Assembly: GCF_004143485.2 (NCBI RefSeq)
Contig: NZ_RXOB02000022.1
Span: 186,001 to 250,000 of the forward strand
DNA length: 64,000 bases
From: Halorussus amylolyticus
GTDB lineage: Archaea > Halobacteriota > Halobacteria > Halobacteriales > Haladaptataceae
Reading direction: 5' to 3'
Part shown: piece by piece, positions 1 to 64,000 of the stretch
How the letters are laid out: each line of letters starts with the position of its first letter
Position numbering within the stretch: position 1 is the stretch's first letter
Translations under genes and position numbers: made by a program
Notes under the pieces: generated by a model
Databases searched by the model: none
Told to the model about the DNA's origin: nothing
What the model saw: only the letters and a program-made list of their open reading frames with translations

Positions 1-1
1 G

Positions 2-109
2 TCCGAACCCGGCACGCCGACCCGAGTCGTCTCTGGACTCAACGTTCTCGGGGTCCTCGCCATCGGTGGCTTCACGGCGGCCCTGCTCTGGGCGTGTCAC
101 AGGCGGTAA
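2..109 (+). CDS. C-terminal end of an unidentified membrane protein (partial)
   Basis: Only the last 35 codons lie inside the window, in the frame that ends with TAA at 107-109. A short polar stretch (SEPGTPTR) is followed by roughly 20 hydrophobic residues containing GVLAIGGF and a basic tail (CHRR), which looks like a final transmembrane helix with a positive cytoplasmic end. Too little is present to name a family. It converges with the binding-protein gene to its right, with 33 bases between the two stops, so it is not part of that gene's operon. Confidence 0.5.
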   Translation, partial: SEPGTPTRVVSGLNVLGVLAIGGFTAALLWACHRR

Positions 110-142
110 AATAATCTGTCGAACTCGCGGGCGCGGGTCGCG

Positions 143-2149
143 CTACTCGGTCTTCGCGCTGATGTGGCCCTTGACGAGGTACTCCATCGCGGTCGTGGTG
201 TGTTCGGACACCGTCGCCTCCGCGTCGGTGTGGTCGTCGGTCTCGCCCGCGACGGGGAAGTTGTACGTGTCGGTCTTGCCCCAGTAGGTCTTGGTCTCCT
301 CGTAGAAGCCGATGTGCGGAAGCTGGTAGTTGTGGTACCAGACCAGCTTCTCGGTCAGGTCGCGCATCTCGTCTTCGTCCTGCGTCTGTGACAGGACGTT
401 CGTCCACTTGAACGGGTAGAGCGTCTGCATATCGCCGCCGTCACCCATCGCTCCCACCTCGGTCGGGAACTCCGGCCGGAGCGGGTGGTTCAACTTCTCG
501 GTGGTCTCCTGTTCGAGCTCCGGCTCCGCCCGATTGACCTCGCAGCTCTCGGGCGGGTCGAGGGTCTCGGCGTGGTTGTCGTAGCGCCCGAGACCGCCCG
601 CGCTCACGGTGGTGAACGCCGACGCGGGATGCGTCGCGTTCGTGAACCAGTTGCACATATCGAAGTCGTACGTCTCGTCCCACGTGTTCCAGAAGCCGCT
701 GCTCGACGGCACGATGAGCTTGTTGTCGAATCCGAACTCGTCGAGTTTCGGGCTGAGGTACTTGCCGATGGTCTCGTAAATCGGCCACGGCGGCGTGAGG
801 TACTGAAGCCCCTCGACGGCGTCCCCGTCGGGACCGACCCACTGGTCGCCGTCTTTGGTGTAGCCCGCGTCTTCGAGGACTTGTGTCGCCTTGTCCGGCT
901 GGGAGTTCAGCCCGTAGTCGATGATGCTGTCGCGGAATTCGTCCGGGAGCCACTGGTCGGCCAGCGTCGAGGACATCCCCATCGAGTTCCGGTGGGGAAC
1001 GTACTCCTGTCCGTGCGACCCCTTGATGACTTCCACCAGTTCCTCGTGGTCGATGACGTACGCGATTGCGCGCCGAACCGCCCGTCGCGAGAGGTGCTTG
1101 TTGTCGAAGTTGATGGCGAGCTTCGGGACGCCGCCGATGGAGAACTGGCTGAACACGTCGAGGTCGTCGTTCTGTTCGACCTGCGTGAGCATCTTGTCGC
1201 CGAAGTCGAACCGGCCGGACTGGAGCGCCTGAATCGACTTCTGGTTGTCCGCCATCAGGACCCAGTTGAAGGTGTCGAGGTTCGTCCAGTCGGCGCGCGG
1301 GTGGTCTTCGTACTTCTCGTGAGTGACTTCGGTCGGGTCGAACTGCGTGGGTTGCCACATCCCGCACCCGAGACCCTCGGCCGTGAGGTCGTCGAGCGAA
1401 ATCTTGTGCTCGTTGAGGTCCTGGGCCACGCTGCTAATCGCGTCCTCGCTACTCGCGTCCTCGAACTGTTCGAGCCACGACTCGAAGTAGTCGTGCTTCG
1501 CGACGAGGCCGATGTACCCGACTTGCTGGAGGTCGGGGTTCGCGGGACCCGCGAGTTCGTTCCGAAGCGTGTAGTCGTCTTCGAGAACCCACGTGTTGTC
1601 GGTCTCCTCGGGGCCGCCGTACTCCTGATAGGCGGTAATCATCTGTGTGGTGTACATGTCCTGGGCGGTGACCGGGGTGCCGTCCCACCACGTGTACTCG
1701 TCGCTGAGTTCGATGACGACTTCGCACCCGCCGCCTTCGAGGCGGATGTCGTCGGCGAGCCACCAAATCGGTTCGCCGCGGTTGTTCGGGTAGACGAGCG
1801 ACTCCCACCACATGTACTCCGCCCAGTACTCGAAGTCGCTCTGGGTGGCGAAGGGGTTGACGTTCGCGTCGCTCGGCGTCCAACTCACCGGCTTGCGAAT
1901 CGTGATGTCGGTGGTGAGCGGCGACCCGCCCTCCGAGTCCTCGGTCGTGGAATCGTCGGACTCGGTGTCGGACGCAGTCGTGCTCCCGTCTTCGGTGGTC
2001 GTGAGCACGTCTGCGTCGTCGGGGTCTTGACCGCTACTGCATCCGGCAAGACCGGCGGTAGCCGCACCGGAAGCGAGCGCTAGTATCTGTCGGCGTGAGA
2101 GCCGTTGCGAACCGCTGGTCTCACTGCTCGAATGGCTTCTGTTAACCAT
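143..2149 (-). CDS. ABC transporter substrate-binding lipoprotein, family 5 (peptide/oligosaccharide type)
   Basis: A long extracytoplasmic solute-binding protein of the SBP_bac_5 class, which bind oligopeptides, nickel or oligosaccharides. A twin-arginine motif (SRRQILA) followed by a lipobox (LAGC) shows Tat export and lipid anchoring; an acidic Ser/Thr/Asp-rich linker follows. About 620 residues of mature domain is normal to slightly long for the family. An ATG at 2179 is also in frame, but the best TATA-like box (centre near 2200) would start transcription near 2173, so the ATG at 2149 is preferred. No permease or ATPase genes are adjacent. The substrate is unknown; the neighbouring chitin genes suggest amino-sugar oligomers, which is inference. 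Confidence 0.9.
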   Translation of the reverse strand: MVNRSHSSSETSGSQRLSRRQILALASGAATAGLAGCSSGQDPDDADVLTTTEDGSTTASDTESDDSTTEDSEGGSPLTTDITIRKPVSWTPSDANVNPFATQSDFEYWAEYMWWESLVYPNNRGEPIWWLADDIRLEGGGCEVVIELSDEYTWWDGTPVTAQDMYTTQMITAYQEYGGPEETDNTWVLEDDYTLRNELAGPANPDLQQVGYIGLVAKHDYFESWLEQFEDASSEDAISSVAQDLNEHKISLDDLTAEGLGCGMWQPTQFDPTEVTHEKYEDHPRADWTNLDTFNWVLMADNQKSIQALQSGRFDFGDKMLTQVEQNDDLDVFSQFSIGGVPKLAINFDNKHLSRRAVRRAIAYVIDHEELVEVIKGSHGQEYVPHRNSMGMSSTLADQWLPDEFRDSIIDYGLNSQPDKATQVLEDAGYTKDGDQWVGPDGDAVEGLQYLTPPWPIYETIGKYLSPKLDEFGFDNKLIVPSSSGFWNTWDETYDFDMCNWFTNATHPASAFTTVSAGGLGRYDNHAETLDPPESCEVNRAEPELEQETTEKLNHPLRPEFPTEVGAMGDGGDMQTLYPFKWTNVLSQTQDEDEMRDLTEKLVWYHNYQLPHIGFYEETKTYWGKTDTYNFPVAGETDDHTDAEATVSEHTTTAMEYLVKGHISAKTE

Positions 2150-2195
2150 GCACACTTCGTAGTCAGGTGTTTTTGACATAAAGGTTTTGGTACTT

Positions 2196-2204
2196 ATTTA
2201 TATT
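2196..2204 (-). promoter_or_regulatory. TATA box of the binding-protein gene
   Basis: On the minus strand the stretch AATATAAAT sits in an AT-rich island inside GC-rich DNA. It is the strongest TATA-like sequence upstream of the binding-protein gene and is placed to start transcription about 25 bases further down, just ahead of the ATG at 2149. Confidence 0.45.
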
Positions 2205-2377
2205 TCTAAATACTGTTAGGTAGACAGAACTCGATATTCGGCGCTCTCGGAACCGAATTCGACCGGGACAACGCTTATGCTCGACGCCCCGAAAGTCGGA
2301 ACAACTGACAGAATGATTCGGACATACCGACGGCGCTACCGATTCGACTCCCCTGTTTCGAACGGAGGTCGGGTCAC

Positions 2378-3364
2378 GTGACGGTCGAGTGTCGGCGACT
2401 CACCGACCGCGAGCGCGTGCTGGCGGGCGTCGAACGCTGGAACGACGCCCACCCCGAGTTCGAAATCGACGAGCGACTCGTCGAACAGAACGTCTACGCG
2501 CCGTTCGCTGGCGTCGATGTCGCGGCGTGGGGGTGGTACGCCGACGCCGACGAATCGGTCCCGACCGGATTCGTCCTCGCGAAGACGCTCACGCGAACGG
2601 TCCACGGGTACGCCGGACCCGACCGCGGCTGGATTAGCCTCCTCGCGGTCGACTCCGGAGCCGACGATTTTCGGGCGGTCGGACGCGCGCTCCTCGACGC
2701 CGCGGAACGCGAGCTAGCAAACTCCGGCGTCGAGACGCTCCGGTTCGGCGGCGACCCGCAGAACTTCCTCGCGGGGCTTCCCGGCAGTTTCTCCGACGAC
2801 TACGCCGACCTGCTCGCTGACGCAGGGTACGAGCGCGACGGCACGGTGTACGACCTCGAACGCGATATCTCCGGGTTCGAACTCCCCGAGCGAGTCGAGC
2901 GTACGCGAGCGCTCGCGGACGACCTGACCGTCGAGCGAGTCGAAGCGCGAAGCGAGTCCGACCTGACGAGATTCCTCGAACGAGAGTTCCCCGGCCGGTG
3001 GCACTACGAAGCCGAGAACGTCGCTCGACGCCCCGGCGGCGTAGACGACTACTGGGTTCTCAGGCGCGGCGAAACGGTAGTCGGATTCGCCCGGACGAAC
3101 GCGCCGTCGTCGGCGTACTGCGGCCCCAACGCGAACTGGGGCTGGCGACTCGGCGACGCCTACTGCGGTCTCGGCCCGGTGGGCATTCACTCGGAGTACC
3201 GCGGTCGGGGCTGGGGATTGTTCCTGCTGGCGACCGTCGTGGAGTCGCTCCGCGATGACGGCTACGACCACGTCGTCATCGACTGGACCGGCCTGCTCGA
3301 CTACTACGCGAAGTTGGGCTTCGAACCGTGGCTCGAATACGACGTGTTCCGGAAGGACCTGTGA
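2378..3364 (+). CDS. Tandem-domain GNAT family N-acetyltransferase
   Basis: A 328-residue acetyltransferase with two GNAT-like halves, as in mycothiol-synthase-type proteins. The C-terminal half carries the acetyl-CoA loop (YRGRGWGLFLL, about residue 275) and the usual terminal strand with YAKLGFEP. The N-terminal half (about 1-150) is more diverged. The start is GTG; a GGAGGT Shine-Dalgarno sequence at 2363-2368 lies nine bases upstream and decides the start. It reads in the same direction as the kinase gene 48 bases downstream and may be cotranscribed with it. Acetylation of an amino sugar would fit the context but the substrate cannot be read from the sequence. Confidence 0.85.
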   Translation: MTVECRRLTDRERVLAGVERWNDAHPEFEIDERLVEQNVYAPFAGVDVAAWGWYADADESVPTGFVLAKTLTRTVHGYAGPDRGWISLLAVDSGADDFRAVGRALLDAAERELANSGVETLRFGGDPQNFLAGLPGSFSDDYADLLADAGYERDGTVYDLERDISGFELPERVERTRALADDLTVERVEARSESDLTRFLEREFPGRWHYEAENVARRPGGVDDYWVLRRGETVVGFARTNAPSSAYCGPNANWGWRLGDAYCGLGPVGIHSEYRGRGWGLFLLATVVESLRDDGYDHVVIDWTGLLDYYAKLGFEPWLEYDVFRKDL

Positions 3365-3412
3365 AAACGGAGTCGGGGAAACACCCAAGACGGCCGGGCG
3401 AACAGCTACCGT

Positions 3413-4612
3413 ATGCGACTACGCGACGAGATTTCCGAGGCGCGGTACGCGGTCGGACTGATGTCCGGCACGTCGCTCGACGGCATCGACGCGGCGTGCT
3501 GTCGGATTCGCCGAGACCCCGCGAGCGACCCGCCGACGAACTACGAGGTGACAGTCGAGTCGTTCCACACCGAGGCCTACCCGGCCGACCTCCGCGCCGA
3601 ACTGCTCGCGCTCTGCGACGACGAGACCGGAACCGTCGATGCGGTCTGCCGGACGAACGTCGCGCTCGGCGAACTGTTCGCCGACGCCGCGCTCGCGGCG
3701 TGCGAGGAGGCGGACGTGTCCCCCGAGGAGGTGGCGGTCGTCGGAAGCCACGGCCAGACGGTCTGGCACGCGCCCGACCCGGAGGCGGTTCCGGGCACCG
3801 ACCGACACACGCGCTCGACGCTCCAAATCGGCGACGGGAGCGTCATCGCCCACCGGACCGGCGTGCCCACGGTGTCGGATTTCAGACTCGGCGACATCGC
3901 GGCCGGCGGCCACGGCGCGCCCCTCACCCCCTTCTTCGACCTCGCGTGCCTGTCGGCCGACGACGAGGCGCGCGCGCTCCAGAACATCGGCGGCATCGGA
4001 AACTGCACCCTCCTGCCGCCGAGCCCCGACCGCGACGACGCGCTGGCGTTCGACACCGGGCCGGGGAACATGGTCATCGATGCGGTGGTCGAGACACTGA
4101 CGGACGGCGAGGCGACCTACGACGAGGACGGCGAGTGGGCCGCAGAGGGCGGGGTCGATGAGAAGGTGGTCGCCGAGTTCCTCGACGATTCGTACTTCGA
4201 GCGAGCGCCGCCCAAGACGACCGGCCGCGAGCGCTTCGGCCACCATTACGCCCGCGAGTTCGTCGCGGCGGCGCGCGACCGCGACTGTGGGGATGCTGAC
4301 ATCGTGGCCTCCGCGACCGCACTCACTGCCCAGTCCATCGCCGACGCCTACGACCGATTCGCCGACCCGTACCCCGACCGAATCGTGGTCTCGGGCGGCG
4401 GGGCCAACAACCCCACCCTGCTCTCGATGCTCGCCGAGCGAACTCGGAGTCCGGTCGAGCGACTCGAATCGCTCGGTCTCGACAGCGATGCGAAGGAGGC
4501 CGCACTGTTCGCGCTCCTCGGAATCACGTCGCTCGACGGCGTGGCGAACAACGTCCCGCGCGCGACCGGCGCGGAGCGCCCGGTCGCGCTGGGAAAGCTG
4601 AGTCGTCCGTAG
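3413..4612 (+). CDS. anmK: Anhydro-N-acetylmuramic acid kinase (AnmK) family sugar kinase
   Basis: Full-length (399 aa) member of the AnmK family, ATP-dependent kinases that open 1,6-anhydro-MurNAc and phosphorylate it at O6 in bacterial cell-wall recycling. The signature GLMSGTSLDGID is at residues 15-26, GGHGAPLTPFFD around 165 matches the substrate/catalytic segment, DTGPGNMVID is near 212, and the second ATP-site motif VSGGGANNP is near 325. No key segment is missing. Archaea make no murein, so the enzyme would act on scavenged bacterial anhydro-muropeptides or on a different anhydro- or amino-sugar. It sits beside RidA, dehydrogenase, PLP-enzyme and chitinase genes, which supports a catabolic role. 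Confidence 0.92.
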   Translation: MRLRDEISEARYAVGLMSGTSLDGIDAACCRIRRDPASDPPTNYEVTVESFHTEAYPADLRAELLALCDDETGTVDAVCRTNVALGELFADAALAACEEADVSPEEVAVVGSHGQTVWHAPDPEAVPGTDRHTRSTLQIGDGSVIAHRTGVPTVSDFRLGDIAAGGHGAPLTPFFDLACLSADDEARALQNIGGIGNCTLLPPSPDRDDALAFDTGPGNMVIDAVVETLTDGEATYDEDGEWAAEGGVDEKVVAEFLDDSYFERAPPKTTGRERFGHHYAREFVAAARDRDCGDADIVASATALTAQSIADAYDRFADPYPDRIVVSGGGANNPTLLSMLAERTRSPVERLESLGLDSDAKEAALFALLGITSLDGVANNVPRATGAERPVALGKLSRP

Positions 4613-4645
4613 TTCGAAAACTCAGTCGTCCGTAATCCGGAACGC

Positions 4646-5029
4646 TCAGTCGTCCGTCGCCGACGCCACGACCTCGATTTCCACGTCGATATCGACCGGG
4701 AGGTCGGCGACCTGTACCGCGCTCCGGGCGGGGTACGGGTCGGACATGTACTCGCCGTACACGTCGTTGATATCGTCGTAGTCGTCCATGTCCATCACGA
4801 ACACGGTGGCTTTCACCACGTCGTCGAGCGACTTGCCCGCCGACGCGAGGACGGCTTCGACGTTTTCGAGGGTGCGCTCGGTCTGTTCGCGCACGTCGCC
4901 GTCGATGATGTCGCCGGTCTCGGGGTCGATGGGACCCTGCCCCGAGACGTAGATTTTGTCGCCGTCGCGGATTCCCTGCGAGAACGGTCCGATGCTCGGC
5001 GGCGCGTCGTCGGTGGATAGTTCTTCCAT
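4646..5029 (-). CDS. ridA: RidA family enamine/imine deaminase
   Basis: Small trimeric RidA/YjgF/YER057c fold protein of 127 residues. Known members hydrolyse reactive enamines and imines, such as 2-aminoacrylate, released by PLP enzymes. The motifs SIGPFSQGI and IYVSGQGPIDPETG, and the C-terminal PARSAVQV with the substrate-binding arginine, are all present. A longer frame reaches upstream to 5095, but the extra residues are not acidic and match no family sequence, so the ATG at 5029 (MEELSTDDAPP) is chosen. It converges with anmK, 33 bases between stops. A PLP-dependent ammonia-lyase-like gene 1.3 kb away would generate suitable imine products. Confidence 0.93.
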   Translation of the reverse strand: MEELSTDDAPPSIGPFSQGIRDGDKIYVSGQGPIDPETGDIIDGDVREQTERTLENVEAVLASAGKSLDDVVKATVFVMDMDDYDDINDVYGEYMSDPYPARSAVQVADLPVDIDVEIEVVASATDD

Positions 5030-5114
5030 GCGGGCGACTCTCGCGCGCGAGTCCACATTAGATTTCTCTTTCCGGCTATTCGAACGGACTCGCACTTTCG
5101 GGGTACCGAGGTAG

Positions 5115-5122
5115 CTTTATAT
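5115..5122 (+). promoter_or_regulatory. TATA box of the dehydrogenase gene
   Basis: CTTTATAT lies 33-40 bases upstream of the ATG at 5155, between two divergent genes. Spacing predicts a transcript with about ten untranslated bases. Confidence 0.45.
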
Positions 5123-5154
5123 CCGTCCGCCGACGAACTCGAAGCGATTCGAGT

Positions 5155-6174
5155 ATGCAAGCCATAGTCATCGACGGCGACGGCGACATATGGGACGAGC
5201 AACGCGACCGCCCCGAACCCGCTCCGGGCGAGGCGCTGGTCAAGATTCGCGCGGTCGGCATCTGCGGGAGCGACCTCGGACTCATCGAAGGCGAGGGACC
5301 TCCGTGGACGAACTACCCCCTCGTGCCGGGCCACGAAGTGTGTGCCGAAGTCGTGGAACTCGGTGAGGGCGTCGAGGACCTCTCGGTCGGCGACCGGGTC
5401 GCGCTCCACGGCTTCGTCTACTGTGGCACCTGCACGCCGTGCCGCGAGGGCCGGTACTACCAGTGCGACGACCTGCAGGAGGTCGGTTTCACCATCGACG
5501 GCGGCTACCGCGAGTACGCCGCGCTACCCGCCTACACCCTCACGCCGATTCCCGACGACATCTCCGACCTCGAAGCGACTCAAATCGACTCGGCGGCCTG
5601 CACCCTCCACGCGATGAAGCGGGTCGAAACCGCTGTGACCGACACCGCCGCGGTTCTCGGTCCGGGGTCGCTCGGCCTCTACGGCGTCCAGTTGCTCCAC
5701 GCTTGGGGCGTCGAGGACGTGATTCTGACCGGGACGCGCGACGAGCGCCTCGAAGTCGGAACGGACCTCGGCGCGAACCGCACGGTGAACGTCCGCGAGG
5801 AGAACCCCGTCGAGGCCGTCCGCGAGTACACGGACGGCGAGGGCGTGGACCTCTGCGTCGAGGCGGCGGGCGCGGGCGACGTGGTGAACACCTGCCTCGA
5901 AATCACGAAAAAGCGCGGGAGCGTCGTCCTGACCGGCGTGTTCGGCGGCAAGAAGGAAATCGACCCGAACCACATCGTCTCGAAGGAACTCGAAGTGGTC
6001 GGCGGGGTCACGGCCTCCCACGCGGTCGCGGACGTCATCGAACTGTTCCGGCGCGGCGACCTCACGGTCGAAGGCATCGTCACCCACGAGTTCCCCCTCG
6101 CGGAGTACGACGACGCGCTCGATACGGTTCGAGAACGCAGGGACGGCGTGATTAAGGGCGTACTTCGGCCTTGA
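5155..6174 (+). CDS. Zinc-dependent alcohol/sugar dehydrogenase (MDR superfamily)
   Basis: A 339-residue medium-chain dehydrogenase. The catalytic zinc site is visible as C37 (GICGSD) and H60-E61 (PGHEV). The structural zinc lobe has its four cysteines at 90, 93, 96 and 104. A Rossmann NAD(P) domain begins at about residue 165 with LGPGSLGLYG. Relatives oxidise sugars, polyols or threonine. Because the surrounding genes handle amino sugars, a glucosamine or related sugar dehydrogenase is a reasonable guess but is inference. A structured repeat element begins 41 bases after the stop on the same strand. Confidence 0.9.
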   Translation: MQAIVIDGDGDIWDEQRDRPEPAPGEALVKIRAVGICGSDLGLIEGEGPPWTNYPLVPGHEVCAEVVELGEGVEDLSVGDRVALHGFVYCGTCTPCREGRYYQCDDLQEVGFTIDGGYREYAALPAYTLTPIPDDISDLEATQIDSAACTLHAMKRVETAVTDTAAVLGPGSLGLYGVQLLHAWGVEDVILTGTRDERLEVGTDLGANRTVNVREENPVEAVREYTDGEGVDLCVEAAGAGDVVNTCLEITKKRGSVVLTGVFGGKKEIDPNHIVSKELEVVGGVTASHAVADVIELFRRGDLTVEGIVTHEFPLAEYDDALDTVRERRDGVIKGVLRP

Positions 6175-6214
6175 TTGACCTTTGAGGTGGCGAACGCGCG
6201 ACTGACCAACCACT

Positions 6215-6339
6215 GGGTGGGACTGAAAGGGGCGGCGCGCTCGCGTTTACTTTAGTCGTCTCAGCGACCTCTATCTGCGCGGGCAGTGCGGAGAGCGCAG
6301 ATATGTCGCTGAGCGACCGCGAGCGCGCCGGGGCTTTCT
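6215..6339 (+). repeat. 3'-intergenic structured element, copy A
   Basis: Complete copy of a dispersed element. A head box (6215-6233, ending GGGACTGAAAGGGGC) is followed by stem P1 (6234-6245 with 6318-6329, 12 perfect pairs), a single-stranded TTTACTTTA, stem P2 (GTCG, bulged T, CTCAGCGAC at 6260-6268, pairing with 6305-6317), a three-base bulge CTC opposite one T, stem P3 (TATCTGCGC at 6272-6280 with 6295-6303), a loop, and the tail GGGGCTTTCT (6330-6339). It lies 41 bases after the dehydrogenase stop, same orientation. It could be an RNA 3' structure or a mobile hairpin DNA element. Confidence 0.75.
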
Positions 6340-6372
6340 AAAACACAGTACCGCCGACTCTACTTCAGCAAC

Positions 6373-7575
6373 TTAGATGTTCGCTTCGATTCGCTCGACC
6401 ACGTAGTCGGCCTCCTCGTCGGTGAGACACATCGGATTCACGGTGAACTCCGAGTTGTGAAGGCCGTCCGCGCCGACGTACACCCGAGGCTCTTCGCGCC
6501 GGAGTGCGGCCACGAGGTCGGCCGCATCGACAGGAGAGTCGCCGAGGTCCGCGACGACTTCGGGCGCGACCGCGGTCTTCTCGGCCCCAGTAATCGAGCA
6601 GGTCAGGCCCTCAATCGCGCCGAGCGAATCGCCGATTCGCTCGGCGCGGGCCTGCCACTCGGCGACGAGCGCGTCGTGGTCCTCCTCGACGAACAGTTCG
6701 AGGGCCCGGATGAGACCCACGAGTTCCTCCTTGCCGACCTTCATCGAGCGCCCGATGCCCTGTCGAGGAACCCCGTCGATGTCGCGCACGTCGAACAGCG
6801 ACTCGGGCGGTTCCCAGGCCTCGCTCGCGGCGTGCATGTCGAGGTGCTGGAGCGCGGCCGACTCCACGAGGTCGGCCCGCCCGGCGAGGATGCCCGTCGA
6901 TTGCGGACCGCGAATCGCCTTCCCGCCGCTGAAGACGACGAGGTCAACGCCGAGGTCGATGAATCGCGTGAGATTCGACGCTGGCGGGAGTTCGGCCGCG
7001 GCGTCCACGATGACCGGAACGCCGTGGTCGTGGGCGATTTCCACGACCGTCTCCAGCGGCGGTTGGGTGTAGGGCTTCTGGACGTACCCGACCGCGGCGG
7101 TCTCGTCGGTGATGGCGTCCGCGATTTCCCACGGCTCGACGTTGGCCGCGCCCGTGCCGAGGTGGTAGTCGTTCGTGCCCACGTCCACGATTTCGGCCCC
7201 GGCCGCCCGGAGCGCGTGGTCGTAGCCGGTTCGATGGGTTCGGGGCATTACGATTTCGCTCGGGACACCCTCGGTGTCGGGGAGGCGGGCCATCGCGCCG
7301 GGGTCGTCGCCCGCGATGGCGGCCGCCGCGCCGAGGGTCATCGCCGACGCCGCGCCGCTGGCGACGTAGCCCGCCTCCGCGCCCGTCACCTCGGAGACGA
7401 GGTCGCTCGCGCGGGCCTGCAGGTCTGAGATGCGCGCGAAGCCGGTCGCGGCGTCGGCCATCGCCTCGACCGCCTCCTCGCGGATGAGGCTCCCGCCGAT
7501 TCGCGTCTTGGTTCCGGCGGCGTTGATGACGGCCGGGACGCCTATTTCGTCGTACACGCTCGGTGTGTCTGGCAT
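6373..7575 (-). CDS. SelA-like PLP-dependent enzyme (D-glucosaminate ammonia-lyase / DgaE-type)
   Basis: A 400-residue fold-type I PLP enzyme related to selenocysteine synthase SelA and to D-glucosaminate(-6-phosphate) ammonia-lyase. The PLP lysine is K219 in FSGGKAIRGPQ, with the ring-nitrogen aspartate D191 in VIVDAAAELPP. The N-terminal INAAGTKTRIGGS and the YVASGAASAM segment are typical of this SelA-like clade. No selenocysteine machinery is seen nearby, so a sugar-acid ammonia-lyase role is favoured. Released ammonia and an enamine intermediate would connect it with RidA, and its keto-deoxy-sugar product would feed the haloarchaeal Entner-Doudoroff route. The substrate is inferred, not seen. 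Confidence 0.82.
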   Translation of the reverse strand: MPDTPSVYDEIGVPAVINAAGTKTRIGGSLIREEAVEAMADAATGFARISDLQARASDLVSEVTGAEAGYVASGAASAMTLGAAAAIAGDDPGAMARLPDTEGVPSEIVMPRTHRTGYDHALRAAGAEIVDVGTNDYHLGTGAANVEPWEIADAITDETAAVGYVQKPYTQPPLETVVEIAHDHGVPVIVDAAAELPPASNLTRFIDLGVDLVVFSGGKAIRGPQSTGILAGRADLVESAALQHLDMHAASEAWEPPESLFDVRDIDGVPRQGIGRSMKVGKEELVGLIRALELFVEEDHDALVAEWQARAERIGDSLGAIEGLTCSITGAEKTAVAPEVVADLGDSPVDAADLVAALRREEPRVYVGADGLHNSEFTVNPMCLTDEEADYVVERIEANI

Positions 7576-7672
7576 GATTCGGATGGCTCGCGGTGGCTAC
7601 TAATCCATTTCGGTGCGGACGGAGAATCTATAGCTTCCACCCAGAGTGAGACAGAGAGAGGGATTTTAGGGT

Positions 7673-7805
7673 AGAAAGCCCCGGCACGCTCGCGGCCGTT
7701 GCTCGGCATATCTGCGCCTCTCAGCAACACCCGGCGCAGATAGTGGCCGAGCAAGCGGCCACGGGCCTTCGGCCCGCGAGCGCGCCGCCCCTTTCAGTCC
7801 CACCC
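7673..7805 (-). repeat. 3'-intergenic structured element, copy B (covarying)
   Basis: Minus-strand copy. Head box at 7787-7805 and tail at 7673-7682. P1 pairs 7774-7786 with 7683-7695 with one G-U wobble in the minus-strand sense. P2 is TTGCTCGGC (element 5' strand, 7746-7754) with GCCGAGCAA (7699-7707), completely different in sequence from CTCAGCGAC/GTCGCTGAG of the other copies yet fully paired, extended by GGCCG/CGGCC across a single-base bulge. The three-base bulge (CAC) opposite one T is kept. P3 is TATCTGCGCC (7733-7742 with 7709-7718). A small extra hairpin GGGCC-TTC-GGCCC occupies the single-stranded segment. It starts about 70 bases after the chitinase stop, same orientation. Confidence 0.75.
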
Positions 7806-7872
7806 GAGGTGGATGCTCAACCGAGCTATGCACGACCCAATCTGACCGGCTACGATACCGAATCAGTCGATT

Positions 7873-9057
<1,185 letters not shown>

Positions 9058-9083
9058 TAAATCCGATAACCGGACGTATCTGT

Positions 9084-9095
9084 GATAAATATTTC
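9084..9095 (-). promoter_or_regulatory. TATA box of the chitinase gene
   Basis: Minus-strand AAATATTTATCA centred about 32 bases before the chitinase ATG predicts a nearly leaderless transcript. This gives the chitinase its own promoter, apart from the two genes upstream. Confidence 0.5.
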
Positions 9096-9129
9096 TCTAG
9101 AATCCTCGATAATTTCGCTCTCGGTGCCC

Positions 9130-9166
9130 GTGCGGTCGTCGCCGACGGCGTCGGCGACGACCGCAC
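9130..9166 (-). terminator. Perfect 17-bp hairpin after the glycosidase-like gene
   Basis: GTGCGGTCGTCGCCGAC pairs perfectly with its complement across a three-base GGC loop. It lies 38 bases beyond the stop of the glycosidase-like gene and upstream of the chitinase promoter, so it probably ends the two-gene transcript. No clear T-run follows. Confidence 0.5.
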
Positions 9167-9203
9167 TTCTTCGAGAGAATCGTCGCGTCTCTCGCCGACC
9201 CGG

Positions 9204-10202
9204 TCACTCGTCGGGAAGCGCGTCGAGGTAGGCGTTCCACACCGCGTCGTGGTCGGTCGTGCCGATGGAGGAGATGACGCGACACGCGTCCCACCCCCAC
9301 ATGAACACGCTATCGACCCCGCCCTCGACCGCGATTTCGGTGGCTCGTTCGACCTTCTTCGGCGTCTCGGGGTCATCGGGGAGCGCGAACCCCTGAATCC
9401 AAATCTGGCTTTCGAGGTCGTACTCGTCGGCCAGACTCACCACGCGGTCGGTGTACTCGTCTACGAACGACTCCATCTCCTCGTCGAAGGCGGCCCAGTA
9501 CGGGTCGGTCGAAAACACGTCGATGTGGTCGCTCGCGGCGAGTCGTTCCCAGTCGGTCAGGCCGTGTTCGCTGCTGTCGCCCGGCAGGAGACAGACCGCG
9601 TTTTCGGCCCCCTCCTCGCGGACCAGCGCCATCATCTCTTCGAGAAAGTCGAACAGCGAGGCCTCCTGAAACTCGACCACGCGGTCGGTCTCGGTCGCTG
9701 GCATCGCTTCGTCGTACTCGGCCTCGTATCGCTCCCGGCAGGCGTCACACCGACAGGTCCACGCCCCCTCCGGAAGCGGATCGGCGTCCCACCCGGGCAC
9801 GTACCAGTGGGGTTCGTCCCAGAAAATCACGTCCGCGCCCAAATCGACCGCATCGCGGGTCCACTCGCGCATGAACCCCCGAAATTTGGGGTCGTTGAAG
9901 CAGGCGGCCGGAACCCGGTCGCCGGTCGAGAGTCGCTGGCGCGAATCGGGATTTCGACCGATGAACTCCGAGAGGGCTTCGCCGCCGAACACTCGGCCGA
10001 CGCCCCACGGATTCACGTAGACGCGCTGGCCGCGGTCGTGACTCGCCGCCACGAGGTCGGCCATCGTCTCCTGGTAGTACCGTTGGTCGCGCTCGCTGAA
10101 GGTGTGAAGCACCGCGTCGAGTCCCTCGTCGCCGAATCGGTCGAGGTCGTGCTCGGCGTGGCGCGGGTCGCGGACGCCGAAGTAGCTGGTGCCGCGCTCC
10201 AT
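9204..10202 (-). CDS. TIM-barrel glycoside-hydrolase-like protein
   Basis: A 332-residue soluble protein with the layout of a (beta/alpha)8 glycosidase. Alternating strand motifs include RVYVNPWGVG, ADVIFWDEPHW (a candidate acid/base glutamate), a short cysteine cluster CRCDACRERY typical of metal-pinned loops in such barrels, IDVFSTDPYW and SVFMWGWDAC near the end. No signal peptide is seen, so it should act in the cytoplasm. Its ATG overlaps the TGA of the PIG-L deacetylase (TGATG), so the two are translationally coupled. I do not recognise a numbered GH family. An exo-acting glucosaminidase after deacetylation would fit, as inference. Confidence 0.75.
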   Translation of the reverse strand: MERGTSYFGVRDPRHAEHDLDRFGDEGLDAVLHTFSERDQRYYQETMADLVAASHDRGQRVYVNPWGVGRVFGGEALSEFIGRNPDSRQRLSTGDRVPAACFNDPKFRGFMREWTRDAVDLGADVIFWDEPHWYVPGWDADPLPEGAWTCRCDACRERYEAEYDEAMPATETDRVVEFQEASLFDFLEEMMALVREEGAENAVCLLPGDSSEHGLTDWERLAASDHIDVFSTDPYWAAFDEEMESFVDEYTDRVVSLADEYDLESQIWIQGFALPDDPETPKKVERATEIAVEGGVDSVFMWGWDACRVISSIGTTDHDAVWNAYLDALPDE

Positions 10203-10897
10203 CAGAGGTACTCCCGCGTGGTCTCGTGAAGCGGTTCGAACCCTTCGGCGTACCTCGCGCCGGTGCGCTTGCCGAGGACGCGCGCCTCCGCCCGGACGCC
10301 CTCCACGAGGTGCTCGAATTCGGCGTCGATGCCGCCGTGTTCCTGCAGGAACGCGACCTGCGACTCGTGGGCGTCGATGGCGTCCTCCTTCACGTCCTGA
10401 TACTCGGAGATGTCGACGAACACCGACGGCTCGAACTCGGCGGTCGGCTTGCCGAAGAAGTAGACGTTCTCGGGGTCGTGTGGCGGATGTTCGGTGTCCA
10501 CCAGCGGGAGCGAGGCCATGTAGTAGGCGTCGGTGACGAGGCGCGAGGCCGCCCGGTGGTCGGGGTGCATGTCTTCCCGGTAGTGGGTCAGGATAACGTC
10601 GGGCTCGTGGTCGCGAATCACGTCCACGAGCGCGAGGCGATTTTCGAGCGAGTAGGTGATTCGGCCGTCCGAGAAGTCGAGGAAGCCGACCTCGGCTCCG
10701 AGCGTCTCGGCGGAGGCTTCGGCCTCCGTCTCGCGGACCGCGGCGACTTCCGCTTCGGTCGTGTCGAAGCCGCCGTACTCGCCGCGAGTGAGGTGGACGA
10801 TTCCGACATCGTCGCCGCGGTCGGCGTGCTTGGCGAGGGTTCCGCCGCAGAATATGTCGGCGTCGTCAGGATGTGCGACTATGGCTAACACTCTCAT
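10202..10897 (-). CDS. PIG-L (LmbE) family N-acetylglucosamine deacetylase
   Basis: A 231-residue zinc deacetylase of the PIG-L/LmbE fold, the fold of archaeal diacetylchitobiose deacetylase and of MshB. The zinc motif AHPDD is at residues 8-12 and the second ligand motif HPDH at 111-114. A longer frame runs to 11023, but the extra 42 residues look non-coding, and a TATA box at 10921-10932 supports the ATG at 10897. It is the first gene of a coupled pair with the glycosidase-like gene. In archaeal chitin breakdown this enzyme removes an acetyl group from chitobiose or GlcNAc, which fits the adjacent chitinase. Confidence 0.9.
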   Translation of the reverse strand: MRVLAIVAHPDDADIFCGGTLAKHADRGDDVGIVHLTRGEYGGFDTTEAEVAAVRETEAEASAETLGAEVGFLDFSDGRITYSLENRLALVDVIRDHEPDVILTHYREDMHPDHRAASRLVTDAYYMASLPLVDTEHPPHDPENVYFFGKPTAEFEPSVFVDISEYQDVKEDAIDAHESQVAFLQEHGGIDAEFEHLVEGVRAEARVLGKRTGARYAEGFEPLHETTREYL

Positions 10898-11342
10898 CGG
10901 TGTCGGTGTTCTGACCCGTCCCGTATAAATGTAGAGGAGGCGGCAGCGCCGACTCGTCGCCGAGGGAGCGTTCGGCTCGAAGCAAGGGCTGTTTGCACGA
11001 TCTGTTTCAATCGTTCGTTCCAAACGTTTGTTTGAAACGACGATTGAAACTAATTCTCGACCGTCCGAAAATCCGATTTCACCCGAATTAGGTTCTCAGA
11101 CTCTCGAAAAGGAGGTACCTCGTCTGTTGGCCACGGTCGTTTACATCGCCAAGTATCGTAACAATTGCCAGATTCAATTGTTTCCTACAAACGTATGTTA
11201 CACACGTATGTTACAAATCAAAGTTACAAATGAATGTTTCAAACGGAATGAATAGGGGTCTTCTCACGAAGCTGGGTTACTCGCTCGACGCCTCTGTCCT
11301 GCCGAGCCAAAGCTATTTTGCGACGACCTCCCGAGAAATCAC
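10898..11342. promoter_or_regulatory. AT-rich divergent intergenic region with nested dyads and iterated sites
   Basis: This 445-base stretch separates the deacetylase operon from the DUF2071 gene and is much richer in A and T than the genes. TTTCAATCGT (11005-11014) is mirrored by ACGATTGAAA (11040-11049), enclosing the 10-base palindrome CAAACGTTTG (11021-11030). Further right ACGTATGTTACA occurs twice in tandem (11191-11202 and 11204-11215), followed by related GTTACAAA and GTTTCAAACG copies to about 11245. An open frame of 75 codons here has a composition unlike the proteome and is not called. The repeats look like operator arrays. Confidence 0.5.
10921..10932 (-). promoter_or_regulatory. 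TATA box of the deacetylase operon
   Basis: The minus-strand ACATTTATACGG lies about 24-35 bases upstream of the ATG at 10897 and is the only TATA-like stretch close by. It selects this start over the upstream in-frame ATG. Confidence 0.5.
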
Positions 11343-12029
11343 ATGGTCCCGCTGGAGATGGGGTGGCGACAGCTGTTATTCGAGAACTGGCCGGTGGACC
11401 CGGACGTGATGGACGCACACCTCCCGGACGGACTAACTCCCGACACATACGACGGGTCGGCGTGGCTCTCCGTGGTTCCGTTCACCAACGTCGCCGTCCG
11501 TCCGAAGGGGATGCCCGAGTCGCTCGGCATCCGACTTCCCGAACTCAATCTCAGGACGTACGTCACCCGCGAGGGCGTCCCCAGCGTCTACTTCTTCAGC
11601 CTCGACGCGCAGGGCATCCTGAGCGTCCTCGGTGCGCGCGTGTTCCACCACCTCCCGTACTACTACGCGCGCATCTCGCTGGACCGCGAAGACGGTCGAG
11701 TCCGATTCAGCAGTCGCCGCCGCCATCCGGGCGCACGACCCGTGCACTACGAGGGCACGTACTGGCCGACCGGCGAACCGTTTTCCGCGCCAGAGGATTC
11801 GTTCGGGGCGTTTCTCGTCGAACGATACCGATTTTACACGGAGGCCCAGGACGGGTCGATTCGATACACGGACGTCGAACACGACCCGTGGACGCTGTAC
11901 CCGGCCGCCGCCGACATCGAGACGAACACGCTGCTCTCGGCCCACGGGTTCGCACGACCCGAGACCGACCCGGTGTACTACTGCAGTCCGGGCCTCGACG
12001 TGGTCGCCTCGCGGAGCAAACGGCTGTGA
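11343..12029 (+). CDS. YqjF family protein (DUF2071)
   Basis: A 228-residue protein of the YqjF/DUF2071 family, whose biochemical role is not established. Family motifs visible are the N-terminal GWRQLLFENWPVDP, the segment DGSAWLSVVPF, a central LNLRTYVT with VYFFSLDA, and the HHLPYYYA patch. No signal peptide or membrane helix is seen. The ATG at 11343 follows the AT-rich regulatory region and gives the usual family N-terminus. It is monocistronic as far as can be judged. Confidence 0.88.
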   Translation: MVPLEMGWRQLLFENWPVDPDVMDAHLPDGLTPDTYDGSAWLSVVPFTNVAVRPKGMPESLGIRLPELNLRTYVTREGVPSVYFFSLDAQGILSVLGARVFHHLPYYYARISLDREDGRVRFSSRRRHPGARPVHYEGTYWPTGEPFSAPEDSFGAFLVERYRFYTEAQDGSIRYTDVEHDPWTLYPAAADIETNTLLSAHGFARPETDPVYYCSPGLDVVASRSKRL

Positions 12030-12095
12030 CAGGGAACTCGTTTTGATGTCTGTAGGGACGCCGTTCGCGTCCATTTTGCTTGTAGCGGCCGAAAG

Positions 12096-12105
12096 TTTAT
12101 ATTGG
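12096..12105 (+). promoter_or_regulatory. TATA box of the small-protein gene
   Basis: TTTATATTGG ends 23 bases before the ATG at 12129, the spacing expected for a leaderless haloarchaeal transcript. It supports the reality of the short gene. Confidence 0.5.
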
Positions 12106-12128
12106 AAAACGCAGTACGCCCACGTACG

Positions 12129-12248
12129 ATGGGACAGAACCGAGACGCACCGACGGCCGAAGAGGTCGCCGAAGCCTCCGGCGGCGATGTCGAGACGGCA
12201 CGCCGGGCGCTCTTAGCTGTGCGTATTCGAGACGACGCTACCGAATAG
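12129..12248 (+). CDS. Small acidic protein of 39 residues
   Basis: A 39-codon frame (MGQNRDAPTAEEVAE..., ending DDATE) with a good TATA box and only seven bases between its stop and the next gene. The middle (EEVAEASGGDVETARRALLAV) is predicted helical and resembles a short helix-turn-helix or UBA-like three-helix unit. It may be the small partner of the following protein, as in compact two-gene modules. I do not recognise the family. Confidence 0.45.
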   Translation: MGQNRDAPTAEEVAEASGGDVETARRALLAVRIRDDATE

Positions 12249-12255
12249 TTCTTTT

Positions 12256-12920
12256 GTGACTTCTGACTCTCACCCCGAATTCGAATATCAGTTACAAGAT
12301 ATTTTCGAGGCCGAAGTCGGGCCAGACTGTCGATTGAGGGACGGCGACGACGTTCGTCTGAGTGGCGCAAAACGGACTGTTGACCAGAATTACTACGAAC
12401 TCGATGGCTACATCGACGGCAACCTCCGGACGAATCCGGTGTTTATTTGCCATGCAGACCGAGTTCAGGAGGAGGGCTTCGAGGTGCTTCGACTACTTCA
12501 CAACTATCTTTCGTCGCTCTACTCGCTCAACGAAGCAATTCGCGTTCTTTGCAATCGGTACACCGCAGACGCGGTCGAGGTACGGAGCGGCGATTTCACA
12601 CCTGCTTCTGGTGGGAGTGATCAGTCCTACTACGGACGCAAACTCGGATTTTGCGCGGACTTCGGACGGATTTCCAACACGGTGGGTTCTCGTGTTTGAC
12701 CTTCGATACGGTCGGAACTCTCGGTGATTTCGAGGGATACCACGTCGCTTTCGACCGCTCCGCATTTCTCACGAAGAGCGGACTGCGAGAACCGAACCGA
12801 TTCTTGCGATGGACGAACGACACCGAACAGCGGTATCCGATTAGCTATCTCGGGTCGTTTCACCAAGGGACGCTCCAGGAATCCTACGCCGATGTGGAAG
12901 CGTGGTTCTCAGATACGTAA
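12256..12920 (+). pseudogene. Hypothetical protein, apparently frameshifted near 12650
   Basis: Reading from GTG at 12256 gives 147 residues ending at 12699, but from about 12650 the coding signal continues in the minus-one frame to 12920 (FQHGGFSCLTFDTVGT..., ending DVEAWFSDT). Joined, the protein would be about 220 residues and resembles one compact domain rich in aromatics. The switch occurs at a run of four T (GGATTTTGC at 12646-12654), typical of an indel or a slippage site. Either a sequencing error, a recent mutation or a programmed minus-one shift could explain it. Codon use is less GC-biased than in neighbours, hinting at transfer. Function unknown. Confidence 0.5.
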
Positions 12921-12967
12921 TCCTACTTGTTCGTGGAGAGGACACTATTCGCGTAAAATGTACGCCC

Positions 12968-13271
12968 GGAACACTAACATCCAGCGTCATTCCGTGGCGG
13001 CGTGCCGAGTCTGCTGGCAAACCCTCGTGCCGGGCGGGTGCGAACTGCACCAAGTGGCTCGTCGGCGATGCCGACGAGCCTGTGCGTGGCGCTTCACGCC
13101 ACGTTTTCGTGTGCCGGTCACGACCGGCGGCGGGCTACTTCGGGGGAGCCGACCCACTGGACTGTCGCGTACCCGGGTTCTCCGTGCGGTCATCGCTCCC
13201 GAGTGGGACTGCTCGGACGGGGACTTGAGGTACGCAGACGCCTTAGGGACTCGTCGGTGTTAAGTGTTTCC
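12968..13271 (+). ncRNA. Candidate structured RNA or hairpin array of unknown class
   Basis: No convincing gene lies between 12921 and 13334. Instead there are consecutive hairpins: GGTGC-GAACT-GCACC (13037-13051), an 11-bp perfect stem GGCTCGTCGGC/GCCGACGAGCC (13056-13080), GTGGCG/CGCCAC (13085-13101) and GCCGGT/ACCGGC (13113-13128). The ends can pair: GGAACACTAACA (12968-12979) with TGTTAAGTGTTTCC (13258-13271), allowing two bulged bases. GTCTGC (13009) and GCAGAC (13234) can also pair. I looked for SRP RNA and RNase P signature sequences and found none. Strand is uncertain. Confidence 0.35.
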
Positions 13272-13280
13272 CGACTGACT

Positions 13281-13297
13281 ACCTAATCCTTTAGGTG
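13281..13297. promoter_or_regulatory. Inverted repeat upstream of the winged-helix gene
   Basis: ACCTAA and TTAGGT flank a short spacer about 40 bases before the ATG at 13335. The position, over or next to the expected TATA region, suggests an operator, possibly for autoregulation. Confidence 0.35.
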
Positions 13298-13334
13298 ATG
13301 TACTTTTTGTCCCGGGGTTCGCGGTACTACTCGC

Positions 13335-13700
13335 ATGATGAACGCGGACTCCCCGGACGTCTCCGACCGGTACGCCCGAGAGGACCGCGGCATCTCCACT
13401 GCCCTGGATGCCGCGCTCGACCTCCTCTCGAACGAGCGGCGTCGGTACGTCCTCTATCACCTCCGAGAACAGGGTGGGGCGGTACACCTCGAAGAACTCG
13501 CCGAGCAGGTCGCGGCTCGGGAGGGCGGCGACACCCAGCGGGTGCTCACCGACCTCTACCACGGTCAGCTCCCGCGTTTGGAGGCGGCGGGTGCCGTCGC
13601 GTTCGACGCCGACCGCGGGATGGTGCGACTCACCGACCGGGAGGGGTCGCCGCTCTCGGAGTACCTCGAACTCGCCGCCCGCGAAGAGAACGGCTTCTGA
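13335..13700 (+). CDS. Winged-helix DNA-binding protein (haloarchaeal DUF7344 type)
   Basis: A 121-residue protein with a single winged helix-turn-helix domain: ALDLLSNERRRYVLYHLREQ (helix 1-2), then VHLEELAEQVA and a recognition helix in the RVLTDLYHGQLPRLEAAGAV segment, followed by the wing. This architecture is common in haloarchaeal regulators related to DUF7344. Two in-frame ATGs lie at 13335 and 13338; the first is used. It stands alone and converges with alkA. The target is unknown. Confidence 0.8.
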   Translation: MMNADSPDVSDRYAREDRGISTALDAALDLLSNERRRYVLYHLREQGGAVHLEELAEQVAAREGGDTQRVLTDLYHGQLPRLEAAGAVAFDADRGMVRLTDREGSPLSEYLELAAREENGF

Positions 13701-13743
13701 GAAGCGAACGGTTCTGATGGTCCATCGCTGACGTTCGGCCCCA

Positions 13744-13763
13744 CGTCGCTCGGGGGAGCGACG
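13744..13763. terminator. Hairpin between convergent genes
   Basis: CGTCGCTC and GAGCGACG pair around a GGGG loop in the gap between the winged-helix gene and alkA. It could serve as a two-way terminator. Confidence 0.4.
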
Positions 13764-13821
13764 GCGTACGTGTCGAGGGGGCGTTATGGTGTGCCGAGGC
13801 GGCGTCGAAGACGGCGCGCGT

Positions 13822-14442
13822 TCACGCGTCGTCTTCGACCTTCCAGAGATACCGACTCGCGTAGCTTCGGTACGGCGACCACCGCTCGGCGCGCTCGACC
13901 ATCTCACCCCGAGTGAGGTCGCCGTAGAGGCGTTCCATCCCCTTTCGAATCCCGAGGTCGCCGACCGGGAACACGTCCGGGCGACCGAGCGCGAACATGA
14001 GTTGCATATTCGCGGTCCACTCGCCGACGCCCTTGATGGTTGTGAGTTCGGCGACCACCTCCTCGTCGGGTATCTCGGCGAAGTACGCCCGCGAGTAGCC
14101 CCGCTCGACGAACGCCTCGGCGACGTTGCCGACGTACTCCGTCTTGGCCGCCGAGAGTCCGGCGTCCCGGAGAGTCTGCTCGTCGGCCGCTAAAACCCCC
14201 TCGGGCGTCATCTCGACGGCGGTTTCGAGTCGCTCGCGGGTCGCGGCCGCCGTCGCCATCGACACCTGCTGGCGGAGGACGGAGACGACGAACCGCTCGA
14301 AGAAGTCCGGCGCGGGTTCGACGGTCACGGGACCGTGGGCCTCGACTATCGGGCCGAGGTCGGGGTCCTCACGGAGGAGTTCGTTGGGGTCGCGACGAGT
14401 CTCGTTGGGGTCGTGGTGGATTTCGCTCGGGTCGTCAGTCAT
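13822..14442 (-). CDS. alkA: DNA-3-methyladenine glycosylase, AlkA-like (HhH-GPD)
   Basis: A 206-residue base-excision repair glycosylase. The helix-hairpin-helix is clear in LTTIKGVGEWTANMQLM, and the catalytic aspartate lies in the following FPVGDLG segment. SVLRQQVSMATA is the conserved entry helix. It is shorter than E. coli AlkA (no N-terminal extra domain), as usual for archaeal members. The first 25 residues hold a small repeat (DPSE/DPNE/DPNE) that is probably a disordered acidic tail. Cytoplasmic; removes alkylated purines. Confidence 0.9.
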   Translation of the reverse strand: MTDDPSEIHHDPNETRRDPNELLREDPDLGPIVEAHGPVTVEPAPDFFERFVVSVLRQQVSMATAAATRERLETAVEMTPEGVLAADEQTLRDAGLSAAKTEYVGNVAEAFVERGYSRAYFAEIPDEEVVAELTTIKGVGEWTANMQLMFALGRPDVFPVGDLGIRKGMERLYGDLTRGEMVERAERWSPYRSYASRYLWKVEDDA

Positions 14443-14524
14443 CTGCCGGAGAGTAGGAACTCGGGGTAGATGAGCGTGTGGTCCGGACCGAGACGCCGGG
14501 CGAGCGGGTCGCGAAGTAGCAAAC

Positions 14525-14545
14525 CCTAAGTTTAGGCTGGCCTAA
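14525..14545. promoter_or_regulatory. Metal-repressor-like operator before the gluconate dehydrogenase operon
   Basis: Alternating half-sites CCTAA-GT-TTAGG-CTGG-CCTAA form two overlapping palindromes, one of them TTAGGC-TG-GCCTAA (14532-14545). The sequence is that expected for DtxR/SirR/Idr-type metal-dependent repressors. It covers the TATA-like stretch and ends 11 bases before the ATG at 14557, a good place for repression. Confidence 0.6.
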
Positions 14546-14556
14546 CTCTCGCTCGT

Positions 14557-15087
14557 ATGGAGCTGACCCGACGGGACGCGCTGGCCGCCCTCGCCGCAGG
14601 CGGGGTCGCGGTCGGCGCGGGCGCGATGCTCGAAGGCAATCCGTTCGGCGAGAACGCCCCTGCCTCGCCCGAGGACCGCCTCGACACCCTGCTCGCGGTC
14701 GCCGAGGTCGTCTACCCGTCCGAAGTATCCGGCATAGAGGAGTTCGTCCGCACGTACGCGCTCGGGCGCACGGAGGACCGCGACGACTACCGCGAGGGCA
14801 TCGTCGAGGCGCTCGACACCCTCGACGAGTACACCCGGACGTGGCACGACGCCGACTTCCGCGAACTCGACGCCGAGACCCGCGAGTCGGTGCTCGACCA
14901 GATGGGCGTCGATACCGCCGACCCAGACCCCGAGGGGACCGACCGCGAGCGGGTCCGATTCTTCGCAGTCAACGAACTCCTCTACGCGCTCTACACCTCG
15001 CCGACCGGCGGGGAACTGGTCGGCATCGAGAACCCCCAGGGCCACCCCGGCGGGGCGAGTAGCTACCAGCGGGGGCCGGACGGATGA
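14557..15087 (+). CDS. Gluconate 2-dehydrogenase subunit 3 family protein, Tat signal
   Basis: A 176-residue small subunit of the gluconate-2-dehydrogenase type, which helps export and assemble a GMC flavoprotein partner. The N-terminus LTRRDALAALAAGGVAVGAG is a Tat signal without a lipobox. The body contains the family pattern LLAVAEVVYPSE and a C-terminal FFAVNELLYALYTSPTGG followed by NPQGHPGG. It overlaps the flavoprotein gene by four bases (ATGA), so they are coupled. The cytochrome subunit found in bacterial enzymes is absent here. Confidence 0.85.
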   Translation: MELTRRDALAALAAGGVAVGAGAMLEGNPFGENAPASPEDRLDTLLAVAEVVYPSEVSGIEEFVRTYALGRTEDRDDYREGIVEALDTLDEYTRTWHDADFRELDAETRESVLDQMGVDTADPDPEGTDRERVRFFAVNELLYALYTSPTGGELVGIENPQGHPGGASSYQRGPDG

Positions 15088-16712
15088 GCGCGAGCGACGA
15101 GACTCCCGACCGAACGCCGTCCGAACGCGCCGACGTGTGCGTCGTCGGGTCCGGTCCGGCGGGCGCGCTCACGGCCCACCGACTCGCCGAGCGCGGGTAC
15201 GCCGTCGTCGTCCTCGAAGCGGGAGAGCGGTTCGACTTCGAGGACCGCACGCGCCGGATGGAGCGCGCGATTCGACCGGGTCTCGGGTCGGTGTGGGAGA
15301 TGGGCGGCGAGCGCGACGACTACACCTCCGCGGGCGAGAAGTACTACCCGCTGAACGCCGCTCGCGTGAAGGGCGTCGGCGGCACCACGCTCCACTGGCA
15401 GGGAATGGTGATGCGATTCCACGAGTCGGACTTCGAACCGTGGCCCATCGACTACGAGGACCTCCGGCCCTACTACGCCGAAGCGGAGGCGGCGCTGGGG
15501 GTCGCGGGCGCGGACGACAACCCCTTCGCGCCGCCCCGCGAGGACCCCTTCCCGATGGCCGGGTTCGAACCCTCCTACAGCGACTCCGTCTTCGCGGAGG
15601 CCTGCGAGCGACTCGGCGTGGCGATGCACTCGGTCCCGAACGCGCGCAACTCCGAGGGCTACGACGACCGGAGCGCGTGCGTCGGCTACGGCACCTGCAA
15701 ACCGGTGTGCCCCTCCGGCGCGAAGTATTCGGCCGACCACCACGTCGAGAAGGCCGAGGACGAGGGCGCGCGCGTCATCGACCGCGCGCCCGTCCAGCGA
15801 CTCGAACACGACGATTCGGGCGAGCGCGTGACCGCCGCGGTGTACGCTACGCCCGACGGAGAGACCCACCGACAGGAGGCCCGCGAGTTCGTCCTCGCGG
15901 CAGGCGGGGTCGAGACGCCGCGGCTTCTCTTGCTCTCGGAGTCCGACGAATACCCGGACGGTCTCGCCAACACCTCGGGCGCGGTCGGTCGGTACTTCAT
16001 GGACCACCTGTTCGGCGGCGCGGGCGGCACTCTCGACCGCGAGACTCGACAGAACCACGTCGGATTCATCACCAGCGAGTGCCACCAGTTCTACGACGAC
16101 CCCGCGAGGGGAGCGTCGGGAACCGACGGCGAGATTCCGGCGTGGTCTGGCGAGGGCCCCGAACCCGACCGCTTCAAACTCGAATTCCTGAACTACGCCG
16201 GACCCTCGCCGGTCGAGATGGCCTTATCGGGCAACGAGTTCGGCGACGACCTGCTCGATTCGCTCCGGGAGGGGTACGGCAACTCCATCGCGATGGGCGG
16301 ACTCGTCGGCCAGCGCCCCCGGAAGCAAAACCGCATCGAACTCGACCCCGAGACCACCGACGACCACGGCAACCCCGTTCCGAAGATTCACTGGCACCTC
16401 GACGACCGCACGCGGGCCAGCCTCCGGCGCGCGAACGAGATTCAGCACGCGATTCTCGACGACCTCGGCGTGGACATCTCGTGGACGGTCGGACCCGACG
16501 AGACCGGCCCGGCGTTCCACCACATGGGGACGACTCGGATGGGCACCGACCCCGATTCGAGCGTGGTGAACACTCGACTCCGGACTCACGACCTCCGGAA
16601 CCTCTCGGTCGCGTCGAGCAGCGTCTTCGTCACGAGCGGCGCGCTCAACCCCACGCTGACCATCGCGGCGCTCGCGCTCAAGGCGGCCGACCACGTCGAA
16701 GAACGTCTGTAG
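15084..16712 (+). CDS. GMC-family oxidoreductase, gluconate dehydrogenase large-subunit type
   Basis: A 542-residue FAD enzyme of the glucose-methanol-choline family. The dinucleotide motif GSGPAGALTAHRLAE is at about 22-36, the FAD-clasp GVGGTTLHWQG near 97, and the active-site pair is in FHHMGTTRMG (histidine) and SGALNPTLTI (asparagine). No signal of its own is present; it would be carried across the membrane by the Tat signal of the small subunit. Probable periphery-side oxidation of gluconate or a similar sugar acid, passing electrons to a quinone or other acceptor not encoded here. Control by the metal-type operator upstream is likely. Confidence 0.88.
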   Translation: MSASDETPDRTPSERADVCVVGSGPAGALTAHRLAERGYAVVVLEAGERFDFEDRTRRMERAIRPGLGSVWEMGGERDDYTSAGEKYYPLNAARVKGVGGTTLHWQGMVMRFHESDFEPWPIDYEDLRPYYAEAEAALGVAGADDNPFAPPREDPFPMAGFEPSYSDSVFAEACERLGVAMHSVPNARNSEGYDDRSACVGYGTCKPVCPSGAKYSADHHVEKAEDEGARVIDRAPVQRLEHDDSGERVTAAVYATPDGETHRQEAREFVLAAGGVETPRLLLLSESDEYPDGLANTSGAVGRYFMDHLFGGAGGTLDRETRQNHVGFITSECHQFYDDPARGASGTDGEIPAWSGEGPEPDRFKLEFLNYAGPSPVEMALSGNEFGDDLLDSLREGYGNSIAMGGLVGQRPRKQNRIELDPETTDDHGNPVPKIHWHLDDRTRASLRRANEIQHAILDDLGVDISWTVGPDETGPAFHHMGTTRMGTDPDSSVVNTRLRTHDLRNLSVASSSVFVTSGALNPTLTIAALALKAADHVEERL

Positions 16713-16807
16713 CGGTCGTCGAAACCCACCTCGTCGCGGGCCGCCGTCCTCGATTCTCGACTCCGCGAATTCGCGTACCGGAGGTGTTTTGTGTGGCTAC
16801 GAGAGAG

Positions 16808-16888
16808 GACGGGTAGGCGGCACGGTCAGTCGGCCCCTTTCAGCCCGCGCGGTTTCCGCGTCGGGTCCGCTGGCTGACCTACCCCGTC
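16808..16888. repeat. Imperfect long hairpin in the 16.7-17.0 kb gap
   Basis: The 300-base gap after the GMC gene holds no gene. GACGGGTA (16808-16815) can pair with TACCCCGTC (16880-16888), and an inner hairpin CCCG-CGCGG-TTT-CCGCG-T-CGGG lies at 16844-16865. A stretch CCCCTTTCAG resembles the head box of the dispersed elements on the minus strand, but no partner stems or tail are present, so this may be an eroded relative or chance. Confidence 0.3.
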
Positions 16889-16984
16889 TGTTCAAGACCG
16901 CGAGCGGCATCTATTGTAGACTCCGGACATTCGAACGGGGGAGAAAGACCCGGAACACTCGAACGACCAGCGTCGGCCGCGCGC

Positions 16985-17021
16985 GACGAGTGAGCGACCA
17001 AAGATCGGTCGCTCACTCGTC
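16985..17021 (-). terminator. Stop-codon-containing 15-bp hairpin of the DUF4349 gene
   Basis: GACGAGTGAGCGACC pairs perfectly with GGTCGCTCACTCGTC around a seven-base loop. The TGA stop of the minus-strand gene (17013-17015) is inside the stem, so the last codons form one arm. Confidence 0.5.
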
Positions 17022-18071
17022 TCTTGCGCTCGCGTCCCCGCCGTCGTCCCTGCTCGCGTCGGTCTCCGCGCTCGCTTCTGTGTTCTCCTGCTCGTCCGTT
17101 CGGAGTTCCGTCTCCTCGCCCGCCCCGAGTTCCGTCTCTCCGACCGGTTCGGTTTCCGCCACGCTCGCCATCGGCTCGACCGGTTCGGAACCGCCCCGTC
17201 GCCGCCGCCAGAGCCCGTACACCGCGACGACGGGCGTCCCGAACGCCAGCACGTACGGCGCGGCGTAGGCCGCCCCGACCGCGAGACTGCGACCGACTAC
17301 CACGACGCCACCGATGGATTCGACGAACGCCGACAGCAGGCCGGTGTCGTACCACGCGTCCGTCTCGGTCGTCTCCGGTTCGGGACGCTCCTCCGCCATC
17401 TCCACGGTCAGGGTGGAGTACGCGACCTTCTGCTGGAGCGACTGCTGGCGGGCTTCGAGTCGCTCGATTTCGGACTGCACGTCCGAAAGCTCCTCCTGAA
17501 CTGCGAGCACGTCCTCGGTGTCGTTGGCTTCGTCGTAGAGGCTCCGGAGTTGGTCGCGCTCGGCCCGGAGATTGTCGAGTCGGGCCTCCACGTCCACCAA
17601 CTGGTCGGTCACGTCGCGGGTGTTCGTGCTCGACTCGCGGACCTCGCCCTCGGCTTTCGTTCGCTCTAAGAGCGCGGAGTAGTTCTCCTGGGGAACGCGG
17701 AGCACGATTTCGCCGCTGACCCACGACTGATTCCCGCTCCGGTGGACCCGCTGGCCGGTGTCGCTCACGAACCCGCCGTGGGCTTCGACCGCCTGCGTCA
17801 GTTCCTGTCTCGACTCGTCGAAGTCCTCGACGGTCAGCGAGACGTTTCCGGTCCGAATCACCTCGCGCTGGTCGGCCTGGAACGCGTTCGCGGCGTCCGC
17901 GTCCCCGCCGCTCGAACCCGCGTCGTCCCCGCCGCTCGACAGTCCGGTGCCGCCGCTCTGGCCCGTGTATCCGGCGTCCGCGGCGTCCCCGCCGCTCCCG
18001 GAACACCCCGCGAGGACGACCAACGACGCGAGTGCGAGCGCGAGGACGAGTCGCTTTTTCGACCGTGACAT
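17013..18071 (-). CDS. DUF4349 domain lipoprotein
   Basis: A 352-residue surface protein. A basic N-terminus and hydrophobic core end in a lipobox with C23 (VVLAGCSG); a Gly/Ser/Asp-rich linker follows to about residue 65. The DUF4349 domain (about 68-290) contains TGNVSLTVEDF and a long coiled coil (about 155-220, many Glu/Arg/Gln), then a transmembrane segment around 250-285 with a positively charged WRRRRGG stop. An acidic Glu-rich tail ends the protein. Family function is not known; the topology suggests a membrane-tethered coiled-coil. The terminal codons are part of a perfect hairpin. Confidence 0.88.
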   Translation of the reverse strand: MSRSKKRLVLALALASLVVLAGCSGSGGDAADAGYTGQSGGTGLSSGGDDAGSSGGDADAANAFQADQREVIRTGNVSLTVEDFDESRQELTQAVEAHGGFVSDTGQRVHRSGNQSWVSGEIVLRVPQENYSALLERTKAEGEVRESSTNTRDVTDQLVDVEARLDNLRAERDQLRSLYDEANDTEDVLAVQEELSDVQSEIERLEARQQSLQQKVAYSTLTVEMAEERPEPETTETDAWYDTGLLSAFVESIGGVVVVGRSLAVGAAYAAPYVLAFGTPVVAVYGLWRRRRGGSEPVEPMASVAETEPVGETELGAGEETELRTDEQENTEASAETDASRDDGGDASARDE

Positions 18072-18135
18072 ATCACGTGATTGAACACCCGAACGTCATA
18101 AAAGCGCGGTAGACTCAAATCTGCATTTCACCGTT

Positions 18136-18170
18136 CGCGCGGGTCGGCGCGGACCGCGCCGACCCGCGCG
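18136..18170. terminator. Perfect 17-bp hairpin in a divergent gap
   Basis: CGCGCGGGTCGGCGCGG pairs with its complement across a single A. It lies between the divergent DUF4349 and MMPL genes, about 65 bases upstream of the first and 160 bases before the second, so a terminator role is not obvious; it may instead be a protein-binding or cruciform site. Confidence 0.35.
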
Positions 18171-18261
18171 AGTCCATCTCGACCTGCTCGAACCCGTCGC
18201 CTGATTTGATGTCGTTCCCGCACTCAGTCCCCGTCTCGAAATCAGTTCCTTTAAGCCGATG

Positions 18262-18282
18262 CTGTTAGTACCTTTCTAACAA
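18262..18282. promoter_or_regulatory. Candidate TrmB operator before the MMPL gene
   Basis: TGTTAG (18263-18268) and CTAACA (18276-18281) form a dyad with seven bases between, 50-70 bases before the GTG start. The downstream operon ends in a TrmB-type regulator, so autoregulation through this dyad is a sensible guess. Confidence 0.35.
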
Positions 18283-18330
18283 CAGCACTGATAGTATGTT
18301 CCTACAAACAGCCACGCGGGGGGTCGCGAC

Positions 18331-21300
18331 GTGAGGGCGAGCGACCTCTTCGCGGCCGTCACCGACCACAGTCGCGCGGTAATCGTCCTGCTGCTCGTCG
18401 CCACGCTGGTCATCGGCGCGGGCGCGGGACAGGTCGAACAGTCGTCGTCGCTCGACCAGTTCCAGAGCGACAGCACGGCCGCCGACAAGCTCGATTACGC
18501 CGACGAGAACTTCTCGTCGGGCCAGGAGAACACCACGACAGTCCAACTCATCATCCGCGACGACAACGTCCTCTCGCAGGGCGCGCTCGTGGAGTCGCTC
18601 GAACTCCAGCAGGCGCTCCGGGCAAACGAGACGGTAAATCGGACGCTGACGAACGACACGCCGACCTCCGGCGTGGCGAACGTCGTCGCCATCGCGGCGA
18701 TTCAGCAGGAGCGCGCCGACGACCTTCAGCGGGAGGGCGCGGACCTCCAGCGCGAGCAGGCCCGCCTCAACGCCACACTCGGGAACCTCTCGGACATGGT
18801 GAACGAGACCCGAGAGATTCAGCGCGAGTACGACCAACTGAATCGCTCGCGGGCGCAGGGGCAAGTAAACAATTCGACGTACGCCGAGCGGTCGAGCCGA
18901 CTCGACGAGCGCCGGGCCGCGATTCGCGACCGGGCCGCCGGGATGCTGACCGACGAGCAGGCCGTGCGCTTCGAGCGCCAACTCGCTCAGACGCGGACGC
19001 TCCAGCAACAGCTCGACGGCCTGAACGCCTCGCTCCAGCAGGGCGAAATCAACGAGACGACGTACCAGGAGCGCGCGGGCGAGGTTCAGACCGGGTTCGA
19101 GCAGGTGTACGCGCAGGGCGTCCCCGGCGTCCTCCGCGGGGAGTTCGCCGAACTTGAGGACCGCGGCGAGCAGTTAGAACAGCAGCGCCAGCAGTTGCAG
19201 AACGGCTCTCAGCCCGGTCTCGAAGCGCAAGTCGAGCACCTCCGGTCGATGAACGACTCGGAGGTCGAGTCGGTCGTCGCCGACGTGCTCGGCGACGACG
19301 GCGAGGGCGGCCAGTCGAGTCAGGCGTTCGCGTTCATGCCGACCTCCTACGAACCCGGAAGCGCGGAGGCCGACGCCACGATGATAGTCGTCTTCCAGAC
19401 CCAAGAGGGCGAGACCGTCGAAGGGATGGCGGGCGACCGACTCGTGGACTCTCAGAACGCGATGCAGGCGGTCGTCGAGGCGAACGCCGACCGCGACGTG
19501 CTCGTGTTCGGGTCGGGCATCATCACCGAGGAGACCGACCAGTCGATGACCGACAGCATCGCCATCGTCGGCCCGCTGGCGCTCCTGTTCGTGGTCGTGA
19601 CCCTCCTCGTCGCGTACCGCGACCTGCTCGATATCGCGCTCGGCGTGCTGGGCATCTTCGCGACCCTGATAATCACCTTCGGCTTCATGGGATGGGCCGA
19701 CATCACGTTCAACCAAATCTTCATCGCGGTGCCGGTCCTGCTCATCGGTCTCTCTATCGACTACGCGATTCACGTGTTCATGCGCCACCGCGAGGAGCGC
19801 GCGGAACACGACGGAGAGAGCGTCAGACAGGGGATGGCGGTCGCGCTCGCGAGCGTCGGGGTCGCGCTCGTGTGGGTCACCGCGACGACGGTCATCGGCT
19901 TCCTCTCGAACCTCGTCAGCCCCCTTCCGCCGATTCAGGACTTCGGCATCGTGAGTTCGGTCGGCATCCTCGCCGCGCTCGTGGTGTTCGGCGCGCTCAT
20001 CCCGGCGCTCAAGGTCGAAATCGACGGCTTCCTCGAAAGTCGCGGCTTCGACCGACGCAAGCGAGCGTTCGGCACCGGCGGCGGCGCGCTCGGGTCGTTC
20101 CTCTCGGTCGGCGCAGTCGCCGCCCGAAAGGCCCCGTTCGTCGTCATCGCGCTCACGCTCATCGTCTCCGCGGCCGGCGCGTACGGCGCGACCCAAGTCG
20201 ATACCAGCTTCAGCCAAGAGGACTTCCTCGCCGAGGACCCGCCGGGGTGGATGGAGGACCTCCCCGAACCGTTCAAGCCGGGCGAGTACTCCGCGAAGGC
20301 CAACCTCGACTACGTGAACGACAATTTCCTCCGGGAGGACTCGGAGGCCCAGATACTGATAGAGCGCGACGTGGCGACGCCCCAGGCGCTCGACAGAATC
20401 CGGCAGGCGACCGACGAGACCGCAGACACCGACGTGGCGGTCGTGCTGTCGAACGGCGAACCCCGAATCGAGAGTCCGCTGTCGGTGATGGAGGACGTGG
20501 CGGACCGCAACGAGTCGTTCAACGAGACGTTCGTCGCGGCCGACACCGACGGCGACGGCGTCCCCGACGAGAACGTCGAGGGCGTCTACGACAAACTGTT
20601 CGAAGTCGCGCCCGACGAGGCCGGGAACGTCATCCACCGCGAGGGCGGCGAGTACCGCGCGGTCCGGATGGTCGTCTCGGTGAAGGGCGGCGCATCGACC
20701 GCCGACGTGACCGAACAGATGCGCGACGTGGCCGAGGTGGTAGACGGCGACGGCCTGACCGCGACCGCGACCGGCCAGCCAATCGTGTTCGAAATCGTCC
20801 AGCAACAGCTCCTCGAAACCGTCATCGAGAGCCTGCTCATCACGCTGGTCGCGGTGTTCGCGTTCCTGATGCTGACCTACCGGCTCACCCACGGAAGCGC
20901 GACCTTGGGCGCGATAACGCTGCTGCCCGTGGCGTTCAGCGTCTCGTGGATTCTCGGCACGATGTACCTGCTCGATATGCCGTTCAACGTCCTGACCGGG
21001 ATGATTACGAGCCTCACGGTCGGACTCGGGGTGGCGTACAGCATCCACCTCAGCGAGCGGTTCAACCTCGAACTCGCCCGACGTGACACCGTGGACGCCG
21101 CGATGCGCACCAGCGTCACCGGCACCGGGGGCGCGCTCCTCGGGAGCGCGGCCACCACGGTCGGCGGATTCGGCGTGCTCTCGTTCGCCATCCTGCCCGC
21201 GCTCCAGCAGTTCGGCGTCATCACCGGCCTGACCATCGTGTACGCGTTCCTCGCGAGCGTGCTGGTCCTGCCGAGTCTGCTCGTGCTGTGGACCCGATAC

Positions 21301-21507
21301 CTCGGTCCGGACCCCGGCGAGACGGCCAGCGCGGCCGCCGCGGTCGCGAACGGCGGGGCCGCGACCGGCGCGTCAGCGGGCGGCGAATCCGCGACCGACG
21401 CCGCGGCGGCCGACGAGGCCGCGACCGACGACTCCGAGTGGGAGTTCGGAGCCGACATGGAGGACGAGTCGCCGAACCGAACCGACGCCCCGAACGAGGA
21501 GGACTGA
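18331..21507 (+). CDS. MMPL/RND family exporter
   Basis: A 1058-residue RND-superfamily membrane transporter of the MMPL/HpnN type, with 12 predicted membrane helices. TM1 is at about 17-33, a first extracytoplasmic domain follows to about 408, TM2-6 run from 409 to about 565, TM7 is near 600-620, a second external domain follows, and TM8-12 span about 830-990. The first external domain has a long Gln/Glu/Arg-rich coiled coil (about 130-310), unusual for the family. The cytoplasmic tail is an Ala/Gly/Asp-rich linker. Start is GTG. The last base overlaps the TrmB regulator start (TGATG). Exported substrate unknown, likely a lipid or hydrophobic compound. Confidence 0.9.
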   Translation: MRASDLFAAVTDHSRAVIVLLLVATLVIGAGAGQVEQSSSLDQFQSDSTAADKLDYADENFSSGQENTTTVQLIIRDDNVLSQGALVESLELQQALRANETVNRTLTNDTPTSGVANVVAIAAIQQERADDLQREGADLQREQARLNATLGNLSDMVNETREIQREYDQLNRSRAQGQVNNSTYAERSSRLDERRAAIRDRAAGMLTDEQAVRFERQLAQTRTLQQQLDGLNASLQQGEINETTYQERAGEVQTGFEQVYAQGVPGVLRGEFAELEDRGEQLEQQRQQLQNGSQPGLEAQVEHLRSMNDSEVESVVADVLGDDGEGGQSSQAFAFMPTSYEPGSAEADATMIVVFQTQEGETVEGMAGDRLVDSQNAMQAVVEANADRDVLVFGSGIITEETDQSMTDSIAIVGPLALLFVVVTLLVAYRDLLDIALGVLGIFATLIITFGFMGWADITFNQIFIAVPVLLIGLSIDYAIHVFMRHREERAEHDGESVRQGMAVALASVGVALVWVTATTVIGFLSNLVSPLPPIQDFGIVSSVGILAALVVFGALIPALKVEIDGFLESRGFDRRKRAFGTGGGALGSFLSVGAVAARKAPFVVIALTLIVSAAGAYGATQVDTSFSQEDFLAEDPPGWMEDLPEPFKPGEYSAKANLDYVNDNFLREDSEAQILIERDVATPQALDRIRQATDETADTDVAVVLSNGEPRIESPLSVMEDVADRNESFNETFVAADTDGDGVPDENVEGVYDKLFEVAPDEAGNVIHREGGEYRAVRMVVSVKGGASTADVTEQMRDVAEVVDGDGLTATATGQPIVFEIVQQQLLETVIESLLITLVAVFAFLMLTYRLTHGSATLGAITLLPVAFSVSWILGTMYLLDMPFNVLTGMITSLTVGLGVAYSIHLSERFNLELARRDTVDAAMRTSVTGTGGALLGSAATTVGGFGVLSFAILPALQQFGVITGLTIVYAFLASVLVLPSLLVLWTRYLGPDPGETASAAAAVANGGAATGASAGGESATDAAAADEAATDDSEWEFGADMEDESPNRTDAPNEED

Positions 21508-22289
21508 TGAGCGGAGACGACCAGATGGACGAGGACGACGCCATCGGCGCCCTCGAAGACCTCGGCCTGTCGAACTACGAGGCGAAGGTGTTCGCGGCGC
21601 TCCAGCGCCTCGGCACGGGCACCGCCCGCGACGTGCATCGCGTGACCGACGTGCCGCGGTCGCAGGTGTACGGCGCTGCCGAGTCGCTCCAGGACCGCGG
21701 TCTCGTGGAGGTCCAGCAGTCCACGCCCATCCAGTACCGACCGGTCAGCCTCGACGCCGCCCGGACCCACCTCCGGGGGGAGTTCGAGCGCACCCAATCG
21801 CAGGCGTTCGACTACCTCGAAACCGCGCGCAAACAGCGCGCCGACGCCGACGAGCGCCGCGAGGACATCTGGACGGTCCACGGACAGGCGAGCATCGACG
21901 GCCGCGTCGAGCAACTGCTCGGAGACGCCGAGCGCCGAATCGTCTTCGCGGTCGGTGAGGCGGCGGGCGGACTCGACGCCGACATCGCCGACCGACTCCG
22001 CGAGCGCGCCGACGCGGGCGTCGAAGTGGTCGTCATCGGCCCGTTCCACGAGGCGTTCGCCGACAGCGAGGTGGCGGTCCACGAACTCCCGGTCGAGCAT
22101 CCCCACGCCGACGACCCGGTAGGGCGAGTCGTCGTGGTAGACGGCGAGACGATTCTGCTGAGCGTCCGCGACGAGCGCGGCGCGTCGGAGTTGGCCGAGG
22201 AGACCGCCATCTGGTCGTCGAAGACCGGTATCGCCGCGGTCCTCATCCAACTCATCGACGGCGGACTCGGCGAAGCGGTGTCGGTCTAA
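21507..22289 (+). CDS. TrmB family transcriptional regulator
   Basis: A 260-residue regulator. The N-terminal winged helix (about 10-80: ALEDLGLSNYEAKVFAAL and a recognition helix after VTDVPRSQVYGAAESL) is the TrmB family signature. A linker coiled coil (about 85-115) leads to the C-terminal PLD-like sensor domain (IDGRVEQLLGDAERRIVF to the end). Overlap with the MMPL gene makes it the operon's own regulator. The effector is not deducible. TrmB proteins in haloarchaea respond to sugars or other small molecules. Confidence 0.92.
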   Translation: MSGDDQMDEDDAIGALEDLGLSNYEAKVFAALQRLGTGTARDVHRVTDVPRSQVYGAAESLQDRGLVEVQQSTPIQYRPVSLDAARTHLRGEFERTQSQAFDYLETARKQRADADERREDIWTVHGQASIDGRVEQLLGDAERRIVFAVGEAAGGLDADIADRLRERADAGVEVVVIGPFHEAFADSEVAVHELPVEHPHADDPVGRVVVVDGETILLSVRDERGASELAEETAIWSSKTGIAAVLIQLIDGGLGEAVSV

Positions 22290-22349
22290 GCAGACCGAAC
22301 AGTCTCCGGTCCCCCGACAGTTTTCCCGGTCGGCGTCGTATCTCGGCGC

Positions 22350-23363
22350 ATGTCGCGGTACGCTGTCGAGGCGCTCGACGACGCCCTCGACGCGACGAAG
22401 GCGCTGTTGACTCCGATAGACGCGCGCCAGTGGCTTCGCCTCGCGCTCGTCGTGTTCTTCCTCGGCGGAGCGGGCGGGGGCGCGCCGTCGGCGAGCGTCG
22501 GGAGTTCGACCGGCGGTCCCACGATTACCGCGCCCGGACCGCCGAGAAACGGTGTCAGACTCCCGTTCTCGCCCGAGGAGGCGGCGTCCATCGCGTTCGG
22601 CGCTCTCGCGGTCGGACTCGCGCTCGGCGTGGCGTACGTGCTGGTCGCGTCGGTGATGGAGTTCGTGTTCGTGGAGTCACTTCGCCGCCAACACGTCCGG
22701 ATTCGCCGGTACGCCGACCAGCACCTCGGACGCGGACTTCGGCTGTTCGGCTTTCGAATCGCGCTCAGCCTGCTGGTGGTAGTGCCCGCTGGCGGGGTGG
22801 TCCTCGCCGTGCTGTCGGCCGTCGGCGGCGAACCGCGGGTGTCGGTCGGCCTGCTCGCGGTGTTCGTCCCGCTGTTCATCGTTTTGGGAACGCTCGTCGC
22901 GTTCATCGACGTGTTCACGACCCACTTCGTCGTTCCCGTCATGGTAGGGCAGAACGTCGGCGTCGTCTCCGGATGGCGGCGTTTCTGGCCGACGCTGATA
23001 CGCGAGTGGCCCGAGTACGGCGTCTACGCCCTCGTCAGAATCGTCCTCGGGGTCGCGGTCGGCGTCGCGGCGTCGGTGGTCGGGGCGGTCGTCGGCGCGG
23101 TCGTTCTCGTCCCCATCGCGGTGGTCGGCGCGCTGACGGTCCCGACGTTCGGGAGTCTGCCCGCGCTCCTCTCGAATCCGGTCGCGTTCGGCGTCGGTAT
23201 CGCAATCCTGCTCGGCTACGCGGTCGTCACGACCGCGCTGACGGCGGTCGTTCTCGTGCCGATTCAGACGTACGTCCGGTACCATGCCCTGCTCGTCCTC
23301 GGCGACACGAACCGGGAGTTCGACCTGATTCCGGAACTCAGACGCGAGATACGCGCGGGGTGA
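22350..23363 (+). CDS. Polytopic membrane protein (haloarchaeal DUF7544-like)
   Basis: A 337-residue integral membrane protein with about six hydrophobic segments (roughly 28-42, 78-108, 130-155, 158-188, 220-265 and 280-315). The N-terminus MSRYAVEALDDALDATKALL is amphipathic, as in the DUF7544 group. It follows the TrmB gene by 60 bases and may be in the same transcript. Its TGA stop lies inside a perfect 15-bp hairpin. Function unknown. Confidence 0.75.
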   Translation: MSRYAVEALDDALDATKALLTPIDARQWLRLALVVFFLGGAGGGAPSASVGSSTGGPTITAPGPPRNGVRLPFSPEEAASIAFGALAVGLALGVAYVLVASVMEFVFVESLRRQHVRIRRYADQHLGRGLRLFGFRIALSLLVVVPAGGVVLAVLSAVGGEPRVSVGLLAVFVPLFIVLGTLVAFIDVFTTHFVVPVMVGQNVGVVSGWRRFWPTLIREWPEYGVYALVRIVLGVAVGVAASVVGAVVGAVVLVPIAVVGALTVPTFGSLPALLSNPVAFGVGIAILLGYAVVTTALTAVVLVPIQTYVRYHALLVLGDTNREFDLIPELRREIRAG

Positions 23364-23390
23364 CGCTCGCTGTCCGCGAGCGTCACCCCG
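23356..23390 (+). terminator. Stop-codon-containing 15-bp hairpin
   Basis: CGGGGTGACGCTCGC and GCGAGCGTCACCCCG form a perfect stem with a five-base loop. The TGA stop at 23361-23363 is inside the first arm. It separates the preceding gene from the convergent DUF7260-like gene. Confidence 0.5.
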
Positions 23391-23417
23391 GCGGAGAAAA
23401 TCGGGCTTGCGAGAAAA

Positions 23418-24206
23418 TCAGGCCCGCGAACAGAGGTGGCGACGGACCGCGCGCTGGCAGTCGGCGAGGAGCGAATCGAGTCGCGCGATGTCGGCCAGCA
23501 GGGGGTGTCCATCCGCGAAGTCGTCGTAGAGCAAATCGAGCAGTTCGCGGGCCCGAACGCCGGTCGGGCCGTCGCGGTGGGTTCCCCGGAGGTCGGCCTG
23601 TCGGTCGCGCGCGAGTTCGTCGCACGTCGCGCGAAACGCCGCGAGGCGGTCGTGGCGGGCGCGAAGCCCGTCGAATCCGAGGTCCGAGAGCGGCGTGTCG
23701 TCGGCGTCGGCGACCCACTCGGTCATCTCGTCGAGTCGGTCGGCCGCGCTCGCGAGTCGGTCGCGCTCGGTCCCGATGGCGTCGGCGAGCAGGCGACACT
23801 CAGCGCGGCGCTCGCCGATACGCGAGACCAACCGCGCCTTGAGTTCGGGCGCGAACCCCGCCCCCGCCGACGAGAGCGCGGTCGCGAGGTCGGGCGATAG
23901 CTCGTCGGCCATCGCGGCCCGCGCGGAATCGGTCTCGACGCGCGGGAGGACCGTCGCCGCGAACGCCTCGCGGACGGCTTTTGTTCCGCCCGCGTCGGTC
24001 GGCCCGCCCTTTCCGGACAGCACCGCGAGCGCGCCGCCCGGCGCGCTCGCGGTCGCAGCGGACGCGCTCGCGCGGCCCACGGGGGTCGCGGAAATCGCTC
24101 GGACGCGCTCGTCGAACGCGTCGAACGCGTCGGCTTTCGCCTCGATTCGGTCGCGCTCGGCGTCGGCGCGCTCGATTGCGGCGTGGGTCCGGAGTTCGAC
24201 GGTCAT
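23418..24206 (-). CDS. DUF7260-like helical protein
   Basis: A 262-residue soluble protein dominated by predicted alpha helices and coiled-coil heptads (AAIERADAERDRIEAKADAF near the N-terminus, ERDRLASAADRLDEM in the middle) and a C-terminal helix ending CQRAVRRHLCSRA. The frame extends much further upstream but the ATG at 24206 overlaps the stop of the preceding gene by four bases, giving coupling and a sensible start. It is the last gene of a small operon behind two metal-type palindromes. Function unknown. Confidence 0.75.
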   Translation of the reverse strand: MTVELRTHAAIERADAERDRIEAKADAFDAFDERVRAISATPVGRASASAATASAPGGALAVLSGKGGPTDAGGTKAVREAFAATVLPRVETDSARAAMADELSPDLATALSSAGAGFAPELKARLVSRIGERRAECRLLADAIGTERDRLASAADRLDEMTEWVADADDTPLSDLGFDGLRARHDRLAAFRATCDELARDRQADLRGTHRDGPTGVRARELLDLLYDDFADGHPLLADIARLDSLLADCQRAVRRHLCSRA

Positions 24207-24661
24207 AGCTTGGCGTCGAGTTGGCGTGCAATCGCGTCGTCGTCGAGCGGTTCGCCGTCGTGGCTCACGTGGACCAGCGGGGCGTTGTCCATCCGGAGCC
24301 ACTCGGTCTCGTGGTCGCCCGAGAGCGTCACCGACCGCGACGTTCGGGGCAGGCCGTTCGCCCGGTGGCCCGCAGTTCGCTCGCGGGTCGAGACAAGCGT
24401 GGGCGCGTCGGCGTCTGCTCCGTCCTCGGCTTCGTAGACCACGAACCGATGGGTGGGGAGACCGGAGTCGGTTTCGCGGAGGCGGTCGCGATAGGCGCGC
24501 GCGAGGTCGGCGGCCTCGCGCGCCGCGCCCTCCGTGGGAAAGCGCCGGGCCGAGAGCGGCGTCGGGCGTCGATTCGTCTCGGCGCACGCGACGTAGAACG
24601 CGCCGTCCGAGGCAGCGAGCGCGTCGATTTCGTGACGGAGGTGGTCGAGGGAGTCGGCCAT
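24203..24661 (-). CDS. DUF7552-like protein, copy 1
   Basis: A 152-residue acidic soluble protein starting MADSLDHLRHEIDALAA, with a conserved core FYVACAETNRRPTPL and RFPTEGAAREAADLARAYRDRL and a C-terminal MDNAPLVHVSHDGEPLDDDAIARQL. The gene 98 bases upstream encodes a paralogue. It overlaps the DUF7260-like gene by four bases. Two TTAGG...CCTAA palindromes lie directly ahead of its start, so metal-dependent control is likely. Biochemical role unknown. Confidence 0.8.
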   Translation of the reverse strand: MADSLDHLRHEIDALAASDGAFYVACAETNRRPTPLSARRFPTEGAAREAADLARAYRDRLRETDSGLPTHRFVVYEAEDGADADAPTLVSTRERTAGHRANGLPRTSRSVTLSGDHETEWLRMDNAPLVHVSHDGEPLDDDAIARQLDAKL

Positions 24662-24664
24662 GAT

Positions 24665-24699
24665 TTAGGCTTGCCTAATCCTATTTAGGACAGCCTAAA
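24665..24699. promoter_or_regulatory. Two tandem metal-repressor-like palindromes
   Basis: TTAGGC-TT-GCCTAA (24665-24678) and TTTAGG-ACAG-CCTAAA (24684-24699) lie in the 97 bases upstream of the 24661 start. On the minus strand the second overlaps the likely TATA region and the first the transcription start, the layout of an iron- or manganese-repressed promoter. Confidence 0.65.
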
Positions 24700-24758
24700 A
24701 TAGGTTGCGGATGCGGCGTGGTGTCACGCGGACTCGATTCGTGACGGAAGCCCGATTC

Positions 24759-25220
24759 TCACACCTGTGCGTTGAGTTGGAGCGCGATTGCGGCGTCGTC
24801 GAGCGGTTCGCCGTCGCGTGCAATGCGGACGATTGGCGCGCCCTCCATCCGAATCCACTCACGGTCGGTCGCGCCGGTGAGGACCGCCGATTTCCTGGGA
24901 CGTGAGTTGCGGCGCGGTCGATAGCGCGCGATTCGCTCGCGGACGCTCGACGCCTTCGACACGTCGAGTGTGGGCACGTCGCCGATGTCCTCGTAGACCG
25001 CGAGGCGGCGCTCGTCGAGGTACGGGTCCACCTCGCGAAGCGCCTCGCGATACTCGCGCGCGAGGTCGGCCGCGCGCTCGGCGTCGTCGGGCGAGCCGAA
25101 GGACGTGCCCTTCAGCGGGACCGGACGCCTGCCGGTGTCGGCGCACGCGACGTAGAAATCGCCGTCGGGAGCGGCGAGGTCGTCGATTCGGTCGTGGAGG
25201 TGGTCGAGGGAGTCGGTCAT
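24759..25220 (-). CDS. DUF7552-like protein, copy 2
   Basis: A 153-residue paralogue of the next gene downstream, alignable end to end (MTDSLDHLHDRIDDLAAPDG; FYVACADTGRRPVPL; APIVRIARDGEPLDDAAIALQL). The middle third is more basic (YRPRRNSRPRKSAV). It has no metal-type palindrome of its own, so the two copies may be regulated differently. Tandem duplication is the simplest origin. Function unknown. Confidence 0.8.
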   Translation of the reverse strand: MTDSLDHLHDRIDDLAAPDGDFYVACADTGRRPVPLKGTSFGSPDDAERAADLAREYREALREVDPYLDERRLAVYEDIGDVPTLDVSKASSVRERIARYRPRRNSRPRKSAVLTGATDREWIRMEGAPIVRIARDGEPLDDAAIALQLNAQV

Positions 25221-25306
25221 GGGGGTCGGCTATTGGACCGCAGACCGACTCCTAAGTCATTTCGGAATCGCCGCGAGAGAGTCGGTGCGCGATTTCAGCC
25301 CCCGAA

Positions 25307-25699
25307 CTACTCGGTGTACTCCCCGACCAGCCCCGCCAACTCCGCCTTCTCGACCTGTCCCTCGATTCGCTCGACGCGCTCGCCGCCCGCGTACACGTCG
25401 AACGTCGGGGTCCCCTCGACGCCCTGTTCGAGCGCCAGTTTCTGGTGGTGAACCACGTTCACCTTCGCGACCGCGGCGAACGTCTCGCGCGCGACCGACT
25501 CCACGACGGGGTGGAGGCGCTGGCCCGCGCCGCCCCGGGCGTAGTAGTGGACCAACACCACGTCGTGAGCCGCGACGGTCTTCTCGAAGTTCCGGGACCC
25601 ATCGACGTACACCGGCGAGGGCGGTGCGCCCAATCCGTGGTCCTGCACCAGCGCGCGCTTCTTGCGCTCGCGTACCTCGGCGAGGTCCTCGTCGTCCAT
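25307..25699 (-). CDS. Thioredoxin-fold protein lacking the CXXC motif
   Basis: A 130-residue protein with a thioredoxin fold: VVLVHYYARGGAGQRLHPVVESVA matches the strand-active site-helix region, and VEGTPTFDVYAGGERVERIEG carries the cis-proline segment (TPTF). Where thioredoxins have WCGPC this protein has RGGAG, with no cysteine at all, so it cannot do dithiol exchange and may bind a partner or act as a chaperone. The open frame runs to 26068 through repeats; the ATG at 25699 (MDDEDLAEVRERKKR) gives a natural N-terminal helix. Confidence 0.85.
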   Translation of the reverse strand: MDDEDLAEVRERKKRALVQDHGLGAPPSPVYVDGSRNFEKTVAAHDVVLVHYYARGGAGQRLHPVVESVARETFAAVAKVNVVHHQKLALEQGVEGTPTFDVYAGGERVERIEGQVEKAELAGLVGEYTE

Positions 25700-25910
25700 G
25701 GTACTCGGCGGTTTTGCGTGGGGTGACTTAATTTTACGCCCTCGATTATCGGGAAGGCGTTTGCGATAGTTGGATGTTCGAGTCTGTACAACTGCCGTGA
25801 TTGTTGCTCGCCCGCCTCCAACTGCGGACCGTAGAATCGAGAACAGCCAGAAAGCCCCCGCCCGGTCGCTTTGAAACGCAGACAACGGAAGAGCCGCGAA
25901 CACTTCGAAA

Positions 25911-26024
25911 GCCCCCGCCCGGTCGCGGTCGCTCAGCGACATATTCGGCGCAAACCGCGCGCCGAATAGAGGTCGCTGAGACGACCACGTAAACGCGACC
26001 GGGCGGCCCCTTTCAGTCCCACCC
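25911..26024 (-). repeat. 3'-intergenic structured element, copy C
   Basis: Minus-strand copy. Head box 26006-26024; P1 pairs 25994-26005 with 25916-25927 (CGCCCGGTCGCG type, 12 perfect pairs); P2 is the CTCAGCGAC/GTCGCTGAG version (25972-25980 with 25932-25940) with the flanking GTCG/CGAC; the CTC bulge opposite T is kept; P3 is TATTCGGCGC (25959-25968 with 25942-25951), different from copies A, B and D but still paired. The tail GGGGGCTTTCG follows, and a second P1-3'/tail copy (GCGACCGGGCGGGGGCTTTC) lies 50 bases further at 25848-25870. It is downstream of, and in the same orientation as, the helicase gene. Confidence 0.75.
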
Positions 26025-26035
26025 TCGTTGAAGGT

Positions 26036-26252
26036 GTCACCGGCTGATTTCCCGGTGGACTGTGCCACCGGCCGTTTCCGGCGGCTGTGTCACCGGCCGT
26101 TTTCTGGTGGACTGTGCCACCGGCCGTTTCCGGCGGCTGTGTCACCGGCCGTTTTCTGGTGGACTGTGCCACCGGCCGTTTCCGGCGGCTGTGTCACCGG
26201 CTGATTTCCCGGTGGACTGTGCCACCGGCCGTTTCCGGTGGAACGTGTCACC
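26036..26252 (-). repeat. 26/52-bp tandem repeat between helicase stop and element C
   Basis: About four 52-54-base units, each made of two similar halves built on CACCGGCCGTTTCCGG-like sequence with GTGTCACC or GTGCCACC joints (GTCACC at 26036, 26089, 26141, 26193 and, ending, 26247). Units are nearly identical. There are no unique spacers, so this is a VNTR and not CRISPR. The right end reaches within 15 bases of the helicase stop. A shorter version sits in the same relative place before element D. Confidence 0.8.
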
Positions 26253-26265
26253 GAGCTATGCCCTG

Positions 26266-28623
26266 CTACTCGGCCGCCGTCTCCGTCAGTTCTTCCAGAA
26301 GATAGCGCCCCAGTTCCTTGTCGAGCGGGTCGTTCGCGTTCCCGCAGTGGGGCGACTGGACGCACGCCGGACACCCGCCTGCCGACTCGCACTCGCAAGC
26401 CGAAATCATCTCGGCGGTGTTCGCCATCAGGTCCTCGACGGTCTCGTACCCCTCGCGCGTGAGGCCCACACCGCCGGGGTAGCCGTCGTAAATGAAGATG
26501 GTGCTCTCCCCGGTGTGGGGGTGGAGCGGCGTCGAGAGACCGCCGATGTCGCCCCGGTCGCAGAGGAGTTCGAGCGGGAACAGCGAAATCATGCCGTGTT
26601 CGGCGGCGTGGATGGCCCCCGGAAAGTCGCCCCGGTCGCGGATTTCGTCCGCCACGTCGCCCGGAATCGTGAAGTAGAGCGCCTTGGTTCGTAGGGAGAG
26701 TTCCGGCAGGTCGAGCGACTCGCTCCCGAGCGCGTCCCCGGAGGACCGGTCCTTGCGCTCGAAGCCCGTAATCTGCTTTCGCATCGTGACCTCGGCGAAT
26801 CGGACGGGCACGTCTTCGCGGGCCGAGAGGCGCTTTTCTCGGATATCCTCCTCGACCGTAATCGCCTTCTCGTGGAGGACCTTGGTGTAGTAGTCGGCCC
26901 ACGTGGGCGTGAGTTCGGCGACTTCGTTTTCCAAATCGAGGTCCACGACCTCGTATGCTTGGCCCTGATGGTAGTAAATCGCTCCCGGATGGGCGTCTGT
27001 CAGCGCATCACCGAAGGGGAGGCTGGCGATGGTGTTCCCGTTTCGCCGGTCCACGAGGTTGATTTCGCGGTCGTCGATGGTCCGCAGGCTCATCTCGTGT
27101 TGGGGACTCCCGCCGCCGTCGTAGGTCCAGCGCACGCCTTTCGGGGTGGTCCGGCGCTCCAGTTCGCCCGCGTCTTCGAGGTCGGCCACGAGGTCGGGAA
27201 ACGACTCGCCGAAGAATCGGTCGTCGTCGGGCTTGAGCCACGACTCCCGGGCGGCCGACAGCACGTGGTCGGGCAGGAGTTGGTCGTTCTCGGGGTTGAC
27301 GACCGCGCGCTCGGGGGACCCCGAAAACAGGTCGTCGGGGTTCGCGACGAGGTACTGGTCGAGTTGGTCCTCGCCCGCGACGAGACCGACGAGCGCGGGG
27401 TCGTCGCCCCGGCCCGCGCGCCCGGCCTGCTGGAACGCCGCCATCCGCGTGCCGGGGTAGCCGTCGAGCAGGACGGCGTCGAGACCGCCGATGTCCACGC
27501 CGAGTTCGAGCGCGTTCGTACTCCAGACGCCCCGAACGTCGCCGTCGTGGAGACCGTCCTCGATTTCGGCCCGGCGCTCCCGACCCAGCGCGGCCTGATA
27601 CGCGGTCACGTCGCCCGCGAGGTCGCCCCGACCCCGTCTGCGGAGTTCCTCGGCGCTCTCCATCGCGTACCGCTCGGCGGCCTGTCGGGCGCGAGTGAAC
27701 GTGAGCGTCTGGTACTCCTTCGAGACGAGGTCGGCAAAGAGGCGCTTGGTCTCGGAGTGATTCGACTTTCGTCTTCCCGCGGTGCCGGACTCCGGGTTCT
27801 CGTACTCGGGCGGGTTCCACAGCACCCAGTGAGTCGGCCCGGTCTCGCTCGCGTCGTCGTCCACGAGTCGGAACGACGACGACTTCTCGCCGGTCACGCT
27901 CGCGGCGTGTTCGACCGGATTCCCGATGGTGGCCGAACAGCAGACGAACTGCGGCGACGAGTCGTATCGCTCACAGACTCGCCGGAGGCGGCGCATGACG
28001 AGCGAGACGTGGCTTCCGAACACGCCGCGGTACTCGTGAACTTCGTCGAGCACCAGGGTTTCGAGGCCCTTGAAGAACCACTCCCAAAGCCGATAGGCGT
28101 GCGGAAGGAGCGCGTAGTGGAGCATGTCGGGCGTCACGAGCAGGACGGTCGGTCGGCGGTCGCGCACGGCCTCCTTCTCGGATTTGTCGAGTCGCCCGGT
28201 GTACTGAGCGACCGAGACGCGGCTTCCGAATCCCAAGTCGCGAGCCAGTTCCGACAGCGTCTCGTCTTGGTCGTTGATGAGCGCGACCTGCGGCGCGACG
28301 TAGAGGGTGCGCCCGCCGTGGTCCATCGCGCGCTCGAACGCCGGGACGGTGTAGGCTAAACTCTTGCCGCTCGCGGTCGGGGTGGCGACCACGACGTTCT
28401 CGCCGTCTCGAACCGCCTCGATCGCCTCGGCCTGGTGGCGGTAGAGACCCGAGATTCCCCGGTCTTCGAGCGCCGTCTGCAATCTGGGTTCGAGGTCAAC
28501 GTCCCGCAGGTCGCCGTCGCTCCCCGGAAGACTCCGGTGGGCTTCGATTTGGCCGTCGTAATAGGGTCTGGCCCGGAGCCAATCTATCGTCTCGTCCACG
28601 CTCGCCCGGTAGGGGGCGGTCAC
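26266..28623 (-). CDS. DEXH-box helicase with C-terminal DUF1998 zinc domain (Hrq1/MrfA-like)
   Basis: A 785-residue superfamily 2 helicase. Walker A is TPTASGKS (about 84-91), motif II is DEVH (about 193), motif VI is QAGRAGRG (about 403). The C-terminal DUF1998 domain holds the cysteine cluster CECES..GCPAC..C near residue 745-760, as in the MrfA/Hrq1 group, which unwinds DNA 3' to 5' in repair of crosslinks and bulky lesions. Length agrees with MrfA (about 750). No partner nuclease is adjacent. Start is the ATG at 28623 (MTAPYRASVDETIDWL). Confidence 0.92.
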   Translation of the reverse strand: MTAPYRASVDETIDWLRARPYYDGQIEAHRSLPGSDGDLRDVDLEPRLQTALEDRGISGLYRHQAEAIEAVRDGENVVVATPTASGKSLAYTVPAFERAMDHGGRTLYVAPQVALINDQDETLSELARDLGFGSRVSVAQYTGRLDKSEKEAVRDRRPTVLLVTPDMLHYALLPHAYRLWEWFFKGLETLVLDEVHEYRGVFGSHVSLVMRRLRRVCERYDSSPQFVCCSATIGNPVEHAASVTGEKSSSFRLVDDDASETGPTHWVLWNPPEYENPESGTAGRRKSNHSETKRLFADLVSKEYQTLTFTRARQAAERYAMESAEELRRRGRGDLAGDVTAYQAALGRERRAEIEDGLHDGDVRGVWSTNALELGVDIGGLDAVLLDGYPGTRMAAFQQAGRAGRGDDPALVGLVAGEDQLDQYLVANPDDLFSGSPERAVVNPENDQLLPDHVLSAARESWLKPDDDRFFGESFPDLVADLEDAGELERRTTPKGVRWTYDGGGSPQHEMSLRTIDDREINLVDRRNGNTIASLPFGDALTDAHPGAIYYHQGQAYEVVDLDLENEVAELTPTWADYYTKVLHEKAITVEEDIREKRLSAREDVPVRFAEVTMRKQITGFERKDRSSGDALGSESLDLPELSLRTKALYFTIPGDVADEIRDRGDFPGAIHAAEHGMISLFPLELLCDRGDIGGLSTPLHPHTGESTIFIYDGYPGGVGLTREGYETVEDLMANTAEMISACECESAGGCPACVQSPHCGNANDPLDKELGRYLLEELTETAAE

Positions 28624-28738
28624 CTAACCGCTTTCGCCGCGGAGCGAAAGTGAACCGGGGGAGTTCGGGGCGGAAAAGTGAACGCCGAGCGAGGTTCGAG
28701 GCGGAAGCTACAACTGTCGGGGAACGAACTGTTCTGCC

Positions 28739-29155
28739 ATGAAACCGGTCTTCGTCGCGGCCGTGGCCCTCCTCCTCGTCGGTCTCGGTCTGATGGGGTA
28801 CGCGCAGGTGATGCCGTCCGACGACTGCACGCCCGGCCACTCGCTAACCGCGAAGGCGACCGACGACCCCGCGACGGTGGCGTTCTCGGACCTCTCCCGA
28901 GATGCCGCCGAGTCGGTCGAGACCGCGGTCTCGACCGATTCGGCGACGGTTTCTTCCGATGTCTACGATGGTGAACTCAGGGATGCGGTCGTGGCGTACG
29001 AGGGCGAACAGTACCGCGTTCAATCGGCGGGCGTCGGCAGTTGCGGCGACGACTCGCGAACGTTCGTCTTCCTCGGCGGCGGCGTCGTCGCCGGAGTGGG
29101 TCTCGTCTCCGGAGGTCTCGAAGTGCTCGGGTCGCGCCTCGACGGTGATTCGTAG
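28739..29155 (+). CDS. Small two-helix membrane protein
   Basis: A 138-residue protein with an N-terminal hydrophobic helix (VFVAAVALLLVGLGLMGYAQ), an extracytoplasmic segment of about 80 residues holding two cysteines (DDCTPGH and GSCGDD) that could form a disulfide, and a C-terminal helix (FVFLGGGVVAGVGLVSGGLEVLG). The family is not recognised, though similar small haloarchaeal proteins are common. The TAG stop is within an 18-bp perfect hairpin. Confidence 0.7.
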   Translation: MKPVFVAAVALLLVGLGLMGYAQVMPSDDCTPGHSLTAKATDDPATVAFSDLSRDAAESVETAVSTDSATVSSDVYDGELRDAVVAYEGEQYRVQSAGVGSCGDDSRTFVFLGGGVVAGVGLVSGGLEVLGSRLDGDS

Positions 29156-29180
29156 TCGCCGTCGGCGACTACGAATCACC
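29144..29180. terminator. Stop-codon-containing 18-bp hairpin between convergent genes
   Basis: GGTGATTCGTAGTCGCCG pairs perfectly with CGGCGACTACGAATCACC with a single T between. The TAG stop (29153-29155) of the plus-strand gene is in the first arm. The minus-strand gene stops nine bases further on, so one hairpin may end both transcripts. Confidence 0.5.
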
Positions 29181-29188
29181 TCGCGTGA

Positions 29189-29443
29189 CTACAGACCCCT
29201 GTCACGTGACCGCGAATCTCCTTCGCGCGCTTCCATCGCGTCCGCGATTCGCTCGAAGGCGGCGACGAATCGCACCGCGAGACCGAACAGTCGCCACGCG
29301 AGGTACGCCCCGAATATCCCGAGGACGACGCTCACGCCCAACAGCGGACGCCCAGCGATGAGGACGCTGTACAGCACGACGACCACGGCGAGGACGCCGA
29401 GCGCGACGTGGAGGGCGGTTCGAGGGGATTCGGATTCGGCCAT
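29189..29443 (-). CDS. Small two-helix membrane protein with amphipathic C-terminal helix
   Basis: An 84-residue protein: short polar N-terminus, two hydrophobic helices (LGVLAVVVVLYSVLIAG and LLGVSVVLGIFGAYLAWRL) and a C-terminal amphipathic helix (FVAAFERIADAMEARE) with a basic end. The open frame reaches 29572 but MAESESP at 29443 gives the typical acidic start. A similarly built protein is encoded at 53815-54045, so these are probably members of one haloarchaeal family. Function unknown. Confidence 0.7.
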   Translation of the reverse strand: MAESESPRTALHVALGVLAVVVVLYSVLIAGRPLLGVSVVLGIFGAYLAWRLFGLAVRFVAAFERIADAMEAREGDSRSRDRGL

Positions 29444-29538
29444 ATCGCTGTCGTGACACGCCTGCGACAAGAACGTTCCGAATCGGCCGTTTTCCGGGGT
29501 TTCGGGAATCTCTTTGTCGAGTAGTGCGTACACTCTGT

Positions 29539-29967
29539 ATGATTTCGAACACGCGACTGTACGGCGCGGCAATCGCGTTCACCTCGGGCATCTACTCGCT
29601 GTGGAGCGCGTCGATGGCCTCGCGGATGACGACCGGCGGGTGGCTGATGGCCGTCCTCGGAGTCGTCGTCGTGGCTCACGGCGCGGTGCTCCTGACCGAC
29701 GCCGCCGCCCGACTCGGCGACGCGAGCGGCCCGCTCATGGTCGCCTACGCGATACTCATGCTCGCGAATCAGGCGCTTTTCGGGACCGGTATGGTGGGCG
29801 ACGGGAGGATGGGAATGGATTCCCAGATGAACCCCGGAATGGGCGAAAGCACCATATCCGCCGGAATGGGGTGGGACGCCGGGATGGTCGCACTCGCGGT
29901 CCTGATGCTGGTCAGCGGCGTCATCATGTCACGCGATTCGACGGACGGCGCTTCCGACGGGATGTGA
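29539..29967 (+). CDS. Four-helix membrane protein with methionine-rich loop
   Basis: A 142-residue membrane protein with helices at about 7-25, 32-52, 64-82 and 116-135. The loop between helices 3 and 4 is rich in methionine and glycine (MVGDGRMGMDSQMNPGMGES), a pattern seen in copper- or silver-binding loops, although this is only suggestive. GTG at 29524 is an alternative start; ATG at 29539 is preferred because the extra residues add nothing. Divergent from the small membrane protein to its left. Family not recognised. Confidence 0.65.
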   Translation: MISNTRLYGAAIAFTSGIYSLWSASMASRMTTGGWLMAVLGVVVVAHGAVLLTDAAARLGDASGPLMVAYAILMLANQALFGTGMVGDGRMGMDSQMNPGMGESTISAGMGWDAGMVALAVLMLVSGVIMSRDSTDGASDGM

Positions 29968-30028
29968 CCCCGGCGAGACCCGCCCCGAATCCCCCACGGT
30001 TTTGGCGCTCGGGTGAGTGTCGATTCGT

Positions 30029-31204
30029 ATGGAACCAGACCTCTCGACCCTCGCGGACGCGCTCGCCGACGCCGGTGCCGATGGCTACCTCCTCGATTCG
30101 GACTCCGAGGACTCCGACCAGCGATACCTCTCGGGGTTCGACGCGCCCGACCCCTTCGTGACCCTCTACACGCCCGACGGAATCGCCCTGCTCGTCTCCG
30201 GACTGGAGTACGGCCGGGCGAAGAAGGAGAGTCGCGCCGACGAAGTCGCCCGCCTCGCCGACTACGGCTTCCCGGAGTTGGTCGCCGAACACGGCCGCGT
30301 CGGCGCGAACCACCGCGTTGTCGCCCGATTCCTCGCCGACCGGGGCGTCGAGTCGGTCGCGGTGCCCGAGCGATTCCCGCTCGGCACCGCCGACGGCCTG
30401 CGCGAACAGGGCGTCCCGGTCGAAGTGCTGGACGGCGACGTGGTGACCGAGATTCGGTCGGTCAAGTCGGACGCGGAAATCGACCACATCCGCGAGGCCC
30501 AGCAGGCCAACGAGGCCGCGATGGCCGCCGCCGAGGACCTGCTGGCCGCGGCCACGGTCAGCGACGGCCTGCTCTACCTCGACGGCGAGAAACTGACGAG
30601 CGAGCGCGTCACGGAGGAAATCGAACTCACGCTCTTGCGTCACGGGTGTGCGCTCGACGAGACCATCGTCGCCTCGGGCGCGGACGGCGCGGACCCGCAC
30701 AACCGCGGAAGCGGCCCGCTCGAAGTCGGTTCGCCCGTCGTCATCGACATCTTCCCGCAGAGCAAGGCGACCAAGTACAACGGCGACATGACCCGGACGT
30801 TCGTGGTGGGCGAGGCGAGCGACGAAGTTCAACGCCGGTACGACGACACCTACGAAGCCTTTGAGGCGGCGCTCGACGCGCTCGAACCCGGTGCGACCGG
30901 CAAGGAGGTCCACGACGCGGTCTGTGACGTGTACGAGGAGAAGGGGTACGACACCCTTCGGAGCGACCCGTCGGCCGAGACGGGGTTCATCCACAGCACG
31001 GGCCACGGTATCGGACTCGACGTGCACGAACTCCCGCGAGTCGCCCCCGACGGCGGCGAACTCAAGCCCGGCCACGTCGTCACCATCGAACCCGGCCTCT
31101 ACGACCCGGAGTTCGGCGGGATTCGCATCGAGGATCTGGTGGTCGTGACCGAGGACGGCTACGAGAATCTGACCGACTACCCGATTCATCTCGAAGCGGA
31201 GTAG
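30029..31204 (+). CDS. M24 family metallopeptidase (Xaa-Pro dipeptidase-like)
   Basis: A 391-residue pita-bread peptidase with an N-terminal creatinase-like domain (1-140) and a C-terminal catalytic domain. The five metal ligands can be read: D in VVIDIFPQ, D in GDMTRTFVV, H in STGHGIGLDVHE, E in TIEPGLY and E in IRIEDLVV. This matches archaeal Xaa-Pro dipeptidases (PepQ) more than methionine aminopeptidase. Cytoplasmic turnover of proline-containing dipeptides is expected. ATG at 30029 is chosen over the in-frame upstream ATG at 30017 because it gives the common N-terminus. Confidence 0.9.
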   Translation: MEPDLSTLADALADAGADGYLLDSDSEDSDQRYLSGFDAPDPFVTLYTPDGIALLVSGLEYGRAKKESRADEVARLADYGFPELVAEHGRVGANHRVVARFLADRGVESVAVPERFPLGTADGLREQGVPVEVLDGDVVTEIRSVKSDAEIDHIREAQQANEAAMAAAEDLLAAATVSDGLLYLDGEKLTSERVTEEIELTLLRHGCALDETIVASGADGADPHNRGSGPLEVGSPVVIDIFPQSKATKYNGDMTRTFVVGEASDEVQRRYDDTYEAFEAALDALEPGATGKEVHDAVCDVYEEKGYDTLRSDPSAETGFIHSTGHGIGLDVHELPRVAPDGGELKPGHVVTIEPGLYDPEFGGIRIEDLVVVTEDGYENLTDYPIHLEAE

Positions 31205-31330
31205 GGTCTCCCGACGATTTTCTCGGCGGGTACTGTTTCTTGACGGTCACTGTTTTTCGTCGGCCACTGCTTCTCGATAGCCACCCGTCCACCCGGCGCG
31301 CGCTGGCGCGACCTCGTGTCGCGCCCATGC

Positions 31331-31487
31331 GTGCGAGGGATGAGTATCGCAACGAGGAGCGAAGTGACGAGTGAGAAACGCAATCGGTTGGGGAGGGTGT
31401 GGCCTGCGGTGGCGGTGCAATGCAATACAACGTATTGCATCGCAATGCGGTGCTGTGCGGTTCTCCTAGGTACCGGGAGTAGCTAGC
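31331..31487 (+). repeat. Dispersed ~150-bp repeat, copy 1 (truncated, with insert)
   Basis: GTGCGAGGGATGAG...GGTTGGGGAGGGTGTGGCC...GCGGTGCTGTGCGG...ACCGGGAGTAGCTAGC is closely similar to the reverse complement of 36368-36490. Relative to that copy it has an extra stretch at about 31418-31450 containing a perfect hairpin ATGCAATAC-AAC-GTATTGCAT (31420-31440), and it lacks the second inverted arm. It fills the 396-base gap between the M24 peptidase and the aldo-keto reductase; nothing else was found in that gap. Confidence 0.7.
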
Positions 31488-31600
31488 CCTCGATTTGCTT
31501 CCGTTTTGATTGGGGAATGGGAGCTTCCAACACACACAAACGCCCACACGTTCATTCGACCCGCCACAACCGGGAAGTGCGCGCCAGTCGAATCCGAGGT

Positions 31601-32761
31601 ATGCTCAGAGGAGCGACACAGGCCGACGACCGGCAGGCAGACCAGCAGACGCAATCGGGAAGTGGGGGCGGGTTTCTGGCCCGCGCGCTCCCTTTCGGAA
31701 TCGCGTTTGCCGTGGGTTTTCTGCTCGGTAGACGCTCGGACGGCGGGGCGCTTTCCAAACTCAAATCGCTCGCATCCAGCGAGGGCGAAGCGGGCGAATC
31801 GAACGAAGCGGGCGACGAGACCGCCGCCGACTCCGCGACCGAGCAACCGAGTTCGATGGGGAGCGTGACCGGCGAGGAGGAGCGCGAGGCTGAGACGGAA
31901 ACCGAAGCCGAACCAATCGAGGAGATAGACGACGAGGTCGCGGCGGTCACCTCGCCCACGAAGCGAGGGATGCCGATGTTCGGTCTCGGGACGTACAAAA
32001 TGGACGACGACGCGTGCGTCGAGAGCGTTCGGACCGCCATCGAGATGGGCTACCGGCACATCGACACCGCGGAGGGGTACGACAACGAGGACGCCGTGGG
32101 CGACGCCATCGCCGAGTCGGACGTGGACCGCGAGGACCTGTTCGTGGCGACCAAGATTAGTCCGGAGAACCTCGACTACGACCACGTCCTCATGAACGCC
32201 GAGGAGAGCCTCGACCGACTCGGCCTCGATTACGTGGACATGCTGTACGTCCACTGGCCGACCGGCGAGTACGAGGCGACCGACACCCTCGACGCCTTCG
32301 CGGAACTCCGGCGGGAGGGCGCCATCAGGAAAATCGGCGTGAGCAACTTCACGGTCGAACTGCTGGAGGAGGCCGTCGAGGTCGCCGAGGAACCCATCTT
32401 CGCGAATCAGGTCGAGATGCACCCCCTGCTCCAGCAGACCGAACTCCAGCAGTTCTGCGCCCAGGACGAGGTGGACGTGGAACTGGTGGCGTACTCGCCC
32501 ATCGCTCGCGGCGACGTGGACGACGTGGACGAACTACGGGAAATCGCCGAGAAGCACGACGCCACGCCCGCGCAGGTCGGTCTCGCGTGGCTCCGCGAGA
32601 AGGGCGTGACCGCGATTCCGAAGGCCAGCAGTCGCGACCACCTCCGGGAGAACTGGCTGAGTCTCGCGGTCGAGTTGGACGACGAGGACGTGGAGCGAAT
32701 CGACGCCATCGAAGACGAGGAGCGAATCGTGGACCCCGCGAGCGCGCCGTGGAACGCGTGA
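31601..32761 (+). CDS. Membrane-anchored aldo-keto reductase
   Basis: A 386-residue fusion. Residues 1-50 have a Gln/Asp-rich head and a single membrane helix (ALPFGIAFAVGFLLGRR); about 50 acidic, Glu/Ser-rich linker residues follow; from about residue 115 there is a complete aldo-keto reductase barrel. The catalytic tetrad is present: D and Y in DTAEGYDNE, K in VATKI, H in YVHWP. SNF in GVSNFTVE and SPIARG are further hallmarks; the NADPH-site end is IPKASSRDHL. Cytoplasmic barrel tethered to the membrane is the likely topology. ATG at 31601 is preferred to the ATG at 31517, which reads through non-coding DNA. Confidence 0.85.
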   Translation: MLRGATQADDRQADQQTQSGSGGGFLARALPFGIAFAVGFLLGRRSDGGALSKLKSLASSEGEAGESNEAGDETAADSATEQPSSMGSVTGEEEREAETETEAEPIEEIDDEVAAVTSPTKRGMPMFGLGTYKMDDDACVESVRTAIEMGYRHIDTAEGYDNEDAVGDAIAESDVDREDLFVATKISPENLDYDHVLMNAEESLDRLGLDYVDMLYVHWPTGEYEATDTLDAFAELRREGAIRKIGVSNFTVELLEEAVEVAEEPIFANQVEMHPLLQQTELQQFCAQDEVDVELVAYSPIARGDVDDVDELREIAEKHDATPAQVGLAWLREKGVTAIPKASSRDHLRENWLSLAVELDDEDVERIDAIEDEERIVDPASAPWNA

Positions 32762-32837
32762 GAAACTAAGGCCGTTTAAGGGATTTTATCATGAAAGACC
32801 ATTATGTTTAAGCGGTAGACCGCCATCGGTCCGGACG

Positions 32838-32933
32838 ATGGGACGACGCCCACCGCGTCTCGCCGCGTACAGCGCGCTTTCGAACCGCCCGTCCGAGAAT
32901 CCGCTCCGGTTGCAAGGCGGCGGTCGCCGATGA
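32838..32933 (+). CDS. Possible 31-residue basic leader ORF coupled to the acetyltransferase
   Basis: ATG at 32838 opens a 31-codon frame (MGRRPPRLAAYSALSN...) whose TGA overlaps the acetyltransferase ATG (ATGA). A TATA-like TTATGTTTAAG at 32802-32812 lies 26-36 bases upstream, where the promoter should be. The peptide is strongly basic (eight arginines), unlike the acidic proteome. It may be a small protein or a translational leader; I am not sure it is made. Confidence 0.35.
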   Translation: MGRRPPRLAAYSALSNRPSENPLRLQGGGRR

Positions 32934-33538
32934 GTGCCGACCTCGGTTCGGACGCCGACCCCGAGGTCGGCGAAATCGCTTCCGACGCCGAACGCTCGGA
33001 CGGCCTTCCGACGCCGCCGCGGACGATTACCGACGGCGAAAATCGCGAGATTCGCCTGCGTGTAGCCGACGACTCGACCGTCGCTTTCGGCGGACGTGAC
33101 GGCGGCGACGACGGCGACGACCGCGCGGCGCTCGCCGCGATGTACGACGACTTCGAGACCGCCGACCGCGCGCAGGGAATCCCGCCCGCCGACCCCGACC
33201 GCCGGAGTCGGTGGCTCGACAGAATCCGGGACGGCGTCGAAGTCCTCGCGTGCCACGACGACCGGGTGGTCGGCCACGGCGTCCTGCTCGCGGGCGGTCC
33301 GGGCCACGAACTCGCGCTGTTCGTCCACCCCGAGTACCGCGGGGCCGGGGTCGGTACGCACCTCCTCGAAACTCTGCTCGGGCACGGCGCGTCGGTCGGC
33401 GTCGAGCGCGTCTGGCTGTCGGTCCAGCGAACGAACCGCCCGGCGGTTCGACTGTATCGGAACGCAGGGTTCGAACTCGCCGCGAGTGCCGCCGGTGAGA
33501 TGGAGATGAGGCGGAGGCTTCGGGACGGAGGCGGGTAA
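32930..33538 (+). CDS. GNAT family N-acetyltransferase
   Basis: A 202-residue protein with one GNAT domain after an acidic N-terminal extension of about 40 residues. The acetyl-CoA loop is HPEYRGAGVGTHLLE (about 125-140), preceded by HELALFV, and followed by WLSVQRTNRPAVRLYRNAGF, the classic beta5-alpha4 region. The substrate is unknown. Translationally coupled to the small upstream frame. A repeat unit and a structured element follow its stop. Confidence 0.85.
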   Translation: MSADLGSDADPEVGEIASDAERSDGLPTPPRTITDGENREIRLRVADDSTVAFGGRDGGDDGDDRAALAAMYDDFETADRAQGIPPADPDRRSRWLDRIRDGVEVLACHDDRVVGHGVLLAGGPGHELALFVHPEYRGAGVGTHLLETLLGHGASVGVERVWLSVQRTNRPAVRLYRNAGFELAASAAGEMEMRRRLRDGGG

Positions 33539-33545
33539 TCGCGCT

Positions 33546-33606
33546 CGGTGACACGGACCACCGGAAACGGCCGGTGACACTGCCGCCGGGAAATCGACAG
33601 GTGACC
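33546..33606 (+). repeat. Short copy of the 26/52-bp repeat
   Basis: GGTGACAC...CCACCGGAAACGGCCGGTGACA...CCGCCGGGAAATCGACAGGTGACC is the reverse complement of one unit of the array at 26036-26252. It stands between the acetyltransferase stop and the head box of element D. Confidence 0.7.
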
Positions 33607-33614
33607 AAACCATT

Positions 33615-33743
33615 GGGATGGGAATGAAAGGGGCCGCCCGGTCGCGCCCGAAGGGCTTGGTCGTCTCAGCGACCCCTATCCGGAGCGAACGAAGTGAGCG
33701 GAGGATATGTCGCTGAGCGACCGCGACCGGGCGGGGGCTTTCT
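33615..33743 (+). repeat. 3'-intergenic structured element, copy D
   Basis: Plus-strand copy with head box 33615-33634 (variant GGGAATGAAAGGGGC), P1 CGCCCGGTCGCG (33635-33646) pairing perfectly with 33722-33733, P2 GTCG-T-CTCAGCGAC (33660-33673) with GTCGCTGAGCGAC (33709-33721), bulge CCC opposite T, P3 TATCC (33677-33681) with GGATA (33703-33707), and the tail GGGGCTTTCT (33734-33743). P3 is shorter here and its bases differ from the other copies. It begins 77 bases after the acetyltransferase stop, same orientation. Confidence 0.75.
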
Positions 33744-33932
33744 GGCTGTTCGCGGTTCGTCTTTCTACGACGCTTCGAAGCGACCGAGCGGGGGCTTTCG
33801 AGGCGTCCTCCGCTGTGAAATCTACAGTTCGTAGAGACTCGGCGAAGACTCCCACAAACAAATCGCTCACTCGGACGCATGCATCACGAAGGAGCGAACC
33901 CCTTTTGAGAACGCGGTGACAACCGAGTACCG

Positions 33933-34697
33933 ATGAAGCTACTCGTCGTCGGGGCGGGCGAGATGGGCCGGTGGGTCGGCCGGTCGGTGGACGCCGAGGT
34001 GGCGTTCGCCGACGCCGACCCCGCGGTCGCGCGGGCGGCCGCGAGCGACGCCGACGCGCGGACGGTTTCGCTCTCGACCGACGAGCGATTCGACGCGGTG
34101 TGCATCGCGGTTCCGATTTCGGCCGCCGAATCCGCCATCGCCGACCACGCGCCGAAGGCCGAGTCCGCGATACTCGACGTGACCGGCGCGATGGCGGGAC
34201 CCGTGGCCGCGATGGCCGAGCGCGCGCCCGACCGCGAGCGCGTGAGCCTCCACCCGCTGTTCGCGGCGGCGAATTCGCCGGGGAATATTGCCGTCGTCTC
34301 AGACGCGCCGGGACCGACCACCGACCGCATCCTCGACGACCTGCGCGAGCAGGGCAACGACCTCGTGGAGACGACGCCCGAAGAACACGACGCCGCGATG
34401 GAGACGGTCCAGTCGGGCGCTCACGCGGCGATTCTGGCGTTCGCGCTCGCGGCCGACGAGATTCCCGACGGCCTGACGACGCCCGTGTTCGAGGACCTGC
34501 GCGAACTGGTCGAACAGGTCACGGGCAACACGCCCGGCGTGTACGCCGAGATTCGCGAGACGTTCGACGGGGCCGAGGCGGTCGCCGACGCCGCGACGAG
34601 ACTGGCCGAGAGCGACCCCGAGGCGTTCGAGGACCTCTATCGCGAGGCGGGCGAGGCGTTTAGCGAAGCGAACGTGAATCCGGAGGACGACGCATGA
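33933..34697 (+). CDS. tyrA: Prephenate dehydrogenase
   Basis: A 254-residue NAD-dependent enzyme of tyrosine synthesis. The dinucleotide motif GAGEMG is at residues 7-12, VCIAVPISAAESAI follows the second strand, DVTGAMAGPV replaces the usual DVgSvK segment, and SLHPLFAA carries the catalytic histidine. The helical C-terminal dimer domain is present. It overlaps the next gene by four bases. Other aromatic-pathway genes are not adjacent, but aroA is encoded 13 kb away. Confidence 0.9.
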   Translation: MKLLVVGAGEMGRWVGRSVDAEVAFADADPAVARAAASDADARTVSLSTDERFDAVCIAVPISAAESAIADHAPKAESAILDVTGAMAGPVAAMAERAPDRERVSLHPLFAAANSPGNIAVVSDAPGPTTDRILDDLREQGNDLVETTPEEHDAAMETVQSGAHAAILAFALAADEIPDGLTTPVFEDLRELVEQVTGNTPGVYAEIRETFDGAEAVADAATRLAESDPEAFEDLYREAGEAFSEANVNPEDDA

Positions 34698-36136
34698 ATC
34701 CCGAGAAGCGCGAGCGCGTCCGCGAGAACGCCAAGTACCTCCGAAACGTCCGGCCAATCGACCCCGAGGAGGTCTCGGAGTACGTCGAAGGCCAGCCTCA
34801 CTCCGCGGTCGTCCGTCAGATTCTCCGAGAGGAAGCCGTCTCGCTCGGTCTCGTGGAGCGCGAAGACGGAACCTTCGAACCCGTTTCGGACGAGCCGATT
34901 CGTCCGACGTTCCGGGGCGTCGAGGCGTTTCCCGAGCGGTACGCGAGTCGGGTCTCGGACCTGCTCGCCGAGCGATTCGGCCCGGACTGGCACCGGGGCG
35001 AGTCGGGCGACCGACTCCGCGAGACGATTCGGAAACTCAAGGAGGATTACTTCCGGAACAATCCGGTCGAGTACGACGAGACCGCGGCGCTCGGCTACGC
35101 GATTTACCACCTGCCGGACAACTACGCGGTCGTCCAATACGTCCTCCACGAACTCGCGGAGAAGGGCCTGCTCGACCGCAAACTCCGGATTCTCGACGTG
35201 GGCGCGGGCGTCGGCGGTCCCGCGCTCGGGGTCCACGACTACCTCCCCGACGACGCGCTCGTGGAGTACCACGCGGTCGAACCGAGCGCCGCCGCCGACG
35301 TGTTCGAGCGCATGGTCTCGGAATCGGGTCGGAACTTTCACCCGACTGTGTTCCGAGAAACGGCCGAGGCGTTCGAACCGAGCGCCGCCGCCGACAGCGA
35401 CGAGGAGGACTCGGCCGCCTACGACCTGATTCTGTTCGCCAACGTTCTCAACGAACTCGACGACGCCGAGGCGGTCGTCCTGCGATACCTCGATTCGCTC
35501 GCCGACGACGGCGCGCTCCTCGCTATCGAACCCGCCGACCGCGAGACCGCAATCGGACTCCGGCGAGTCGAGCGCGCCGTCGCGGACGAGGCGGGCGCGG
35601 CCACCGTCTACTCGCCGACGCTCCGACTCTGGCCGGGCGAGCGCCCGACCGACCGCGGGTGGTCGTTCGACGTGAAGGCCGACTTGGAGGTGCCCGACTT
35701 CCAGCGCCGACTCGACGAACCGGCGGGCGCGACGGGGGAGTTCGTCAACGTTGACGTGCAGTACGCCTACTCGACTCTCCGGTGCGACGGGAAGCGCCGG
35801 GTCGAGTTCGCGGCCGACCCCGACCGGTCGGCGAAGATGGCCGAGATGGAGCGCCACGTCACCAACCGGGTGGACCTCGTGGCGGTGAAACTCAGCCACT
35901 CGCTCGCGGAGGGCGACCGGAACCCCGTCTTCAGAGTCGGCGACGGGAGCGAGGAGACCGACCACTTCGCGGTGCTGACCTCGGAGACGGCGCTGAACGC
36001 CGACCTCCGGACCGCCGAGTACGGCGACCTGCTCGCGTTCGAGCAGGTGCTGGTGCTGTGGAACGACGACGAGCAGGCCTACAACCTCGTCGTGGGCGAA
36101 GAGACCATCGTGGACCGGATTCCGGCACCGGCGTAG
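34694..36136 (+). CDS. Rsm22-like small-ribosomal-subunit methyltransferase
   Basis: A 480-residue protein with a class I methyltransferase core. Motif I is LDVGAGVGGPALGV (about 168-181), and DLILFANVLNELDD follows as motif IV. The N-terminal helical domain (1-130) and C-terminal region after 310 are typical of the Rsm22/mitochondrial METTL17 family linked to small-subunit assembly. The zinc/iron-sulfur cysteines of eukaryotic members are absent. Coupled to tyrA by an ATGA overlap, though no metabolic connection is evident. Confidence 0.8.
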   Translation: MNPEKRERVRENAKYLRNVRPIDPEEVSEYVEGQPHSAVVRQILREEAVSLGLVEREDGTFEPVSDEPIRPTFRGVEAFPERYASRVSDLLAERFGPDWHRGESGDRLRETIRKLKEDYFRNNPVEYDETAALGYAIYHLPDNYAVVQYVLHELAEKGLLDRKLRILDVGAGVGGPALGVHDYLPDDALVEYHAVEPSAAADVFERMVSESGRNFHPTVFRETAEAFEPSAAADSDEEDSAAYDLILFANVLNELDDAEAVVLRYLDSLADDGALLAIEPADRETAIGLRRVERAVADEAGAATVYSPTLRLWPGERPTDRGWSFDVKADLEVPDFQRRLDEPAGATGEFVNVDVQYAYSTLRCDGKRRVEFAADPDRSAKMAEMERHVTNRVDLVAVKLSHSLAEGDRNPVFRVGDGSEETDHFAVLTSETALNADLRTAEYGDLLAFEQVLVLWNDDEQAYNLVVGEETIVDRIPAPA

Positions 36137-36176
36137 AGAATCGGGCGTTTCGTGACTTTTCGCGGGCCGTGTTTTT

Positions 36177-36215
36177 GTGAATCGTCACGGTTGCTATACT
36201 TTCGTGAATTGTCAC
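36177..36215. promoter_or_regulatory. Two directly repeated near-palindromic sites
   Basis: GTGAATCGTCAC (36177-36188) and GTGAATTGTCAC (36204-36215) recur at 27-base spacing after the Rsm22-like gene. Each is a near-palindrome of the GTGAN4TCAC kind. They could be operators for a promoter not otherwise recognisable, or part of the adjoining repeat. Confidence 0.4.
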
Positions 36216-36270
36216 AAACCACGGGACGCGCCGCGAGCGCCTCGTGCGCTCGCACGCGGGGAGGAACGGG

Positions 36271-36490
36271 GGCGCGGTGCTGTGCTGTGCTGTGCGGTGC
36301 GGTTGCGGTCTTCATATGTACCGGCAGCAGCTAGCGAAATTCTCGAAACCGGACCGCAAGCAGAGCGAAGCTAGCTATTCCCGGTACATAGGAGACCGCA
36401 CAGCACCGCCACCGCAGGCCACATCCTCCCCAACCGACTGCGCTTCTCACTCGTCGCTTCGCTCCTCGTTGTGATGCTCATCCCTCGCAC
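36271..36490 (-). repeat. Dispersed ~150-bp repeat, copy 2 (with both inverted arms)
   Basis: The right part (about 36368-36490) is the reverse complement of the repeat at 31331. The left part supplies a mirror arm: ATGTACCGGCAGCAGCTAGC (36316-36335) faces GCTAGCTATTCCCGGTACAT (36370-36389) with 17 of 20 positions paired, and the outer GCGGTGCTGTGC runs (36274-36305) face GCACAGCACCGC (36398-36409). The whole could form a large hairpin, like a MITE. No coding capacity. The 503-base gap around it (36137-36639) has no other feature besides the paired sites at 36177. Confidence 0.7.
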
Positions 36491-36639
36491 GGAGTCGGCG
36501 CGAGATGAACTCGCGCCAGCGCGCGCCGGGGTGAAGGAGACACTCTTTCGAAGTTCGAACTCGGCTGTTGAGCGTCGTAGCCCCCGGTGGCGATTGCCGA
36601 CTCAGCGGACTTTTAGCCCGCGAGGCGAGAACGGAAGGC

Positions 36640-37944
36640 ATGGCCGACACCGTTCGCTCGTTCGAGGGACTCCGCGATGCCCTCGCCGACGCGTCGTTCG
36701 ACCGCCCGCCAGCAATCGTCGCGAACGCGCACGTCACCGGACTCAGCGTGGCGCGCGCGCTCAAGACCCGCGACGTGCCCGTCATCGCCATCGACCGAAA
36801 CGGACAGGGGGTCGCGCCCTACTCCGACGCGGTGGACTTCGCGGGACGAGTCACCTTCCCGCTCGACGACGAGGACGGCTTCCGCGAGGACGTGGAAGCC
36901 CTCGCGGCCGAACTCGACCACGAACCGGTCGCGTTCGGATGCATGGACGAGTGGGTCCACGCCTTCTCCCGGACCGCGCCCGAGGGCGTCCGCCTTCCGT
37001 TCGCCGACCGCGAGACGGTGAACGCAGTCCTCGACAAGGAATCGCTCTACGCCATCGCCGAGGAACTGGGCGTTCCGTACCCCGAGACGTACCGCATCGC
37101 CGAGACCGACCCCGCGCGTACCGGCGGCGAGTCCGGACCGCGCGCCGAGTCCGACGACTCGGCCCGCGACAGCGTTCCCGCCGAGAAGGCCGCCGACTCG
37201 CTCGACTTCCCGTTCGTCGTCAAGCCCGGGCGCAAGCGCCAGTTCGAGGAGGCGGTGGGGACCAACGTCATCGAGGTCGCCGACCGCGCCGAATTTCTCG
37301 ACGTGGTCGAGAACGCCGCGGACGCCGGGATTCGCGTGATGGCCCAAGAGAAGGTCCCGACCGTCCGGGGCGAGGACTGCTCGCTCGCCTCGTACGTCCC
37401 CGAATCGGGTGCCGACGACGCCGTGAGTTTCGTGGGCAACGCCCGCGTTCGGTTCCCGCTCGGGTACGGCACCTCCTGCGTCGTCCAGCGCGCGGACGCC
37501 CCGCAGGTCGAGGCGAACGCGCTCGCAGTTCTCGAAGAGACCGGCTACCATGGCATCAGCGAGGCCGAGTTCGTCTACGACGGCGACCGCGAGGAGTACG
37601 TCCTGCTCGACATCAACACCCGGCCGTGGAAGTGGATTTCCCTGCCCGTGCAAGCGGGCGCGAACCTCCCGCTCGCGGCCTACGCCGACGCGGTGGGCGA
37701 GCGCTACAAGGCCGACGAGATTCGGGACGCGAAGTGGGTGTACCTCGCGGACTACCTGAATCTGCTCGGGGGCGGCGAGTTCGCCGACGTGCTCGACCGG
37801 TCGGAGTGGCGCGCGCTCCTCTCGGGCGCGTTCGAATCGAGCCAGAATCTGACGACCGGCGTCTACCGGCCGTCGGACCCGGACCCGGCCTACCAACTCC
37901 TCCAGACCGAGTTCGGGACGCAGGAGTACTACTGCTCGTGCTGA
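36640..37944 (+). CDS. ATP-grasp carboxylate-amine/thiol ligase-like protein
   Basis: A 434-residue ATP-grasp enzyme. The pre-ATP-grasp domain has PAIVANAHVTGLSVARAL, the ATP-binding part shows FPFVVKPGRKRQFEE and VMAQEKVP, and the metal/active-site segment has EAEFVYDGDREEYVLLDINTRPWKW. These join an acid to an amine (or similar) through an acyl-phosphate. A cysteine-rich end (YYCSC) is unusual. Upstream in-frame ATG at 36568 is rejected because it reads into repeat DNA. The 3' end overlaps the convergent membrane-protein gene by 16 bases. Substrates unknown. Confidence 0.85.
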   Translation: MADTVRSFEGLRDALADASFDRPPAIVANAHVTGLSVARALKTRDVPVIAIDRNGQGVAPYSDAVDFAGRVTFPLDDEDGFREDVEALAAELDHEPVAFGCMDEWVHAFSRTAPEGVRLPFADRETVNAVLDKESLYAIAEELGVPYPETYRIAETDPARTGGESGPRAESDDSARDSVPAEKAADSLDFPFVVKPGRKRQFEEAVGTNVIEVADRAEFLDVVENAADAGIRVMAQEKVPTVRGEDCSLASYVPESGADDAVSFVGNARVRFPLGYGTSCVVQRADAPQVEANALAVLEETGYHGISEAEFVYDGDREEYVLLDINTRPWKWISLPVQAGANLPLAAYADAVGERYKADEIRDAKWVYLADYLNLLGGGEFADVLDRSEWRALLSGAFESSQNLTTGVYRPSDPDPAYQLLQTEFGTQEYYCSC

Positions 37945-38435
37945 GGCTGCGGAGACTCTGCGGCTGAGGCCTCGGCGCGTTCGCGGACCGTCTCGCCGAC
38001 GAGTGCGCCGAGGAGCGTCGCACCGAGGAACAGCCCCGCCAGTCGGACGAACTGAATCGCGAACTCGACGGTCTCGGGGCGAAGCGACGGCGCGGAGACG
38101 GCCCAGTTCACGAGCGTCACGACCGCCGCGAAGACGACGCCGCTCGGCGCGAACCCGGTCAGAGCGTCCTTGGTCGTCGCGTCTCGCGAGCGAACGAGGT
38201 AGAAGCCGAACGCCGCCGCGAGAAGCGGTGTGCCGACGAACGTCAGCGCTTGCCCGACGGTCGAAATCGGGTCGAACCACGTTTCGAGATACGTTCGCAT
38301 GGCCGCCCCGCTCAAGGCGTACCGCGGGACCGCGAGCAACAGGACGCCGGTGAGCACGTTCGCGACGACGCCGAATCCGGCGGCGAGGAGTCCGAGACGG
38401 GCCGGGGTGCGTTCGGATAGCATGCTTGTTCCCAT
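37929..38435 (-). CDS. Four-helix membrane protein
   Basis: A 168-residue membrane protein with helices near 14-36, 56-82, 96-116 and 124-146 and an acidic, proline-rich tail (ESPQPQHEQ). Two ATG starts (38435 and 38423) are possible. It has no recognisable domain. The convergent overlap with the ATP-grasp gene means its last five codons are antisense to that gene. Confidence 0.65.
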   Translation of the reverse strand: MGTSMLSERTPARLGLLAAGFGVVANVLTGVLLLAVPRYALSGAAMRTYLETWFDPISTVGQALTFVGTPLLAAAFGFYLVRSRDATTKDALTGFAPSGVVFAAVVTLVNWAVSAPSLRPETVEFAIQFVRLAGLFLGATLLGALVGETVRERAEASAAESPQPQHEQ

Positions 38436-38492
38436 CCGTTGCGGGGATAAAAAATTTCACACTGGCGAGGAACGAACCCCGTTTCGGCCGAA

Positions 38493-38525
38493 CGCGACCG
38501 CGCGGACCGAGTCCGCGCGGTCGCG
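38493..38525 (-). terminator. 15-bp hairpin after the response-regulator gene
   Basis: CGCGACCGCGCGGAC and GTCCGCGCGGTCGCG form a perfect stem with a three-base loop, 37 bases beyond the regulator stop and before the next minus-strand gene. Confidence 0.45.
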
Positions 38526-38561
38526 GGGAGTTTCAGTCCGCGCGCGCTGTCTCGGCGAGCC

Positions 38562-39164
38562 TCAGTCCGTGCGGTCGCGGAACTCGACCCGGAGGTCGTC
38601 GTCGTCGAGTCTGGTCGCGGTGTCCGAGAGTCGAGCGCGGAGGTCGGCGAGTTCGCTCCGGAGCGAGGCGTACTCGTCGCTGGCTTCGAGTTCCTCCGGA
38701 CTCTTTTTCGTCTCCAGCGCGGCTTTCTTGTTGGCGAGCGCGAGGAACCGCTGCATCTGGACGTCGTAGGTCGAGCGCCGCAGCAGCGTCTCGACCGTCT
38801 CGACGAGTTCGTCGGCGTCCGACACCGGCTTTTCGAGGTAGGCGTCGAACCCGAGTTCGAGGATGTCGAAGTCGGGTTCGACCGCCGAGACGAGCGCGAC
38901 CCGGCAGGTCAGCTTCCGGGCGTGAATCTCGTCGAGCACGTCCTCGCCCGAGAGGTCGGGCATCCGGCGGTCGAGGAGGATGACGTCCACCGCGGCGTCG
39001 AGTTGGTCGACCGCCTCCGACCCGCTGTACGCGGTTCGCACCTCGTACTCGCCTTCTAGCCACTTGGCGTACGCGTCGGTAATCGGCTTCTCGTCGTCGA
39101 CTATCAGGACTGTCGGGGTCTCGCTCGCTTCGGTGTCGGTCTCGGTCTGTGTTGACTCACTCAT
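38562..39164 (-). CDS. Response regulator with HalX domain
   Basis: A 200-residue protein: receiver domain (18-130) with the acidic pair D23-D24, phospho-acceptor D65 (LLDRRMPD), S93 and K112, then a HalX domain, a haloarchaeal coiled-coil output region (QRFLALANKKAALE... to the end). HalX proteins relay histidine-kinase signals. The start at 39164 is chosen because the upstream 14 residues have non-coding composition. It follows the DUF7504 gene by about 70 bases on the same strand, so both may share a transcript. Confidence 0.9.
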   Translation of the reverse strand: MSESTQTETDTEASETPTVLIVDDEKPITDAYAKWLEGEYEVRTAYSGSEAVDQLDAAVDVILLDRRMPDLSGEDVLDEIHARKLTCRVALVSAVEPDFDILELGFDAYLEKPVSDADELVETVETLLRRSTYDVQMQRFLALANKKAALETKKSPEELEASDEYASLRSELADLRARLSDTATRLDDDDLRVEFRDRTD

Positions 39165-39233
39165 GCTGTGTGGGATTCGGTGTGGTGACGCGCCGGGACG
39201 GTTCATCGCACTGGACAGGCGTTCGTCGCATGG

Positions 39234-40319
39234 TTAGCTCGACTCACCTTCGAACGGCGATTTGGTCGTTTCCGGTTCGTAGCCGCTCAGGAAGACGAGG
39301 TTGCCCCGACCCACCTGGACGCGGGTGATGAGTCCCTTCTCCTCCATCTTCGAGAGCTTCCGGCTCACGGTCGATTTCGACCAGTCGGTCTCCTCGGTCA
39401 CGTCCACCTGCTTCATCCGGCCGCCGTACTGGCTCAGAAGCTCCCGGATTCGGTCCTCGTCGGTCAGCATCGCGCCGTCCGGGAGGTCGCCGACGCCCGA
39501 ATCACCGGTCGCCGCGGACCCGTCGCGCTCGGCCCCGGTTCCGTTTCCGGTCGCGGATTCGACGGCCGAATCGCTCGATGGTCCGGTCGTCTCGCTCCCG
39601 GAGAACAGCCCCGAGAGCGAATCGCGGATGGTCGAGAACAGGCTGTCGCCGGAGTCGGGGAGGCTCACGTCGGTGTCGTGGGTCTGGACGTGGTCGCTCG
39701 TGGCGCTCCGGTCGCCGTAGGTCTCGGTCACGGACCACGACTCGCCGTCGTCTCCCACCTCGACGACGGCGTCGAACAGCGTCTTGAGCGTGTTGACCGT
39801 CTCCTCGTCGTGGATGTCGGGGTCCATGTGGTAGAAGCCGATGGCCCCGGCCGCCTCCACCCGGTGGGTGAGGATGTGGAGATACCGGAACGCGGTGTCG
39901 AAGTCCACGTATTCGAGCAGGATGGTGAGCGTCTGGACCGCCACGAGGGACCGATTCCCGTTGTCCTCCCACCGGGTCAGTTGCTCGGTCAGGGGCGCGA
40001 TGATGTCCATCGGCTGATTCGGGTCCACGCGGGCGACGGTCACGCCCTCGGGGAGGTCGTCGTCGCCCGCGGTCTGGACCTGATTCGCGTGGACGAACGC
40101 GAGTTCGGCCGGGAGGGTCTCGACGTGGGTTCGCCAGTCGGAAATCCACGTCTCGGGCGGCGGCGTGTACGTCACCGCCGCCACGTTCGCCTCCTCGGGC
40201 GGCGTGGTGGCCGCGAGCAGTTCGAAGCAGGCGCGCGTCCCCGTCGGCGTTAGCGGGGCCAGCAGGAGGACGTTCGAACACGTTTCGAGTTGCCTCCTGT
40301 CGGATGTATCGATGTTCAT
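39234..40319 (-). CDS. DUF7504 family protein with C-terminal winged helix
   Basis: A 361-residue protein. The first 190 residues form a RecA/KaiC-like domain lacking a clear Walker A, as in the DUF7504 family (CSNVLLLAPLTPTGTRACFE; DFDTAFRYLHILTHRVEAAGAIGFYHMDP). A disordered Ser/Gly/Thr linker (about 215-275) leads to a MarR-like winged helix at the end (EDRIRELLSQYGGRMKQVDV, then WSKSTVSRKLSKMEEKGLITRVQVGRG). A signalling or transcription role, working with HalX, is likely. Confidence 0.82.
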   Translation of the reverse strand: MNIDTSDRRQLETCSNVLLLAPLTPTGTRACFELLAATTPPEEANVAAVTYTPPPETWISDWRTHVETLPAELAFVHANQVQTAGDDDLPEGVTVARVDPNQPMDIIAPLTEQLTRWEDNGNRSLVAVQTLTILLEYVDFDTAFRYLHILTHRVEAAGAIGFYHMDPDIHDEETVNTLKTLFDAVVEVGDDGESWSVTETYGDRSATSDHVQTHDTDVSLPDSGDSLFSTIRDSLSGLFSGSETTGPSSDSAVESATGNGTGAERDGSAATGDSGVGDLPDGAMLTDEDRIRELLSQYGGRMKQVDVTEETDWSKSTVSRKLSKMEEKGLITRVQVGRGNLVFLSGYEPETTKSPFEGESS

Positions 40320-40467
40320 TCGTTGTAGGTCGTGTCGCTCGTGAGTTCGTGGAGACCGCAGATAGTTTCGCAGGTACGTCCTGTATCCGACGCGCGGATA
40401 TTAATCTATTACCCTTCGAACGGCGATACACTCCCTTCGGTCTGGGCCCGAGACGCGAATCCCCGTG

Positions 40468-40477
40468 GAATAAAAGG
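40468..40477 (+). promoter_or_regulatory. TATA box of glmU
   Basis: GAATAAAAGG ends 23 bases before the ATG at 40501, predicting a leaderless message. The other AT-rich patch in this divergent gap (about 40397-40411) could serve the minus-strand DUF7504 gene. Confidence 0.5.
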
Positions 40478-40500
40478 GGTCGCACACGAACCGCCGTTCG

Positions 40501-41682
40501 ATGAACGCAGTGATTCTCGCGGCTGGCGAGGGGACTCGCATCCGGCCGCTGTCGGGGGCCGTCCCGAAACCGATGCTCCCGGTCGCAGACCGGCCGCTCG
40601 CGGCCCATGCCGCGAAGGCCGCCGCGGACGCCGGAGCCGACGAACTCGTGTTCGTGGTCGGCTACGAAGCCGACGCGGTCCGCGAGTACTTCGGCGAGGA
40701 GTACGGGGGCGTCCCCGTCAGCTACGCGGTCCAGACCGAGCAGGCCGGAACCGCCGACGCGGTCCGGGCGGCGCGCGAGCACCTCGACGGAGACTTCGCG
40801 GTCCTCAACGGTGACAATCTCTACGACCCGAACGCCATCGCGGCCTTGTTCGCCGGGGGTCCCGGAATCGGCGCGATTCGGGTCGAAAACCCCTCGAACT
40901 ACGGCGTCCTGAGCGCCGCCGACGGCCGCGTCACCGACATCGTGGAGAAGCCCGCCGACCCGCCCACCGACCTCGCGAACGCCGGAGCCTACGCCTTTCC
41001 GGCGGCGGCGAGCGAGTGGCTCGACGTGCCCGAGAGCGAGCGCGGCGAGCGCGAAATCACCGACGTTCTCGCCCGTGTCATCGACGAGTACGACGTGCGC
41101 TACGTCGAGATGGACCGGTGGCTCGACGTGGGGCGTCCGTGGGAACTGCTCGAAGCCAACGAGTGGAAACTCGCCGAATTGGAGCGCGACGTTCGCGGCG
41201 AGGTCCACGAGTCGGCCGATTTGCGCGGGAGCGTCGTAGTCGAGGAGGGCGCGACAATCGACGCCGGAGTCGTCGTCGAGGGCCCCGCGCTCGTCCGGGC
41301 GGGCGCGAGCGTCGGCCCGAACGCATACGTCCGCGGCGCGACCCTCGTCGGCGAAGACGCCAAAATCGGTCACTCGGTCGAAGCCAAAAACAGCGTTCTC
41401 GGGCGTGGGACGCACGTCGCGCACCTGAGCTACGTCGGCGACAGCGTCCTCGGACGCGACGTGAACTTCGGCGCGGGAACGAACGTGGCGAACCTCCGCC
41501 ACGACGGCGAGGCGGTGAAACTCAGCGTGAAGGGCGAACGCGTCTCGACGGGTCGCCGGAAGTTCGGCGTCGTCGTCGGCGATGGCGCGAAGACGGCTAT
41601 CAATACGAGTCTCAACGCGGGCGTCAAACTCTCGGCGGGCGCGACGACGACCCCCGGCGAGGTCGTGACGCGAGATAGGTAG
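40501..41682 (+). CDS. glmU: Bifunctional sugar-1-phosphate nucleotidylyltransferase/acetyltransferase (GlmU-like)
   Basis: A 393-residue two-domain enzyme. The N-terminal Rossmann-like nucleotidylyltransferase domain (1-225) has AAGEGTRIRPL and VPKPMLPV, FAVLNGDN as the metal site, and IVEKP. The C-terminal left-handed beta-helix (about 235-385) is built of hexapeptide repeats such as VVVEEGATIDAGVVVEGP, with acetyl-CoA-site residues near the end. Archaeal homologues make UDP-GlcNAc from GlcN-1-P. This would supply N-glycan precursors and might also receive amino sugars from the left-hand cluster. Confidence 0.9.
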   Translation: MNAVILAAGEGTRIRPLSGAVPKPMLPVADRPLAAHAAKAAADAGADELVFVVGYEADAVREYFGEEYGGVPVSYAVQTEQAGTADAVRAAREHLDGDFAVLNGDNLYDPNAIAALFAGGPGIGAIRVENPSNYGVLSAADGRVTDIVEKPADPPTDLANAGAYAFPAAASEWLDVPESERGEREITDVLARVIDEYDVRYVEMDRWLDVGRPWELLEANEWKLAELERDVRGEVHESADLRGSVVVEEGATIDAGVVVEGPALVRAGASVGPNAYVRGATLVGEDAKIGHSVEAKNSVLGRGTHVAHLSYVGDSVLGRDVNFGAGTNVANLRHDGEAVKLSVKGERVSTGRRKFGVVVGDGAKTAINTSLNAGVKLSAGATTTPGEVVTRDR

Positions 41683-41774
41683 GGCGACTCGTGGGACGCA
41701 CGATGTTTTTCGTGCGCGGAACGCGGTACGGTATCCGTGGTATCGGGGTCGTCGCGACTCTCCGCACTTTTTGA

Positions 41775-42233
41775 CTATCGAGTCGCCGGGTCGAAGTCCG
41801 TCTCGCGCGCCGTCCGGGTGCTGAGAGAACCGTCGTTCGCGCGCTCGCGGGCGCTGTCGGAGACTACAATCAGGTCGTCGAGCCGTCGGTCGAACTCCTC
41901 GCGATTGATTTCGCCAGCCGCGTACCGCCGTTTCAGCGTCTCCAGCGCGTTCTCGTTGCGAGACGCGTTCGGTCGCGCTGTCCACGAATCGGGGGCGAGC
42001 AACGCCGCCGACGCGACAGCGGGAAGCAGTACCGTGAGGATTCCAAACACCAATATGAGCAGGTCGTAGACCGTCCCGCTTTTCACTCCGGAAGCGACGG
42101 CGAACGCGGCGTACATCGTGAGTGCGCTCGCGGTCATCGCCGCCCCGGCGAGCAGTCGTCGCCACCGGTGGCTGTCGGGAGTGCATCTGGCCAGTATTTG
42201 GAGGGGCGCGGGAGCGTCTCGGGAGGGACTCAT
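41775..42233 (-). CDS. SHOCT-domain membrane protein
   Basis: A 152-residue protein with two hydrophobic helices (AGAAMTASALTMYAAFAVASG and VYDLLILVFGILTVLLPAVASAALL) and a SHOCT motif near the C-terminus (ALETLKRRYAAGEINREEFDRRLDDL as the short helical pair). SHOCT modules occur in many short membrane proteins and probably mediate oligomerisation. The frame extends far upstream but only the ATG at 42233 gives a plausible protein. Convergent with glmU. Confidence 0.8.
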   Translation of the reverse strand: MSPSRDAPAPLQILARCTPDSHRWRRLLAGAAMTASALTMYAAFAVASGVKSGTVYDLLILVFGILTVLLPAVASAALLAPDSWTARPNASRNENALETLKRRYAAGEINREEFDRRLDDLIVVSDSARERANDGSLSTRTARETDFDPATR

Positions 42234-42354
42234 ACTACTCACGATATTTCGAAGCGACTTAAAACCATTCTGGATGACACTTCGAGTGAGTTCCCGCCTC
42301 CGAGGGTTCCAGCGGCTATCGAGAGAATCGCGTTTCGACGACGACCGAACTGAA

Positions 42355-42384
42355 CGCGACCCGGCGGCTCCTTTCATTCCCCAC
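42355..42384 (-). repeat. Remnant of the 3'-intergenic structured element (copy E)
   Basis: On the minus strand, a head box (variant GGGGAATGAAAGGAGC, 42367-42384) is followed directly by a P1 5' arm (CGCCGGGTCGCG, 42355-42366), but no P1 partner, P2, P3 or tail follows. It begins 41 bases after the stop of the metal-transporter permease gene, same orientation as that operon, exactly the position used by the full copies. Interpreted as a truncated or decayed element. Confidence 0.6.
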
Positions 42385-42424
42385 TCAAACACCGCACACG
42401 GGTCGCCGAGCGATACCACCAAAA

Positions 42425-43375
42425 TCAGTCCGCGGTCGATTCGTCTTGGCCGCTCTCCGCGACCGAGACCACGTCCGACCGTCGCTCTCGGAACTTCCCG
42501 ATTAGCACCGCGCCGACGTAGATTGCGACCGCGACGAGGACGATGACGCCCCCGGCGGTGGCTTCGAACTCGTAGGCCATCGTGATGCCCACGATGACCG
42601 CGAGTTCGGCGAGGACGATAGAAGCGAGGAGCGCGCCCCGGAAGCTCCGGGCGAGCTGTGCCGCGCCCGCGACCGGGACGACCAGCATCGCGGCGACGAG
42701 GATGACGCCCATGATTTGCATCGCGCCGACGACCACCAGCGCGGTCAGCATCGCGGTCATCCGGTTGTACCACTTGACGTTCAGGCCCGCGACTTTCGCG
42801 GCGGTCTCGTCGAAGGTGACGTACACCAACTGCTTGTACGCGACCGCGACCACCGCGACGATGAGCGCGAAGAGGACGAGCAGGAGCGAGGCGTTCTCGA
42901 CCGAGACGGTCGCGAGGTTGCCAAAGAGGTACTGATTCACCCCGACTGCGAGTCCGCCCGCGTTTATCGAGATGAGGACCGTGCCGAGCGCGAACCCGGT
43001 CGAGAGCACGATAGCCATCGACACGTCGTTGTACACGTCGGTCTTCTCGGAGATGACCTCGATGAGCAGGGCCGCGATTGCGGCCACGACGACCGCCGAG
43101 AGGTACGGCGAGACGCCCGTGTCGAAGACGGCGTTGACGAACAGGCCCACCGCCACGCCCGCGAACGCGGTGTGCGCGAGCGCGTCGCCGATGAGCGCCA
43201 ACTGGCGGTGGACGAGGAAGGTGCCGATGAGCGGAGCCATCACGCCGATACAGAGACCCACCAGAATCGCGCGCTGCATGAAGCCGTACTGGAGCATCTC
43301 GATGCCGAACGCGGCGGCGAACCATCCGAGCAGGGACTGCCACGCCGCGACGACGCCCGAAATCGCGTCGAGCAT
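42425..43375 (-). CDS. Metal ABC transporter permease (ABC-3/ZnuB-MntB family)
   Basis: A 316-residue polytopic permease of the zinc/manganese/iron ABC-3 family with about eight hydrophobic helices (IGVMAPLIGTFLVHRQLALIGDALAHTAFAG is the conserved first block). The His/Asp residues in this block line the transport path in relatives. It is the last gene of a three-gene operon; its ATG directly abuts the ATPase stop. Works with the ATPase and binding lipoprotein to import a divalent metal, most likely Mn or Zn. Confidence 0.92.
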   Translation of the reverse strand: MLDAISGVVAAWQSLLGWFAAAFGIEMLQYGFMQRAILVGLCIGVMAPLIGTFLVHRQLALIGDALAHTAFAGVAVGLFVNAVFDTGVSPYLSAVVVAAIAALLIEVISEKTDVYNDVSMAIVLSTGFALGTVLISINAGGLAVGVNQYLFGNLATVSVENASLLLVLFALIVAVVAVAYKQLVYVTFDETAAKVAGLNVKWYNRMTAMLTALVVVGAMQIMGVILVAAMLVVPVAGAAQLARSFRGALLASIVLAELAVIVGITMAYEFEATAGGVIVLVAVAIYVGAVLIGKFRERRSDVVSVAESGQDESTAD

Positions 43376-44113
43376 CTACTCGCTCACCCCCATGATTTTC
43401 GGGGTCGCGCCGTACGCTTCGGCGAGCGCGGTACTCTCCACGAAGTCGTCGGGACTGCCGTGGAACAGCACCTCGCGGTTCATGCAGAGGACGGTCGAAG
43501 CGCGCTCGACCACCGTCCCAACGTCGTGTTCGATGAGGAGGACGGTCAGGCCGAACTCGTGGAGGTCGGCGAGGAGTTCGAAAAAGGCCGCGACCGATTC
43601 GGCGTCCACGCCGACCGTGGGTTCGTCGAGCACGAGAAGTTCGGCCTCGGCGGCGAGCGCCCGCGCGATGTACGTTCGCTGGCGCTGGCCGCCCGACAGG
43701 CGCGCCACGCGCCTGTCGGCGAGGTGGCTCATGCCGACGGTTTCGAGCGCCTCGCGCGCCTTCCGGCGGTCGTCCTCGGTGATGCGCCCGAAGCCGACGT
43801 GGGGGTATCGACCCATCAGCACGGCCTCGCGGACCGTGATGGGCATCTCGGAGGTGTCGGTGGTCACGCTCTGGGCGACGTAGCCGATTCGCTCGCCGTC
43901 GTCGAACGCGGTGGCGTGTTCGCCGAACAGTCTCGCCTCGCCCGAATCGGGTTCGAGCAGGCCGAGCAGGAGTTTCAGCAGCGTGCTCTTGCCCGACCCG
44001 TTCGGGCCGACGATGCCGAGAAATTCGCCCGCCTCCACGGTGAGATTCACGTCCTCGACTACCGGGGTCGCGGTGTAGCCGAACGTGAGGTTCCGAGTTT
44101 CTACGACGTTCAT
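43376..44113 (-). CDS. Metal ABC transporter ATP-binding protein
   Basis: A 245-residue ABC ATPase. Walker A GPNGSGKST (about 36-44), Q-loop in YVAQSV, signature LSGGQRQR (about 140), Walker B LLVLDEP and the H-loop in LLIEHDVG are all in place. Four-base overlap with the binding-protein gene upstream. Closest in design to ZnuC/MntA-type ATPases. A longer frame upstream overlaps the binding protein and is not used. Confidence 0.93.
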   Translation of the reverse strand: MNVVETRNLTFGYTATPVVEDVNLTVEAGEFLGIVGPNGSGKSTLLKLLLGLLEPDSGEARLFGEHATAFDDGERIGYVAQSVTTDTSEMPITVREAVLMGRYPHVGFGRITEDDRRKAREALETVGMSHLADRRVARLSGGQRQRTYIARALAAEAELLVLDEPTVGVDAESVAAFFELLADLHEFGLTVLLIEHDVGTVVERASTVLCMNREVLFHGSPDDFVESTALAEAYGATPKIMGVSE

Positions 44114-45147
44114 TCGAAGTTCCTCCAGTCTTCGTGGTCGGCCTCCTCGGGCGTCTTGTTTCCGAGCACGACCTCGAACGTGGGCATGTTGATTTTCCGC
44201 GCGATGTCGGTGTAGCCCCACTCCTGTTCGACCCACTCCTTGCGGACGCCCGCGAACGGCGTCACCGGGAAGTACGCCTCGACCGGCGTCTCGGCCAGAA
44301 TCTGCTCGGCGGGCCGACGGCTCTCGAAGACGGCCGCGCCGATGTACCGGATGTCGTTCTCCTCGACCAGTTCCTTCGCGCGCGTCATGTCGGTGGGCTT
44401 CACGTCGTCGCTCGCGGCGAGATTGAAGACGAGGGGGTGCATCTCGACGTCGTAGCGCACCCCGATGTACTGGAAGGCGTTGTGGGCGGCCAACTGGACG
44501 ACCCGCCGGTCGGCGGCGTCGAAGATGGCTTGGTACTCGGCGTTGATATCGTCCAGCACGCCCGCGAACGCGTCGGCGTTCTCGCGCAGACGGCTCTCAG
44601 AGTCGGGGTGGAGGTCCACGAACGCCTCGGTGATATTCTCGACCGACTGCTTGGCGCGCTCGGGGTCGAGCCAGAAGTGTGGGTCCTTGCCGCCGCCGAC
44701 CGCCTCGTCGTCGCCGACGCTCGCGTGGATGTCGATGAGGTCGATGCCCTCGCGGACGTTCACGAGCGCGGTGTCGGCGTCGTCGTCTTCCACCGTCCGA
44801 ATCGCGCGGTCGGCCCACGGCTGGAACTCCTCGCCGACGTGGACGAACGCGTCGGCTTCGATGATGTCGCGGGTGACGCTCGCGTCGGGTTCCCACCCGT
44901 GGCCGTGGAGGCCCGCGGGAACGAGATTTTCGACCTCGATTGGGGTTCCGTCCGCGACCTTGCGCGCGAAGTCGTAGAAGCTGAAAAACGACGCGACGGC
45001 CTTGGGTCCCGAGTCGCCTTCGTCGCCCGAGCCGCTTCCGACGACGCCCGAACAGCCAGCGAGTCCGGCCGAGAGCGCGGCCCCGCCAGCCGCGAGGACG
45101 CGCCGACGCGACCACCCCGTAATCGGGGAGTCCTTCGAATGAGTCAT
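44110..45147 (-). CDS. Metal ABC transporter substrate-binding lipoprotein (ZnuA/TroA-like)
   Basis: A 345-residue cluster A-I (TroA-type) binding protein. The Tat-like N-terminus (SRRRVLAAGG) and lipobox (LAGC) anchor it outside the membrane. Metal ligands are expected at GLHGHGWEPD, at DPHFWLDPERA and in the C-terminal lobe. The loop between includes an acidic, not histidine-rich, segment, which favours Mn over Zn weakly. First gene of the operon; a TATA box at 45171-45184 and a palindrome at 45204-45217 precede it. Confidence 0.93.
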   Translation of the reverse strand: MTHSKDSPITGWSRRRVLAAGGAALSAGLAGCSGVVGSGSGDEGDSGPKAVASFFSFYDFARKVADGTPIEVENLVPAGLHGHGWEPDASVTRDIIEADAFVHVGEEFQPWADRAIRTVEDDDADTALVNVREGIDLIDIHASVGDDEAVGGGKDPHFWLDPERAKQSVENITEAFVDLHPDSESRLRENADAFAGVLDDINAEYQAIFDAADRRVVQLAAHNAFQYIGVRYDVEMHPLVFNLAASDDVKPTDMTRAKELVEENDIRYIGAAVFESRRPAEQILAETPVEAYFPVTPFAGVRKEWVEQEWGYTDIARKINMPTFEVVLGNKTPEEADHEDWRNFE

Positions 45148-45170
45148 GCTTGCACGGTAGTAGTCCCTCC

Positions 45171-45184
45171 TAAGTATTTAGTTC
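45171..45184 (-). promoter_or_regulatory. TATA box of the metal-transporter operon
   Basis: On the minus strand AACTAAATACTTA is 24-37 bases ahead of the ATG at 45147, the only TATA-like sequence at the right distance. Confidence 0.5.
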
Positions 45185-45203
45185 CTTCTGTCGAACCCAA
45201 AGT

Positions 45204-45217
45204 TTAGACGTGTCTAA
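45204..45217. promoter_or_regulatory. Metal-regulator-like palindrome between transporter and ferritin genes
   Basis: TTAGAC-GT-GTCTAA is a perfect 14-bp palindrome with the same half-site layout as TTAGGC-NN-GCCTAA at 14532 and 24665. It stands in the divergent gap between a metal-uptake operon and a DPS-like ferritin, the expected targets of a DtxR/SirR family regulator. It lies upstream of the transporter TATA box, so it might activate or act by looping. Confidence 0.6.
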
Positions 45218-45343
45218 TTCTCTCGGGCGAACGCTCTGACATGACGATTCAACGAACGGTCTTCTCCCACTCAGAACGCGCGTTCCGAATTTGGGAAGAA
45301 TAGTTAAGGGTTCGAAAGTGGTGCTTCGGACGGGGGAGAACCA

Positions 45344-46003
45344 ATGGCAGACGACGACCGACGACACGGCTCAGGAAGCGTCGAACCGGGCGACACCAGC
45401 AAGCGCGTGGGAATGGAGGCGCTCCGCGAACGCGGACTCGACCCGGAGGAACTCCGCGAGCGACTCATCGACGCTGTCGGTGCGGAGTTCAGCACGTACT
45501 ACTACTACACGAATCTTCGGATGCACCTCGCGGGCCACGAGGACTACAAGGAGATTACCGAGGACGCCCGTCTCGAAGACAGGGCGCACTTCGAACTGGT
45601 CGCGCCCAGGGTGTACGAACTCGGCGGAAGCCTCCCGGCCGACATCGGCGACTTCATGGACCGGGCGTCGTGCCCGCACGCGGAACTGCCGGTGCCGATG
45701 GAGGGGGGTTCGCCCGACCCCGCGGACCTCGACGCCGAGAGCATCCTCGAAGTCCTGCTGGAGGCCGAGCGGTGTGCCATCCGGACGTGGAGCGAAATCT
45801 GCGACATGACCCACGGCAAAGACCCGCGAACGTACGACATGGCGAGTCGTATCCTGCAGGAGGAAATCGAACACGAGGCGTGGTTCGTGGAACTTCTCAG
45901 CATGGAGCGCGACGGCGAAATCAATCCCGCAGGCCACTTCGTCCGGGGCGAACCCGGCGACGCGCCGTACTCCACGAACCGGCGCATCAACGACTCGGCG
46001 TAG
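45344..46003 (+). CDS. DPS-like ferritin-family protein (thioferritin type)
   Basis: A 219-residue four-helix-bundle protein. Iron ligands are suggested by E in [12 protein letters not shown], ExxxHFE in EDRAHFE, E in [10 protein letters not shown] and EEIEHEAWF. Cysteines at SCPHAEL and in AERCAI..EIC resemble the disulfide near the diiron site of archaeal DPS-like (thioferritin) proteins, which detoxify peroxide while storing iron. The N-terminal 25 residues are a disordered tail. Start ATG 45344 has a GGGGGAG sequence six bases upstream. Sits opposite the metal-uptake operon across a shared palindrome. Confidence 0.85.
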
Positions 46004-46041
46004 CGTCGATACCGTCGAATTGGCGTGGCAGGCGTCTCGGC

Positions 46042-46076
46042 GGGCGACGATTCGGCGTGACGCCGAATCGTCGCCC
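46042..46076 (+). terminator. 17-bp hairpin after the ferritin gene
   Basis: GGGCGACGATTCGGCGT pairs with ACGCCGAATCGTCGCCC around a single G, 38 bases after the ferritin stop and before the ferredoxin gene. Confidence 0.45.
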
Positions 46077-46142
46077 TTCGAGGCTCACACGCCACTCGCA
46101 AAGGCCGACACGCTCATTCGTTTTTGGACGCTATTCGATTGC

Positions 46143-46505
46143 GTGAGTAGCCACACAGTCGTCGTCGAGGTGCCCGAAGACTGCGACGTGGACGAGGCGG
46201 GAACGACGGTCGAACTCGAAGTCGGCGACTCGGAGTACGTCCTCGCAGCCGCGCGCGAGGCGGGCGTCTGGCTCCCCGCCGACTGCCAGCAAGGGTGGTG
46301 TACCACTTGCGCGGCCGAACTGCTCGAAGGCGAGGTGGACCAGTCGGACGCCCGGCGGTACTACGAGGCCGACGCCGAGGCGAACCTGATTCTGACCTGC
46401 GTCGCCAAACCCCGGTCGAACCTCCGGATTCGGGCGTGCCAGGAGGCGGCGATGCTCGACCACCGCGCCGAACACGACAAGCCCCCGGGTCGGTCGAAAC
46501 GGTGA
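46143..46505 (+). CDS. 2Fe-2S plant-type ferredoxin
   Basis: A 120-residue electron carrier. The cluster cysteines follow the plant-type pattern at 48, 53, 56 and 86 (CQQGWCTTC ... LTCVA). Start is GTG at 46143; the upstream part of the frame is a hairpin and is excluded. The C-terminal 20 residues are an unusual basic tail (PPGRSKR). It could serve the oxidoreductases of the region, but no specific partner can be assigned. Confidence 0.92.
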   Translation: MSSHTVVVEVPEDCDVDEAGTTVELEVGDSEYVLAAAREAGVWLPADCQQGWCTTCAAELLEGEVDQSDARRYYEADAEANLILTCVAKPRSNLRIRACQEAAMLDHRAEHDKPPGRSKR

Positions 46506-46558
46506 CGCCGAACGGGCCGGCCGCAATCCAAATCCCCGAGCGCGTCGTAGCTCCGGAC

Positions 46559-47053
46559 ATGAAGTATCTCGTCGCGGTGGACGGTTCCGAATCCAGCATG
46601 GACGCCGTGCGCTACGCGGCCGAGCAGGCCGCGGCGACCGGCGCGACGGTCGCCGCGGTCACGGTGGTCGTCCCCGAGCAGTACTTCACGGGCGGCGACG
46701 ACCCGCCGACGAGCTACGCCGAGGCCGACGAGGAGTTCGTGACCGAGGACATCGAGGACGCCGAGACCGAAGCCCAAGAAATTCTGGACGAGGCCGAGGA
46801 AATCGGCGAGGAGACCGGGGTCGAAGTCGAGACCGGGATGCTGTACGGCGAACCGGTGGACGAACTGGTCGAGTACGCCGAAGGGCGTCGCTCTTCGAAC
46901 AGTCGGACGCGGTCCGACGACGCCGAGCGAGAGTCGTTCGACGCCATCTTCGTCGGCCACCGCGGTCTCTCCGAGGAGTACGAGGGACTGGTCGGAAGCA
47001 CCGCCAAGGACATCGTGGGCCGGGCCAGCGTGCCCGTGACCGTGGTTCGGTAG
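46559..47053 (+). CDS. Universal stress protein (UspA) family
   Basis: A 164-residue protein with the Usp alpha/beta fold. [16 protein letters not shown] at the start and [34 protein letters not shown] at the end, the latter with a G-x2-G-x9-GS-type ATP loop (split here: FVGHRG then GLVGST). An acidic insert around residues 45-80 is halophilic. It follows the ferredoxin gene by 53 bases on the same strand. Confidence 0.92.
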
Positions 47054-47102
47054 CTCTGCCACCTCCGGTATCCTGATACGGGGGCGGGTCGTCGGACGGG
47101 GT

Positions 47103-48404
47103 ATGGACGTAGAGATTTCGCCCTCGACGCTCTCGGGGGTCGCGCGAGCGCCCTCCTCGAAGAGCTACACGCACCGAGCGATTCTGGCCGCGGGCTACTC
47201 CGGCGGCGCGTTGGTGTACGACCCCCTCGTGAGCGCCGACACCAAGGCGACGATGCGAGCCGTCGAAGCCTTCGGCGGGGACGTCACCCGCGAGTCCGAC
47301 CACCTCGACGTGGACGGCTTCGACGGCCGCCCGGCGGTCCCGGCCGACGTGCTCGACTGCGGAAACAGCGGGACCACGATGCGCCTCGTGACCGGGGCGG
47401 CCGCACTCGCCGACGGCGCGACCGTGCTGACCGGCGATGGCTCCCTGCGCTCGCGACCCCACGGGCCGCTCCTCTCGGCCATCGAGGACCTCGGCGGGCG
47501 CGCCGAGAGCACGCGAAACAACGGGCAGGCCCCGCTCGTCGTCGGCGGTCCGCTCTCGGGCGGGTCGGTGTCGATGCCCGGCGACGTGTCCTCGCAGTTC
47601 GTCTCGGCCCTGCTGATGGCCGGGGCGGTCACCGACGAGGGCATCGAAATCGAACTCGAAACCGAACTCAAGTCCGCGCCGTACGTCGATATCACGCTCG
47701 AACTCCTCGACGAGTTCGGCGTCGAGACCGAGAAGACCGCCGACAGCTACCGCGTCGAGGGCGGTCAGTTCTACGAACCCGAGGACGGCGAGTACCACGT
47801 CCCCGGCGACTTCTCCTCGATTTCGTACCTGCTCGCGGCGGGCGCAATCGCGGCCGCGGAAGACGAAGGCGACGACGGCGCGGTGCGCGTCAGGGGCGCG
47901 TACCCGAGCGCGCAGGGCGACTCGAAAATCGTCGGCATCCTCGACCGGATGGGCGCGGACGTGGACTGGAACCGCGACGACGGCGTGATTACGGTCGAGA
48001 GGTCCGACCTCTCGGGCGTCGAGGTGGACGTGGGCGACACTCCCGACCTCCTGCCGACCATCGCGGCGCTCGGCGCTGTCGCGGACGGAGAGACCCGAAT
48101 CGTCAACTGCGAACACGTCCGGTACAAGGAGACCGACCGGGTGAGCGCGATGGCCGAGGAACTCCGTCACCTCGGCGCGGAGACCGAGGAGACACAAGAC
48201 ACCCTCACGATTCGGGGCGACGAGTCCACGCTGGAGGGCGGCGTCGTGGACGGCCGGGGCGACCACCGAGTCGTGATGTCGCTCGCGGTGGCGGCGCTCG
48301 CGGGGTCGGGACCGACGATGATTTCGGACGCAGAACACGTGGACGTGTCGTTTCCGAACTTCTTCGACGTGCTGTACGACCTCGGTGCGACCGTCGAGCG
48401 GTAG
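47103..48404 (+). CDS. aroA: 3-phosphoshikimate 1-carboxyvinyltransferase (EPSP synthase)
   Basis: A 433-residue shikimate-pathway enzyme joining shikimate-3-phosphate and PEP. The motifs [13 protein letters not shown] (N-terminal phosphate site), [12 protein letters not shown] (PEP site) and the C-terminal [14 protein letters not shown] are all present, as is [15 protein letters not shown]. Length and motif order are standard. With tyrA it covers parts of aromatic amino-acid synthesis, though the genes are not linked. Confidence 0.95.
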
Positions 48405-48429
48405 TCGAGTCGCCGCGTTCGCCCTCGGA

Positions 48430-48618
48430 CTACTCGTCGCGGGACCGCTTCGCGAGTCGGTAGCCGACCATCGTCCCGGCCATCGACGCAATCTTTCCGT
48501 AGAGGTTCTTCTTGTACTGTCGGTCCCTATCGTCGCGTTTCGACGCGACGTACCCGCCGAGTAGCGCCGCGAAGAAGCTTATCACGATATGCGTGCGGAG
48601 GCTGATTCGGAGCGACAT
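48430..48618 (-). CDS. 62-residue one-to-two-helix membrane protein
   Basis: A short protein with a hydrophobic stretch (THIVISFFAALLGGYVA), a charged middle (KRDDRDRQYKKN) and a second weaker hydrophobic segment (KIASMAGTMVGYRLA). The longer frame runs back to 48816 through a 25-bp inverted repeat and is not believed; MSLRISLR at 48618 is the likely start. Function unknown. It converges with aroA. Confidence 0.6.
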   Translation of the reverse strand: MSLRISLRTHIVISFFAALLGGYVASKRDDRDRQYKKNLYGKIASMAGTMVGYRLAKRSRDE

Positions 48619-48665
48619 ACCGAATCGTCTTCGGCCGCGAGTAAAGTGATTTCGGTTGACACGAA

Positions 48666-48719
48666 CGGCGGTTCGACCCGGTCGGCGGGCGAGCGCCCGC
48701 CGACCGGGCCGAACCGCCG
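48666..48719. repeat. 25-bp inverted repeat in a divergent gap
   Basis: CGGCGGTTCG-a-CCCGGTCGGCGGGCG faces its complement (CGCCCGCCGACCGGG-c-CGAACCGCCG) with one mismatch and a two-base loop, between the start regions of two divergent small genes. A terminator is unlikely there; an operator, cruciform or 5'-leader hairpin is more likely. Confidence 0.5.
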
Positions 48720-48754
48720 AACCGCTTTTTTCGGTGCGCGAGATACTCACTCGT

Positions 48755-48919
48755 ATGTCTCCGGCGACGCACACCTGCACCTGCGGAGCGAGGCTTCGAT
48801 ACAAGCAAGACCTCACGAAAGAGCAGGCGGGGGTCTATCCGACGTGGAAGTGCAAGGACTGCGGGACGCCGGTCCCCGGACAAATCGCCGAGCGGATTCG
48901 CCACCAGCATCCGTCGTAG
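48755..48919 (+). CDS. Small zinc-ribbon protein
   Basis: A 54-residue protein with a CTCG near the start and WKCKDCG in the middle, a pair of cysteine knuckles that would bind one zinc. Such micro-zinc proteins are common and functionally varied in haloarchaea. ATG at 48755 is chosen since the upstream frame reads through the inverted repeat. Monocistronic. Confidence 0.75.
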   Translation: MSPATHTCTCGARLRYKQDLTKEQAGVYPTWKCKDCGTPVPGQIAERIRHQHPS

Positions 48920-48987
48920 TCGCCTCTGGCGGCAGTCTAACTGTAGAACCGTCACCGCTTTTAGTTCGGCAGTCGAATCGCTGACAG

Positions 48988-50268
48988 ATGCTTCGAACAG
49001 ACGCCGCCGACGCGCTGTTGGCCGAGCACAGCGAAGACGGCTGTCTCTTCCCGGACTACGACGGCTACTGCCTCGGAAACGTTCCTCACACGGTCACCTC
49101 GGTACTGGGGTGTGACACCGGCCGAACGCTCCCGGCCGACGCGCTCGCTGGCGTGGCTACAGATGTCGGGACCGTCCTCGTCGTGCTGGTGGACGGGTTC
49201 GGATTCGAGCAGTGGCGGCGCGAGCGCGACTGCCACGCCTTTTTGGACCGCCTCTCGGCCGAGGCCCGAGTCACCCCGCTCACGTCTATCTACCCGAGCG
49301 AAACCGCCGCCGCGATGAACACGTTCCACAGCGGGTCGCTCCCCGCCGAACACGGCGTCATCGGGTGGAACGTCTACGAACCGACCGCGGACGAGTCGTT
49401 CGAGGCGCTTCCGTTCGTGACCAAGGACGGCGAGCGCCCGGCGCGCGTCGCCCCGGAAGACGTTGCCAACGCGACTTCGCTCTACACCGAACTCGCCGAC
49501 GCTGGCGTCGCGTGCCACCACGTCGTTCCCTTCAAATCGACGAGCGAGGGCGCGACAGCCCACACCTACGAGTCGCTCGACGGCTTTCCCGAGCGACTCC
49601 GGGATGCGCTCGACGCCGCCCGCGACGAGGCCGATAGCGAAGTCGAGGGCGGGGGAGGCGAGCGCGCGCGTTCGTACTGCTTCGCCTACCTCGACCACGT
49701 GGACCACGCGGCTCACCATTCCGGGACGAACTCGACGGACTACCGCGAGACGGTCGGCGAGGTGTTCGACACGCTCTCGAAGGCGCTCTCGGCGCTCGAC
49801 CGCGGTGTGGCCGAAGACACCCTGCTCGTAGTGACCGCCGACCACGGCCACGTGAACACCGACCCCGAGCGAAACGTGAATCTGGACGACTTCGATACGG
49901 TCCTCGATTCGCTCCGGCGACACGCCGACGGCACGCCGGTTCGGTTCTCGGGAAGCCCGCGAAACGTGCACCTCCACCTACAGGACGGCAGGGACGCCGA
50001 GGTCGAGTCGGCTATGCGCGAAAATCTGGACGCGCAAGTGTTCTCGCGGGCGGAAGTCCTCGACCGCGACCTGTTCGGCGACGTGGCTCCCTCCGAGACG
50101 TTCCGCCGACGACTCGGCGACGTGGTGGTCTCTCACCGCGACCTGTCGGTCTGGTACGGCGACGCAGAACCTGAGGAGATGGAGCTAATCGGGATGCACG
50201 GCGGTCTGAACCCCGAGGAGATGTTGATTCCATTCGCGGTGGGGCGGGTCGCCGAACTGGTGAACTAG
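48988..50268 (+). CDS. Alkaline-phosphatase-superfamily phosphodiesterase/nucleotide pyrophosphatase
   Basis: A 426-residue type I phosphodiesterase/nucleotide pyrophosphatase fold. LVVLVDGFGFEQW (metal D), TSIYPSETAAAMNTFHSGSLPAEHG with the nucleophile threonine or serine in PSETAA, YLDHVDHAAHHSG (metal D and H) and VVTADHGHV (metal D and H) mark the active site. No signal peptide, so cytoplasmic. Substrate not clear. Stops with the convergent DUF2797 gene in a four-base CTAG overlap. Confidence 0.88.
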   Translation: MLRTDAADALLAEHSEDGCLFPDYDGYCLGNVPHTVTSVLGCDTGRTLPADALAGVATDVGTVLVVLVDGFGFEQWRRERDCHAFLDRLSAEARVTPLTSIYPSETAAAMNTFHSGSLPAEHGVIGWNVYEPTADESFEALPFVTKDGERPARVAPEDVANATSLYTELADAGVACHHVVPFKSTSEGATAHTYESLDGFPERLRDALDAARDEADSEVEGGGGERARSYCFAYLDHVDHAAHHSGTNSTDYRETVGEVFDTLSKALSALDRGVAEDTLLVVTADHGHVNTDPERNVNLDDFDTVLDSLRRHADGTPVRFSGSPRNVHLHLQDGRDAEVESAMRENLDAQVFSRAEVLDRDLFGDVAPSETFRRRLGDVVVSHRDLSVWYGDAEPEEMELIGMHGGLNPEEMLIPFAVGRVAELVN

Positions 50269-51020
50269 AACGCGCCCAGACTCGACTGCAATTCCCGGTC
50301 GCTCGCTTCGGCTCGGACCTCGTAGCCCACCAAATCTCGGAGGTCCACGGCGTACGTCGTGCCGCCGCGTTCGAGGACAAATACGCGGCCCTGCACGCCG
50401 ACCACCTCGCCGGTGACCACCGTCTCGGGGACCGCGCCAGATTTCAGCTCGAAGCCGTAGTCGAAGTCGAACGTCTCCTCGTGGTCGAACGCCGCGAGCG
50501 TGTCGGACCACGCCGACTCGTCCACCGACCGGTGGAGGCCCGCGATTTTGTCGGGGACGCGCACCCGGTCGGTGTACTCGCGGGCGATTCGGGCCTCGAT
50601 TTCGCGGGCGATGCGTCCGTTCGAGACGGTTCGGAGGTGCGCGGCCCTGTCCGCGCCCTGCTCGCGCAGGCGGGTGCGGAGCCGCCACGCGCGGGTGACG
50701 CCCACCTTGAACGTCGCGGGCGCGAATGCCGCGAGGTAGATGGCGTGGTCGTCGTAGCAGTCCATCTCGTCCTTGAGGCAGGTGCCGGTACACCGAGCGC
50801 ACACCCACGTCGAGGTGTGAGCGTCGCAGTAGGGCGTGTCGCCCTCGTCACAGGCGCGGTGGCCCGTTTCGTCGGTGACTCCGGCGCAGTGGCGTTTCCC
50901 GAGCGAGTAGGCGAGATTCCGACCGGCTTCCAGCGGTTCGCGGGTCACGCGTCCGGTGTCAGCAACGCGGAGCGCGGGTCGGCGGTCGTCGCGTTCGGTT
51001 TCGTAGCCGACGACTTGCAC
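50265..51020 (-). CDS. DUF2797 family zinc-binding protein
   Basis: A 251-residue protein of the DUF2797 family, found in archaea and some bacteria. Conserved N-terminal VVGYE, a cysteine-rich segment (HCAGV..RACDEG..YCDAH..VCARCTGTCL) probably holding zinc, and HAIYLAAFAPATFKVGVTRAWRLRTRLREQGAD, an N-terminal GIY-YIG-like helix-strand region, are visible. GTG at 51020 (giving MQVVGYE-like start) is used; ATG at 51080 is an alternative supported by a TATA box near 51115. Function unknown. Confidence 0.82.
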   Translation of the reverse strand: MQVVGYETERDDRRPALRVADTGRVTREPLEAGRNLAYSLGKRHCAGVTDETGHRACDEGDTPYCDAHTSTWVCARCTGTCLKDEMDCYDDHAIYLAAFAPATFKVGVTRAWRLRTRLREQGADRAAHLRTVSNGRIAREIEARIAREYTDRVRVPDKIAGLHRSVDESAWSDTLAAFDHEETFDFDYGFELKSGAVPETVVTGEVVGVQGRVFVLERGGTTYAVDLRDLVGYEVRAEASDRELQSSLGAF

Positions 51021-51109
51021 GCGTTCGGCTAGGCGGTGGCTCGCTAAAGGCGTACCGCTCGGTCGGTATCGTCGTCGCATCTGTCGAAATCGAGGAGATG
51101 CCGTCCACA

Positions 51110-51155
51110 CCTTTAATATTTCAATAGTATTTTTCTGTAAGTAAGACTTATATTG
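51110..51155. promoter_or_regulatory. AT-rich divergent promoter region (DUF2797 and subtilase)
   Basis: TTTAATATT (51112-51120) can act as TATA in either direction. On the minus strand it would start transcripts about 26 bases below, near 51090, serving the DUF2797 gene. A second box ACTTATATT (51147-51155) sits so close to the ATG at 51158 that a transcript from it would begin near 51177; this would favour the GTG at 51200 as the protease start. Confidence 0.45.
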
Positions 51156-51157
51156 CG

Positions 51158-52336
51158 ATGGTTTTATTTTATGGATGTATAGTAACTAACGGCAAAGGTG
51201 TGTCGAGGCGAAACGTGCTGAAAGTGGCAGGGGCATCGGTCGCAACTGCGGCCGGAAGCGGTCTGGCGGCGGCCAATCCCGACGACAGGGTCGAGGTCAA
51301 CATTGGATTCGATTCCGAGCGCGGCCGACAGGCGGCGCTGAATCAAGCCGACGAGACGGTTCGGGAGTTCGATTCCATCGACGTGCTGACGCTTCGGCTT
51401 CCGAAGCAGGCCGCGACCGCACTCGAAAACCGCGGGGACGTCCGGTACGTCGAGGAGAACGGTACGATGCACGCGCTTGCCCAGACGCTTCCGTGGGGCA
51501 TCGACCGGGTGGACGCCGAGATCGCACACGCTAACGGCGACACGGGCGCGGGTGCCGACATCGCCATCGTGGACTCGGGCATCGACGCCGACCATCCCGA
51601 CCTGCAGGCCAACCTCGGCGAGGGCGAGGCGTTCACGAAATGCCGGGGCGGCCAGTGCAACGAGTCGTGGGACGACGACAACGACCACGGCACCCACTGT
51701 GCGGGCACCGCGGGCGCGGTAGACAACGCCGAGGGCGTCGTGGGTGTCTCGACCCAAGCCACCCTCCACGCGGTGAAAGTACTCGACAAGCGGGGCAGCG
51801 GGTCGTTCTCGGACATCGCGGCCGGAATCGAGTACGTCGCCGACCAGGGCTGGGACGTGGCGAATCTGAGCCTCGGCGCGAGCTCCGGTTCGCAGGCCAT
51901 CGAGGACGCCTGTGCCTACGCCGACGACCGGGGCGTCCTGCTCGTCGGCGCGGCGGGCGGGAGCGGCCCGTGTTCGGACGGGTGTGTCGGCTACCCGGCG
52001 GCGTACTCCGAGGTCGTGGCGGTCAGCGCGACTGACGAGAGCGACACCCTCGCGTCGTTCTCCAGCAGGGGTCCGGAAATCGAACTTGCCGCGCCCGGTG
52101 CGGACCTCCGGACGGTTAGCTCGGGCGACGGATGCGACGCCCTCAGCGGCACCTCGTACGCCGCGGCTCACGTCTCAGGCGTCGGCGCGCTCCTCGCGGG
52201 CGAGGGGTACACCAACACCGACGCGCGGGTTCGAATGCGCGACACCGCCACGGACATCGGCCTGCCGAGCGACGAACAGGGCTACGGTCTCGTGGACGCT
52301 GCGGCCGCCCTCGGTGTCGGTTCGAGCGACGAGTAA
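51158..52336 (+). CDS. Tat-exported subtilisin-like serine protease with atypical oxyanion site
   Basis: A 392-residue S8 protease. A Tat signal (SRRNVLKVAG) precedes an I9-like propeptide (about 45-105) and the catalytic domain. The triad is D139 (VDSGID), H177 (DHGTHCAG) and S333 (GTSYAAAH). The oxyanion asparagine, normally in AAGNSG, is replaced by glycine (AAGGSG, G268), and the proline after Ser is Ala (AAAH for AAPH). Paired cysteines (CRGGQC; PCSDGC) suggest disulfides. GTG at 51200 is a credible alternative start. The next gene encodes a BsuPI-type inhibitor. Confidence 0.88.
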   Translation: MVLFYGCIVTNGKGVSRRNVLKVAGASVATAAGSGLAAANPDDRVEVNIGFDSERGRQAALNQADETVREFDSIDVLTLRLPKQAATALENRGDVRYVEENGTMHALAQTLPWGIDRVDAEIAHANGDTGAGADIAIVDSGIDADHPDLQANLGEGEAFTKCRGGQCNESWDDDNDHGTHCAGTAGAVDNAEGVVGVSTQATLHAVKVLDKRGSGSFSDIAAGIEYVADQGWDVANLSLGASSGSQAIEDACAYADDRGVLLVGAAGGSGPCSDGCVGYPAAYSEVVAVSATDESDTLASFSSRGPEIELAAPGADLRTVSSGDGCDALSGTSYAAAHVSGVGALLAGEGYTNTDARVRMRDTATDIGLPSDEQGYGLVDAAAALGVGSSDE

Positions 52337-52398
52337 TCGACTCGATTTCCACGACCGCCCTCGGAAAAGTTTTCAGCCCCCGGCGACGAAGATATACC

Positions 52399-52731
52399 AT
52401 GACGCTCCGAAGTTCGGTCACCGCGACCGTCGAGACCGACCGAGTCGAGTTCGAGTTCGAAGTCGAGAACGACGGCGACGCCCCCGAGGAAATCACGTTC
52501 CGAAGCGGCCTCTCGGCCGACTTCGCGGTGCTGGAAGATGGTACGGAGGTCTGGCGCGCGAGCGACGGCCAGATGTTCACCCAAGCGCTCCGGACCGAGA
52601 CAATCGATTCCGGGGCGGTCGAGCGATTCTCGGAAGTCTGGGACGACCCCGATTCGGGGGACTACACGGTGGTCGCCACGCTGAACGCGACTGGGGATGA
52701 CGCCGAGGCGCGGACGGACTTTTCGGTGTAG
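52399..52731 (+). CDS. BsuPI-type proteinase inhibitor domain protein
   Basis: A 110-residue immunoglobulin-like beta protein similar to BsuPI, the intracellular inhibitor of Bacillus subtilisin-type protease ISP1. Visible features are the strand pattern VTATVETDRVEFEFEVEN, the FRSG segment, LEDGTEVWRASDGQMFTQAL and the SEVWDD..GDYTVVATLN end. No signal peptide is evident. It starts 62 bases after the protease stop, same strand, with GATATACC just ahead of the ATG as a weak TATA-like box, so a shared transcript is likely. Target is inferred from the neighbour. Confidence 0.8.
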   Translation: MTLRSSVTATVETDRVEFEFEVENDGDAPEEITFRSGLSADFAVLEDGTEVWRASDGQMFTQALRTETIDSGAVERFSEVWDDPDSGDYTVVATLNATGDDAEARTDFSV

Positions 52732-52765
52732 TCTCGCCGACTCACCTGAGGCTCGATTCCGACGT

Positions 52766-53707
52766 TTAGGCGCGTTCCGCCCGAAGCTCCTCCAACAACT
52801 GCCCCGCCGACTTCCGAACCGCTTCGTCGCTCGACATCGAGGGTTCCCACCCGAGCGCCGACAGCTTCTCGATGGACAGACGCATCTTCGGCACGTCGCC
52901 GGTCCAGCCGCGGTCGCCGCCGGTGTACTCGTAGTTGGGGTCGAGGTCCATCTCGTCGGCCACGATGTCGGCGATGGCGTTGACCGAGGTGGTCGTGCGC
53001 GTGCCGAGGTTGTAGATGTTGAGGTCCTTCTCGGCGTTCTCGACGACGTGGCACATCGCGTCAATGCACTCCTCGACGTGGAGGTAGGATTTTTCCTGCA
53101 GGCCGTTGCCGAGAATCGTCAGGCTCTCGGGGTCGTCGAGCAGTTTCTCGATGAAGTCCGGGACGACGTTGCCGCGCTGGTGGGGACCCACGATGTTGGC
53201 GAAGCGGTACACCCACGCCTGTATCCCGTACGAGTGGGCGTACGTCGAGACGAGACCTTCGTCGGCCAGTTTGCTCGACCCGTAGATGCTGATGGGTTCG
53301 AGCGGCGCGTAGTCCTCGGGCGTCGGCATCGGGGCCTCGCCGTACACCGTCGAGGAGGAGGTGAAGGCGATGTTCTCGACGCCGACCTCGTCCATGCGTT
53401 CGAGGACGTTGTAGGTCATTCCGCCGTTCTCCTCGAACAGTCGGCGGTCGTCGTCGTAGTTGGTGTCGGTGTACGCCGCGAAGTGGAAGACGATGTCCAC
53501 GTCTTCGGTCACGACCTCGGCCACGTCGTCGGGGTCGGTCATGTCCGCGACGACGAGTTCGGCGTCGTCGGTCACGCGCTCTGAGTCGCCCTTCGAGAGG
53601 TCGTCGGCGACCACAACGTCGTTGTCCGGCGCGAGGCGCTCGGCGAGGTGCGACCCGACGAGTCCCGCCCCGCCGGTGATGACTACCCGCTTGTCGGAGA
53701 GCTTCAT
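52766..53707 (-). CDS. NAD-dependent epimerase/dehydratase (extended SDR, UDP-glucose 4-epimerase-like)
   Basis: A 313-residue extended short-chain dehydrogenase. The NAD motif GGAGLVGSH is at about 14-22, the catalytic triad is in TSSSTVYGE and YGSSK (Y and K), with RFANIVGP following. These act on nucleotide sugars such as UDP-Glc/Gal or UDP-GlcNAc. ATG at 53707 (MKLSDKRVVITGG) is used; the nine residues upstream look non-coding. Converges with the inhibitor gene. Could feed N-glycan sugar supply together with glmU and aglJ. Confidence 0.9.
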   Translation of the reverse strand: MKLSDKRVVITGGAGLVGSHLAERLAPDNDVVVADDLSKGDSERVTDDAELVVADMTDPDDVAEVVTEDVDIVFHFAAYTDTNYDDDRRLFEENGGMTYNVLERMDEVGVENIAFTSSSTVYGEAPMPTPEDYAPLEPISIYGSSKLADEGLVSTYAHSYGIQAWVYRFANIVGPHQRGNVVPDFIEKLLDDPESLTILGNGLQEKSYLHVEECIDAMCHVVENAEKDLNIYNLGTRTTTSVNAIADIVADEMDLDPNYEYTGGDRGWTGDVPKMRLSIEKLSALGWEPSMSSDEAVRKSAGQLLEELRAERA

Positions 53708-53814
53708 GGTCGCCTCTGCGACAGTTGCGGGCAAGTGCTTTCCGGTCTCCGATACGCCCCCGCGGCCCGCGTTCGTGCGGAACGCTTATGACAATAAATT
53801 GAATCCCTTTGGGT

Positions 53815-54045
53815 ATGGATTCGTCCACCGGCGCGGCGTCAGGTCAAACCGAAATCGAAGGCGTCCTACTCGTTTTCGTCGCCATTGCGGTCTGGCTTGC
53901 TATCGCGCTCGCCGTCAACGTCGGACAGACGGTGCTTCTTGCGGGCGTGCTGTTCGTCGGTGGCGGATATTTTCTACTACGTCTCGTGCGCGCAGTGGAA
54001 CGACTCGCAGCTGCCGCCGAGCGACTGGCCGAGACGCGAGAGTGA
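53815..54045 (+). CDS. Small two-helix membrane protein, relative of the one at 29189
   Basis: A 76-residue protein with a short polar N-terminus (MDSSTGAASGQTEIEG), two hydrophobic helices (VLLVFVAIAVWLAIALAV and TVLLAGVLFVGGGYFLL) and an amphipathic end (RAVERLAAAAERLAETRE). The layout matches the 84-residue protein at 29189-29443. ATG at 53815 is used; TTG at 53809 is possible. The TGA stop is inside a 16-bp perfect hairpin. Function unknown. Confidence 0.65.
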   Translation: MDSSTGAASGQTEIEGVLLVFVAIAVWLAIALAVNVGQTVLLAGVLFVGGGYFLLRLVRAVERLAAAAERLAETRE

Positions 54046-54070
54046 GCGACCGGCGGTCGCTCACTCTCGC
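54036..54070 (+). terminator. Stop-codon-containing 16-bp hairpin
   Basis: GCGAGAGTGAGCGACC and GGTCGCTCACTCTCGC pair perfectly around GGC. The TGA stop (54043-54045) is in the first arm. Core GTGAGCGACC/GGTCGCTCAC is the same as in the hairpin at 16985-17021. Confidence 0.5.
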
Positions 54071-54144
54071 ATCTTTGCGCCCGAACACGTCTGTGATTGT
54101 CGCGTTCCGAAACCCCCTAACCGCCCCGCCACCGACTACGGGGC

Positions 54145-54726
54145 ATGCAAGGCGAACCCGAAGTCGCGGTCCTCCGACTCGGCCACCGTCCCGGTCGGGA
54201 CGAGCGCATGACGACCCACGTCGGCCTGACCGCGCGGGCGCTGGGAGCAGACCGCGCGATTCTGGCGGGCGACGCGAGCAAGTCGGTCGCGACAGTCGAG
54301 GACATCACCGACCGATTCGGCGGTCCCTTCGAGGTCGAACTCACCGAGAGTCCGCGGCAGGTCCTCCGGGAGTGGACGGGTCGAGTCGTCCACCTCACGA
54401 TGTACGGCGAGCGCGTTCAGGACGTGGAGGCCGAGATTCGGGCCGCCCACCGCGGAGTCGAGGGAGACGACGAGACAGACGAGGGGGACGACGGCGAACC
54501 GATTCTGGCGGTCGTCGGCTCGCAGAAGGTGTCGTTCGACGTGTACGAGGCCGCCGACTGGAACGTCGGCGTGACGAACCAACCCCACTCGGAGGTCGCG
54601 GGACTGGCGGTGTTTCTCGACCGACTGTTCGAGGGCCGAGAGCTACACCGCGAGTGGGAGGGCGCGGATAGGCGGGTCGTTCCCGAACCGACCGGCAAGA
54701 CCGTGGTTCCGACCGACGAGGAGTGA
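54145..54726 (+). CDS. trm56: tRNA (cytidine(56)-2'-O)-methyltransferase
   Basis: A 193-residue SPOUT methyltransferase that makes Cm56 in archaeal tRNA. EVAVLRLGHRPGRDERMTTHVGLTARALGA at the start, and the knotted C-terminal region with LAVVGSQKVSFDVY and VGVTNQPHSEVAGLAVFLDR, are diagnostic. An acidic insert (EGDDETDEGDDGE) is halophilic. Single-gene unit. Confidence 0.93.
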   Translation: MQGEPEVAVLRLGHRPGRDERMTTHVGLTARALGADRAILAGDASKSVATVEDITDRFGGPFEVELTESPRQVLREWTGRVVHLTMYGERVQDVEAEIRAAHRGVEGDDETDEGDDGEPILAVVGSQKVSFDVYEAADWNVGVTNQPHSEVAGLAVFLDRLFEGRELHREWEGADRRVVPEPTGKTVVPTDEE

Positions 54727-54789
54727 GTCCGAATCGGTCAGAGCGCTGAACAGACAACGTATTTAATCTTCCGGACCGCCCGGAAACGC

Positions 54790-56004
54790 ATGGACTACCG
54801 CCCGATTCCGGACGACCGAACCGAACAGTTTCGGTCGTACCTCCGGTACGCCTTCGAACCCGAACGCGGTCCGCGCGAGGACGCCGACGAGGACGAGGAG
54901 GACCGACCGGGCGACCCCCGCGGCCTGTTCGACGGCGACGACCTGCTCTGCGTCTGTCGTCATCATTGGTTCCGCGCTCGCCAACGCGGTCGCTGGACCG
55001 AGATGCCCGGCCTGTCGGCGGTGGCGTCCCCGCCGGAACACCGCCGGAAGGGCCACGTCGCCCGACTGCTCGCCGCATCGCTCGAAGAGTACCGGGACCG
55101 CGGAGACTACCTCACCGCGCTCTGGGCGTTCGAACACCCGTTCTACGAGCGACAGGGATGGGGACTCGCGAACAAGTACGCCGAGTACGAGTGTTCGCCC
55201 GACGCGCTCGCGTTCGCTCGACGCGAAGCGACCCGCATCTCGGACAGTGAGCGACCCGCCGGGGAGTTCCGACGGGTCGAGGCCGACGACTGGGCCGCCC
55301 TCGATTCAGTCCTCGCGGCCCACGACGAGCGATTCGACCTCGCTATCGACCGAACCGAGGAGTGGTGGCGAACGCGGGTGTTCGAAAGCTGGCGGTCCGA
55401 CCCATACGTCTACGCGTGGGACGACGAGACGGGCGAGACTCGGGGCTACGTCGTCTACCGAGTCGAAGACGAAGCGGGCGGCAAGAAACTCGCCGCGGCC
55501 GAACTCGCCCACGCCGACCGCGAGGCCCGACTGAACCTCCTGCGATTCCTCGCCAATCACGACTCGCAGGTCGAGACCGTGCGCGTCTACGGCACCGACG
55601 ACGCTCGTCTGCTCGACGAAGTGGCCGACCCTGCGGCCGTGGACTGCGAAATCAAGCCGGGGCCGATGGTCCGTCTCGTGGACGTTCCGGCCGCAATCGA
55701 GGCGCTCGAATACCCCGGTGCGGACGGTCGGTTCGACCTCGCGGTCTCCGACCCGCTCGCGGACTGGAACGACCGACGCTTCCGCGTCGAAATCGAGGAT
55801 GGCCGAGCGACGTGCGAGATGGTGGACTCCGAAGACGCCGACGCCGAAGTCGGCGTTGCGACGCTCTCGCAACTCTACGTCGGCTACCACTCGGTCGCCG
55901 ACGCCGAGGCGTTCGGCGACCTCGACGTGCGAAGTTCCGCGGCCCGCGAGACGCTCGAAGCCATGTTCCCGCCGCGGGAGGTCTTCCTCCCGGAGAATTT
56001 CTGA
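54790..56004 (+). CDS. Eis-like GNAT acetyltransferase
   Basis: A 404-residue protein of the Eis family: two GNAT domains and a C-terminal SCP2/sterol-carrier-like domain (from about 300, with DPLADWNDRRFRVEIEDG). The first GNAT loop is PPEHRRKGHVARLL (about 80-93). It ends in F404, matching the Eis family C-terminal carboxylate used as general base. Eis enzymes acetylate amines of varied small molecules. The early acidic insert (PREDADEDEEDRPGD) is halophilic. Start ATG 54790 has a TATA-like ATTTAATCT about 25 bases upstream. Confidence 0.88.
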   Translation: MDYRPIPDDRTEQFRSYLRYAFEPERGPREDADEDEEDRPGDPRGLFDGDDLLCVCRHHWFRARQRGRWTEMPGLSAVASPPEHRRKGHVARLLAASLEEYRDRGDYLTALWAFEHPFYERQGWGLANKYAEYECSPDALAFARREATRISDSERPAGEFRRVEADDWAALDSVLAAHDERFDLAIDRTEEWWRTRVFESWRSDPYVYAWDDETGETRGYVVYRVEDEAGGKKLAAAELAHADREARLNLLRFLANHDSQVETVRVYGTDDARLLDEVADPAAVDCEIKPGPMVRLVDVPAAIEALEYPGADGRFDLAVSDPLADWNDRRFRVEIEDGRATCEMVDSEDADAEVGVATLSQLYVGYHSVADAEAFGDLDVRSSAARETLEAMFPPREVFLPENF

Positions 56005-56094
56005 AGTTGTGGCCCGAAGTCGAGGACGTACCACTCCGAACGCCACCGACTCGAAGCGGCCAAACTCTTTACGACACGACACGAAAGGGCACCT

Positions 56095-56982
56095 ATGAGA
56101 GACGACCGCGACGACCGACGCGACCCCGAGGAACTCGACGAGCGCGTCGAGGAACTCGAAGAGAGAGTCCGGCGACTCCGGGATGAACTCGGCCGACCGC
56201 CAGAGGGACCGCTCGGCCTGCCACGCCCGCCGTCCCCGAGCGAGGTGCTGTCGTTCACGGGCGAGTACGCGATTCCGACCGCAATCGCGGTGCTCGAAGC
56301 GAACGTCCGGGCGCTACAGGCGCTCCAACAGGTGATTCGCGTCCTCGACCCCGAGCGAAGCGTCGTGGGCGAGGAGCGCGACCGACTCGAAAGTCGGGCC
56401 GCCGACGCGAGCAGGGCGACCCTCGACCGACTCGAAACCGCGCTCGAAGACGTCGAGAACGTGGTGCGCGAGTCCGACCTGCCGCGAGAGGGCGAGGCCC
56501 GCGACATCCTCGAAGACGCCCGGCGAATCAACCGCGAGATACGCGACCGGGTGGACAGGAGCAGACGGGACGCCGACGAGGCCCGGGGCCGCGAGCGCGG
56601 GCGTGGGCAGGACCGCGGGCGGGAGCAGGACCGCGACCGGAGGGACGAGGACGCACGCCAGCGTGGACGCGACGGGGAACGCGAGAATGAGTCCGACCGT
56701 GACGACTTCGAGGAGCGCAGTACCACCATCGACCTCAGCGACCCCGGCGAGGACGGGGAGGCCGACGGCGACGACGCCGTACAGGTGGACGTGGACGCCG
56801 AACTCCGGTCCATCAAGGACGAACTCGAACATCGCGACGACGATGTGACCGAGGCCGACGGAGAAGAAGTCGGGGATGGCGGAGAAGGCGAAACCGACGG
56901 AGACGAGGGCAACGAGACTGACGCCGGTGAGGACGCCGAAGCGGACGACGAACCGAGCGACGACTCGAACGACGACGCCTAA
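56095..56982 (+). CDS. Acidic coiled-coil protein of unknown function
   Basis: A 295-residue highly charged protein. A coiled coil (about 10-35, DELDERVEELEERVRRLRDEL type) leads to PPEGPLGLPRPPSPSEVLSFTGEYAIPTAIAVLEANVRALQALQQVIRVL, a conserved-looking helical core (about 37-85), then a second coiled coil to about 160. The rest (160-295) is disordered and alternates Arg/Asp then Asp/Glu/Gly repeats. I recognise no function; possible DUF7547-like. Its stop overlaps the convergent YdjM-like gene by four bases. Confidence 0.65.
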   Translation: MRDDRDDRRDPEELDERVEELEERVRRLRDELGRPPEGPLGLPRPPSPSEVLSFTGEYAIPTAIAVLEANVRALQALQQVIRVLDPERSVVGEERDRLESRAADASRATLDRLETALEDVENVVRESDLPREGEARDILEDARRINREIRDRVDRSRRDADEARGRERGRGQDRGREQDRDRRDEDARQRGRDGERENESDRDDFEERSTTIDLSDPGEDGEADGDDAVQVDVDAELRSIKDELEHRDDDVTEADGEEVGDGGEGETDGDEGNETDAGEDAEADDEPSDDSNDDA

Positions 56983-57536
56983 TTCTCGGCGATTCGCTTC
57001 CGGCCTCGAAGCCGACGGTACGCCCGAACCGGGAGCGACCGTCGCGGTCCGGTCGGTCGCCCGAGCGCCCACGCGGTCGCGGCGACGAGAACGCCGAAAG
57101 CGAACAGCGCGTAGTTCGCGGCGTCGTTGGTCGCGCGAACGAGGCCGAGCGAGTAGAGCGCGGGCGTCAGCGGGTACAGCGGCATCACGCCCCACGGATT
57201 CAGCAGGTCCGCGAGGAGGTGGGAGACGACCGAGAACGACCCGAGGGAGAACGCCCACGTCGCGCCGAGGGCCGCCTCGCGCCGTGAGCGTCCCCACAGC
57301 GAGGTCGCCACGACCGCCACGCAGAACAGGCCGACCGCGAGCGCGAACCACAGCGTGTGGGTCACGCCCCGATGGACCACGAATTCGATTTGGCCGTCAA
57401 CGTCGGGAAAGAGGGCGTACGCGAGGACGATGCCGCCGCCCGAGAGCGCGTCCCGGTCGTACCCCCGGGCCAGCAGGAGGTACCCGACCACGGCGTACAG
57501 CGCGAGCGCCATCCCGTAGTGGCCCGGCGGAAACAT
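56979..57536 (-). CDS. YdjM-family inner-membrane metal-dependent hydrolase-like protein
   Basis: A 185-residue membrane protein with four to five helices. The conserved polar clusters LFPDVDGQIEFVVHRGVTHT and SHLLADLLNPWGVMP carry the histidines and aspartates of the YdjM (LexA-regulated, DUF457) family, predicted metal-dependent membrane hydrolases. ATG at 57536 is chosen over 57566. A basic C-terminal tail (RAYRRLRGRKRI) would face the cytoplasm. Confidence 0.85.
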   Translation of the reverse strand: MFPPGHYGMALALYAVVGYLLLARGYDRDALSGGGIVLAYALFPDVDGQIEFVVHRGVTHTLWFALAVGLFCVAVVATSLWGRSRREAALGATWAFSLGSFSVVSHLLADLLNPWGVMPLYPLTPALYSLGLVRATNDAANYALFAFGVLVAATAWALGRPTGPRRSLPVRAYRRLRGRKRIAEN

Positions 57537-57638
57537 ACCGGGAACCGAACGCGGGTTCAATGTCAATCTATCGGTTTATGAGATATTCGGGGTGCGACAC
57601 GCGAGAAGTTGATAGCTGTCGGACGCCTCCGGACGACT

Positions 57639-57890
57639 ATGCTCCCGACACCGCTGTTCGGTCCGATTCCGGGCGGGATGGAGATGATGATTATCCTCCT
57701 CATCGCGGTCCTGCTGTTCGGTGCGGACAAACTCCCGAAGTTGGCGCGCGCGAGCGGCGAGGCGATGGGCGAGTTCAAGAAGGGCCGCGAGCAGGTCGAG
57801 CGCGACATCCGCGAGGCGACCGCGACCGACCGGGACGCCGAGTTCGAAGCGAGCACCGCTGAGTTCGAGGACGAGCGCCCGAACGTCTGA
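57639..57890 (+). CDS. tatA: Sec-independent protein translocase TatA
   Basis: An 83-residue TatA/B-type subunit: MLPTPLFGPIPGGMEMMII, a hydrophobic helix (MIILLIAVLLFGADKLPKLAR) with the conserved FGADKLP hinge, then an amphipathic helix (ASGEAMGEFKKGREQVE) and an acidic tail. It oligomerises for Tat export, on which many proteins in this window rely. No tatC is nearby. The stop immediately abuts the MaoC stop of the opposite strand. Confidence 0.92.
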   Translation: MLPTPLFGPIPGGMEMMIILLIAVLLFGADKLPKLARASGEAMGEFKKGREQVERDIREATATDRDAEFEASTAEFEDERPNV

Positions 57891-58271
57891 TCACTTCGAG
57901 ACCAGACCCTCGACCGTTCCTTGCAACACGACCTCACCATCCTCGTTTTCACAAACCACCGACGCCGCGAGGTCGTAGCGGTCGGCCTGCTCCTCGACAG
58001 CCTCTATCGTCATGGTACAGACCACCGTCTCGCCCGTGTAGACCGGTCGGAGGAAGTCGAACGCCATCGACCGCCCGAGGACTTCGAGGTCGCCGCCGAG
58101 TTTGGTCGGCATCGTGGCGGTCAGCAGGCCGTGGACCAGCAGGCGGCCCTCGTCGCCGGGTTCGAGGTGGCGGGGTTGCTCGTCGCCCGAGACGTCGGCG
58201 AATGTTCGCACGTCATCGGGCGTGAAGGTGCGTTCGAAGGTTCGGGTGTCGCCTTCCGTGGGTGGCGTCAT
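57891..58271 (-). CDS. MaoC-like hotdog-fold dehydratase
   Basis: A 126-residue hotdog domain. FADVSGDEQPRHLEPG gives the MaoC/R-specific enoyl-CoA hydratase pattern, with D and, where H is usual, altered (D in GDEQ, R-H in PRH), then VHGLLTATM and FLRPVYTGETV. Third gene of the thiolase operon. It may hydrate an enoyl-CoA of the same pathway. Catalytic residues are only partly conserved. Confidence 0.85.
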   Translation of the reverse strand: MTPPTEGDTRTFERTFTPDDVRTFADVSGDEQPRHLEPGDEGRLLVHGLLTATMPTKLGGDLEVLGRSMAFDFLRPVYTGETVVCTMTIEAVEEQADRYDLAASVVCENEDGEVVLQGTVEGLVSK

Positions 58272-58286
58272 GGTCGATTTTCGTAG

Positions 58287-58661
58287 TCACGCCGGTTCGA
58301 ACCGATAGCCGTCCCACTCCTGACTCTCCTTCTCTCGAATCCCGGCGTCGGGGTCGCGAAGTTCCTCGGCGTAGACGGGTCGCACTTCGTCGCCGATTTC
58401 GACTTCCTCGCCCTCGACCACCTGCCCAATCGCGCGAACGGATTCTCCGTCCGCGGAGAACTCCACGATGGCGAGGGTGTTCGGCTGTCGAACGCCGGGT
58501 GGGGTCGCGGTGCTGGTCGTCCACGTCACGACCTCTCCGATTTCCTCGGCGAGGTCCACGGTTTCGTCCTGTGCTTCGCCGCACTCCGGGCAGAGTTCGT
58601 GTTCGGGGTACGTCAGGTGGCCGTTCTGACAGCGGTAGGCGTTCAGCGTCATCTTAGGCAT
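58287..58661 (-). CDS. DUF35/OB-fold acyl-CoA-associated zinc protein
   Basis: A 124-residue protein with a rubredoxin-like zinc ribbon (YRCQNGHLTYPEHELCPECGE) and an OB-fold (VVTWTTSTATPPG..). These partner thiolases and HMG-CoA synthases, channelling acyl-CoA. The first ribbon pair reads CQNGH, so the second ligand may be histidine. Starts at 58661 (eight-base overlap with the thiolase) or 58652. Middle gene of the operon. Confidence 0.88.
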   Translation of the reverse strand: MPKMTLNAYRCQNGHLTYPEHELCPECGEAQDETVDLAEEIGEVVTWTTSTATPPGVRQPNTLAIVEFSADGESVRAIGQVVEGEEVEIGDEVRPVYAEELRDPDAGIREKESQEWDGYRFEPA

Positions 58662-59811
58662 CCTCCAGAATCGTCGTGGTCACGCAGTTGCCGAACCCGC
58701 CGACGTTGCAGGCCAGACCGACCTCGGCCTCGACCTGCCGCGGTCCGGCGTTCCCGAGCAACTGCTGGTGTAGTTCGTACGCCTGTGCGATTCCGCTCGC
58801 GCCGAGCGGGTGGCCCTTCGACTTGAGGCCGCCCGAGGTGTTGATGGGCAGGTCGCCGTCTCGGTCGGTGACGCCCTCCTCGACCGCTTTCCAGCCCTCC
58901 CCCTGTTCGAAGAAGCCGACCGCCTCGCTCTGGAGGAATTCGAGGATGGTGAACATGTCGTGGAGTTCCGCCACGTCCACGTCGTCAGGGCTTCTGTCGG
59001 CCATCTCGTAGGCCTGCTCGGAACTCTCGACCGCGCCGCCCATCACCGTCGGGTCGTCGCGCTCGTGGACGACGTGGGTGTCGGTCGCGCCGCCGATTCC
59101 GGCGACGACGGTGTACTCGTCCTCGGGGACGTGGTCCTCGGCCACCGACTCCGGACAGAAGAGAAGCGCCGCGCTCCCGTCCGTGATGGGGCAGAAGTCG
59201 TAGAGACGCAGCGGGTCGGCCACGATGGGCGAGTCCATCACGGTCTCCAAATCGACTTCCTTCCGGAACTGGGCGTGGGGGTTGTCGAGTCCGTTCTTGT
59301 GGTTCTTGACCGCGACCTTCGCCAGACTCTCGCGGGGCGCGTCGTACTCGTGGAGGTAGCGCCGGGCCGTGAGACCCGCGAAGCTCGGCAAGGTCACGCC
59401 GTGTTTGTACTCCACGGGATGCGTGAGCGAAGCTATAACGTCGGTCGCCTCCGCGGTACTCCGGTGGGTCATCTTCTCGCCGCCGACCAGTAGGGTCATC
59501 TCTGAGGCTCCCGACGCCACCGACTGCCACGCGGCGTAGATGCCAGCGCCGCCCGAGGCGGAGGTCTGGTCCACGCGCTGGGTGTAGGCTGGGAGTGCGC
59601 CGAGGTCGTGGGCCAGCGCGTTCGGCACGCCGGTCTGCCCCTCGAACTCGCCGCTCGCCATGTTCGAGACGTACAGGTGCTCCACGTCGTCGGGAGCCAC
59701 GTCGGCGTCGGCGAGGCACTCGCGCCCGGCCTGCGCGAGCAGGCCGCGCACCCACGCCTCGCGCTTTCCGAACTGCGTCATCGAGGCTCCGATGATTGCA
59801 ACACGGTCCAT
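58654..59811 (-). CDS. Thiolase-family protein (SCPx/archaeal type) without nucleophile cysteine
   Basis: A 385-residue thiolase fold. The partner DUF35 gene is next. The second active-site parts are present: NTSGGLKSKGHPLGASG (His) and LACNVGGFGN (Cys). The nucleophile region reads RVDQTSASGGAG, with Ser where the usual (A)C(A)SG has Cys, so simple thiolysis is doubtful; a modified Claisen or decarboxylating role, or a scaffolding one, is possible. First gene of the operon, with a TATA box at 59835-59845. Confidence 0.88.
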   Translation of the reverse strand: MDRVAIIGASMTQFGKREAWVRGLLAQAGRECLADADVAPDDVEHLYVSNMASGEFEGQTGVPNALAHDLGALPAYTQRVDQTSASGGAGIYAAWQSVASGASEMTLLVGGEKMTHRSTAEATDVIASLTHPVEYKHGVTLPSFAGLTARRYLHEYDAPRESLAKVAVKNHKNGLDNPHAQFRKEVDLETVMDSPIVADPLRLYDFCPITDGSAALLFCPESVAEDHVPEDEYTVVAGIGGATDTHVVHERDDPTVMGGAVESSEQAYEMADRSPDDVDVAELHDMFTILEFLQSEAVGFFEQGEGWKAVEEGVTDRDGDLPINTSGGLKSKGHPLGASGIAQAYELHQQLLGNAGPRQVEAEVGLACNVGGFGNCVTTTILEDA

Positions 59812-59834
59812 ACGAGGGCGAATGTAGAGTGTGG

Positions 59835-59845
59835 CTTTATAATTC
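59835..59845 (-). promoter_or_regulatory. TATA box of the thiolase operon
   Basis: Minus-strand GAATTATAAAG lies 24-34 bases ahead of the thiolase ATG. A similar box, CATATTATC at 59880-59888 on the plus strand, lies 27-35 bases ahead of the SMR GTG, so the gap holds two back-to-back promoters. Confidence 0.55.
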
Positions 59846-59914
59846 GGGGTTGGTGACCGAGCGACACGTCAGCGAAACGCATATTATCGACCCGGGAGCA
59901 TCGCCACGTGAACC

Positions 59915-60247
59915 GTGAATCCGTACGCACTGCTCGGAGCGGCAATCGCGTCCGAACTGGTCGGGACGACTGCACTGAAGCTCTCGGCGGGATTCTCGCG
60001 GCCGGTCCCGAGTCTCGGCGTCGTCGTCGGATACGGACTCGCGTTCTATCTCGTTTCGCTGACGCTGGAGGACCTCCCGCTCGGCATCGTCTACGGGACG
60101 TGGGCCGCGCTGGGAATCGTCGGCGTAGCCGCTATCGGCGTCGTCGTGTTCGGCGAGCGGGTGGACCTCCCGGGCGCTATCGGAGTGACCCTCATTGTCG
60201 TCGGGGTGTACTGCCTCAACGTCGTCTCCGAGATGTCCGCGCACTGA
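59915..60247 (+). CDS. SMR family multidrug/guanidinium exporter
   Basis: A 110-residue four-helix transporter of the EmrE/Gdx family. The essential membrane glutamate is E14 in ASELVGTTALK; helix 4 has GVYCLNVVSEM. Start GTG at 59915. A dimer would swap protons for a cationic drug or guanidinium. The stop is followed directly by a 17-bp perfect hairpin. Confidence 0.92.
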   Translation: MNPYALLGAAIASELVGTTALKLSAGFSRPVPSLGVVVGYGLAFYLVSLTLEDLPLGIVYGTWAALGIVGVAAIGVVVFGERVDLPGAIGVTLIVVGVYCLNVVSEMSAH

Positions 60248-60280
60248 GCGCCCGCCGCGCTCCGGAGCGCGGCGGGCGCT
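60247..60280 (+). terminator. 17-bp palindrome directly after the SMR stop
   Basis: AGCGCCCGCCGCGCTCC and GGAGCGCGGCGGGCGCT are perfectly complementary with no loop. It begins at the last base of the TGA stop and is followed by TTTCGGCTC. Confidence 0.5.
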
Positions 60281-60358
60281 TTCGGCTCCACTCGGTCCGA
60301 TACGAACTCCGGAAAAGGGTGTGAATTAAGCCGCCGGGCACCTACCGCTACACGAGGG

Positions 60359-60664
60359 ATGTCCGCGCCCACCACCGACGCTGACGAGACCGTGACCGTC
60401 GAACTCAATTTCTACGCGCCGTTTCGGGACGCCGTCGGCGAGAAGACGGTCGTCGAGGAACTCCCGCGCGGGGCGACTCTCGCCGACGCGGTCGGTCGAG
60501 TCGCCGAGCGACACCCCGAACTCGACGGAATGGTGCTGAACGACGAGGGCGAGGTCAAGCGAGGCGTGACCGCACTTCGAAACGGTCACGACCGGGCGGT
60601 CGCCGACGGGGCGCTCGAAGACGGTGACTCGGTGAGTTTCACGACGCCGATTCACGGCGGGTGA
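60359..60664 (+). CDS. Ubiquitin-like small modifier / MoaD-family protein (SAMP)
   Basis: A 101-residue beta-grasp protein ending in HGG, the adenylation/conjugation signal of SAMP and MoaD proteins. ELNFYAPFRDAVGEKTVVEEL and GATLADAVGRVAERHPEL give the MoaD pattern. It can serve as sulfur carrier for molybdopterin/tungstopterin synthesis or as protein modifier. The convergent neighbour is a pterin-dependent aldehyde oxidoreductase, which favours the cofactor role, although SAMP use cannot be excluded. SAMP-type extended N-terminus of about 15 residues is present. Confidence 0.9.
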   Translation: MSAPTTDADETVTVELNFYAPFRDAVGEKTVVEELPRGATLADAVGRVAERHPELDGMVLNDEGEVKRGVTALRNGHDRAVADGALEDGDSVSFTTPIHGG

Positions 60665-60676
60665 GGTGTTGGGGCC

Positions 60677-62329
60677 TCAGTCGGCGACTTCGACTCGCTC
60701 GTCGGGAACCGTTCCGTCGTCGTTCCAGCCTCGAACCTCGTAGTATTCGGAGAGTGCGGCCTCGAAGTCCGGCAGGTCGTAGGGAAGCACGTCGTCGCTC
60801 CGGTCGAAGCCGCGCTGATTGTTGAAGTGGCGTTCGAGTTCGACGGTCCGCGCGCCCACGTCGAGCAGGTCGTCCCAGTCGGCGTCGAACAGTTCGGCGG
60901 CCCGGTCCTCGGTCACGTAGTCGCTCGAAAACGCGCAGACGATGCCGCTGTCTTTGAACGCCGCTGTGTTCTCGGACTCGACCAGATGCGGGGCCTTGCC
61001 GTCGAGTCCCTCGGGGTCGAGTTCGCCCGAGTACTCGTCGGAGAGGATTTCCGAGTACATGTGGTCGGCCCCGCTGTTCGAGGTGGCGTAGCTCAGGCCC
61101 TGTCCGTTGATTGCGCGGCCGTCGTGAGCCGCGAATTCGAGGCCCTTCGAACTCCAGTTCTCGACGCCGAGGTCGGCGTGGGCGCGCTCGACGCCCTCCG
61201 CGAGCAGGTCGCCGACGCCTTCGCGGCGAGCGATTTTCCCGATGAGGTCGTGGACGAGTTCGGCGTTGCCGAACTCGTCCTCGCTGGCGAGATACGCCGA
61301 GATGGTGACGCCACACGAGATGGTGTCGAGACCGAGTTCGTCGCAGAGGTCGTTCGATTTCATCACGTCCACGATGTCGCCGACGCCCGCACACGACCCG
61401 AACGCCATCACGGTCTCGAACTCCGGGCCCTCGGTTTCGAGACCGGTCTCTTCGTCGCGAGTCGGGAGCTTACACCCGTAGGCGCACTGCGAGCAGGTGC
61501 CCCGCTTGTACTTCTTCTCCTCGACCGCGTCGCCGCCGATGTTCTCCACGTCCTCGAACGAGAACTCCGCGAAGTACCGGGTCGGGAGGGAGAACTCGTC
61601 GTTGATGAACTCCGTGCCGCCGGTCGTTCCTTGGCGCTTCATCCGGTCGTCGCTGGTCGCGGCCTCCCGGTGCACCTCCGACTGGACCTCGGGAATCTCG
61701 ATGTCGGGCGCGGAGTCGCCCCGGAAACTGACGCACTTGACGTTCTTCGAGCCGAGCACCGCGCCCAGACCCCCGCGGCCGAACGCCCGCGTGTCGGAGG
61801 TCATGACGCAGGCGAACCGGACCTCGTTCTCGCCCGCCGGGCCGATTGCCGCGAGGTTCTCGGGCGCGAGTCCGCGTTCTTCGGCCATGTACTCGCTCGT
61901 CTCTGAGACGGTCGCGCCCGCGAGTTCGGGCACTGCCTCGAACTCGACGCCCTCATCCGTCACGTGAACCGCGAGGAGTTCGTCGCTCTCGCCGACGATT
62001 TCCACGACTGAGTGGCCCGTCCCGACGAAGTTCCGCGAGACGAACCCGCCCGCGTTGGTCGAGCGAATCCCGTCCGTGAGCGGCGAAATCGCGGTGGCGT
62101 TCATCCGGCCCGTGAAACTCATCTGGGACTGCTGGAGCGGTCCCGCCGAGAAGTAGAGTCGGTTCTCCGGGCCGAGCGGGTCGGCGTCGAACGGAACTCG
62201 GTCGTGGGCGAGTTTGGTGGCCGCGCCGCGCCCGCCGACGAACGACGCCAGCACGTCGTCTACGTCCTCGATTCGGGCCTCGCGGTCGGTCAGGTCGATG
62301 GACAGCAGCGTCCCCTTCGCGCGTAGCAT
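60677..62329 (-). CDS. Aldehyde ferredoxin oxidoreductase (tungsten-bispterin family)
   Basis: A 550-residue AOR. The N-terminal pterin domain has GGRGAATKL and the FSAGPLQQSQMSFTGRMNA segment; the 4Fe-4S cluster ligands are CSQCAYGC (about 279-286) and a cysteine near 462 (SGIVCAF). Smaller than Pyrococcus AOR (605 aa) in line with haloarchaeal members. Cytoplasmic oxidation of aldehydes to acids with ferredoxin. Stops 12 bases from the SAMP/MoaD gene. The N-terminus MLRAKGTLLSIDLT gives the start at 62329. Confidence 0.93.
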   Translation of the reverse strand: MLRAKGTLLSIDLTDREARIEDVDDVLASFVGGRGAATKLAHDRVPFDADPLGPENRLYFSAGPLQQSQMSFTGRMNATAISPLTDGIRSTNAGGFVSRNFVGTGHSVVEIVGESDELLAVHVTDEGVEFEAVPELAGATVSETSEYMAEERGLAPENLAAIGPAGENEVRFACVMTSDTRAFGRGGLGAVLGSKNVKCVSFRGDSAPDIEIPEVQSEVHREAATSDDRMKRQGTTGGTEFINDEFSLPTRYFAEFSFEDVENIGGDAVEEKKYKRGTCSQCAYGCKLPTRDEETGLETEGPEFETVMAFGSCAGVGDIVDVMKSNDLCDELGLDTISCGVTISAYLASEDEFGNAELVHDLIGKIARREGVGDLLAEGVERAHADLGVENWSSKGLEFAAHDGRAINGQGLSYATSNSGADHMYSEILSDEYSGELDPEGLDGKAPHLVESENTAAFKDSGIVCAFSSDYVTEDRAAELFDADWDDLLDVGARTVELERHFNNQRGFDRSDDVLPYDLPDFEAALSEYYEVRGWNDDGTVPDERVEVAD

Positions 62330-62462
62330 ATTTGGTAACTATTCGCAGAGCGACGTAAATCCGACGGATGCGGAACGCTCGTCGGCAGATTCCGCGACCG
62401 CGCGACTCGGTTCGCTGGCGAGAGGGAGTAGCTTTTCGTACCGCGAGTGAGTAGCTTCGAGC

Positions 62463-62789
62463 ATGGGAATGAGGCCACCACCGTCGAACGACGACGGCCC
62501 GGACGTAATCGAGTTCGGCATCGCGGAAGTCGCGGCCGAACTCGACGACGCCGACCTCTCGTTTCCCGCGACCGGCGACGAGGTCGTCCGGGCGCTGTCG
62601 AATCCGCGCATCGACTACAACGCGAAAGGGCACGCGGTCGCGCTCTCGGAGGCGATGTCCGACACCGAGCAACATCGCTTCGAGGACGAGCAGGACCTGC
62701 TCAACGCGCTCCATCCGACGTTCGAGCGGTATCGGACCTCGCGGACACCCGGCGTCATCGAGCGGTTTCGGGCCGCGCTGCCGCTCTGA
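62463..62789 (+). CDS. DUF5789 family protein
   Basis: A 108-residue protein typical of haloarchaea: an acidic body with EFGIAEVAAELDDADLSFPATGDEVVRALSNPRIDYNAKGHAVAL and a FEDEQDLLNALHPTFERY end. No catalytic residues are evident. Divergent from AOR. Function unknown. Confidence 0.82.
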   Translation: MGMRPPPSNDDGPDVIEFGIAEVAAELDDADLSFPATGDEVVRALSNPRIDYNAKGHAVALSEAMSDTEQHRFEDEQDLLNALHPTFERYRTSRTPGVIERFRAALPL

Positions 62790-62844
62790 GTGACAAAATT
62801 CGGGGGCCGTACGCTCGCGATTTCGATTCTCGTTCTCCCACCGA

Positions 62845-63753
62845 CTACTCGAGTCGGCGCATCTGCTCGCGGTGGAGCGTCACGATGAGGTCCGAGAGGA
62901 CGCCGAACATCAGCAACTGCACGCCGAACAGGATGGCGAACGCCGCGACGACCGCCAACACCTCGTGGCTCTCCCGGGGGACTTTCACGAACCACTCGTA
63001 CCCGACGTAGGCCGCGACACCCACGCCGAACAGGCCGCTCGCCACGCCGACGCTTCCGAAGTAGAACAGGGGGTTGTTCGTCTTCGCCAACTGATAGAGC
63101 GTCAGGAGGATGACGCCGCCGTCGTGGACCGGGTGGAGGTTGGTGTCGGACCCGTCGGGCCGCGACTCGTACCGGATGGGGACCACGGTGGTCGGAATTC
63201 CGTGCTTGACACACTCGACTGCCATCTCGGTCTCGACGCCGAACCCGTCGGCGTCGAGGTAGAAGTTCTCGACCGACTCGCGGGTGAACGCCCGGTAGCC
63301 GCTCAGGATGTCCTCGAAGTCCTTGCCGTGGACGGTTCGGAACACCCAGTTGAATATCGTGTTCCCGATGCGATTGAGCCGAGTCATCGCGCCGTCTTCC
63401 ATGTCGGCGAACCGGTCGCCGATGACGTGTCCGTACCGGCCGTCAACGAGGGGTTCGAGCATCGCGTCGGCGTCGGCCGCTCGATAGGTGCCGTCGCCGT
63501 CGAGCATCAGGACGTACGCCGCGTCGATGTGTCGAATCCCCTCTCGGACCGCCTGTCCCTTGCCGGTCCCGGACTGCTGGATGACTCGCGCACCGCGCTC
63601 GCGGGCGATGTCCGCGGTGTCGTCGGTCGAGTCGCCGTCCACGACGAGGACGTTTTCGAACCCGTAGTCGGCGAAATCGTCGATTACGTCGCCGATGGTC
63701 TCGGCCTCGTTCAGCGTCGGGATGAGCACGCACACGTCCTCGCGGTCGGCCAT
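62845..63753 (-). CDS. aglJ: Dolichyl-phosphate hexosyltransferase AglJ-like glycosyltransferase
   Basis: A 302-residue GT2 enzyme. Catalytic part: CVLIPTLNEAETIGDVI, VVDGDSTDDT, LMLDGDGTYRA (DXD) and GDRFADMEDGAM, then ILSGYRAF. The C-terminal third has two membrane helices (about 228-250 and 268-293). AglJ adds the first hexose to dolichyl phosphate in S-layer glycoprotein N-glycosylation. Other agl genes are not in the window. ATG at 63753 is used. Confidence 0.92.
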   Translation of the reverse strand: MADREDVCVLIPTLNEAETIGDVIDDFADYGFENVLVVDGDSTDDTADIARERGARVIQQSGTGKGQAVREGIRHIDAAYVLMLDGDGTYRAADADAMLEPLVDGRYGHVIGDRFADMEDGAMTRLNRIGNTIFNWVFRTVHGKDFEDILSGYRAFTRESVENFYLDADGFGVETEMAVECVKHGIPTTVVPIRYESRPDGSDTNLHPVHDGGVILLTLYQLAKTNNPLFYFGSVGVASGLFGVGVAAYVGYEWFVKVPRESHEVLAVVAAFAILFGVQLLMFGVLSDLIVTLHREQMRRLE

Positions 63754-64000
63754 TGAGTCTCAGTGGTCACCACGAGCGCAAAAGGCTTACTTCTCGGTGG
63801 CCGTCGAAGACCAATCGAACGACGACGCTCGGTTCGACTCGGTGTTTTATATCTATCATTTCTGAGTGGCGTCTGACGCATCTCTGCGAAATGTAGGTTT
63901 CTCATCGCCTGTACTCTCACATCTGGCTCCAATTATCATCGGTGAAAATGGACGAACGATATATATGTCGCTGGTGGCACCTCTCGGGTGGGAAGACTCC
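63754..64000. other. AT-rich right-end intergenic region
   Basis: No gene is supported. TTTTATATC at about 63844-63852 could be a TATA box, but on the plus strand; CGATATATATG near 63956-63966 is a second TATA-like site oriented towards a gene beyond the window. A short open frame begins with ATG at 63948 and runs off the end; its composition (MDERYICRWWHLSGG) is not typical and is left uncalled. Confidence 0.4.

What the first reader, a model, noticed from the sequence alone, without database searches (positions are those of the whole stretch)
2378..10897. Possible oxidative amino-sugar pathway with a haloarchaeal twist
Side by side are GH18 chitinase (exported), PIG-L deacetylase coupled to a glycosidase-like barrel, zinc dehydrogenase, SelA-like ammonia-lyase candidate, RidA and an AnmK-family kinase. 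Known family roles allow a route: chitin to chitobiose, deacetylation and cleavage to glucosamine, oxidation to glucosaminate, PLP elimination of ammonia to 2-keto-3-deoxygluconate, then the haloarchaeal Entner-Doudoroff pathway. RidA would clear the imine. The pathway order is inference; no deaminase of the NagB type is present in the window.
Basis: partly seen in the sequence, partly recalled or inferred. Interest (0 to 1): 0.7.

Follow-up and report, generated by a model that had tools for sequence, protein, structure and literature searches.

The report
Haloarchaeal locus for eating bacterial walls
A salt-loving archaeon, whose own wall contains no peptidoglycan, carries a conserved gene cluster that looks built to import and burn fragments of bacterial cell walls through an oxidative amino-sugar pathway, lacking the enzyme (MurQ) that bacteria normally use for the key step.

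Summary
They are half of a roughly 30 kb cluster; the other half lies just upstream of the window. It encodes NamZ (exo-N-acetylmuramidase), NagZ, an AmiE-like serine hydrolase, an oligopeptide-type ABC transporter, a HAD phosphatase, an enolase-superfamily enzyme and an F420-family oxidoreductase. In 234 haloarchaeal-order genomes AnmK and NamZ occur in exactly the same 22, nearly always linked. The closest bacterial AnmKs found in PLSDB plasmids sit in MurQ peptidoglycan-sugar operons. No haloarchaeal genome searched has MurQ. So the locus most likely feeds on bacterial peptidoglycan, not chitin alone.

PLP enzyme, PIG-L, RidA and a glucose-dehydrogenase relative travel together elsewhere, including chitin clusters where a similar route was published as a prediction in 2025. 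The PLP enzyme keeps the catalytic Lys and carboxylate Arg of glucosaminate-6-P lyase but lacks its three phosphate-binding Args; the F420 enzyme likewise lacks FGD1's phosphate pocket. Both point to unphosphorylated substrates.

Most novel reading: the enolase-superfamily enzyme, found only with NamZ/AnmK at 60% identity or more, replaces MurQ by eliminating lactate from oxidised MurNAc. Nothing has been tested biochemically.

The parts
143..2179 (-). Tat-type solute-binding protein of an oligopeptide/dipeptide-family ABC transporter; permeases and ATPases continue upstream of the window at G000:C5:180822-185650
   Evidence: PF00496 106 bits; ABC genes upstream; conserved position in the loci
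2378..3364 (+). GNAT acetyltransferase, next to AnmK in many relatives; role unknown
   Evidence: PF00583 49 bits; a GNAT also lies beside AnmK in a Paenibacillus murQ operon (only 24% identity)
3413..4612 (+). AnmK-family kinase, predicted to convert 1,6-anhydro-MurNAc to MurNAc-6-phosphate
   Evidence: PF03702 335 bits, NCBIfam AnmK 450 bits; same 22/234 genomes as NamZ; catalytic motif DTGPGN invariant
4646..5029 (-). RidA imine/enamine deaminase
   Evidence: TIGR00004 154 bits, over cut-off; in 19 of the 22 genomes' loci
5155..6174 (+). Zinc-dependent sugar dehydrogenase candidate (C1 oxidation); replaced by a glucose-dehydrogenase relative in other loci
   Evidence: PF08240/PF00107/PF16912; ZnDH in 4 genomes, GDH in 12, none with both at the locus
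6373..7575 (-). DgaE/SelA-like PLP enzyme, predicted D-glucosaminate ammonia-lyase on the unphosphorylated acid
   Evidence: TIGR01437 198 bits; best PDB match 7lc0 155 bits; Lys and carboxylate Arg kept, phosphate Args lost
7873..9057 (-). Tat-type secreted GH18 endo-glycosidase (chitinase or peptidoglycan glucosaminidase)
   Evidence: PF00704 262 bits; GH18 at 40% identity or more in 12 of the 22 genomes' loci; best PDB matches are chitinases
9204..10202 (-). Barrel2: conserved family with no Pfam or NCBIfam match, follows the PLP enzyme
   Evidence: no family match; 25 of 26 genomes with it also have the PLP enzyme; 12-sequence alignment
10202..10897 (-). PIG-L/CE14 de-N-acetylase, predicted to act on GlcNAc or N-acetylglucosaminate
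   Evidence: PF02585 118 bits, BshB1 174 bits just under cut-off; PDB relatives include diacetylchitobiose deacetylase 8bgn 92 bits

Best explanation
The locus is a haloarchaeal peptidoglycan (muropeptide) utilisation locus. Proposed working: secreted hydrolases (GH18 here; Amidase_2 or GHL10 in relatives) and lysis of neighbouring bacteria release muropeptides. A peptide-type ABC transporter imports them. In the cytoplasm AmiE-like, NagZ and NamZ split them into peptides, GlcNAc and MurNAc. AnmK plus the HAD phosphatase turn anhydro-MurNAc into MurNAc, the way AnmK and MupP do in Pseudomonas. Because MurQ is missing, both sugars are then oxidised at C1 to aldonic acids: GlcNAc by ZnDH or GDH, MurNAc by the F420-family enzyme or an SDR. 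N-acetylglucosaminate is deacetylated by PIG-L and cleaved by the PLP enzyme to ammonia and KDG, with RidA clearing the imine, feeding the haloarchaeal Entner-Doudoroff pathway. Shown here: gene content, conservation, co-occurrence, MurQ absence, and loss of phosphate-binding residues. Inferred: substrates, order of steps, direction, cell location. My confidence is about 0.8 for peptidoglycan as substrate and 0.55 for the unphosphorylated oxidative route.
For: (1) NamZ (PF07075) and AnmK (PF03702) occur in the same 22 of 234 genomes (9 of 75 genera), Fisher p 2.3e-31. (2) The cluster is conserved across several families: NamZ, AnmK, Barrel1, enolase, AmiE-like, ABC, creatininase, RidA, IclR. 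(3) NagZ is over its NCBIfam cut-off (212 bits) and matches B. subtilis YbbD/NagZ and other GH3 GlcNAcases in PDB. (4) A Tat-type Amidase_2 (108 bits) is inside four loci and a GHL10 in three; Amidase_2 is in 17/22 locus genomes against 24/212. (5) The best bacterial AnmK matches in PLSDB, 47% identical, sit in operons with murQ: Paenibacillus has murR-murQ-SBP-permeases-AnmK-GNAT-PIG-L-NamZ, Thermomicrobium has nagA-serine hydrolase-AnmK-hexosaminidase-murQ. (6) MurQ is over cut-off in 0/234 genomes. (7) PLP enzyme: DGL K213 and R226 kept; phosphate Args R301, R332, R346 become mainly E, G, M. (8) F420 enzyme: FGD1 H40, W44, E109 kept; phosphate residues K198, K259, R283 lost in all orthologs. 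(9) Every locus except the fragmented G013 has the F420 enzyme or the SDR, only G190 both.
Against: No biochemistry, growth or expression data. The AnmK scores higher against fungal levoglucosan kinase (275 bits) than against solved AnmKs (209 bits) in PDB. GH18's best PDB matches are chitinases. The own genome has no SLT-type transglycosylase to make anhydro-MurNAc, so that sugar must come from bacteria. AmiE-like and HAD identifications rest on family, motif and neighbourhood only. Fisher values ignore shared ancestry. In G190 the AnmK is a fragment and in G152 NamZ and AnmK are frame-split. NamZ, AnmK and PLP are not all linked in every genome (G106, G190, G013).
Confidence: 0.68

Rival explanations
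1. Chitin locus: GH18 makes chitobiose, PIG-L and the barrel release glucosamine, which is oxidised and cleaved to KDG.
For: The PLP, PIG-L, RidA and glucose-dehydrogenase set does sit in chitinase clusters in Natrialba and Natrarchaeobius (PMC12343721). GH18 is a chitinase by best match. PIG-L is related to diacetylchitobiose deacetylase. The genome has a single PLP copy, so chitin-derived GlcNAc would share it.
Against: Does not explain AnmK, NamZ, the AmiE-like enzyme, the peptide-type transporter, or the exact AnmK/NamZ co-occurrence. The chitin clusters in Natrialba use a different, sugar-type transporter set and showed no AnmK or NamZ within the stretches fetched.
Confidence: 0.15
2. 1,6-anhydro-sugar utilisation: the AnmK homologue is a levoglucosan-type kinase and the locus handles other anhydro-sugars or glycosides.
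For: Best PDB match by score is levoglucosan kinase, 275 bits.
Against: NCBIfam AnmK model passed at 450 bits; 47% identity to bacterial AnmKs in murQ operons; identical distribution with the muramidase NamZ.
Confidence: 0.06
3. Antagonism rather than feeding: the secreted GH18 and amidases serve to kill bacteria and the cytoplasmic genes only detoxify or signal.
For: Archaeal peptidoglycan hydrolases that kill bacteria are published (PMC12352652). Amidase_2 genes are enriched in locus-bearing genomes.
Against: A full import and catabolic set of more than 15 genes goes beyond what killing needs; NamZ, NagZ and the AmiE-like enzyme show no twin-arginine signal.
Confidence: 0.06
4. Phosphorylated route as in PMC12343721: glucosaminate is first phosphorylated and the PLP enzyme acts on the 6-phosphate to give KDPG.
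For: [quoted passage not shown] A sugar kinase (AnmK) is present at this locus.
Against: All three phosphate-binding Args and His162 of DGL are replaced in nearly all of 45 haloarchaeal rows; AnmK is absent from most PLP-bearing genomes (43 of 63).
Confidence: 0.15

Closest known systems
Bacterial MurNAc/peptidoglycan operons (NamZ-NagZ-AmiE-AnmK with MurQ), e.g. B. subtilis ybbC-ybbD-ybbE type, Paenibacillus and Thermomicrobium plasmid operons
   Same: NamZ, AnmK, NagZ, AmiE-like, GNAT, PIG-L and GHL10 families; ABC import
   Different: No MurQ in any haloarchaeal genome searched; added SDR or F420 enzyme, enolase-superfamily enzyme, creatininase, RidA and PLP enzyme; NamZ/NagZ without apparent signal peptide; IclR regulator instead of MurR
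ong pathway of Pseudoalteromonas (PMC9537276)
   Same: Deacetylase, PLP enzyme and RidA protein turning N-acetylglucosaminate into KDG without prior phosphorylation
   Different: Deacetylase is D-aminoacylase-like and the PLP enzyme is described as a putative D-amino acid deaminase, against PIG-L and DgaE-like here; substrate there is LPMO-oxidised chitin; regulator OngR
Natrarchaeobius chitin clusters (PMC12343721)
   Same: CE14/PIG-L, GDH, DGA (this PLP family), IclR and RutC/RidA; predicted Entner-Doudoroff outlet
   Different: Chitinases and sugar ABC transporter in place of NamZ, NagZ, AmiE and AnmK; paper assumes a phosphorylated intermediate made by an unknown kinase
Pseudomonas AnmK-MupP recycling (PMC5371407)
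   Same: AnmK followed by a HAD_2 phosphatase; no MurQ
   Different: Pseudomonas rebuilds UDP-MurNAc with AmgK and MurU; here the predicted outcome is catabolism, and an archaeon makes no peptidoglycan
[quoted passage not shown]
   Same: Fold family, catalytic Lys213, Arg226
   Different: Phosphate-binding Arg301, Arg332, Arg346 and His162/His163 replaced

Membership tests
Bacterial MurNAc (peptidoglycan-sugar) catabolic operon | exo-N-acetylmuramidase NamZ (GH171) | tested here: met
   PF07075 267 bits and PF20732 162 bits; best PDB 4k05 279 bits
Bacterial MurNAc (peptidoglycan-sugar) catabolic operon | beta-N-acetylglucosaminidase NagZ | tested here: met
   NF003740 212 bits, cut-off 207; KHFPGHG...DSH motif in the sequence; absent from minimal loci G104 and G222
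Bacterial MurNAc (peptidoglycan-sugar) catabolic operon | N-acetylmuramoyl-L-alanine amidase AmiE | tested here: inconclusive
   Beta-lactamase-fold PF00144 198 bits, SxxK and Tyr invariant in orthologs, 35% identical to the serine hydrolase beside AnmK in Thermomicrobium; no specific amidase model
Bacterial MurNAc (peptidoglycan-sugar) catabolic operon | MurNAc-6-phosphate etherase MurQ | tested here: not met
   TIGR00274 over cut-off in 0 of 234 genomes; weak hits are about 80-residue pieces, mostly in open frames of around 600 residues or more, presumably GlmS SIS domains; Paenibacillus MurQ hits no locus ORF
AnmK | family score and catalytic Asp in DTGPGN | tested here: met
AnmK | activity on 1,6-anhydro-MurNAc rather than levoglucosan | not testable with these tools
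   PDB score favours levoglucosan kinase, operon context favours AnmK
[quoted passage not shown]
   K in 44/45 rows, R in 38/45
[quoted passage not shown]
   mainly E, G (45/45), M (40/45); His162/163 become S or P and Y (residues from PMC9529869); NCBIfam equivalog cut-off also not reached (190 of 600 bits)
ong-type oxidative amino-sugar pathway | deacetylase + PLP enzyme + RidA in one locus | tested here: met
   families of deacetylase and PLP enzyme differ from OngB/OngC as described in PMC9537276; no direct sequence comparison made
[quoted passage not shown]
   lost in all orthologs while His40, Trp44, Glu109 are kept (roles of His40, Trp44, Glu109 from own knowledge)
L-Ala-D/L-Glu dipeptide epimerase (enolase superfamily) | Lys on beta-strand 6 opposite the KxK motif | tested here: not met
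   Asp284 and His310/311 instead, with KxK, invariant in 20 rows: mandelate-racemase/acid-sugar-dehydratase arrangement (subgroup rule from own knowledge)

The most novel reading that the evidence does not exclude
The enolase-superfamily enzyme (G000:C5:177405-178526) is a MurQ-independent lactyl etherase: MurNAc is oxidised at C1 to its aldonic acid, and this enzyme abstracts the C2 proton next to the new carboxylate and expels D-lactate from C3, giving an enamide that is deacetylated and then cleared by RidA to KDG. Support: the 60%-identity subfamily is in 21 of 22 NamZ/AnmK genomes and 0 of 212 others; it is retained in G104 and G161, which lack the PLP enzyme; its acid-base residues fit carboxylate-driven elimination.
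Probability: 0.28. Interest if true: 0.87.

Novelty: new variant of a known kind. Interest (0 to 1): 0.7.

Why it matters
A 2025 study showed that archaea make peptidoglycan hydrolases that kill bacteria and asked whether bacteria are themselves the resource, leaving scavenging open (PMC12352652). A conserved import-and-catabolism locus in an archaeal class without peptidoglycan makes that question directly testable by growth, labelling and gene deletion. It would also give a complete amino-sugar route in haloarchaea that needs neither NagB nor MurQ, and a concrete candidate for the kind of MurQ-independent lactyl etherase whose existence has been proposed in mycobacteria (PMC13041923). I found no paper describing peptidoglycan-sugar catabolism in haloarchaea in the library searched, which is not proof that none exists.

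Tried and rejected
Chitin-only reading: rejected as sufficient because of AnmK, NamZ and AmiE. Dipeptide-epimerase role for the enolase-superfamily enzyme: rejected on the missing beta-6 Lys. FGD-type oxidation of MurNAc-6-phosphate: disfavoured because the phosphate pocket is lost. MurQ hidden elsewhere: searched, none over cut-off in 234 genomes. SLT transglycosylase in the own genome: none. One alignment call failed on coordinates and was not needed.
Full report
Observation. The PLP enzyme is DgaE/SelA-like but below the curated cut-offs; the glycosidase-like barrel has no Pfam or NCBIfam family. The genome is haloarchaeal. No NagB-type deaminase exists in the whole genome.

What lies outside the window. 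The window starts inside the cluster. Upstream on the same contig (G000:C5, locus L003) lie IclR 169331-170095, creatininase-family 170173-171000, NagZ 171015-172649, NamZ 172671-173837, F420-family oxidoreductase 174355-175365, Barrel1 175734-176894, enolase-superfamily enzyme 177405-178526, AmiE-like serine hydrolase 178553-179743, HAD_2 phosphatase 180144-180812, and an oligopeptide-type ABC transporter 180822-185650 whose binding protein is the first gene of the window (window 143-2179). Family evidence is; PDB relatives.

Conservation. I pulled the NamZ/AnmK region from 21 other genomes and mapped it. Most share a roughly 30 kb cluster: IclR, GH18, creatininase, NagZ, NamZ, Barrel1, AmiE-like, HAD, AnmK, GNAT, SBP, permeases, ATPases, enolase, PIG-L, Barrel2, PLP, dehydrogenase, RidA. 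Several copies lie on plasmid records. Minimal versions (G104, G222) keep NamZ, AnmK, AmiE-like, Barrel1, enolase, SDR, RidA and creatininase but lack NagZ and PIG-L. Four loci contain a Tat-type Amidase_2 and three a GHL10.

Co-occurrence. Over 234 genomes of the order, NamZ and AnmK occur in exactly the same 22 genomes (Fisher p 2.3e-31; 9 of 75 genera). The enolase subfamily (60% identity or more) is in 21 of these 22 and in none of 212 others. Barrel1 (E 1e-100 or better) is in 22/22 against 6/212. The PLP enzyme is in 20/22 against 43/212. Barrel2 is in 26 genomes, 25 of which have the PLP enzyme. So there are two modules: a muramic module (NamZ, AnmK, enolase, Barrel1 and neighbours) and a wider amino-sugar-acid module (PLP, Barrel2, PIG-L, RidA, dehydrogenase). 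The second also sits in chitinase clusters of Natrialba and Natrarchaeobius. These p-values ignore shared ancestry; the genus counts are the safer figure. In G152 NamZ and AnmK are frame-split and in G190 AnmK is a fragment.

Bacterial relatives. The closest non-archaeal AnmKs in PLSDB (47% identity) lie in MurNAc operons: Paenibacillus guangzhouensis murR-murQ-SBP-permease-permease-AnmK-GNAT-PIG-L-NamZ-BadF kinase-GH10-like, and Thermomicrobium roseum SIS-nagA-serine hydrolase-AnmK-hypothetical-hexosaminidase-BadF kinase-murQ. The haloarchaeal cluster is the same kind of operon without MurQ. MurQ passes its cut-off in 0 of 234 genomes.

Unphosphorylated route. Aligned with DGL (PDB 7lc0), the PLP enzyme keeps Lys213 and Arg226, but the docked phosphate-binding Arg301, Arg332 and Arg346, and His162/163, are replaced in the haloarchaeal family. 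Aligned with FGD1, the F420-family enzyme keeps His40, Trp44 and Glu109, but Lys198, Lys259 and Arg283 of the phosphate pocket are lost in every ortholog. Two unrelated enzymes thus lack the phosphate pocket of characterised relatives. This fits the HAD_2 gene near AnmK acting like MupP, also a HAD_2 phosphatase (PMC5371407). A dehydrogenase is a fixed part: apart from the fragmented G013 every locus has the F420 enzyme or an SDR, only G190 both; ZnDH and GDH never occur together at a locus.

Mechanism. Best reading: muropeptide import, cytoplasmic splitting, removal of the AnmK phosphate, C1 oxidation of both sugars, then elimination to KDG. For glucosaminate the PLP enzyme does the elimination, with PIG-L before and RidA after. 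For oxidised MurNAc the etherase is unknown. The enolase-superfamily enzyme is the best candidate because its subfamily tracks NamZ/AnmK and survives in G104 and G161, which lack the PLP enzyme. The PLP enzyme could in principle also expel lactate from muramic aldonate. Steps shown are gene presence, linkage, co-occurrence and residue loss; every substrate and the order of steps are inferred.

Comparison with the literature. The oxidative amino-sugar idea is already published as a prediction for Natrarchaeobius chitin clusters, with an assumed phosphorylated intermediate (PMC12343721), and as an experimentally supported pathway with other enzyme families in marine bacteria (PMC9537276). A 2011 survey of ten haloarchaeal genomes left GlcNAc use unresolved (PMC3102087). 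Killing of bacteria by archaeal peptidoglycan hydrolases is published, with nutrition named as an open question (PMC12352652). I found no report of peptidoglycan-sugar catabolism in haloarchaea in the papers searched.

Limits. No structure prediction could be completed. AnmK against levoglucosan-kinase specificity is unresolved. GH18 could serve chitin, peptidoglycan or both. Protein searches of whole genomes scored only the best candidates of a first look, so absences of divergent homologues are not proven.

Noticed in passing
window 10723-10822: ARAGORN calls a tRNA-Thr (CGT) on the + strand inside the PIG-L coding sequence on the - strand; it is the only tRNA call in the window and probably spurious.
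   Followed up: no
window 14557-16712: A Tat-type small protein followed by a GMC-like FAD oxidoreductase; the pair resembles a gluconate/sugar dehydrogenase (own reading of the ORFs, no family search run). It could supply sugar oxidation but is not part of the conserved cluster.
   Followed up: no
L029 / L146-L147 (Natrialba swarupiae), L141-L142 (G104): Minimal loci with NamZ, AnmK, enolase, SDR and RidA but no NagZ or PIG-L; G104 has no PLP enzyme at the threshold used anywhere in the genome.
   Followed up: partly
G152:C3:76316-81787; G190:C5:310619-310957: Frame-split NamZ and AnmK in G152 and a 113-residue AnmK fragment in G190, suggesting local decay or sequencing errors.
   Followed up: no
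L160 6766-7494 and orthologs: A GATase1-like protein (PF07090) sits between PIG-L and Barrel2 in ten of the 22 genomes' loci but is absent from the window genome's cluster.
   Followed up: no
L003 3773-4600 (G000:C5:170173-171000): A creatininase-family amidohydrolase is in 18 of the 22 genomes' loci; possible lactonase, enamide or muramic-lactam hydrolase, role unexplained.
   Followed up: partly

Follow-up and report, generated by a model that had tools for sequence, protein, structure and literature searches.

An oriented, covarying hairpin repeat between the genes of haloarchaea, probably a DNA repeat of the REPIN/BOX/small-mobile-repeat kind

Are the folded segments that recur between genes in this part of the Halorussus amylolyticus genome RNA elements belonging to the gene before them, or repeats that spread as DNA? 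The preliminary description of the window (the whole 64,000-nt stretch that was analysed) reported four full copies and one remnant of an element, each lying just past a gene stop on that gene's strand, and offered both readings. All five are present (Table 1), and the four full copies are matched by R1, a covariance model whose 42 training copies come from eight Halorussus genomes, chiefly H. amylolyticus (G000). An isolated TGAAAGGGGC at 16833-16842 was rejected as another copy, as the remaining parts of the element are missing there, and it probably arose by chance.

Table 1. Copies of the element in the window, with their parts and adjoining arrays
Feature	Position	Strand	Details
Copy 1 core	6216..6341	+	R1 140.8 bits, E 9e-28; MFE z -6.4
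Copy 1 parts	head box 6216-6233; P0 6225-6229 with 6334-6338; tail box end 6338	+	
Copy 2 core	7671..7804	-	R1 127.2 bits; MFE z -6.0
Copy 3 core	25904..26023	-	R1 125.3 bits; MFE z -7.4
Copy 3 head-side array of ~26-nt units, potential mini-hairpins CCGGTG-ACACANNC-CACCGG-AAA	26034..26253	-	TRF period 52, 4.2 copies, 92% matches
Copy 3 second tail box (P1 3' strand + GGGGGCTTTC)	25850..25869	-	~57 bp past first tail box
Copy 4 head-side mini-hairpin array	33541..33612	+	
Copy 4 core	33617..33745	+	R1 112.3 bits; MFE z -5.4
Copy 4 second tail box	33780..33799	+	
Remnant (head box + P1 5' strand only)	42355..42384	-	missed by R1

The plan claimed for the element (head, P1, linker, bulged P2, three-base bulge, P3, tail) is borne out in the window copies. 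Its outer parts are the head GGTGGGACT, a helix P0 (GAAAG:CTTTC), a symmetric GGG/GGG internal loop, P1 of 12-13 bp and the tail GGGGCTTTC. The outer helix P0, parted from P1 by the GGG/GGG loop, had been missed. After P1 comes an unpaired linker, often a small hairpin in its own right (GGGCCGAAGGCCC), followed by P2 with a one-base bulge, a bulge of 3-4 bases facing a single base (CTC opposite T), and P3, which starts TAT:ATA. Each full window copy folds into one long hairpin, with MFE z-scores of -5.4 to -7.4 relative to dinucleotide shuffles and none of 200 shuffles as good.

The pairing is kept while the bases change. In the 42-copy alignment 98.1% of cells are paired, compared with 86.0% in shuffles, and both-sided changes occur at 21 of 38 pairs, a level never equalled in 500 shuffles; this alignment is also the one that yielded the structure, and these counts do not represent independent events because the copies are related and exchange sequence. 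All pairing measures exceeded 500 of 500 shuffles as well as all slid controls. Heads vary among species with P0 pairing retained (GAAG:CTTC at locus L100 versus GAAAG:CTTTC). With more than half of the pairs changed on both sides and covariance-model matches in well over a hundred genomes, the claim of a dispersed, structured and covarying element holds.

A single frame (head box, P0, GGG/GGG loop, P1 and tail box) carries one of two alternative inner domains: domain I is that of the window copies, and domain II is marked by the conserved boxes CGYAAGCACC...GAGGAGCGCAGCG. Dispersed Halorussus copies of subtype II are found at L006, L008, L025 and L062, and a second covariance model, R2, represents this subtype.

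Copy number is high within the genus. R1 finds 94 copies in the 3.78-Mb H. amylolyticus genome (a count that may be slightly high, as element and flanks are identical across the different contigs holding L048/L061, L054/L072 and L055/L073, which suggests duplicated or overlapping contigs), 109 in Halorussus salilacus (G022) and 51 in G024; of the other Halorussus genomes, G018 is without an R1 match and G016 has one. The exact head motif occurs 78 times in the H. amylolyticus genome and the reversed-pattern control not once. The wider haloarchaeal search that had been proposed returned R1 matches at E ≤ 0.001 for 171 of the 293 Halobacteriales genomes, spread over 57 of 87 genera, the per-genome counts being lower bounds. 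R2 matched 37 of the 38 genomes of the order against which it was tested (28/28 genera), with up to 76 copies per genome. Of 148 genomes sampled across the phylum, R2 matched 18, all of them Halobacteriales (24 listed from that order), and no genome outside it. The family is specific to haloarchaea, order-wide and absent beyond the order in the phylum sample.

As far as could be checked, the family is uncatalogued. The whole window gave no Rfam match at the gathering threshold, and copy 4, searched with a threshold relaxed up to E 10, gave a single chance-level match (E 7.3). A text search of papers for the motif returned matches that, by title, look unrelated, and neither the annotation of the records viewed nor the open-access papers searched contained a description of the family. 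A viral origin was rejected: there was no match in phage records, nor in IMG/VR with a strict DNA pattern.

The position of the copies relative to genes bears most directly on the opening question. With genes called by a simple codon-usage model trained on the window, in which single cases can be wrong, the five window sites lie 42, 68, 242, 79 and 40 bp past a same-strand stop, and the reported position downstream of a gene on its own strand stands for all of them (5/5). It does not extend to the genome: the upstream gene is on the element strand in 45 of 85 cases in H. amylolyticus (45:40, p = 0.66), 31 of 60 in H. salilacus and 9 of 21 in G024, and the agreement in the window is a small-sample coincidence. 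Copies with gene calls are intergenic. When the upstream and downstream genes are scored relative to the element, 36 H. amylolyticus copies are sense-tandem (++), 30 divergent (-+), 10 antisense-tandem (--) and 9 convergent (+-), the corresponding numbers being 23, 23, 6 and 8 in H. salilacus and 7, 2, 10 and 2 in G024. In the same DNA, gaps of 120 bp or more between genes comprise 278 tandem, 197 divergent and 79 convergent cases; the element class mix is close to this, which indicates that elements follow the supply of long gaps. Copies mostly lie more than ~85 bp from gene starts but approach stops more closely, and no functional theme was found among the neighbouring genes.

We consider it unlikely that the element is a transcribed cis-acting UTR RNA serving processing, stability or attenuation, as first proposed. 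Such a role would agree with the covariation and the conserved unpaired boxes, and with a sense bias within tandem gaps (36:10 in H. amylolyticus, p 0.00016; 23:6 in H. salilacus, p 0.002) that hints at an effect of transcription. It would also agree with the non-Watson-Crick pairs on the element strand, where G-U exceeds A-C by 23 to 5 cells in alignment A3 (just 12 versus 5 distinct cases), an asymmetry weakly suggestive of a functional top strand, either RNA or single-stranded DNA. However, about a third of the copies sit between divergent genes, mostly ~100 bp or more from either start, and since copies in divergent gaps have no 3' UTR, the 3'-UTR reading fails genome-wide. A UTR role would require these copies to be transcribed, and no promoter-like box was noticed by eye upstream of the head. 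Further to that, distance and orientation to gene 3' ends are inconsistent, the sense bias does not appear in G024 (7:10), the neighbours share no theme, and the two strands of copy 1 fold about equally well (z -6.4 for the element strand, -7.9 for the reverse). The facts agree better with the other reading first offered, that of a strand-biased hairpin mobile element, although the search for a Y1/IS200-type transposase and the comparison of empty sites gave no mobilising enzyme and no readable target-site duplication.

Comparison among related genomes shows that sites are both gained or lost and shared. The H. amylolyticus copies were compared with sampled 20-kb stretches of H. salilacus and G024, giving 38 pairs in which both flanks aligned (an opposite-orientation hit at L032, across a longer gene-containing interval, was set aside). 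The orthologous gap is occupied in 16 pairs, an occupancy inflated because the sampled stretches were chosen to contain elements, and orientation is the same in 16 of 16. At empty orthologous sites the gaps measure 24-134 bp versus 351-403 bp in H. amylolyticus. The gap orthologous to that of copy 3 (W26006) carries a copy in the same orientation in H. salilacus (L145), while the G024 site corresponding to copy 4 is empty (gap of 24 bp versus 380). At L036 the site holds an element in G000, G022 and G024 and apparently, with the same genes on either side, in G011 (L130); in G016 it is empty. No target-site duplication is readable at empty sites, where the flanks are too diverged, the nearest relatives being only ~80-85% identical.

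Most cores at shared sites have diverged in P2, in P3 and in the arrays beside them, with pairing kept; between L087 and its ortholog, for instance, one P1 pair has changed from A-T to G-C. P1 at orthologous sites is mostly CGGTCGCG in H. amylolyticus and CGCTCGCG in H. salilacus, and this adherence to a species consensus suggests gene conversion or replacement. An identical core lies between different flanks at L044 and L047.

Copies occur singly or as doublets around a linker of ~26 bp. Head-to-head pairs with 21-29 bp between heads are often found in several genera (for example in G053, G080, G096, G177, G208, G279 and G010), and H. salilacus has two pairs facing each other across longer linkers (L172, L176). 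The L320 doublet joins a subtype I to a subtype II copy through a 25-bp linker similar to a single Halorussus array unit; the outer ends of the doublet form the inverted repeats CCTCGAAAGCCCC/GGGGCTTTCGAGG.

A further class of copies occupies a constant position on plasmids. In Haloarcula, almost every strong R1 match (E ~1e-13 or better) falls on a plasmid-sized contig, in most cases as the only one there, and matches on the chromosome are weak, with the exception of G168, whose match is on a 3.5-Mb contig. Nearly all of the strong Haloarcula copies lie upstream of a divergently oriented gene encoding an RPA-like OB-fold protein. Among the 30 best loci retrieved with the Haladaptatus version of this protein (P0001), 24 have an element, in every case divergent, at 378 to ~545 bp upstream of the gene, including some individually weak R1 matches counted because of their position; with the Haloarcula plasmids the overall distance is 378 to 622 bp. 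Comparison of R2 with RPA coordinates added cases that stood outside the R2 training set (among them G238:C27, G162:C1 and C3, G185:C1, G121:C1, G053:C2). Salinigranum rubrum has an RPA-linked element as well, and on pNRC100 of Halobacterium salinarum NRC-1 the element stands at the same position, beside VNG_RS12910, with two hairpins inserted. Most RPA-linked copies are of subtype II.

We suggest, with a probability of about 0.6, that the family is a haloarchaeal, protein-free, oriented palindromic intergenic repeat of ~110-135 bp, of the REPIN/BOX/small-mobile-repeat kind, whose hairpin is the substrate of a spreading process. A DNA repeat of this type explains the confinement to intergenic regions, the turnover, the homogenisation, the doublets and the absence of a neighbour theme. 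Copies would be spread and homogenised as DNA through a single-strand hairpin, by an enzyme still to be found or by gene conversion, and selection against damage to promoters or genes would leave them in gaps. On plasmids, the stable copy upstream of the gene for the RPA-like single-stranded DNA-binding protein may be a conserved resident that seeds the chromosomal copies.

Two observations argue against a purely mobile repeat, namely the sites kept between genomes at ~80-85% identity and the fixed plasmid position, and they suggest that some copies are retained for function. It is possible, if doubtful, that the family is a nucleic-acid hairpin system peculiar to Halobacteriales, with dedicated machinery that recognises a single-strand hairpin, in which the plasmid resident lies by the RPA-like gene and dispersed copies are kept by selection and gene conversion with no transposase of a known class.

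Somewhat less credible is that the element serves as a recognition site in DNA through which plasmids or chromosomes are maintained (by replication, single-stranded DNA priming, partition or recombination), with the plasmid RPA-like OB-fold protein as its partner. The divergent copy about 380-620 bp upstream of RPA-like loci in many genera would be expected of such a site, as would the scarcity of strong Haloarcula copies on the main chromosome, nearly all of them being found, usually singly, on plasmid-sized contigs. Yet G006, G008 and G020 have no strong RPA-like match and carry many elements nonetheless, so the protein is not needed for dispersed copies, was rejected as their obligatory partner and cannot be the general driver; in addition, ~100 scattered copies fit poorly with a unique origin or centromere.

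A classical MITE or PATE moved by a known haloarchaeal transposase, with terminal inverted repeats and target duplication or with IS605-type ends, is highly improbable: doublet ends and P0 do form inverted repeats, and MITEs, PATEs and SMRs are numerous in haloarchaea (PMC3119063), but no duplication was seen among relatives ~80-85% identical, the genes beside H. salilacus copies include no transposase family that stands out, and H. amylolyticus lacks a Y1/IS200-type transposase (PF01797, 0 matches) despite its 94 copies. PF01797 is also absent from G012, G013, G014, G017 and G020, each with at least 11 elements (all 11 of the candidates scored). Its absence from H. amylolyticus led us to reject IS200/605 or RAYT as the current driver of the repeat.

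The closest known relatives in kind are the bacterial REP/REPIN sequences with their RAYT proteins (PMC3116915, PMC3733652), which are likewise short, oriented, imperfect palindromes, intergenic and of high copy number, occurring as singlets and inverted doublets with a species-specific consensus; the head-to-head pairs described above have the REPIN layout. The haloarchaeal element differs in being archaeal, about three to four times longer, and built of an internal bulged hairpin with two interchangeable inner domains; the RAYT/Y1 protein is absent from the 94-copy genome, and no GTAG or CGTC tag was noticed. BOX, RUP and ERIC/RU of bacteria are modular, structured, protein-free intergenic repeats able to carry extra modules. 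The modular plan is shared with them, whereas lineage, boxes and doublet spacing differ, as judged from their general descriptions. Conserved secondary structure and covariation are features in common with Rfam RNA families, none of which matched at the gathering threshold.

SMR-A of Haloquadratum walsbyi is a non-coding repeat of ~110 bp with terminal inverted repeats, tens of copies, no known transposase and an unexplained mobilisation (PMC3119063), and the present family resembles it in all of these. SMR copies are reported to share, as a rule, >95% identity and to target IS605/PATE palindromes (PMC3119063), whereas the present family shows much greater diversity, covaries and is found between host genes, a distinction drawn from the description of SMRs and not from their sequence. 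Within the literature reached, a REPIN/SMR-like repeat of this type appears to be new to archaea.

Across haloarchaea, with model genera included, as on pNRC100, the element would rank as a major family of structured repeats. It raises testable questions: how oriented hairpin repeats spread free of RAYT, why one is retained at most of the plasmid RPA-like loci examined, and how stems come to change in step at fixed sites. R1 and R2 are two covariance models missing from annotation pipelines.

Accessory modules surround many copies. In most Halorussus copies the head is flanked by an array of ~26-nt units (CCGGTGACACANNCCACCGGAAA), each a potential mini-hairpin, and in many the tail side has an array too, its 50-58-nt units being repeats of the P1 3' strand with GGGGGCTTTC. 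Hairpin cassettes (CTCGTGAGCGAAGCGAACGAG, GGAAGACGCGGTTTGTCTTCC and similar) lie within element loops at L043, L044, L047, L053, L056, L057, L066, L067, L074, L086, L088 and L089, and on pNRC100 (L378 6290-6490).

The plasmid RPA-like 'DNA-binding protein' family is itself widespread, occurring in 153 plasmid records and 282 of 293 genomes of the order, often in several copies on plasmids; many of the whole-genome matches are weak and probably chromosomal paralogs. Its gene neighbours include small conserved-looking hypotheticals and, in one record, a primase. On a Haladaptatus salinisoli plasmid (L127 246-3051) the element lies between the RPA-like gene and an ORF that, judged by eye, resembles an SbcD/Mre11 metallophosphoesterase.

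Two further sequences accompany the head. An extra module, GGGACTTCCGAAAGAC..GTCTTTCG..CCCGTTCGTTCCTCAC, which duplicates GGGACT and contains two small hairpins, is present in the head of ~14 copies (L001, L009, L011, L019, L021, L029, L033, L034, L040, L043, L045, L053, L068 and L084). Upstream of the element head at L035, L071, L087, L002 and L005 stands another dispersed haloarchaeal repeat, GGCGCGCGCTGG..GCGCGAGGGATGAGYGAGCGAA..AATCGGTTGGGGAGG, which abuts the head in L071 and L087.

Follow-up and report, generated by a model that had tools for sequence, protein, structure and literature searches.

Copy B, the element found at 7674-7805 on the minus strand (read from 7805 to 7674), points to a dispersed repeat whose folded strand is recognised by something in the cell, and which is undescribed as judged by open-literature searches, Rfam and viral sequences. 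The window, that is, the whole 64-kb stretch of DNA analysed, carries four copies (A to D) out of about 90 in the genome. The copies hold the same predicted fold while their stem sequences drift apart, and selection on the folding of the element is supported by the comparison of aligned sequences.

Structure of Copy B

Copy B consists of a hairpin core of about 130 bases, with the following parts. A1 denotes an alignment of 35 copies from the same genome, described below.

7674..7805, minus strand: hairpin core of copy B; model match 129.8 bits; fold -87.1 kcal/mol, z -5.85
7788..7805, minus strand: conserved 5' end GGGTGGGACTGAAAGGGG; GAAAG pairs with CTTTC, GGG lies opposite GGG
7775..7787, minus strand: P1 5' strand (predicted fold); helix 2 of alignment A1, with double-sided changes at 7 of 13 pairs somewhere in A1
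7762..7775, minus strand: small hairpin GGGCC-GAA-GGCCC in the P1-P2 interval (predicted fold; alignment A1)
7746..7760, minus strand: P2 5' strand, one-base bulge at 7755 (predicted fold; P2 variant comparison)
7733..7742, minus strand: P3 5' strand (predicted fold)
7719..7732, minus strand: terminal loop GGGTGTTGCTGAGA (predicted fold; alignment A1)
7709..7718, minus strand: P3 3' strand (predicted fold)
7694..7707, minus strand: P2 3' strand (predicted fold)
7682..7694, minus strand: P1 3' strand, G-U wobble 7783/7686 (predicted fold)
7674..7681, minus strand: conserved 3' end GGGCTTTC (invariant columns of A1)

The fold described in the original prediction, with its pairing and both bulges, was reproduced by an unconstrained RNA fold, whose energy compares with a mean of -65 kcal/mol for shuffled sequences; 0 of 200 shuffles were as good. 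The order of the parts is GAAAG/CTTTC, a GGG/GGG internal loop, P1, the small hairpin, P2, a 3x1 loop, P3 and a 14-base loop. P1 is CGGCGCGCTCGCG/CGCGAGCGTGCCG and includes a single G-U pair, the wobble already noted on the sense strand. P2 reads GGCCG-C-TTGCTCGGC/GCCGAGCAA-CGGCC with a one-base bulge between its two parts, and P3, TATCTGCGCC/GGCGCAGATA, is set off from it by the three-versus-one internal loop. Copies A, C and D adopt the same fold as copy B, also without constraint; their P2 is CTCAGCGAC/GTCGCTGAG, so the difference of copy B in this stem is real. The location first given for copy B does contain the element, but includes two flanking bases. The extra hairpin, earlier taken for a GNC hairpin peculiar to copy B, actually reads GGGCC-GAA-GGCCC, and it is not special to this copy, because a similar hairpin occurs at the same position in about 15 of the 35 A1 copies by visual reading.

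The other copies of the window and the repeats beside them are as follows.

6215..6338, plus strand: copy A, 135.2 bits
25907..26024, minus strand: copy C, 124.6 bits
25850..25869, minus strand: second copy of the P1 3' strand of C (57-base unit), sequence repeat
26048..26261, minus strand: tandem 26-base units CGGTGACAC..CCACCG upstream of copy C, sequence repeat
33616..33742, plus strand: copy D, 118.7 bits
33780..33799, plus strand: second copy of the P1 3' strand of D, sequence repeat
33540..33612, plus strand: 26-base units upstream of copy D, sequence repeat

Family Size and Distribution

The search of the 3.78 Mb genome (20 contigs) with the DNA of copy B gave 50 matches at E≤10, 40 of these with E<1e-7. 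Forty distinct intact copies were extracted, and the 35 shorter than 160 bases made up alignment A1 and model R1, the five left out being those with inserted hairpins. The model derived from A1 found 94 matches in the genome at E≤0.001, including a few on duplicate contigs and one antisense echo (E 6.9e-4). The pattern TGGGANTGAAAGGGG, with at most one mismatch, occurs at 81 genome sites, and its reversed form, used as a control, at 0. Contigs C16 and C7, as well as C10 and the end of C5, carry identical element copies at matching offsets, which suggests that they are redundant assembly contigs.

The copy number at E≤0.001 in 18 congeneric genomes was 0, 1, 6, 10, 11, 33, 33, 43, 51, 57, 58, 65, 77, 94, 106, 107, 110 and 148. 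In the sample of the haloarchaeal class, 186 of 292 genomes and 58 of 77 genera had at least one match at E≤0.001; this survey scored at most 12 candidates per genome with rough E-values, and therefore counts genomes and not copies. The best matches outside the genus reached an E-value of 6.7e-24. Named relatives with the element belong mostly to Halorussus, and the element is also present on three Halorussus plasmids. Viral contigs and phage records each had 0 matches to an exact pattern, and carriage by viruses was rejected on these grounds. Rfam gave 0 matches in the window at the gathering threshold; at E≤1 only RF01680 appeared, with 17.6 bits against a curated threshold of 60. Literature searches by terminal sequence and by topic retrieved no published description of the element, and an earlier one may exist in subscription journals or supplementary tables.

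Pairing and Covariation

In A1, 99.0% of 1326 paired cells form standard pairs. This proportion falls to 87.1% when the letters of the 3' side are shuffled and to 35.3-44.8% when the partners are slid by one to three columns, and the observed level was reached by 0 of 500 shuffles. Compensatory changes are widespread, with both sides altered in 21 of 38 pairs (151 cells). A further set of 40 distinct copies, taken from other genera and from a relative of low completeness, has 96.9% of cells paired and both sides changed in 25 of 38 pairs (183 cells); alignments A2 and A3 lean towards the model to which they were fitted, and 11 of the 41 rows of A3 belong to a draft congeneric genome. The larger set of copies keeps its pairing despite double-sided changes and therefore favours selection on folding over selection on sequence, as had been argued from copy B.

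It was also claimed that the whole P2 stem had been replaced in copy B. The sequence does differ and the pairing is kept, but replacement in one stroke did not stand, because this P2 is common to four copies and is linked to others by single base-pair steps. The 75 copies compared (the best 77 of 129 matches minus duplicates; those left out are weak or are antisense echoes of the palindrome) contain 40 variants of P2. Of the fully paired variants, 27 of 31 are connected through single base-pair steps into one network, which takes in 30 when two steps are allowed. The P2 of copy B, present in 4 of the 75 copies (copy B and three others), is one step away from TTGCGCGG/CCGCGCAA, and several of the paired intermediates contain G-U. 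It is probably the end of a drift via paired intermediates, and one-stroke replacement seems unlikely. Recombination between unrelated hairpins, with no conserved bulge, would have spoken for a swap; the larger set shows a network of steps and a kept bulge. A foreign hairpin swapped in was rejected on the strength of the single-step network.

Conserved Base, Bulges and Flanking Sequences

Both bulges said to remain in copy B, the one-base bulge of P2 and the three-versus-one loop, are found in its fold and in most folded copies. Among elements of 101-149 bases, to which the fold counts apply (61 from the same genome and 71 others), the one-base bulge is predicted in 54 of 61 and 63 of 71, the 3x1 loop in 41 and 52, and the GGG/GGG loop in 59 and 66, respectively. 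The constant base GGGTGGGANTGAAAGGGG ... GGGGCTTTC closes the long bulged hairpin. Five copies (L193, L194, L195, L197 and L200) have a different interior, and L187, L190 and L191 are bare hairpins of 52-58 bases, with the base unchanged in all of them. The interior can thus be exchanged or absent while the base is retained, and the base is therefore the constant part.

The five copies with the second class of interior, located on contigs C1, C2 and C10 of the genome, have a sequence of the AAGCAC..GCGCAGCGAG type between GGGACTGAAAGGGGC and GGGGGCTTTC ends, and their P1 is also paired and copy-specific. In copy L046, GAAAG/CTTTC is changed to GGAAG/CTTCC, both sides being altered in step. The base of the copy B hairpin (7788-7805 with 7679-7682) contains four runs of G, GGG-T-GGG-ACTGAAA-GGGG and GGGG opposite, and, judging by these letters, a quadruplex could compete with GAAAG/CTTTC.

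One or more units of 26-27 bases, of the type seen beside copies C and D, lie upstream of the hairpins. About 38 conserved bases follow the hairpin downstream, and a repeat of the P1 3' strand often terminates them. This repeat agrees with its own element's P1 variant in 179 of 216 letters, more than chance would give (permutation p 1e-4; 24 copies with the repeat within 120 bases). Some copies contain inserted hairpins between P2 and P1 or within GGGTGGGA. In many copies (L009, L016, L027, L030, L156, L163, L170, L179, L185, L187 and L200), a double hairpin of the TTCCGAAAGAC..GTCTTTCG..TCCCGTTCGTTCCTCAC type sits at one fixed place inside GGGTGGGA, upstream of the core. In L005, L028, L159 and L198, and in L046 and L058, sequence resembling CGGTTGGGGAGG..GTGGC..GCGGTTGCGGTG replaces the 26-base units upstream. 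L171 and L176 have the distal hairpin in common and differ in P1.

Folded Strand and Gene Context

In the ungapped alignment of P1, G-U cells outnumber A-C cells 40 to 8 (169 of 178 distinct elements, nine having been dropped because under 9 of the 13 pairs were Watson-Crick). The counts are 23 against 1 in A1, or 12 against 1 by distinct column and pair type, and 50 against 9 in A3, or 24 against 8 by distinct type; all helices of the 75 copies from the same genome contain 42 G-U and 9 A-C. The type counts are safer than the cell counts, because shared descent inflates the latter, and it is the type counts which say that one strand is likely to be the folded strand. In predicted folds, the sense strand is more stable as RNA in 59 of 61 copies of the genome and in 60 of 71 others, partly because of the fixed GGG/GGG loop.

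According to a home-made gene caller based on codon usage (83 of 87 copies usable), the element is co-directional with both neighbours in 36 cases, opposite to both in 12, between divergent genes in 27 and between convergent genes in 8. The excess of sense orientation in co-directional gaps is significant (36 vs 12, p 0.0007), and the downstream gene is co-directional with the element in 63 of 83 cases. Standard pairs make up 97.9% of cells in co-directional, 98.0% in divergent, 100% in opposite and 94.5% in convergent contexts (6 copies in the last), and the 25 copies between divergent genes have 16 G-U and 3 A-C. Pairing is as good between divergent genes as in co-directional gaps, and therefore simple read-through RNA does not account for the selection. 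Either the element has its own promoter, or the folded form is single-stranded DNA. No TATA-like signal was seen in the 80 bases upstream of the element. The core promoter of haloarchaeal genes is expected nearer to the gene start than the end of the element, which lies at least 69 bases before the start of the downstream gene and upstream of that promoter; therefore, the element is hardly a leader.

Gain, Loss and the Search for a Mobiliser

Corresponding sites in related genomes were compared for copies C and D. Of 16 regions corresponding to the D site, 10 were read completely and the others searched for the 5' motif, from which L225 and L226 deviate; eight of the ten lack the element, and these two have it together with the flanking units, the gene to the left of L225 being a different one. 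For the C site, 9 regions out of 13 were read completely and the others searched for the 5' motif; three contain the element (L235, L237 and L247), one a remnant (L238) and five are empty. The three elements have other stem sequences which are still paired, and the P2 of L247 is that of copy C. Gain and loss between species is clear. It was not possible to resolve a clean empty-site junction or a target duplication at the C and D sites, where the flanks are too diverged for duplications to be read.

The median identity of a copy to its nearest neighbour in the genome is 88%, and identities of 95% or more are reached by 8 of the 83 copies. Recent bursts are not evident, and most copies are probably old. 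Since recent copies are few, there seems to be no active movement here and each copy is seemingly kept, which a host function would also fit. Runs tests on two chromosomes, among the matches listed, gave z -0.71 for 71 copies and 0.03 for 64, with no strand clustering and no support for a replication-strand bias.

The genome has 0 matches to the Y1 transposase domain PF01797 despite its 94 element matches; PF01797 is present in 10 of the 18 congeneric genomes, with no visible relation to element copy number. The element model at E≤10 had 0 matches in the four TnpB loci of the genome and in six Y1 loci of relatives, the terminal motif was absent near the four TnpB genes, and an IS605/TnpB origin was rejected. 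Spread by reverse transcription, as a retro-mobile RNA, was rejected as well, with PF00078 matches in 0 of the 18 congeneric genomes. The 5' end of the element resembles an archaeal crRNA tag, and the downstream units of 53-57 bases have the look of an array, with spacers that resemble one another. A CRISPR link was discarded: Cas1 was not found in the genome, and the spacers are degenerate copies of one another.

Comparison with Known Repeats

Dispersed hairpin repeats are common in prokaryotes. The element is like REP, BIME and REPIN sequences in being a high-copy intergenic imperfect palindrome with a conserved foot sequence beside it and no internal transposase. It is unlike them in its core of about 130 bases, its covarying stems and the lack of a Y1 transposase, the hallmark of the REP/RAYT system, in its own genome. 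BIMEs bind gyrase or IHF. ERIC (IRU) sequences are intergenic imperfect palindromes of about 127 bases, and the element is similar to them in size, palindromic structure and position; the ERIC sequence is conserved, whereas the stems of the element are copy-specific. In integron attC sites, the fold of one strand and its extrahelical bases matter and the sequence drifts; the likeness here would be one of mechanism in principle only. In the accessible text of the respective papers, REPs are described as 20-40 bases long with GTAG/CGTC tags (PMC3733652), and no haloarchaeon is named for RepRanger (PMC12306157).

The closest haloarchaeal counterparts are known from Haloquadratum. As far as the accessible text of PMC3119063 goes, PATEs are transposase-free, heterogeneous and palindromic, with a short conserved terminal oligonucleotide and short core-deleted forms, and their near-terminal palindromes are related to those of IS605-type transposons. 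The element shares the host group, the lack of a transposase, the heterogeneity, the palindromes, the short forms and the conserved end, but the tested TnpB and Y1 loci had no match to it. The small mobile repeats (SMRs) described there are about 80-110 bases long, bear no relation to known transposons and are mobilised in an unknown way; the element is likewise unrelated to known transposons and no mobiliser was found. SMRs of one type are commonly more than 95% identical (PMC3119063), in contrast to the nearest-neighbour identities given above. Compared with SMRs and MITEs, GAAAG/CTTTC together with P1 would correspond to inverted ends, and the flanks are too diverged to read target duplications, which MITEs have and SMRs lack. 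The best reading is that the element is a transposase-free dispersed repeat with a REP- or PATE-like lifestyle, outside those families by the tests made.

Interpretation

The first choice, held tentatively and at slightly under an even chance, is recognition of the folded strand by a putative factor that spreads or maintains the element. Copy B would belong to a haloarchaeal family of transposase-free dispersed repeats. A single strand, RNA or single-stranded DNA, would fold in the cell, and a putative trans-acting factor would read it at the base and bulges; binding would spread or keep the element, by analogy with transposases acting on REP hairpins and integrases acting on attC sites. Stem sequence would be free provided that pairing holds, and old copies would therefore diverge while the fold persists. 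Covariation, the kept bulges, the P2 step network, the one-strand bias (which, like the pairing, holds between divergent genes), the copy number of 0-148, the occupied and empty sites, and the base common to the short forms and the second class of interior count for this reading. Against it count the lack of a mobiliser, of recent copies in number and of a resolved empty-site junction or target duplication, the non-independence of G-U cells, and the absence of the strand clustering that lagging-strand insertion might give. The second choice, possible though rather unlikely, is that the copies form a family of structured non-coding RNAs, which would be driven by weak promoters of their own or contained in the transcripts of neighbours and would act as RNA through protein binding, mRNA stability or antitermination. 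Covariation with a sense-strand G-U bias, the prevailing sense orientation, the co-directional downstream genes and the stability of the sense strand as RNA agree with it; the missing TATA-like signal, the distance to the downstream start, the congeneric genome with no copy at E≤0.001 and the equally good pairing between divergent genes, a setting that makes up 27 of 83 contexts and in which read-through is not to be expected, do not.

A chromosome-level DNA structure, either a cruciform or a protein-binding palindrome that would serve supercoiling or insulate genes from one another, is improbable. The intergenic position, some 90 copies and a palindrome on both strands would suit it, but a cruciform predicts equal numbers of G-U and A-C, against the 40 and 8 counted, and the copy number ranges from 0 to 148 within one genus. 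It is very improbable that the stems stay paired with no selection acting, either because imperfect palindromes undergo templated correction or because gene conversion links the copies. Modules common to different copies, such as the distal hairpin of L171 and L176, and downstream repeats matching their own P1 strand are in its favour, yet bulges should vanish under such correction, and the one-base bulge and the GGG/GGG loop are kept in 54 and 59 of 61 copies; the G-U strand bias is not predicted either. As a broader proposal, and a doubtful one, there may be a haloarchaea-wide class of dispersed elements recognised purely via the fold of one strand. A candidate nuclease, recombinase or RNA-binding protein would read the bulged hairpin and its GGG/GGG base, the stems would be free copy-specific labels, and the tandem downstream copies of the P1 strand would offer alternative partners for the element's own 5' strand.

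About 90 paralogues in one genome amount to a natural mutational scan, in which the base, the bulges and the pairing are kept, and the stem sequence and distal loop are free. In a culturable archaeon, it becomes directly testable whether repeats of this kind are junk or objects that the cell recognises, with the element usable as bait for the factor.

Other Features of the Window

The genes neighbouring the copies in the window are ordinary and encode a zinc alcohol dehydrogenase, a SelA-like protein of the aminotransferase fold, a family 18 glycosyl hydrolase, a DEAD helicase, a thioredoxin, a GNAT acetyltransferase and a dehydrogenase-like protein. A further pair of long inverted repeats, at 31285-31423 and 36398-36537, includes 94 bases that are 91% complementary and 41 bases that are 83% complementary, and encloses about 5 kb. 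The sole tRNA of the window, tRNA-Thr (CGT) at 10723-10822, is 100 bases long and probably contains an intron.
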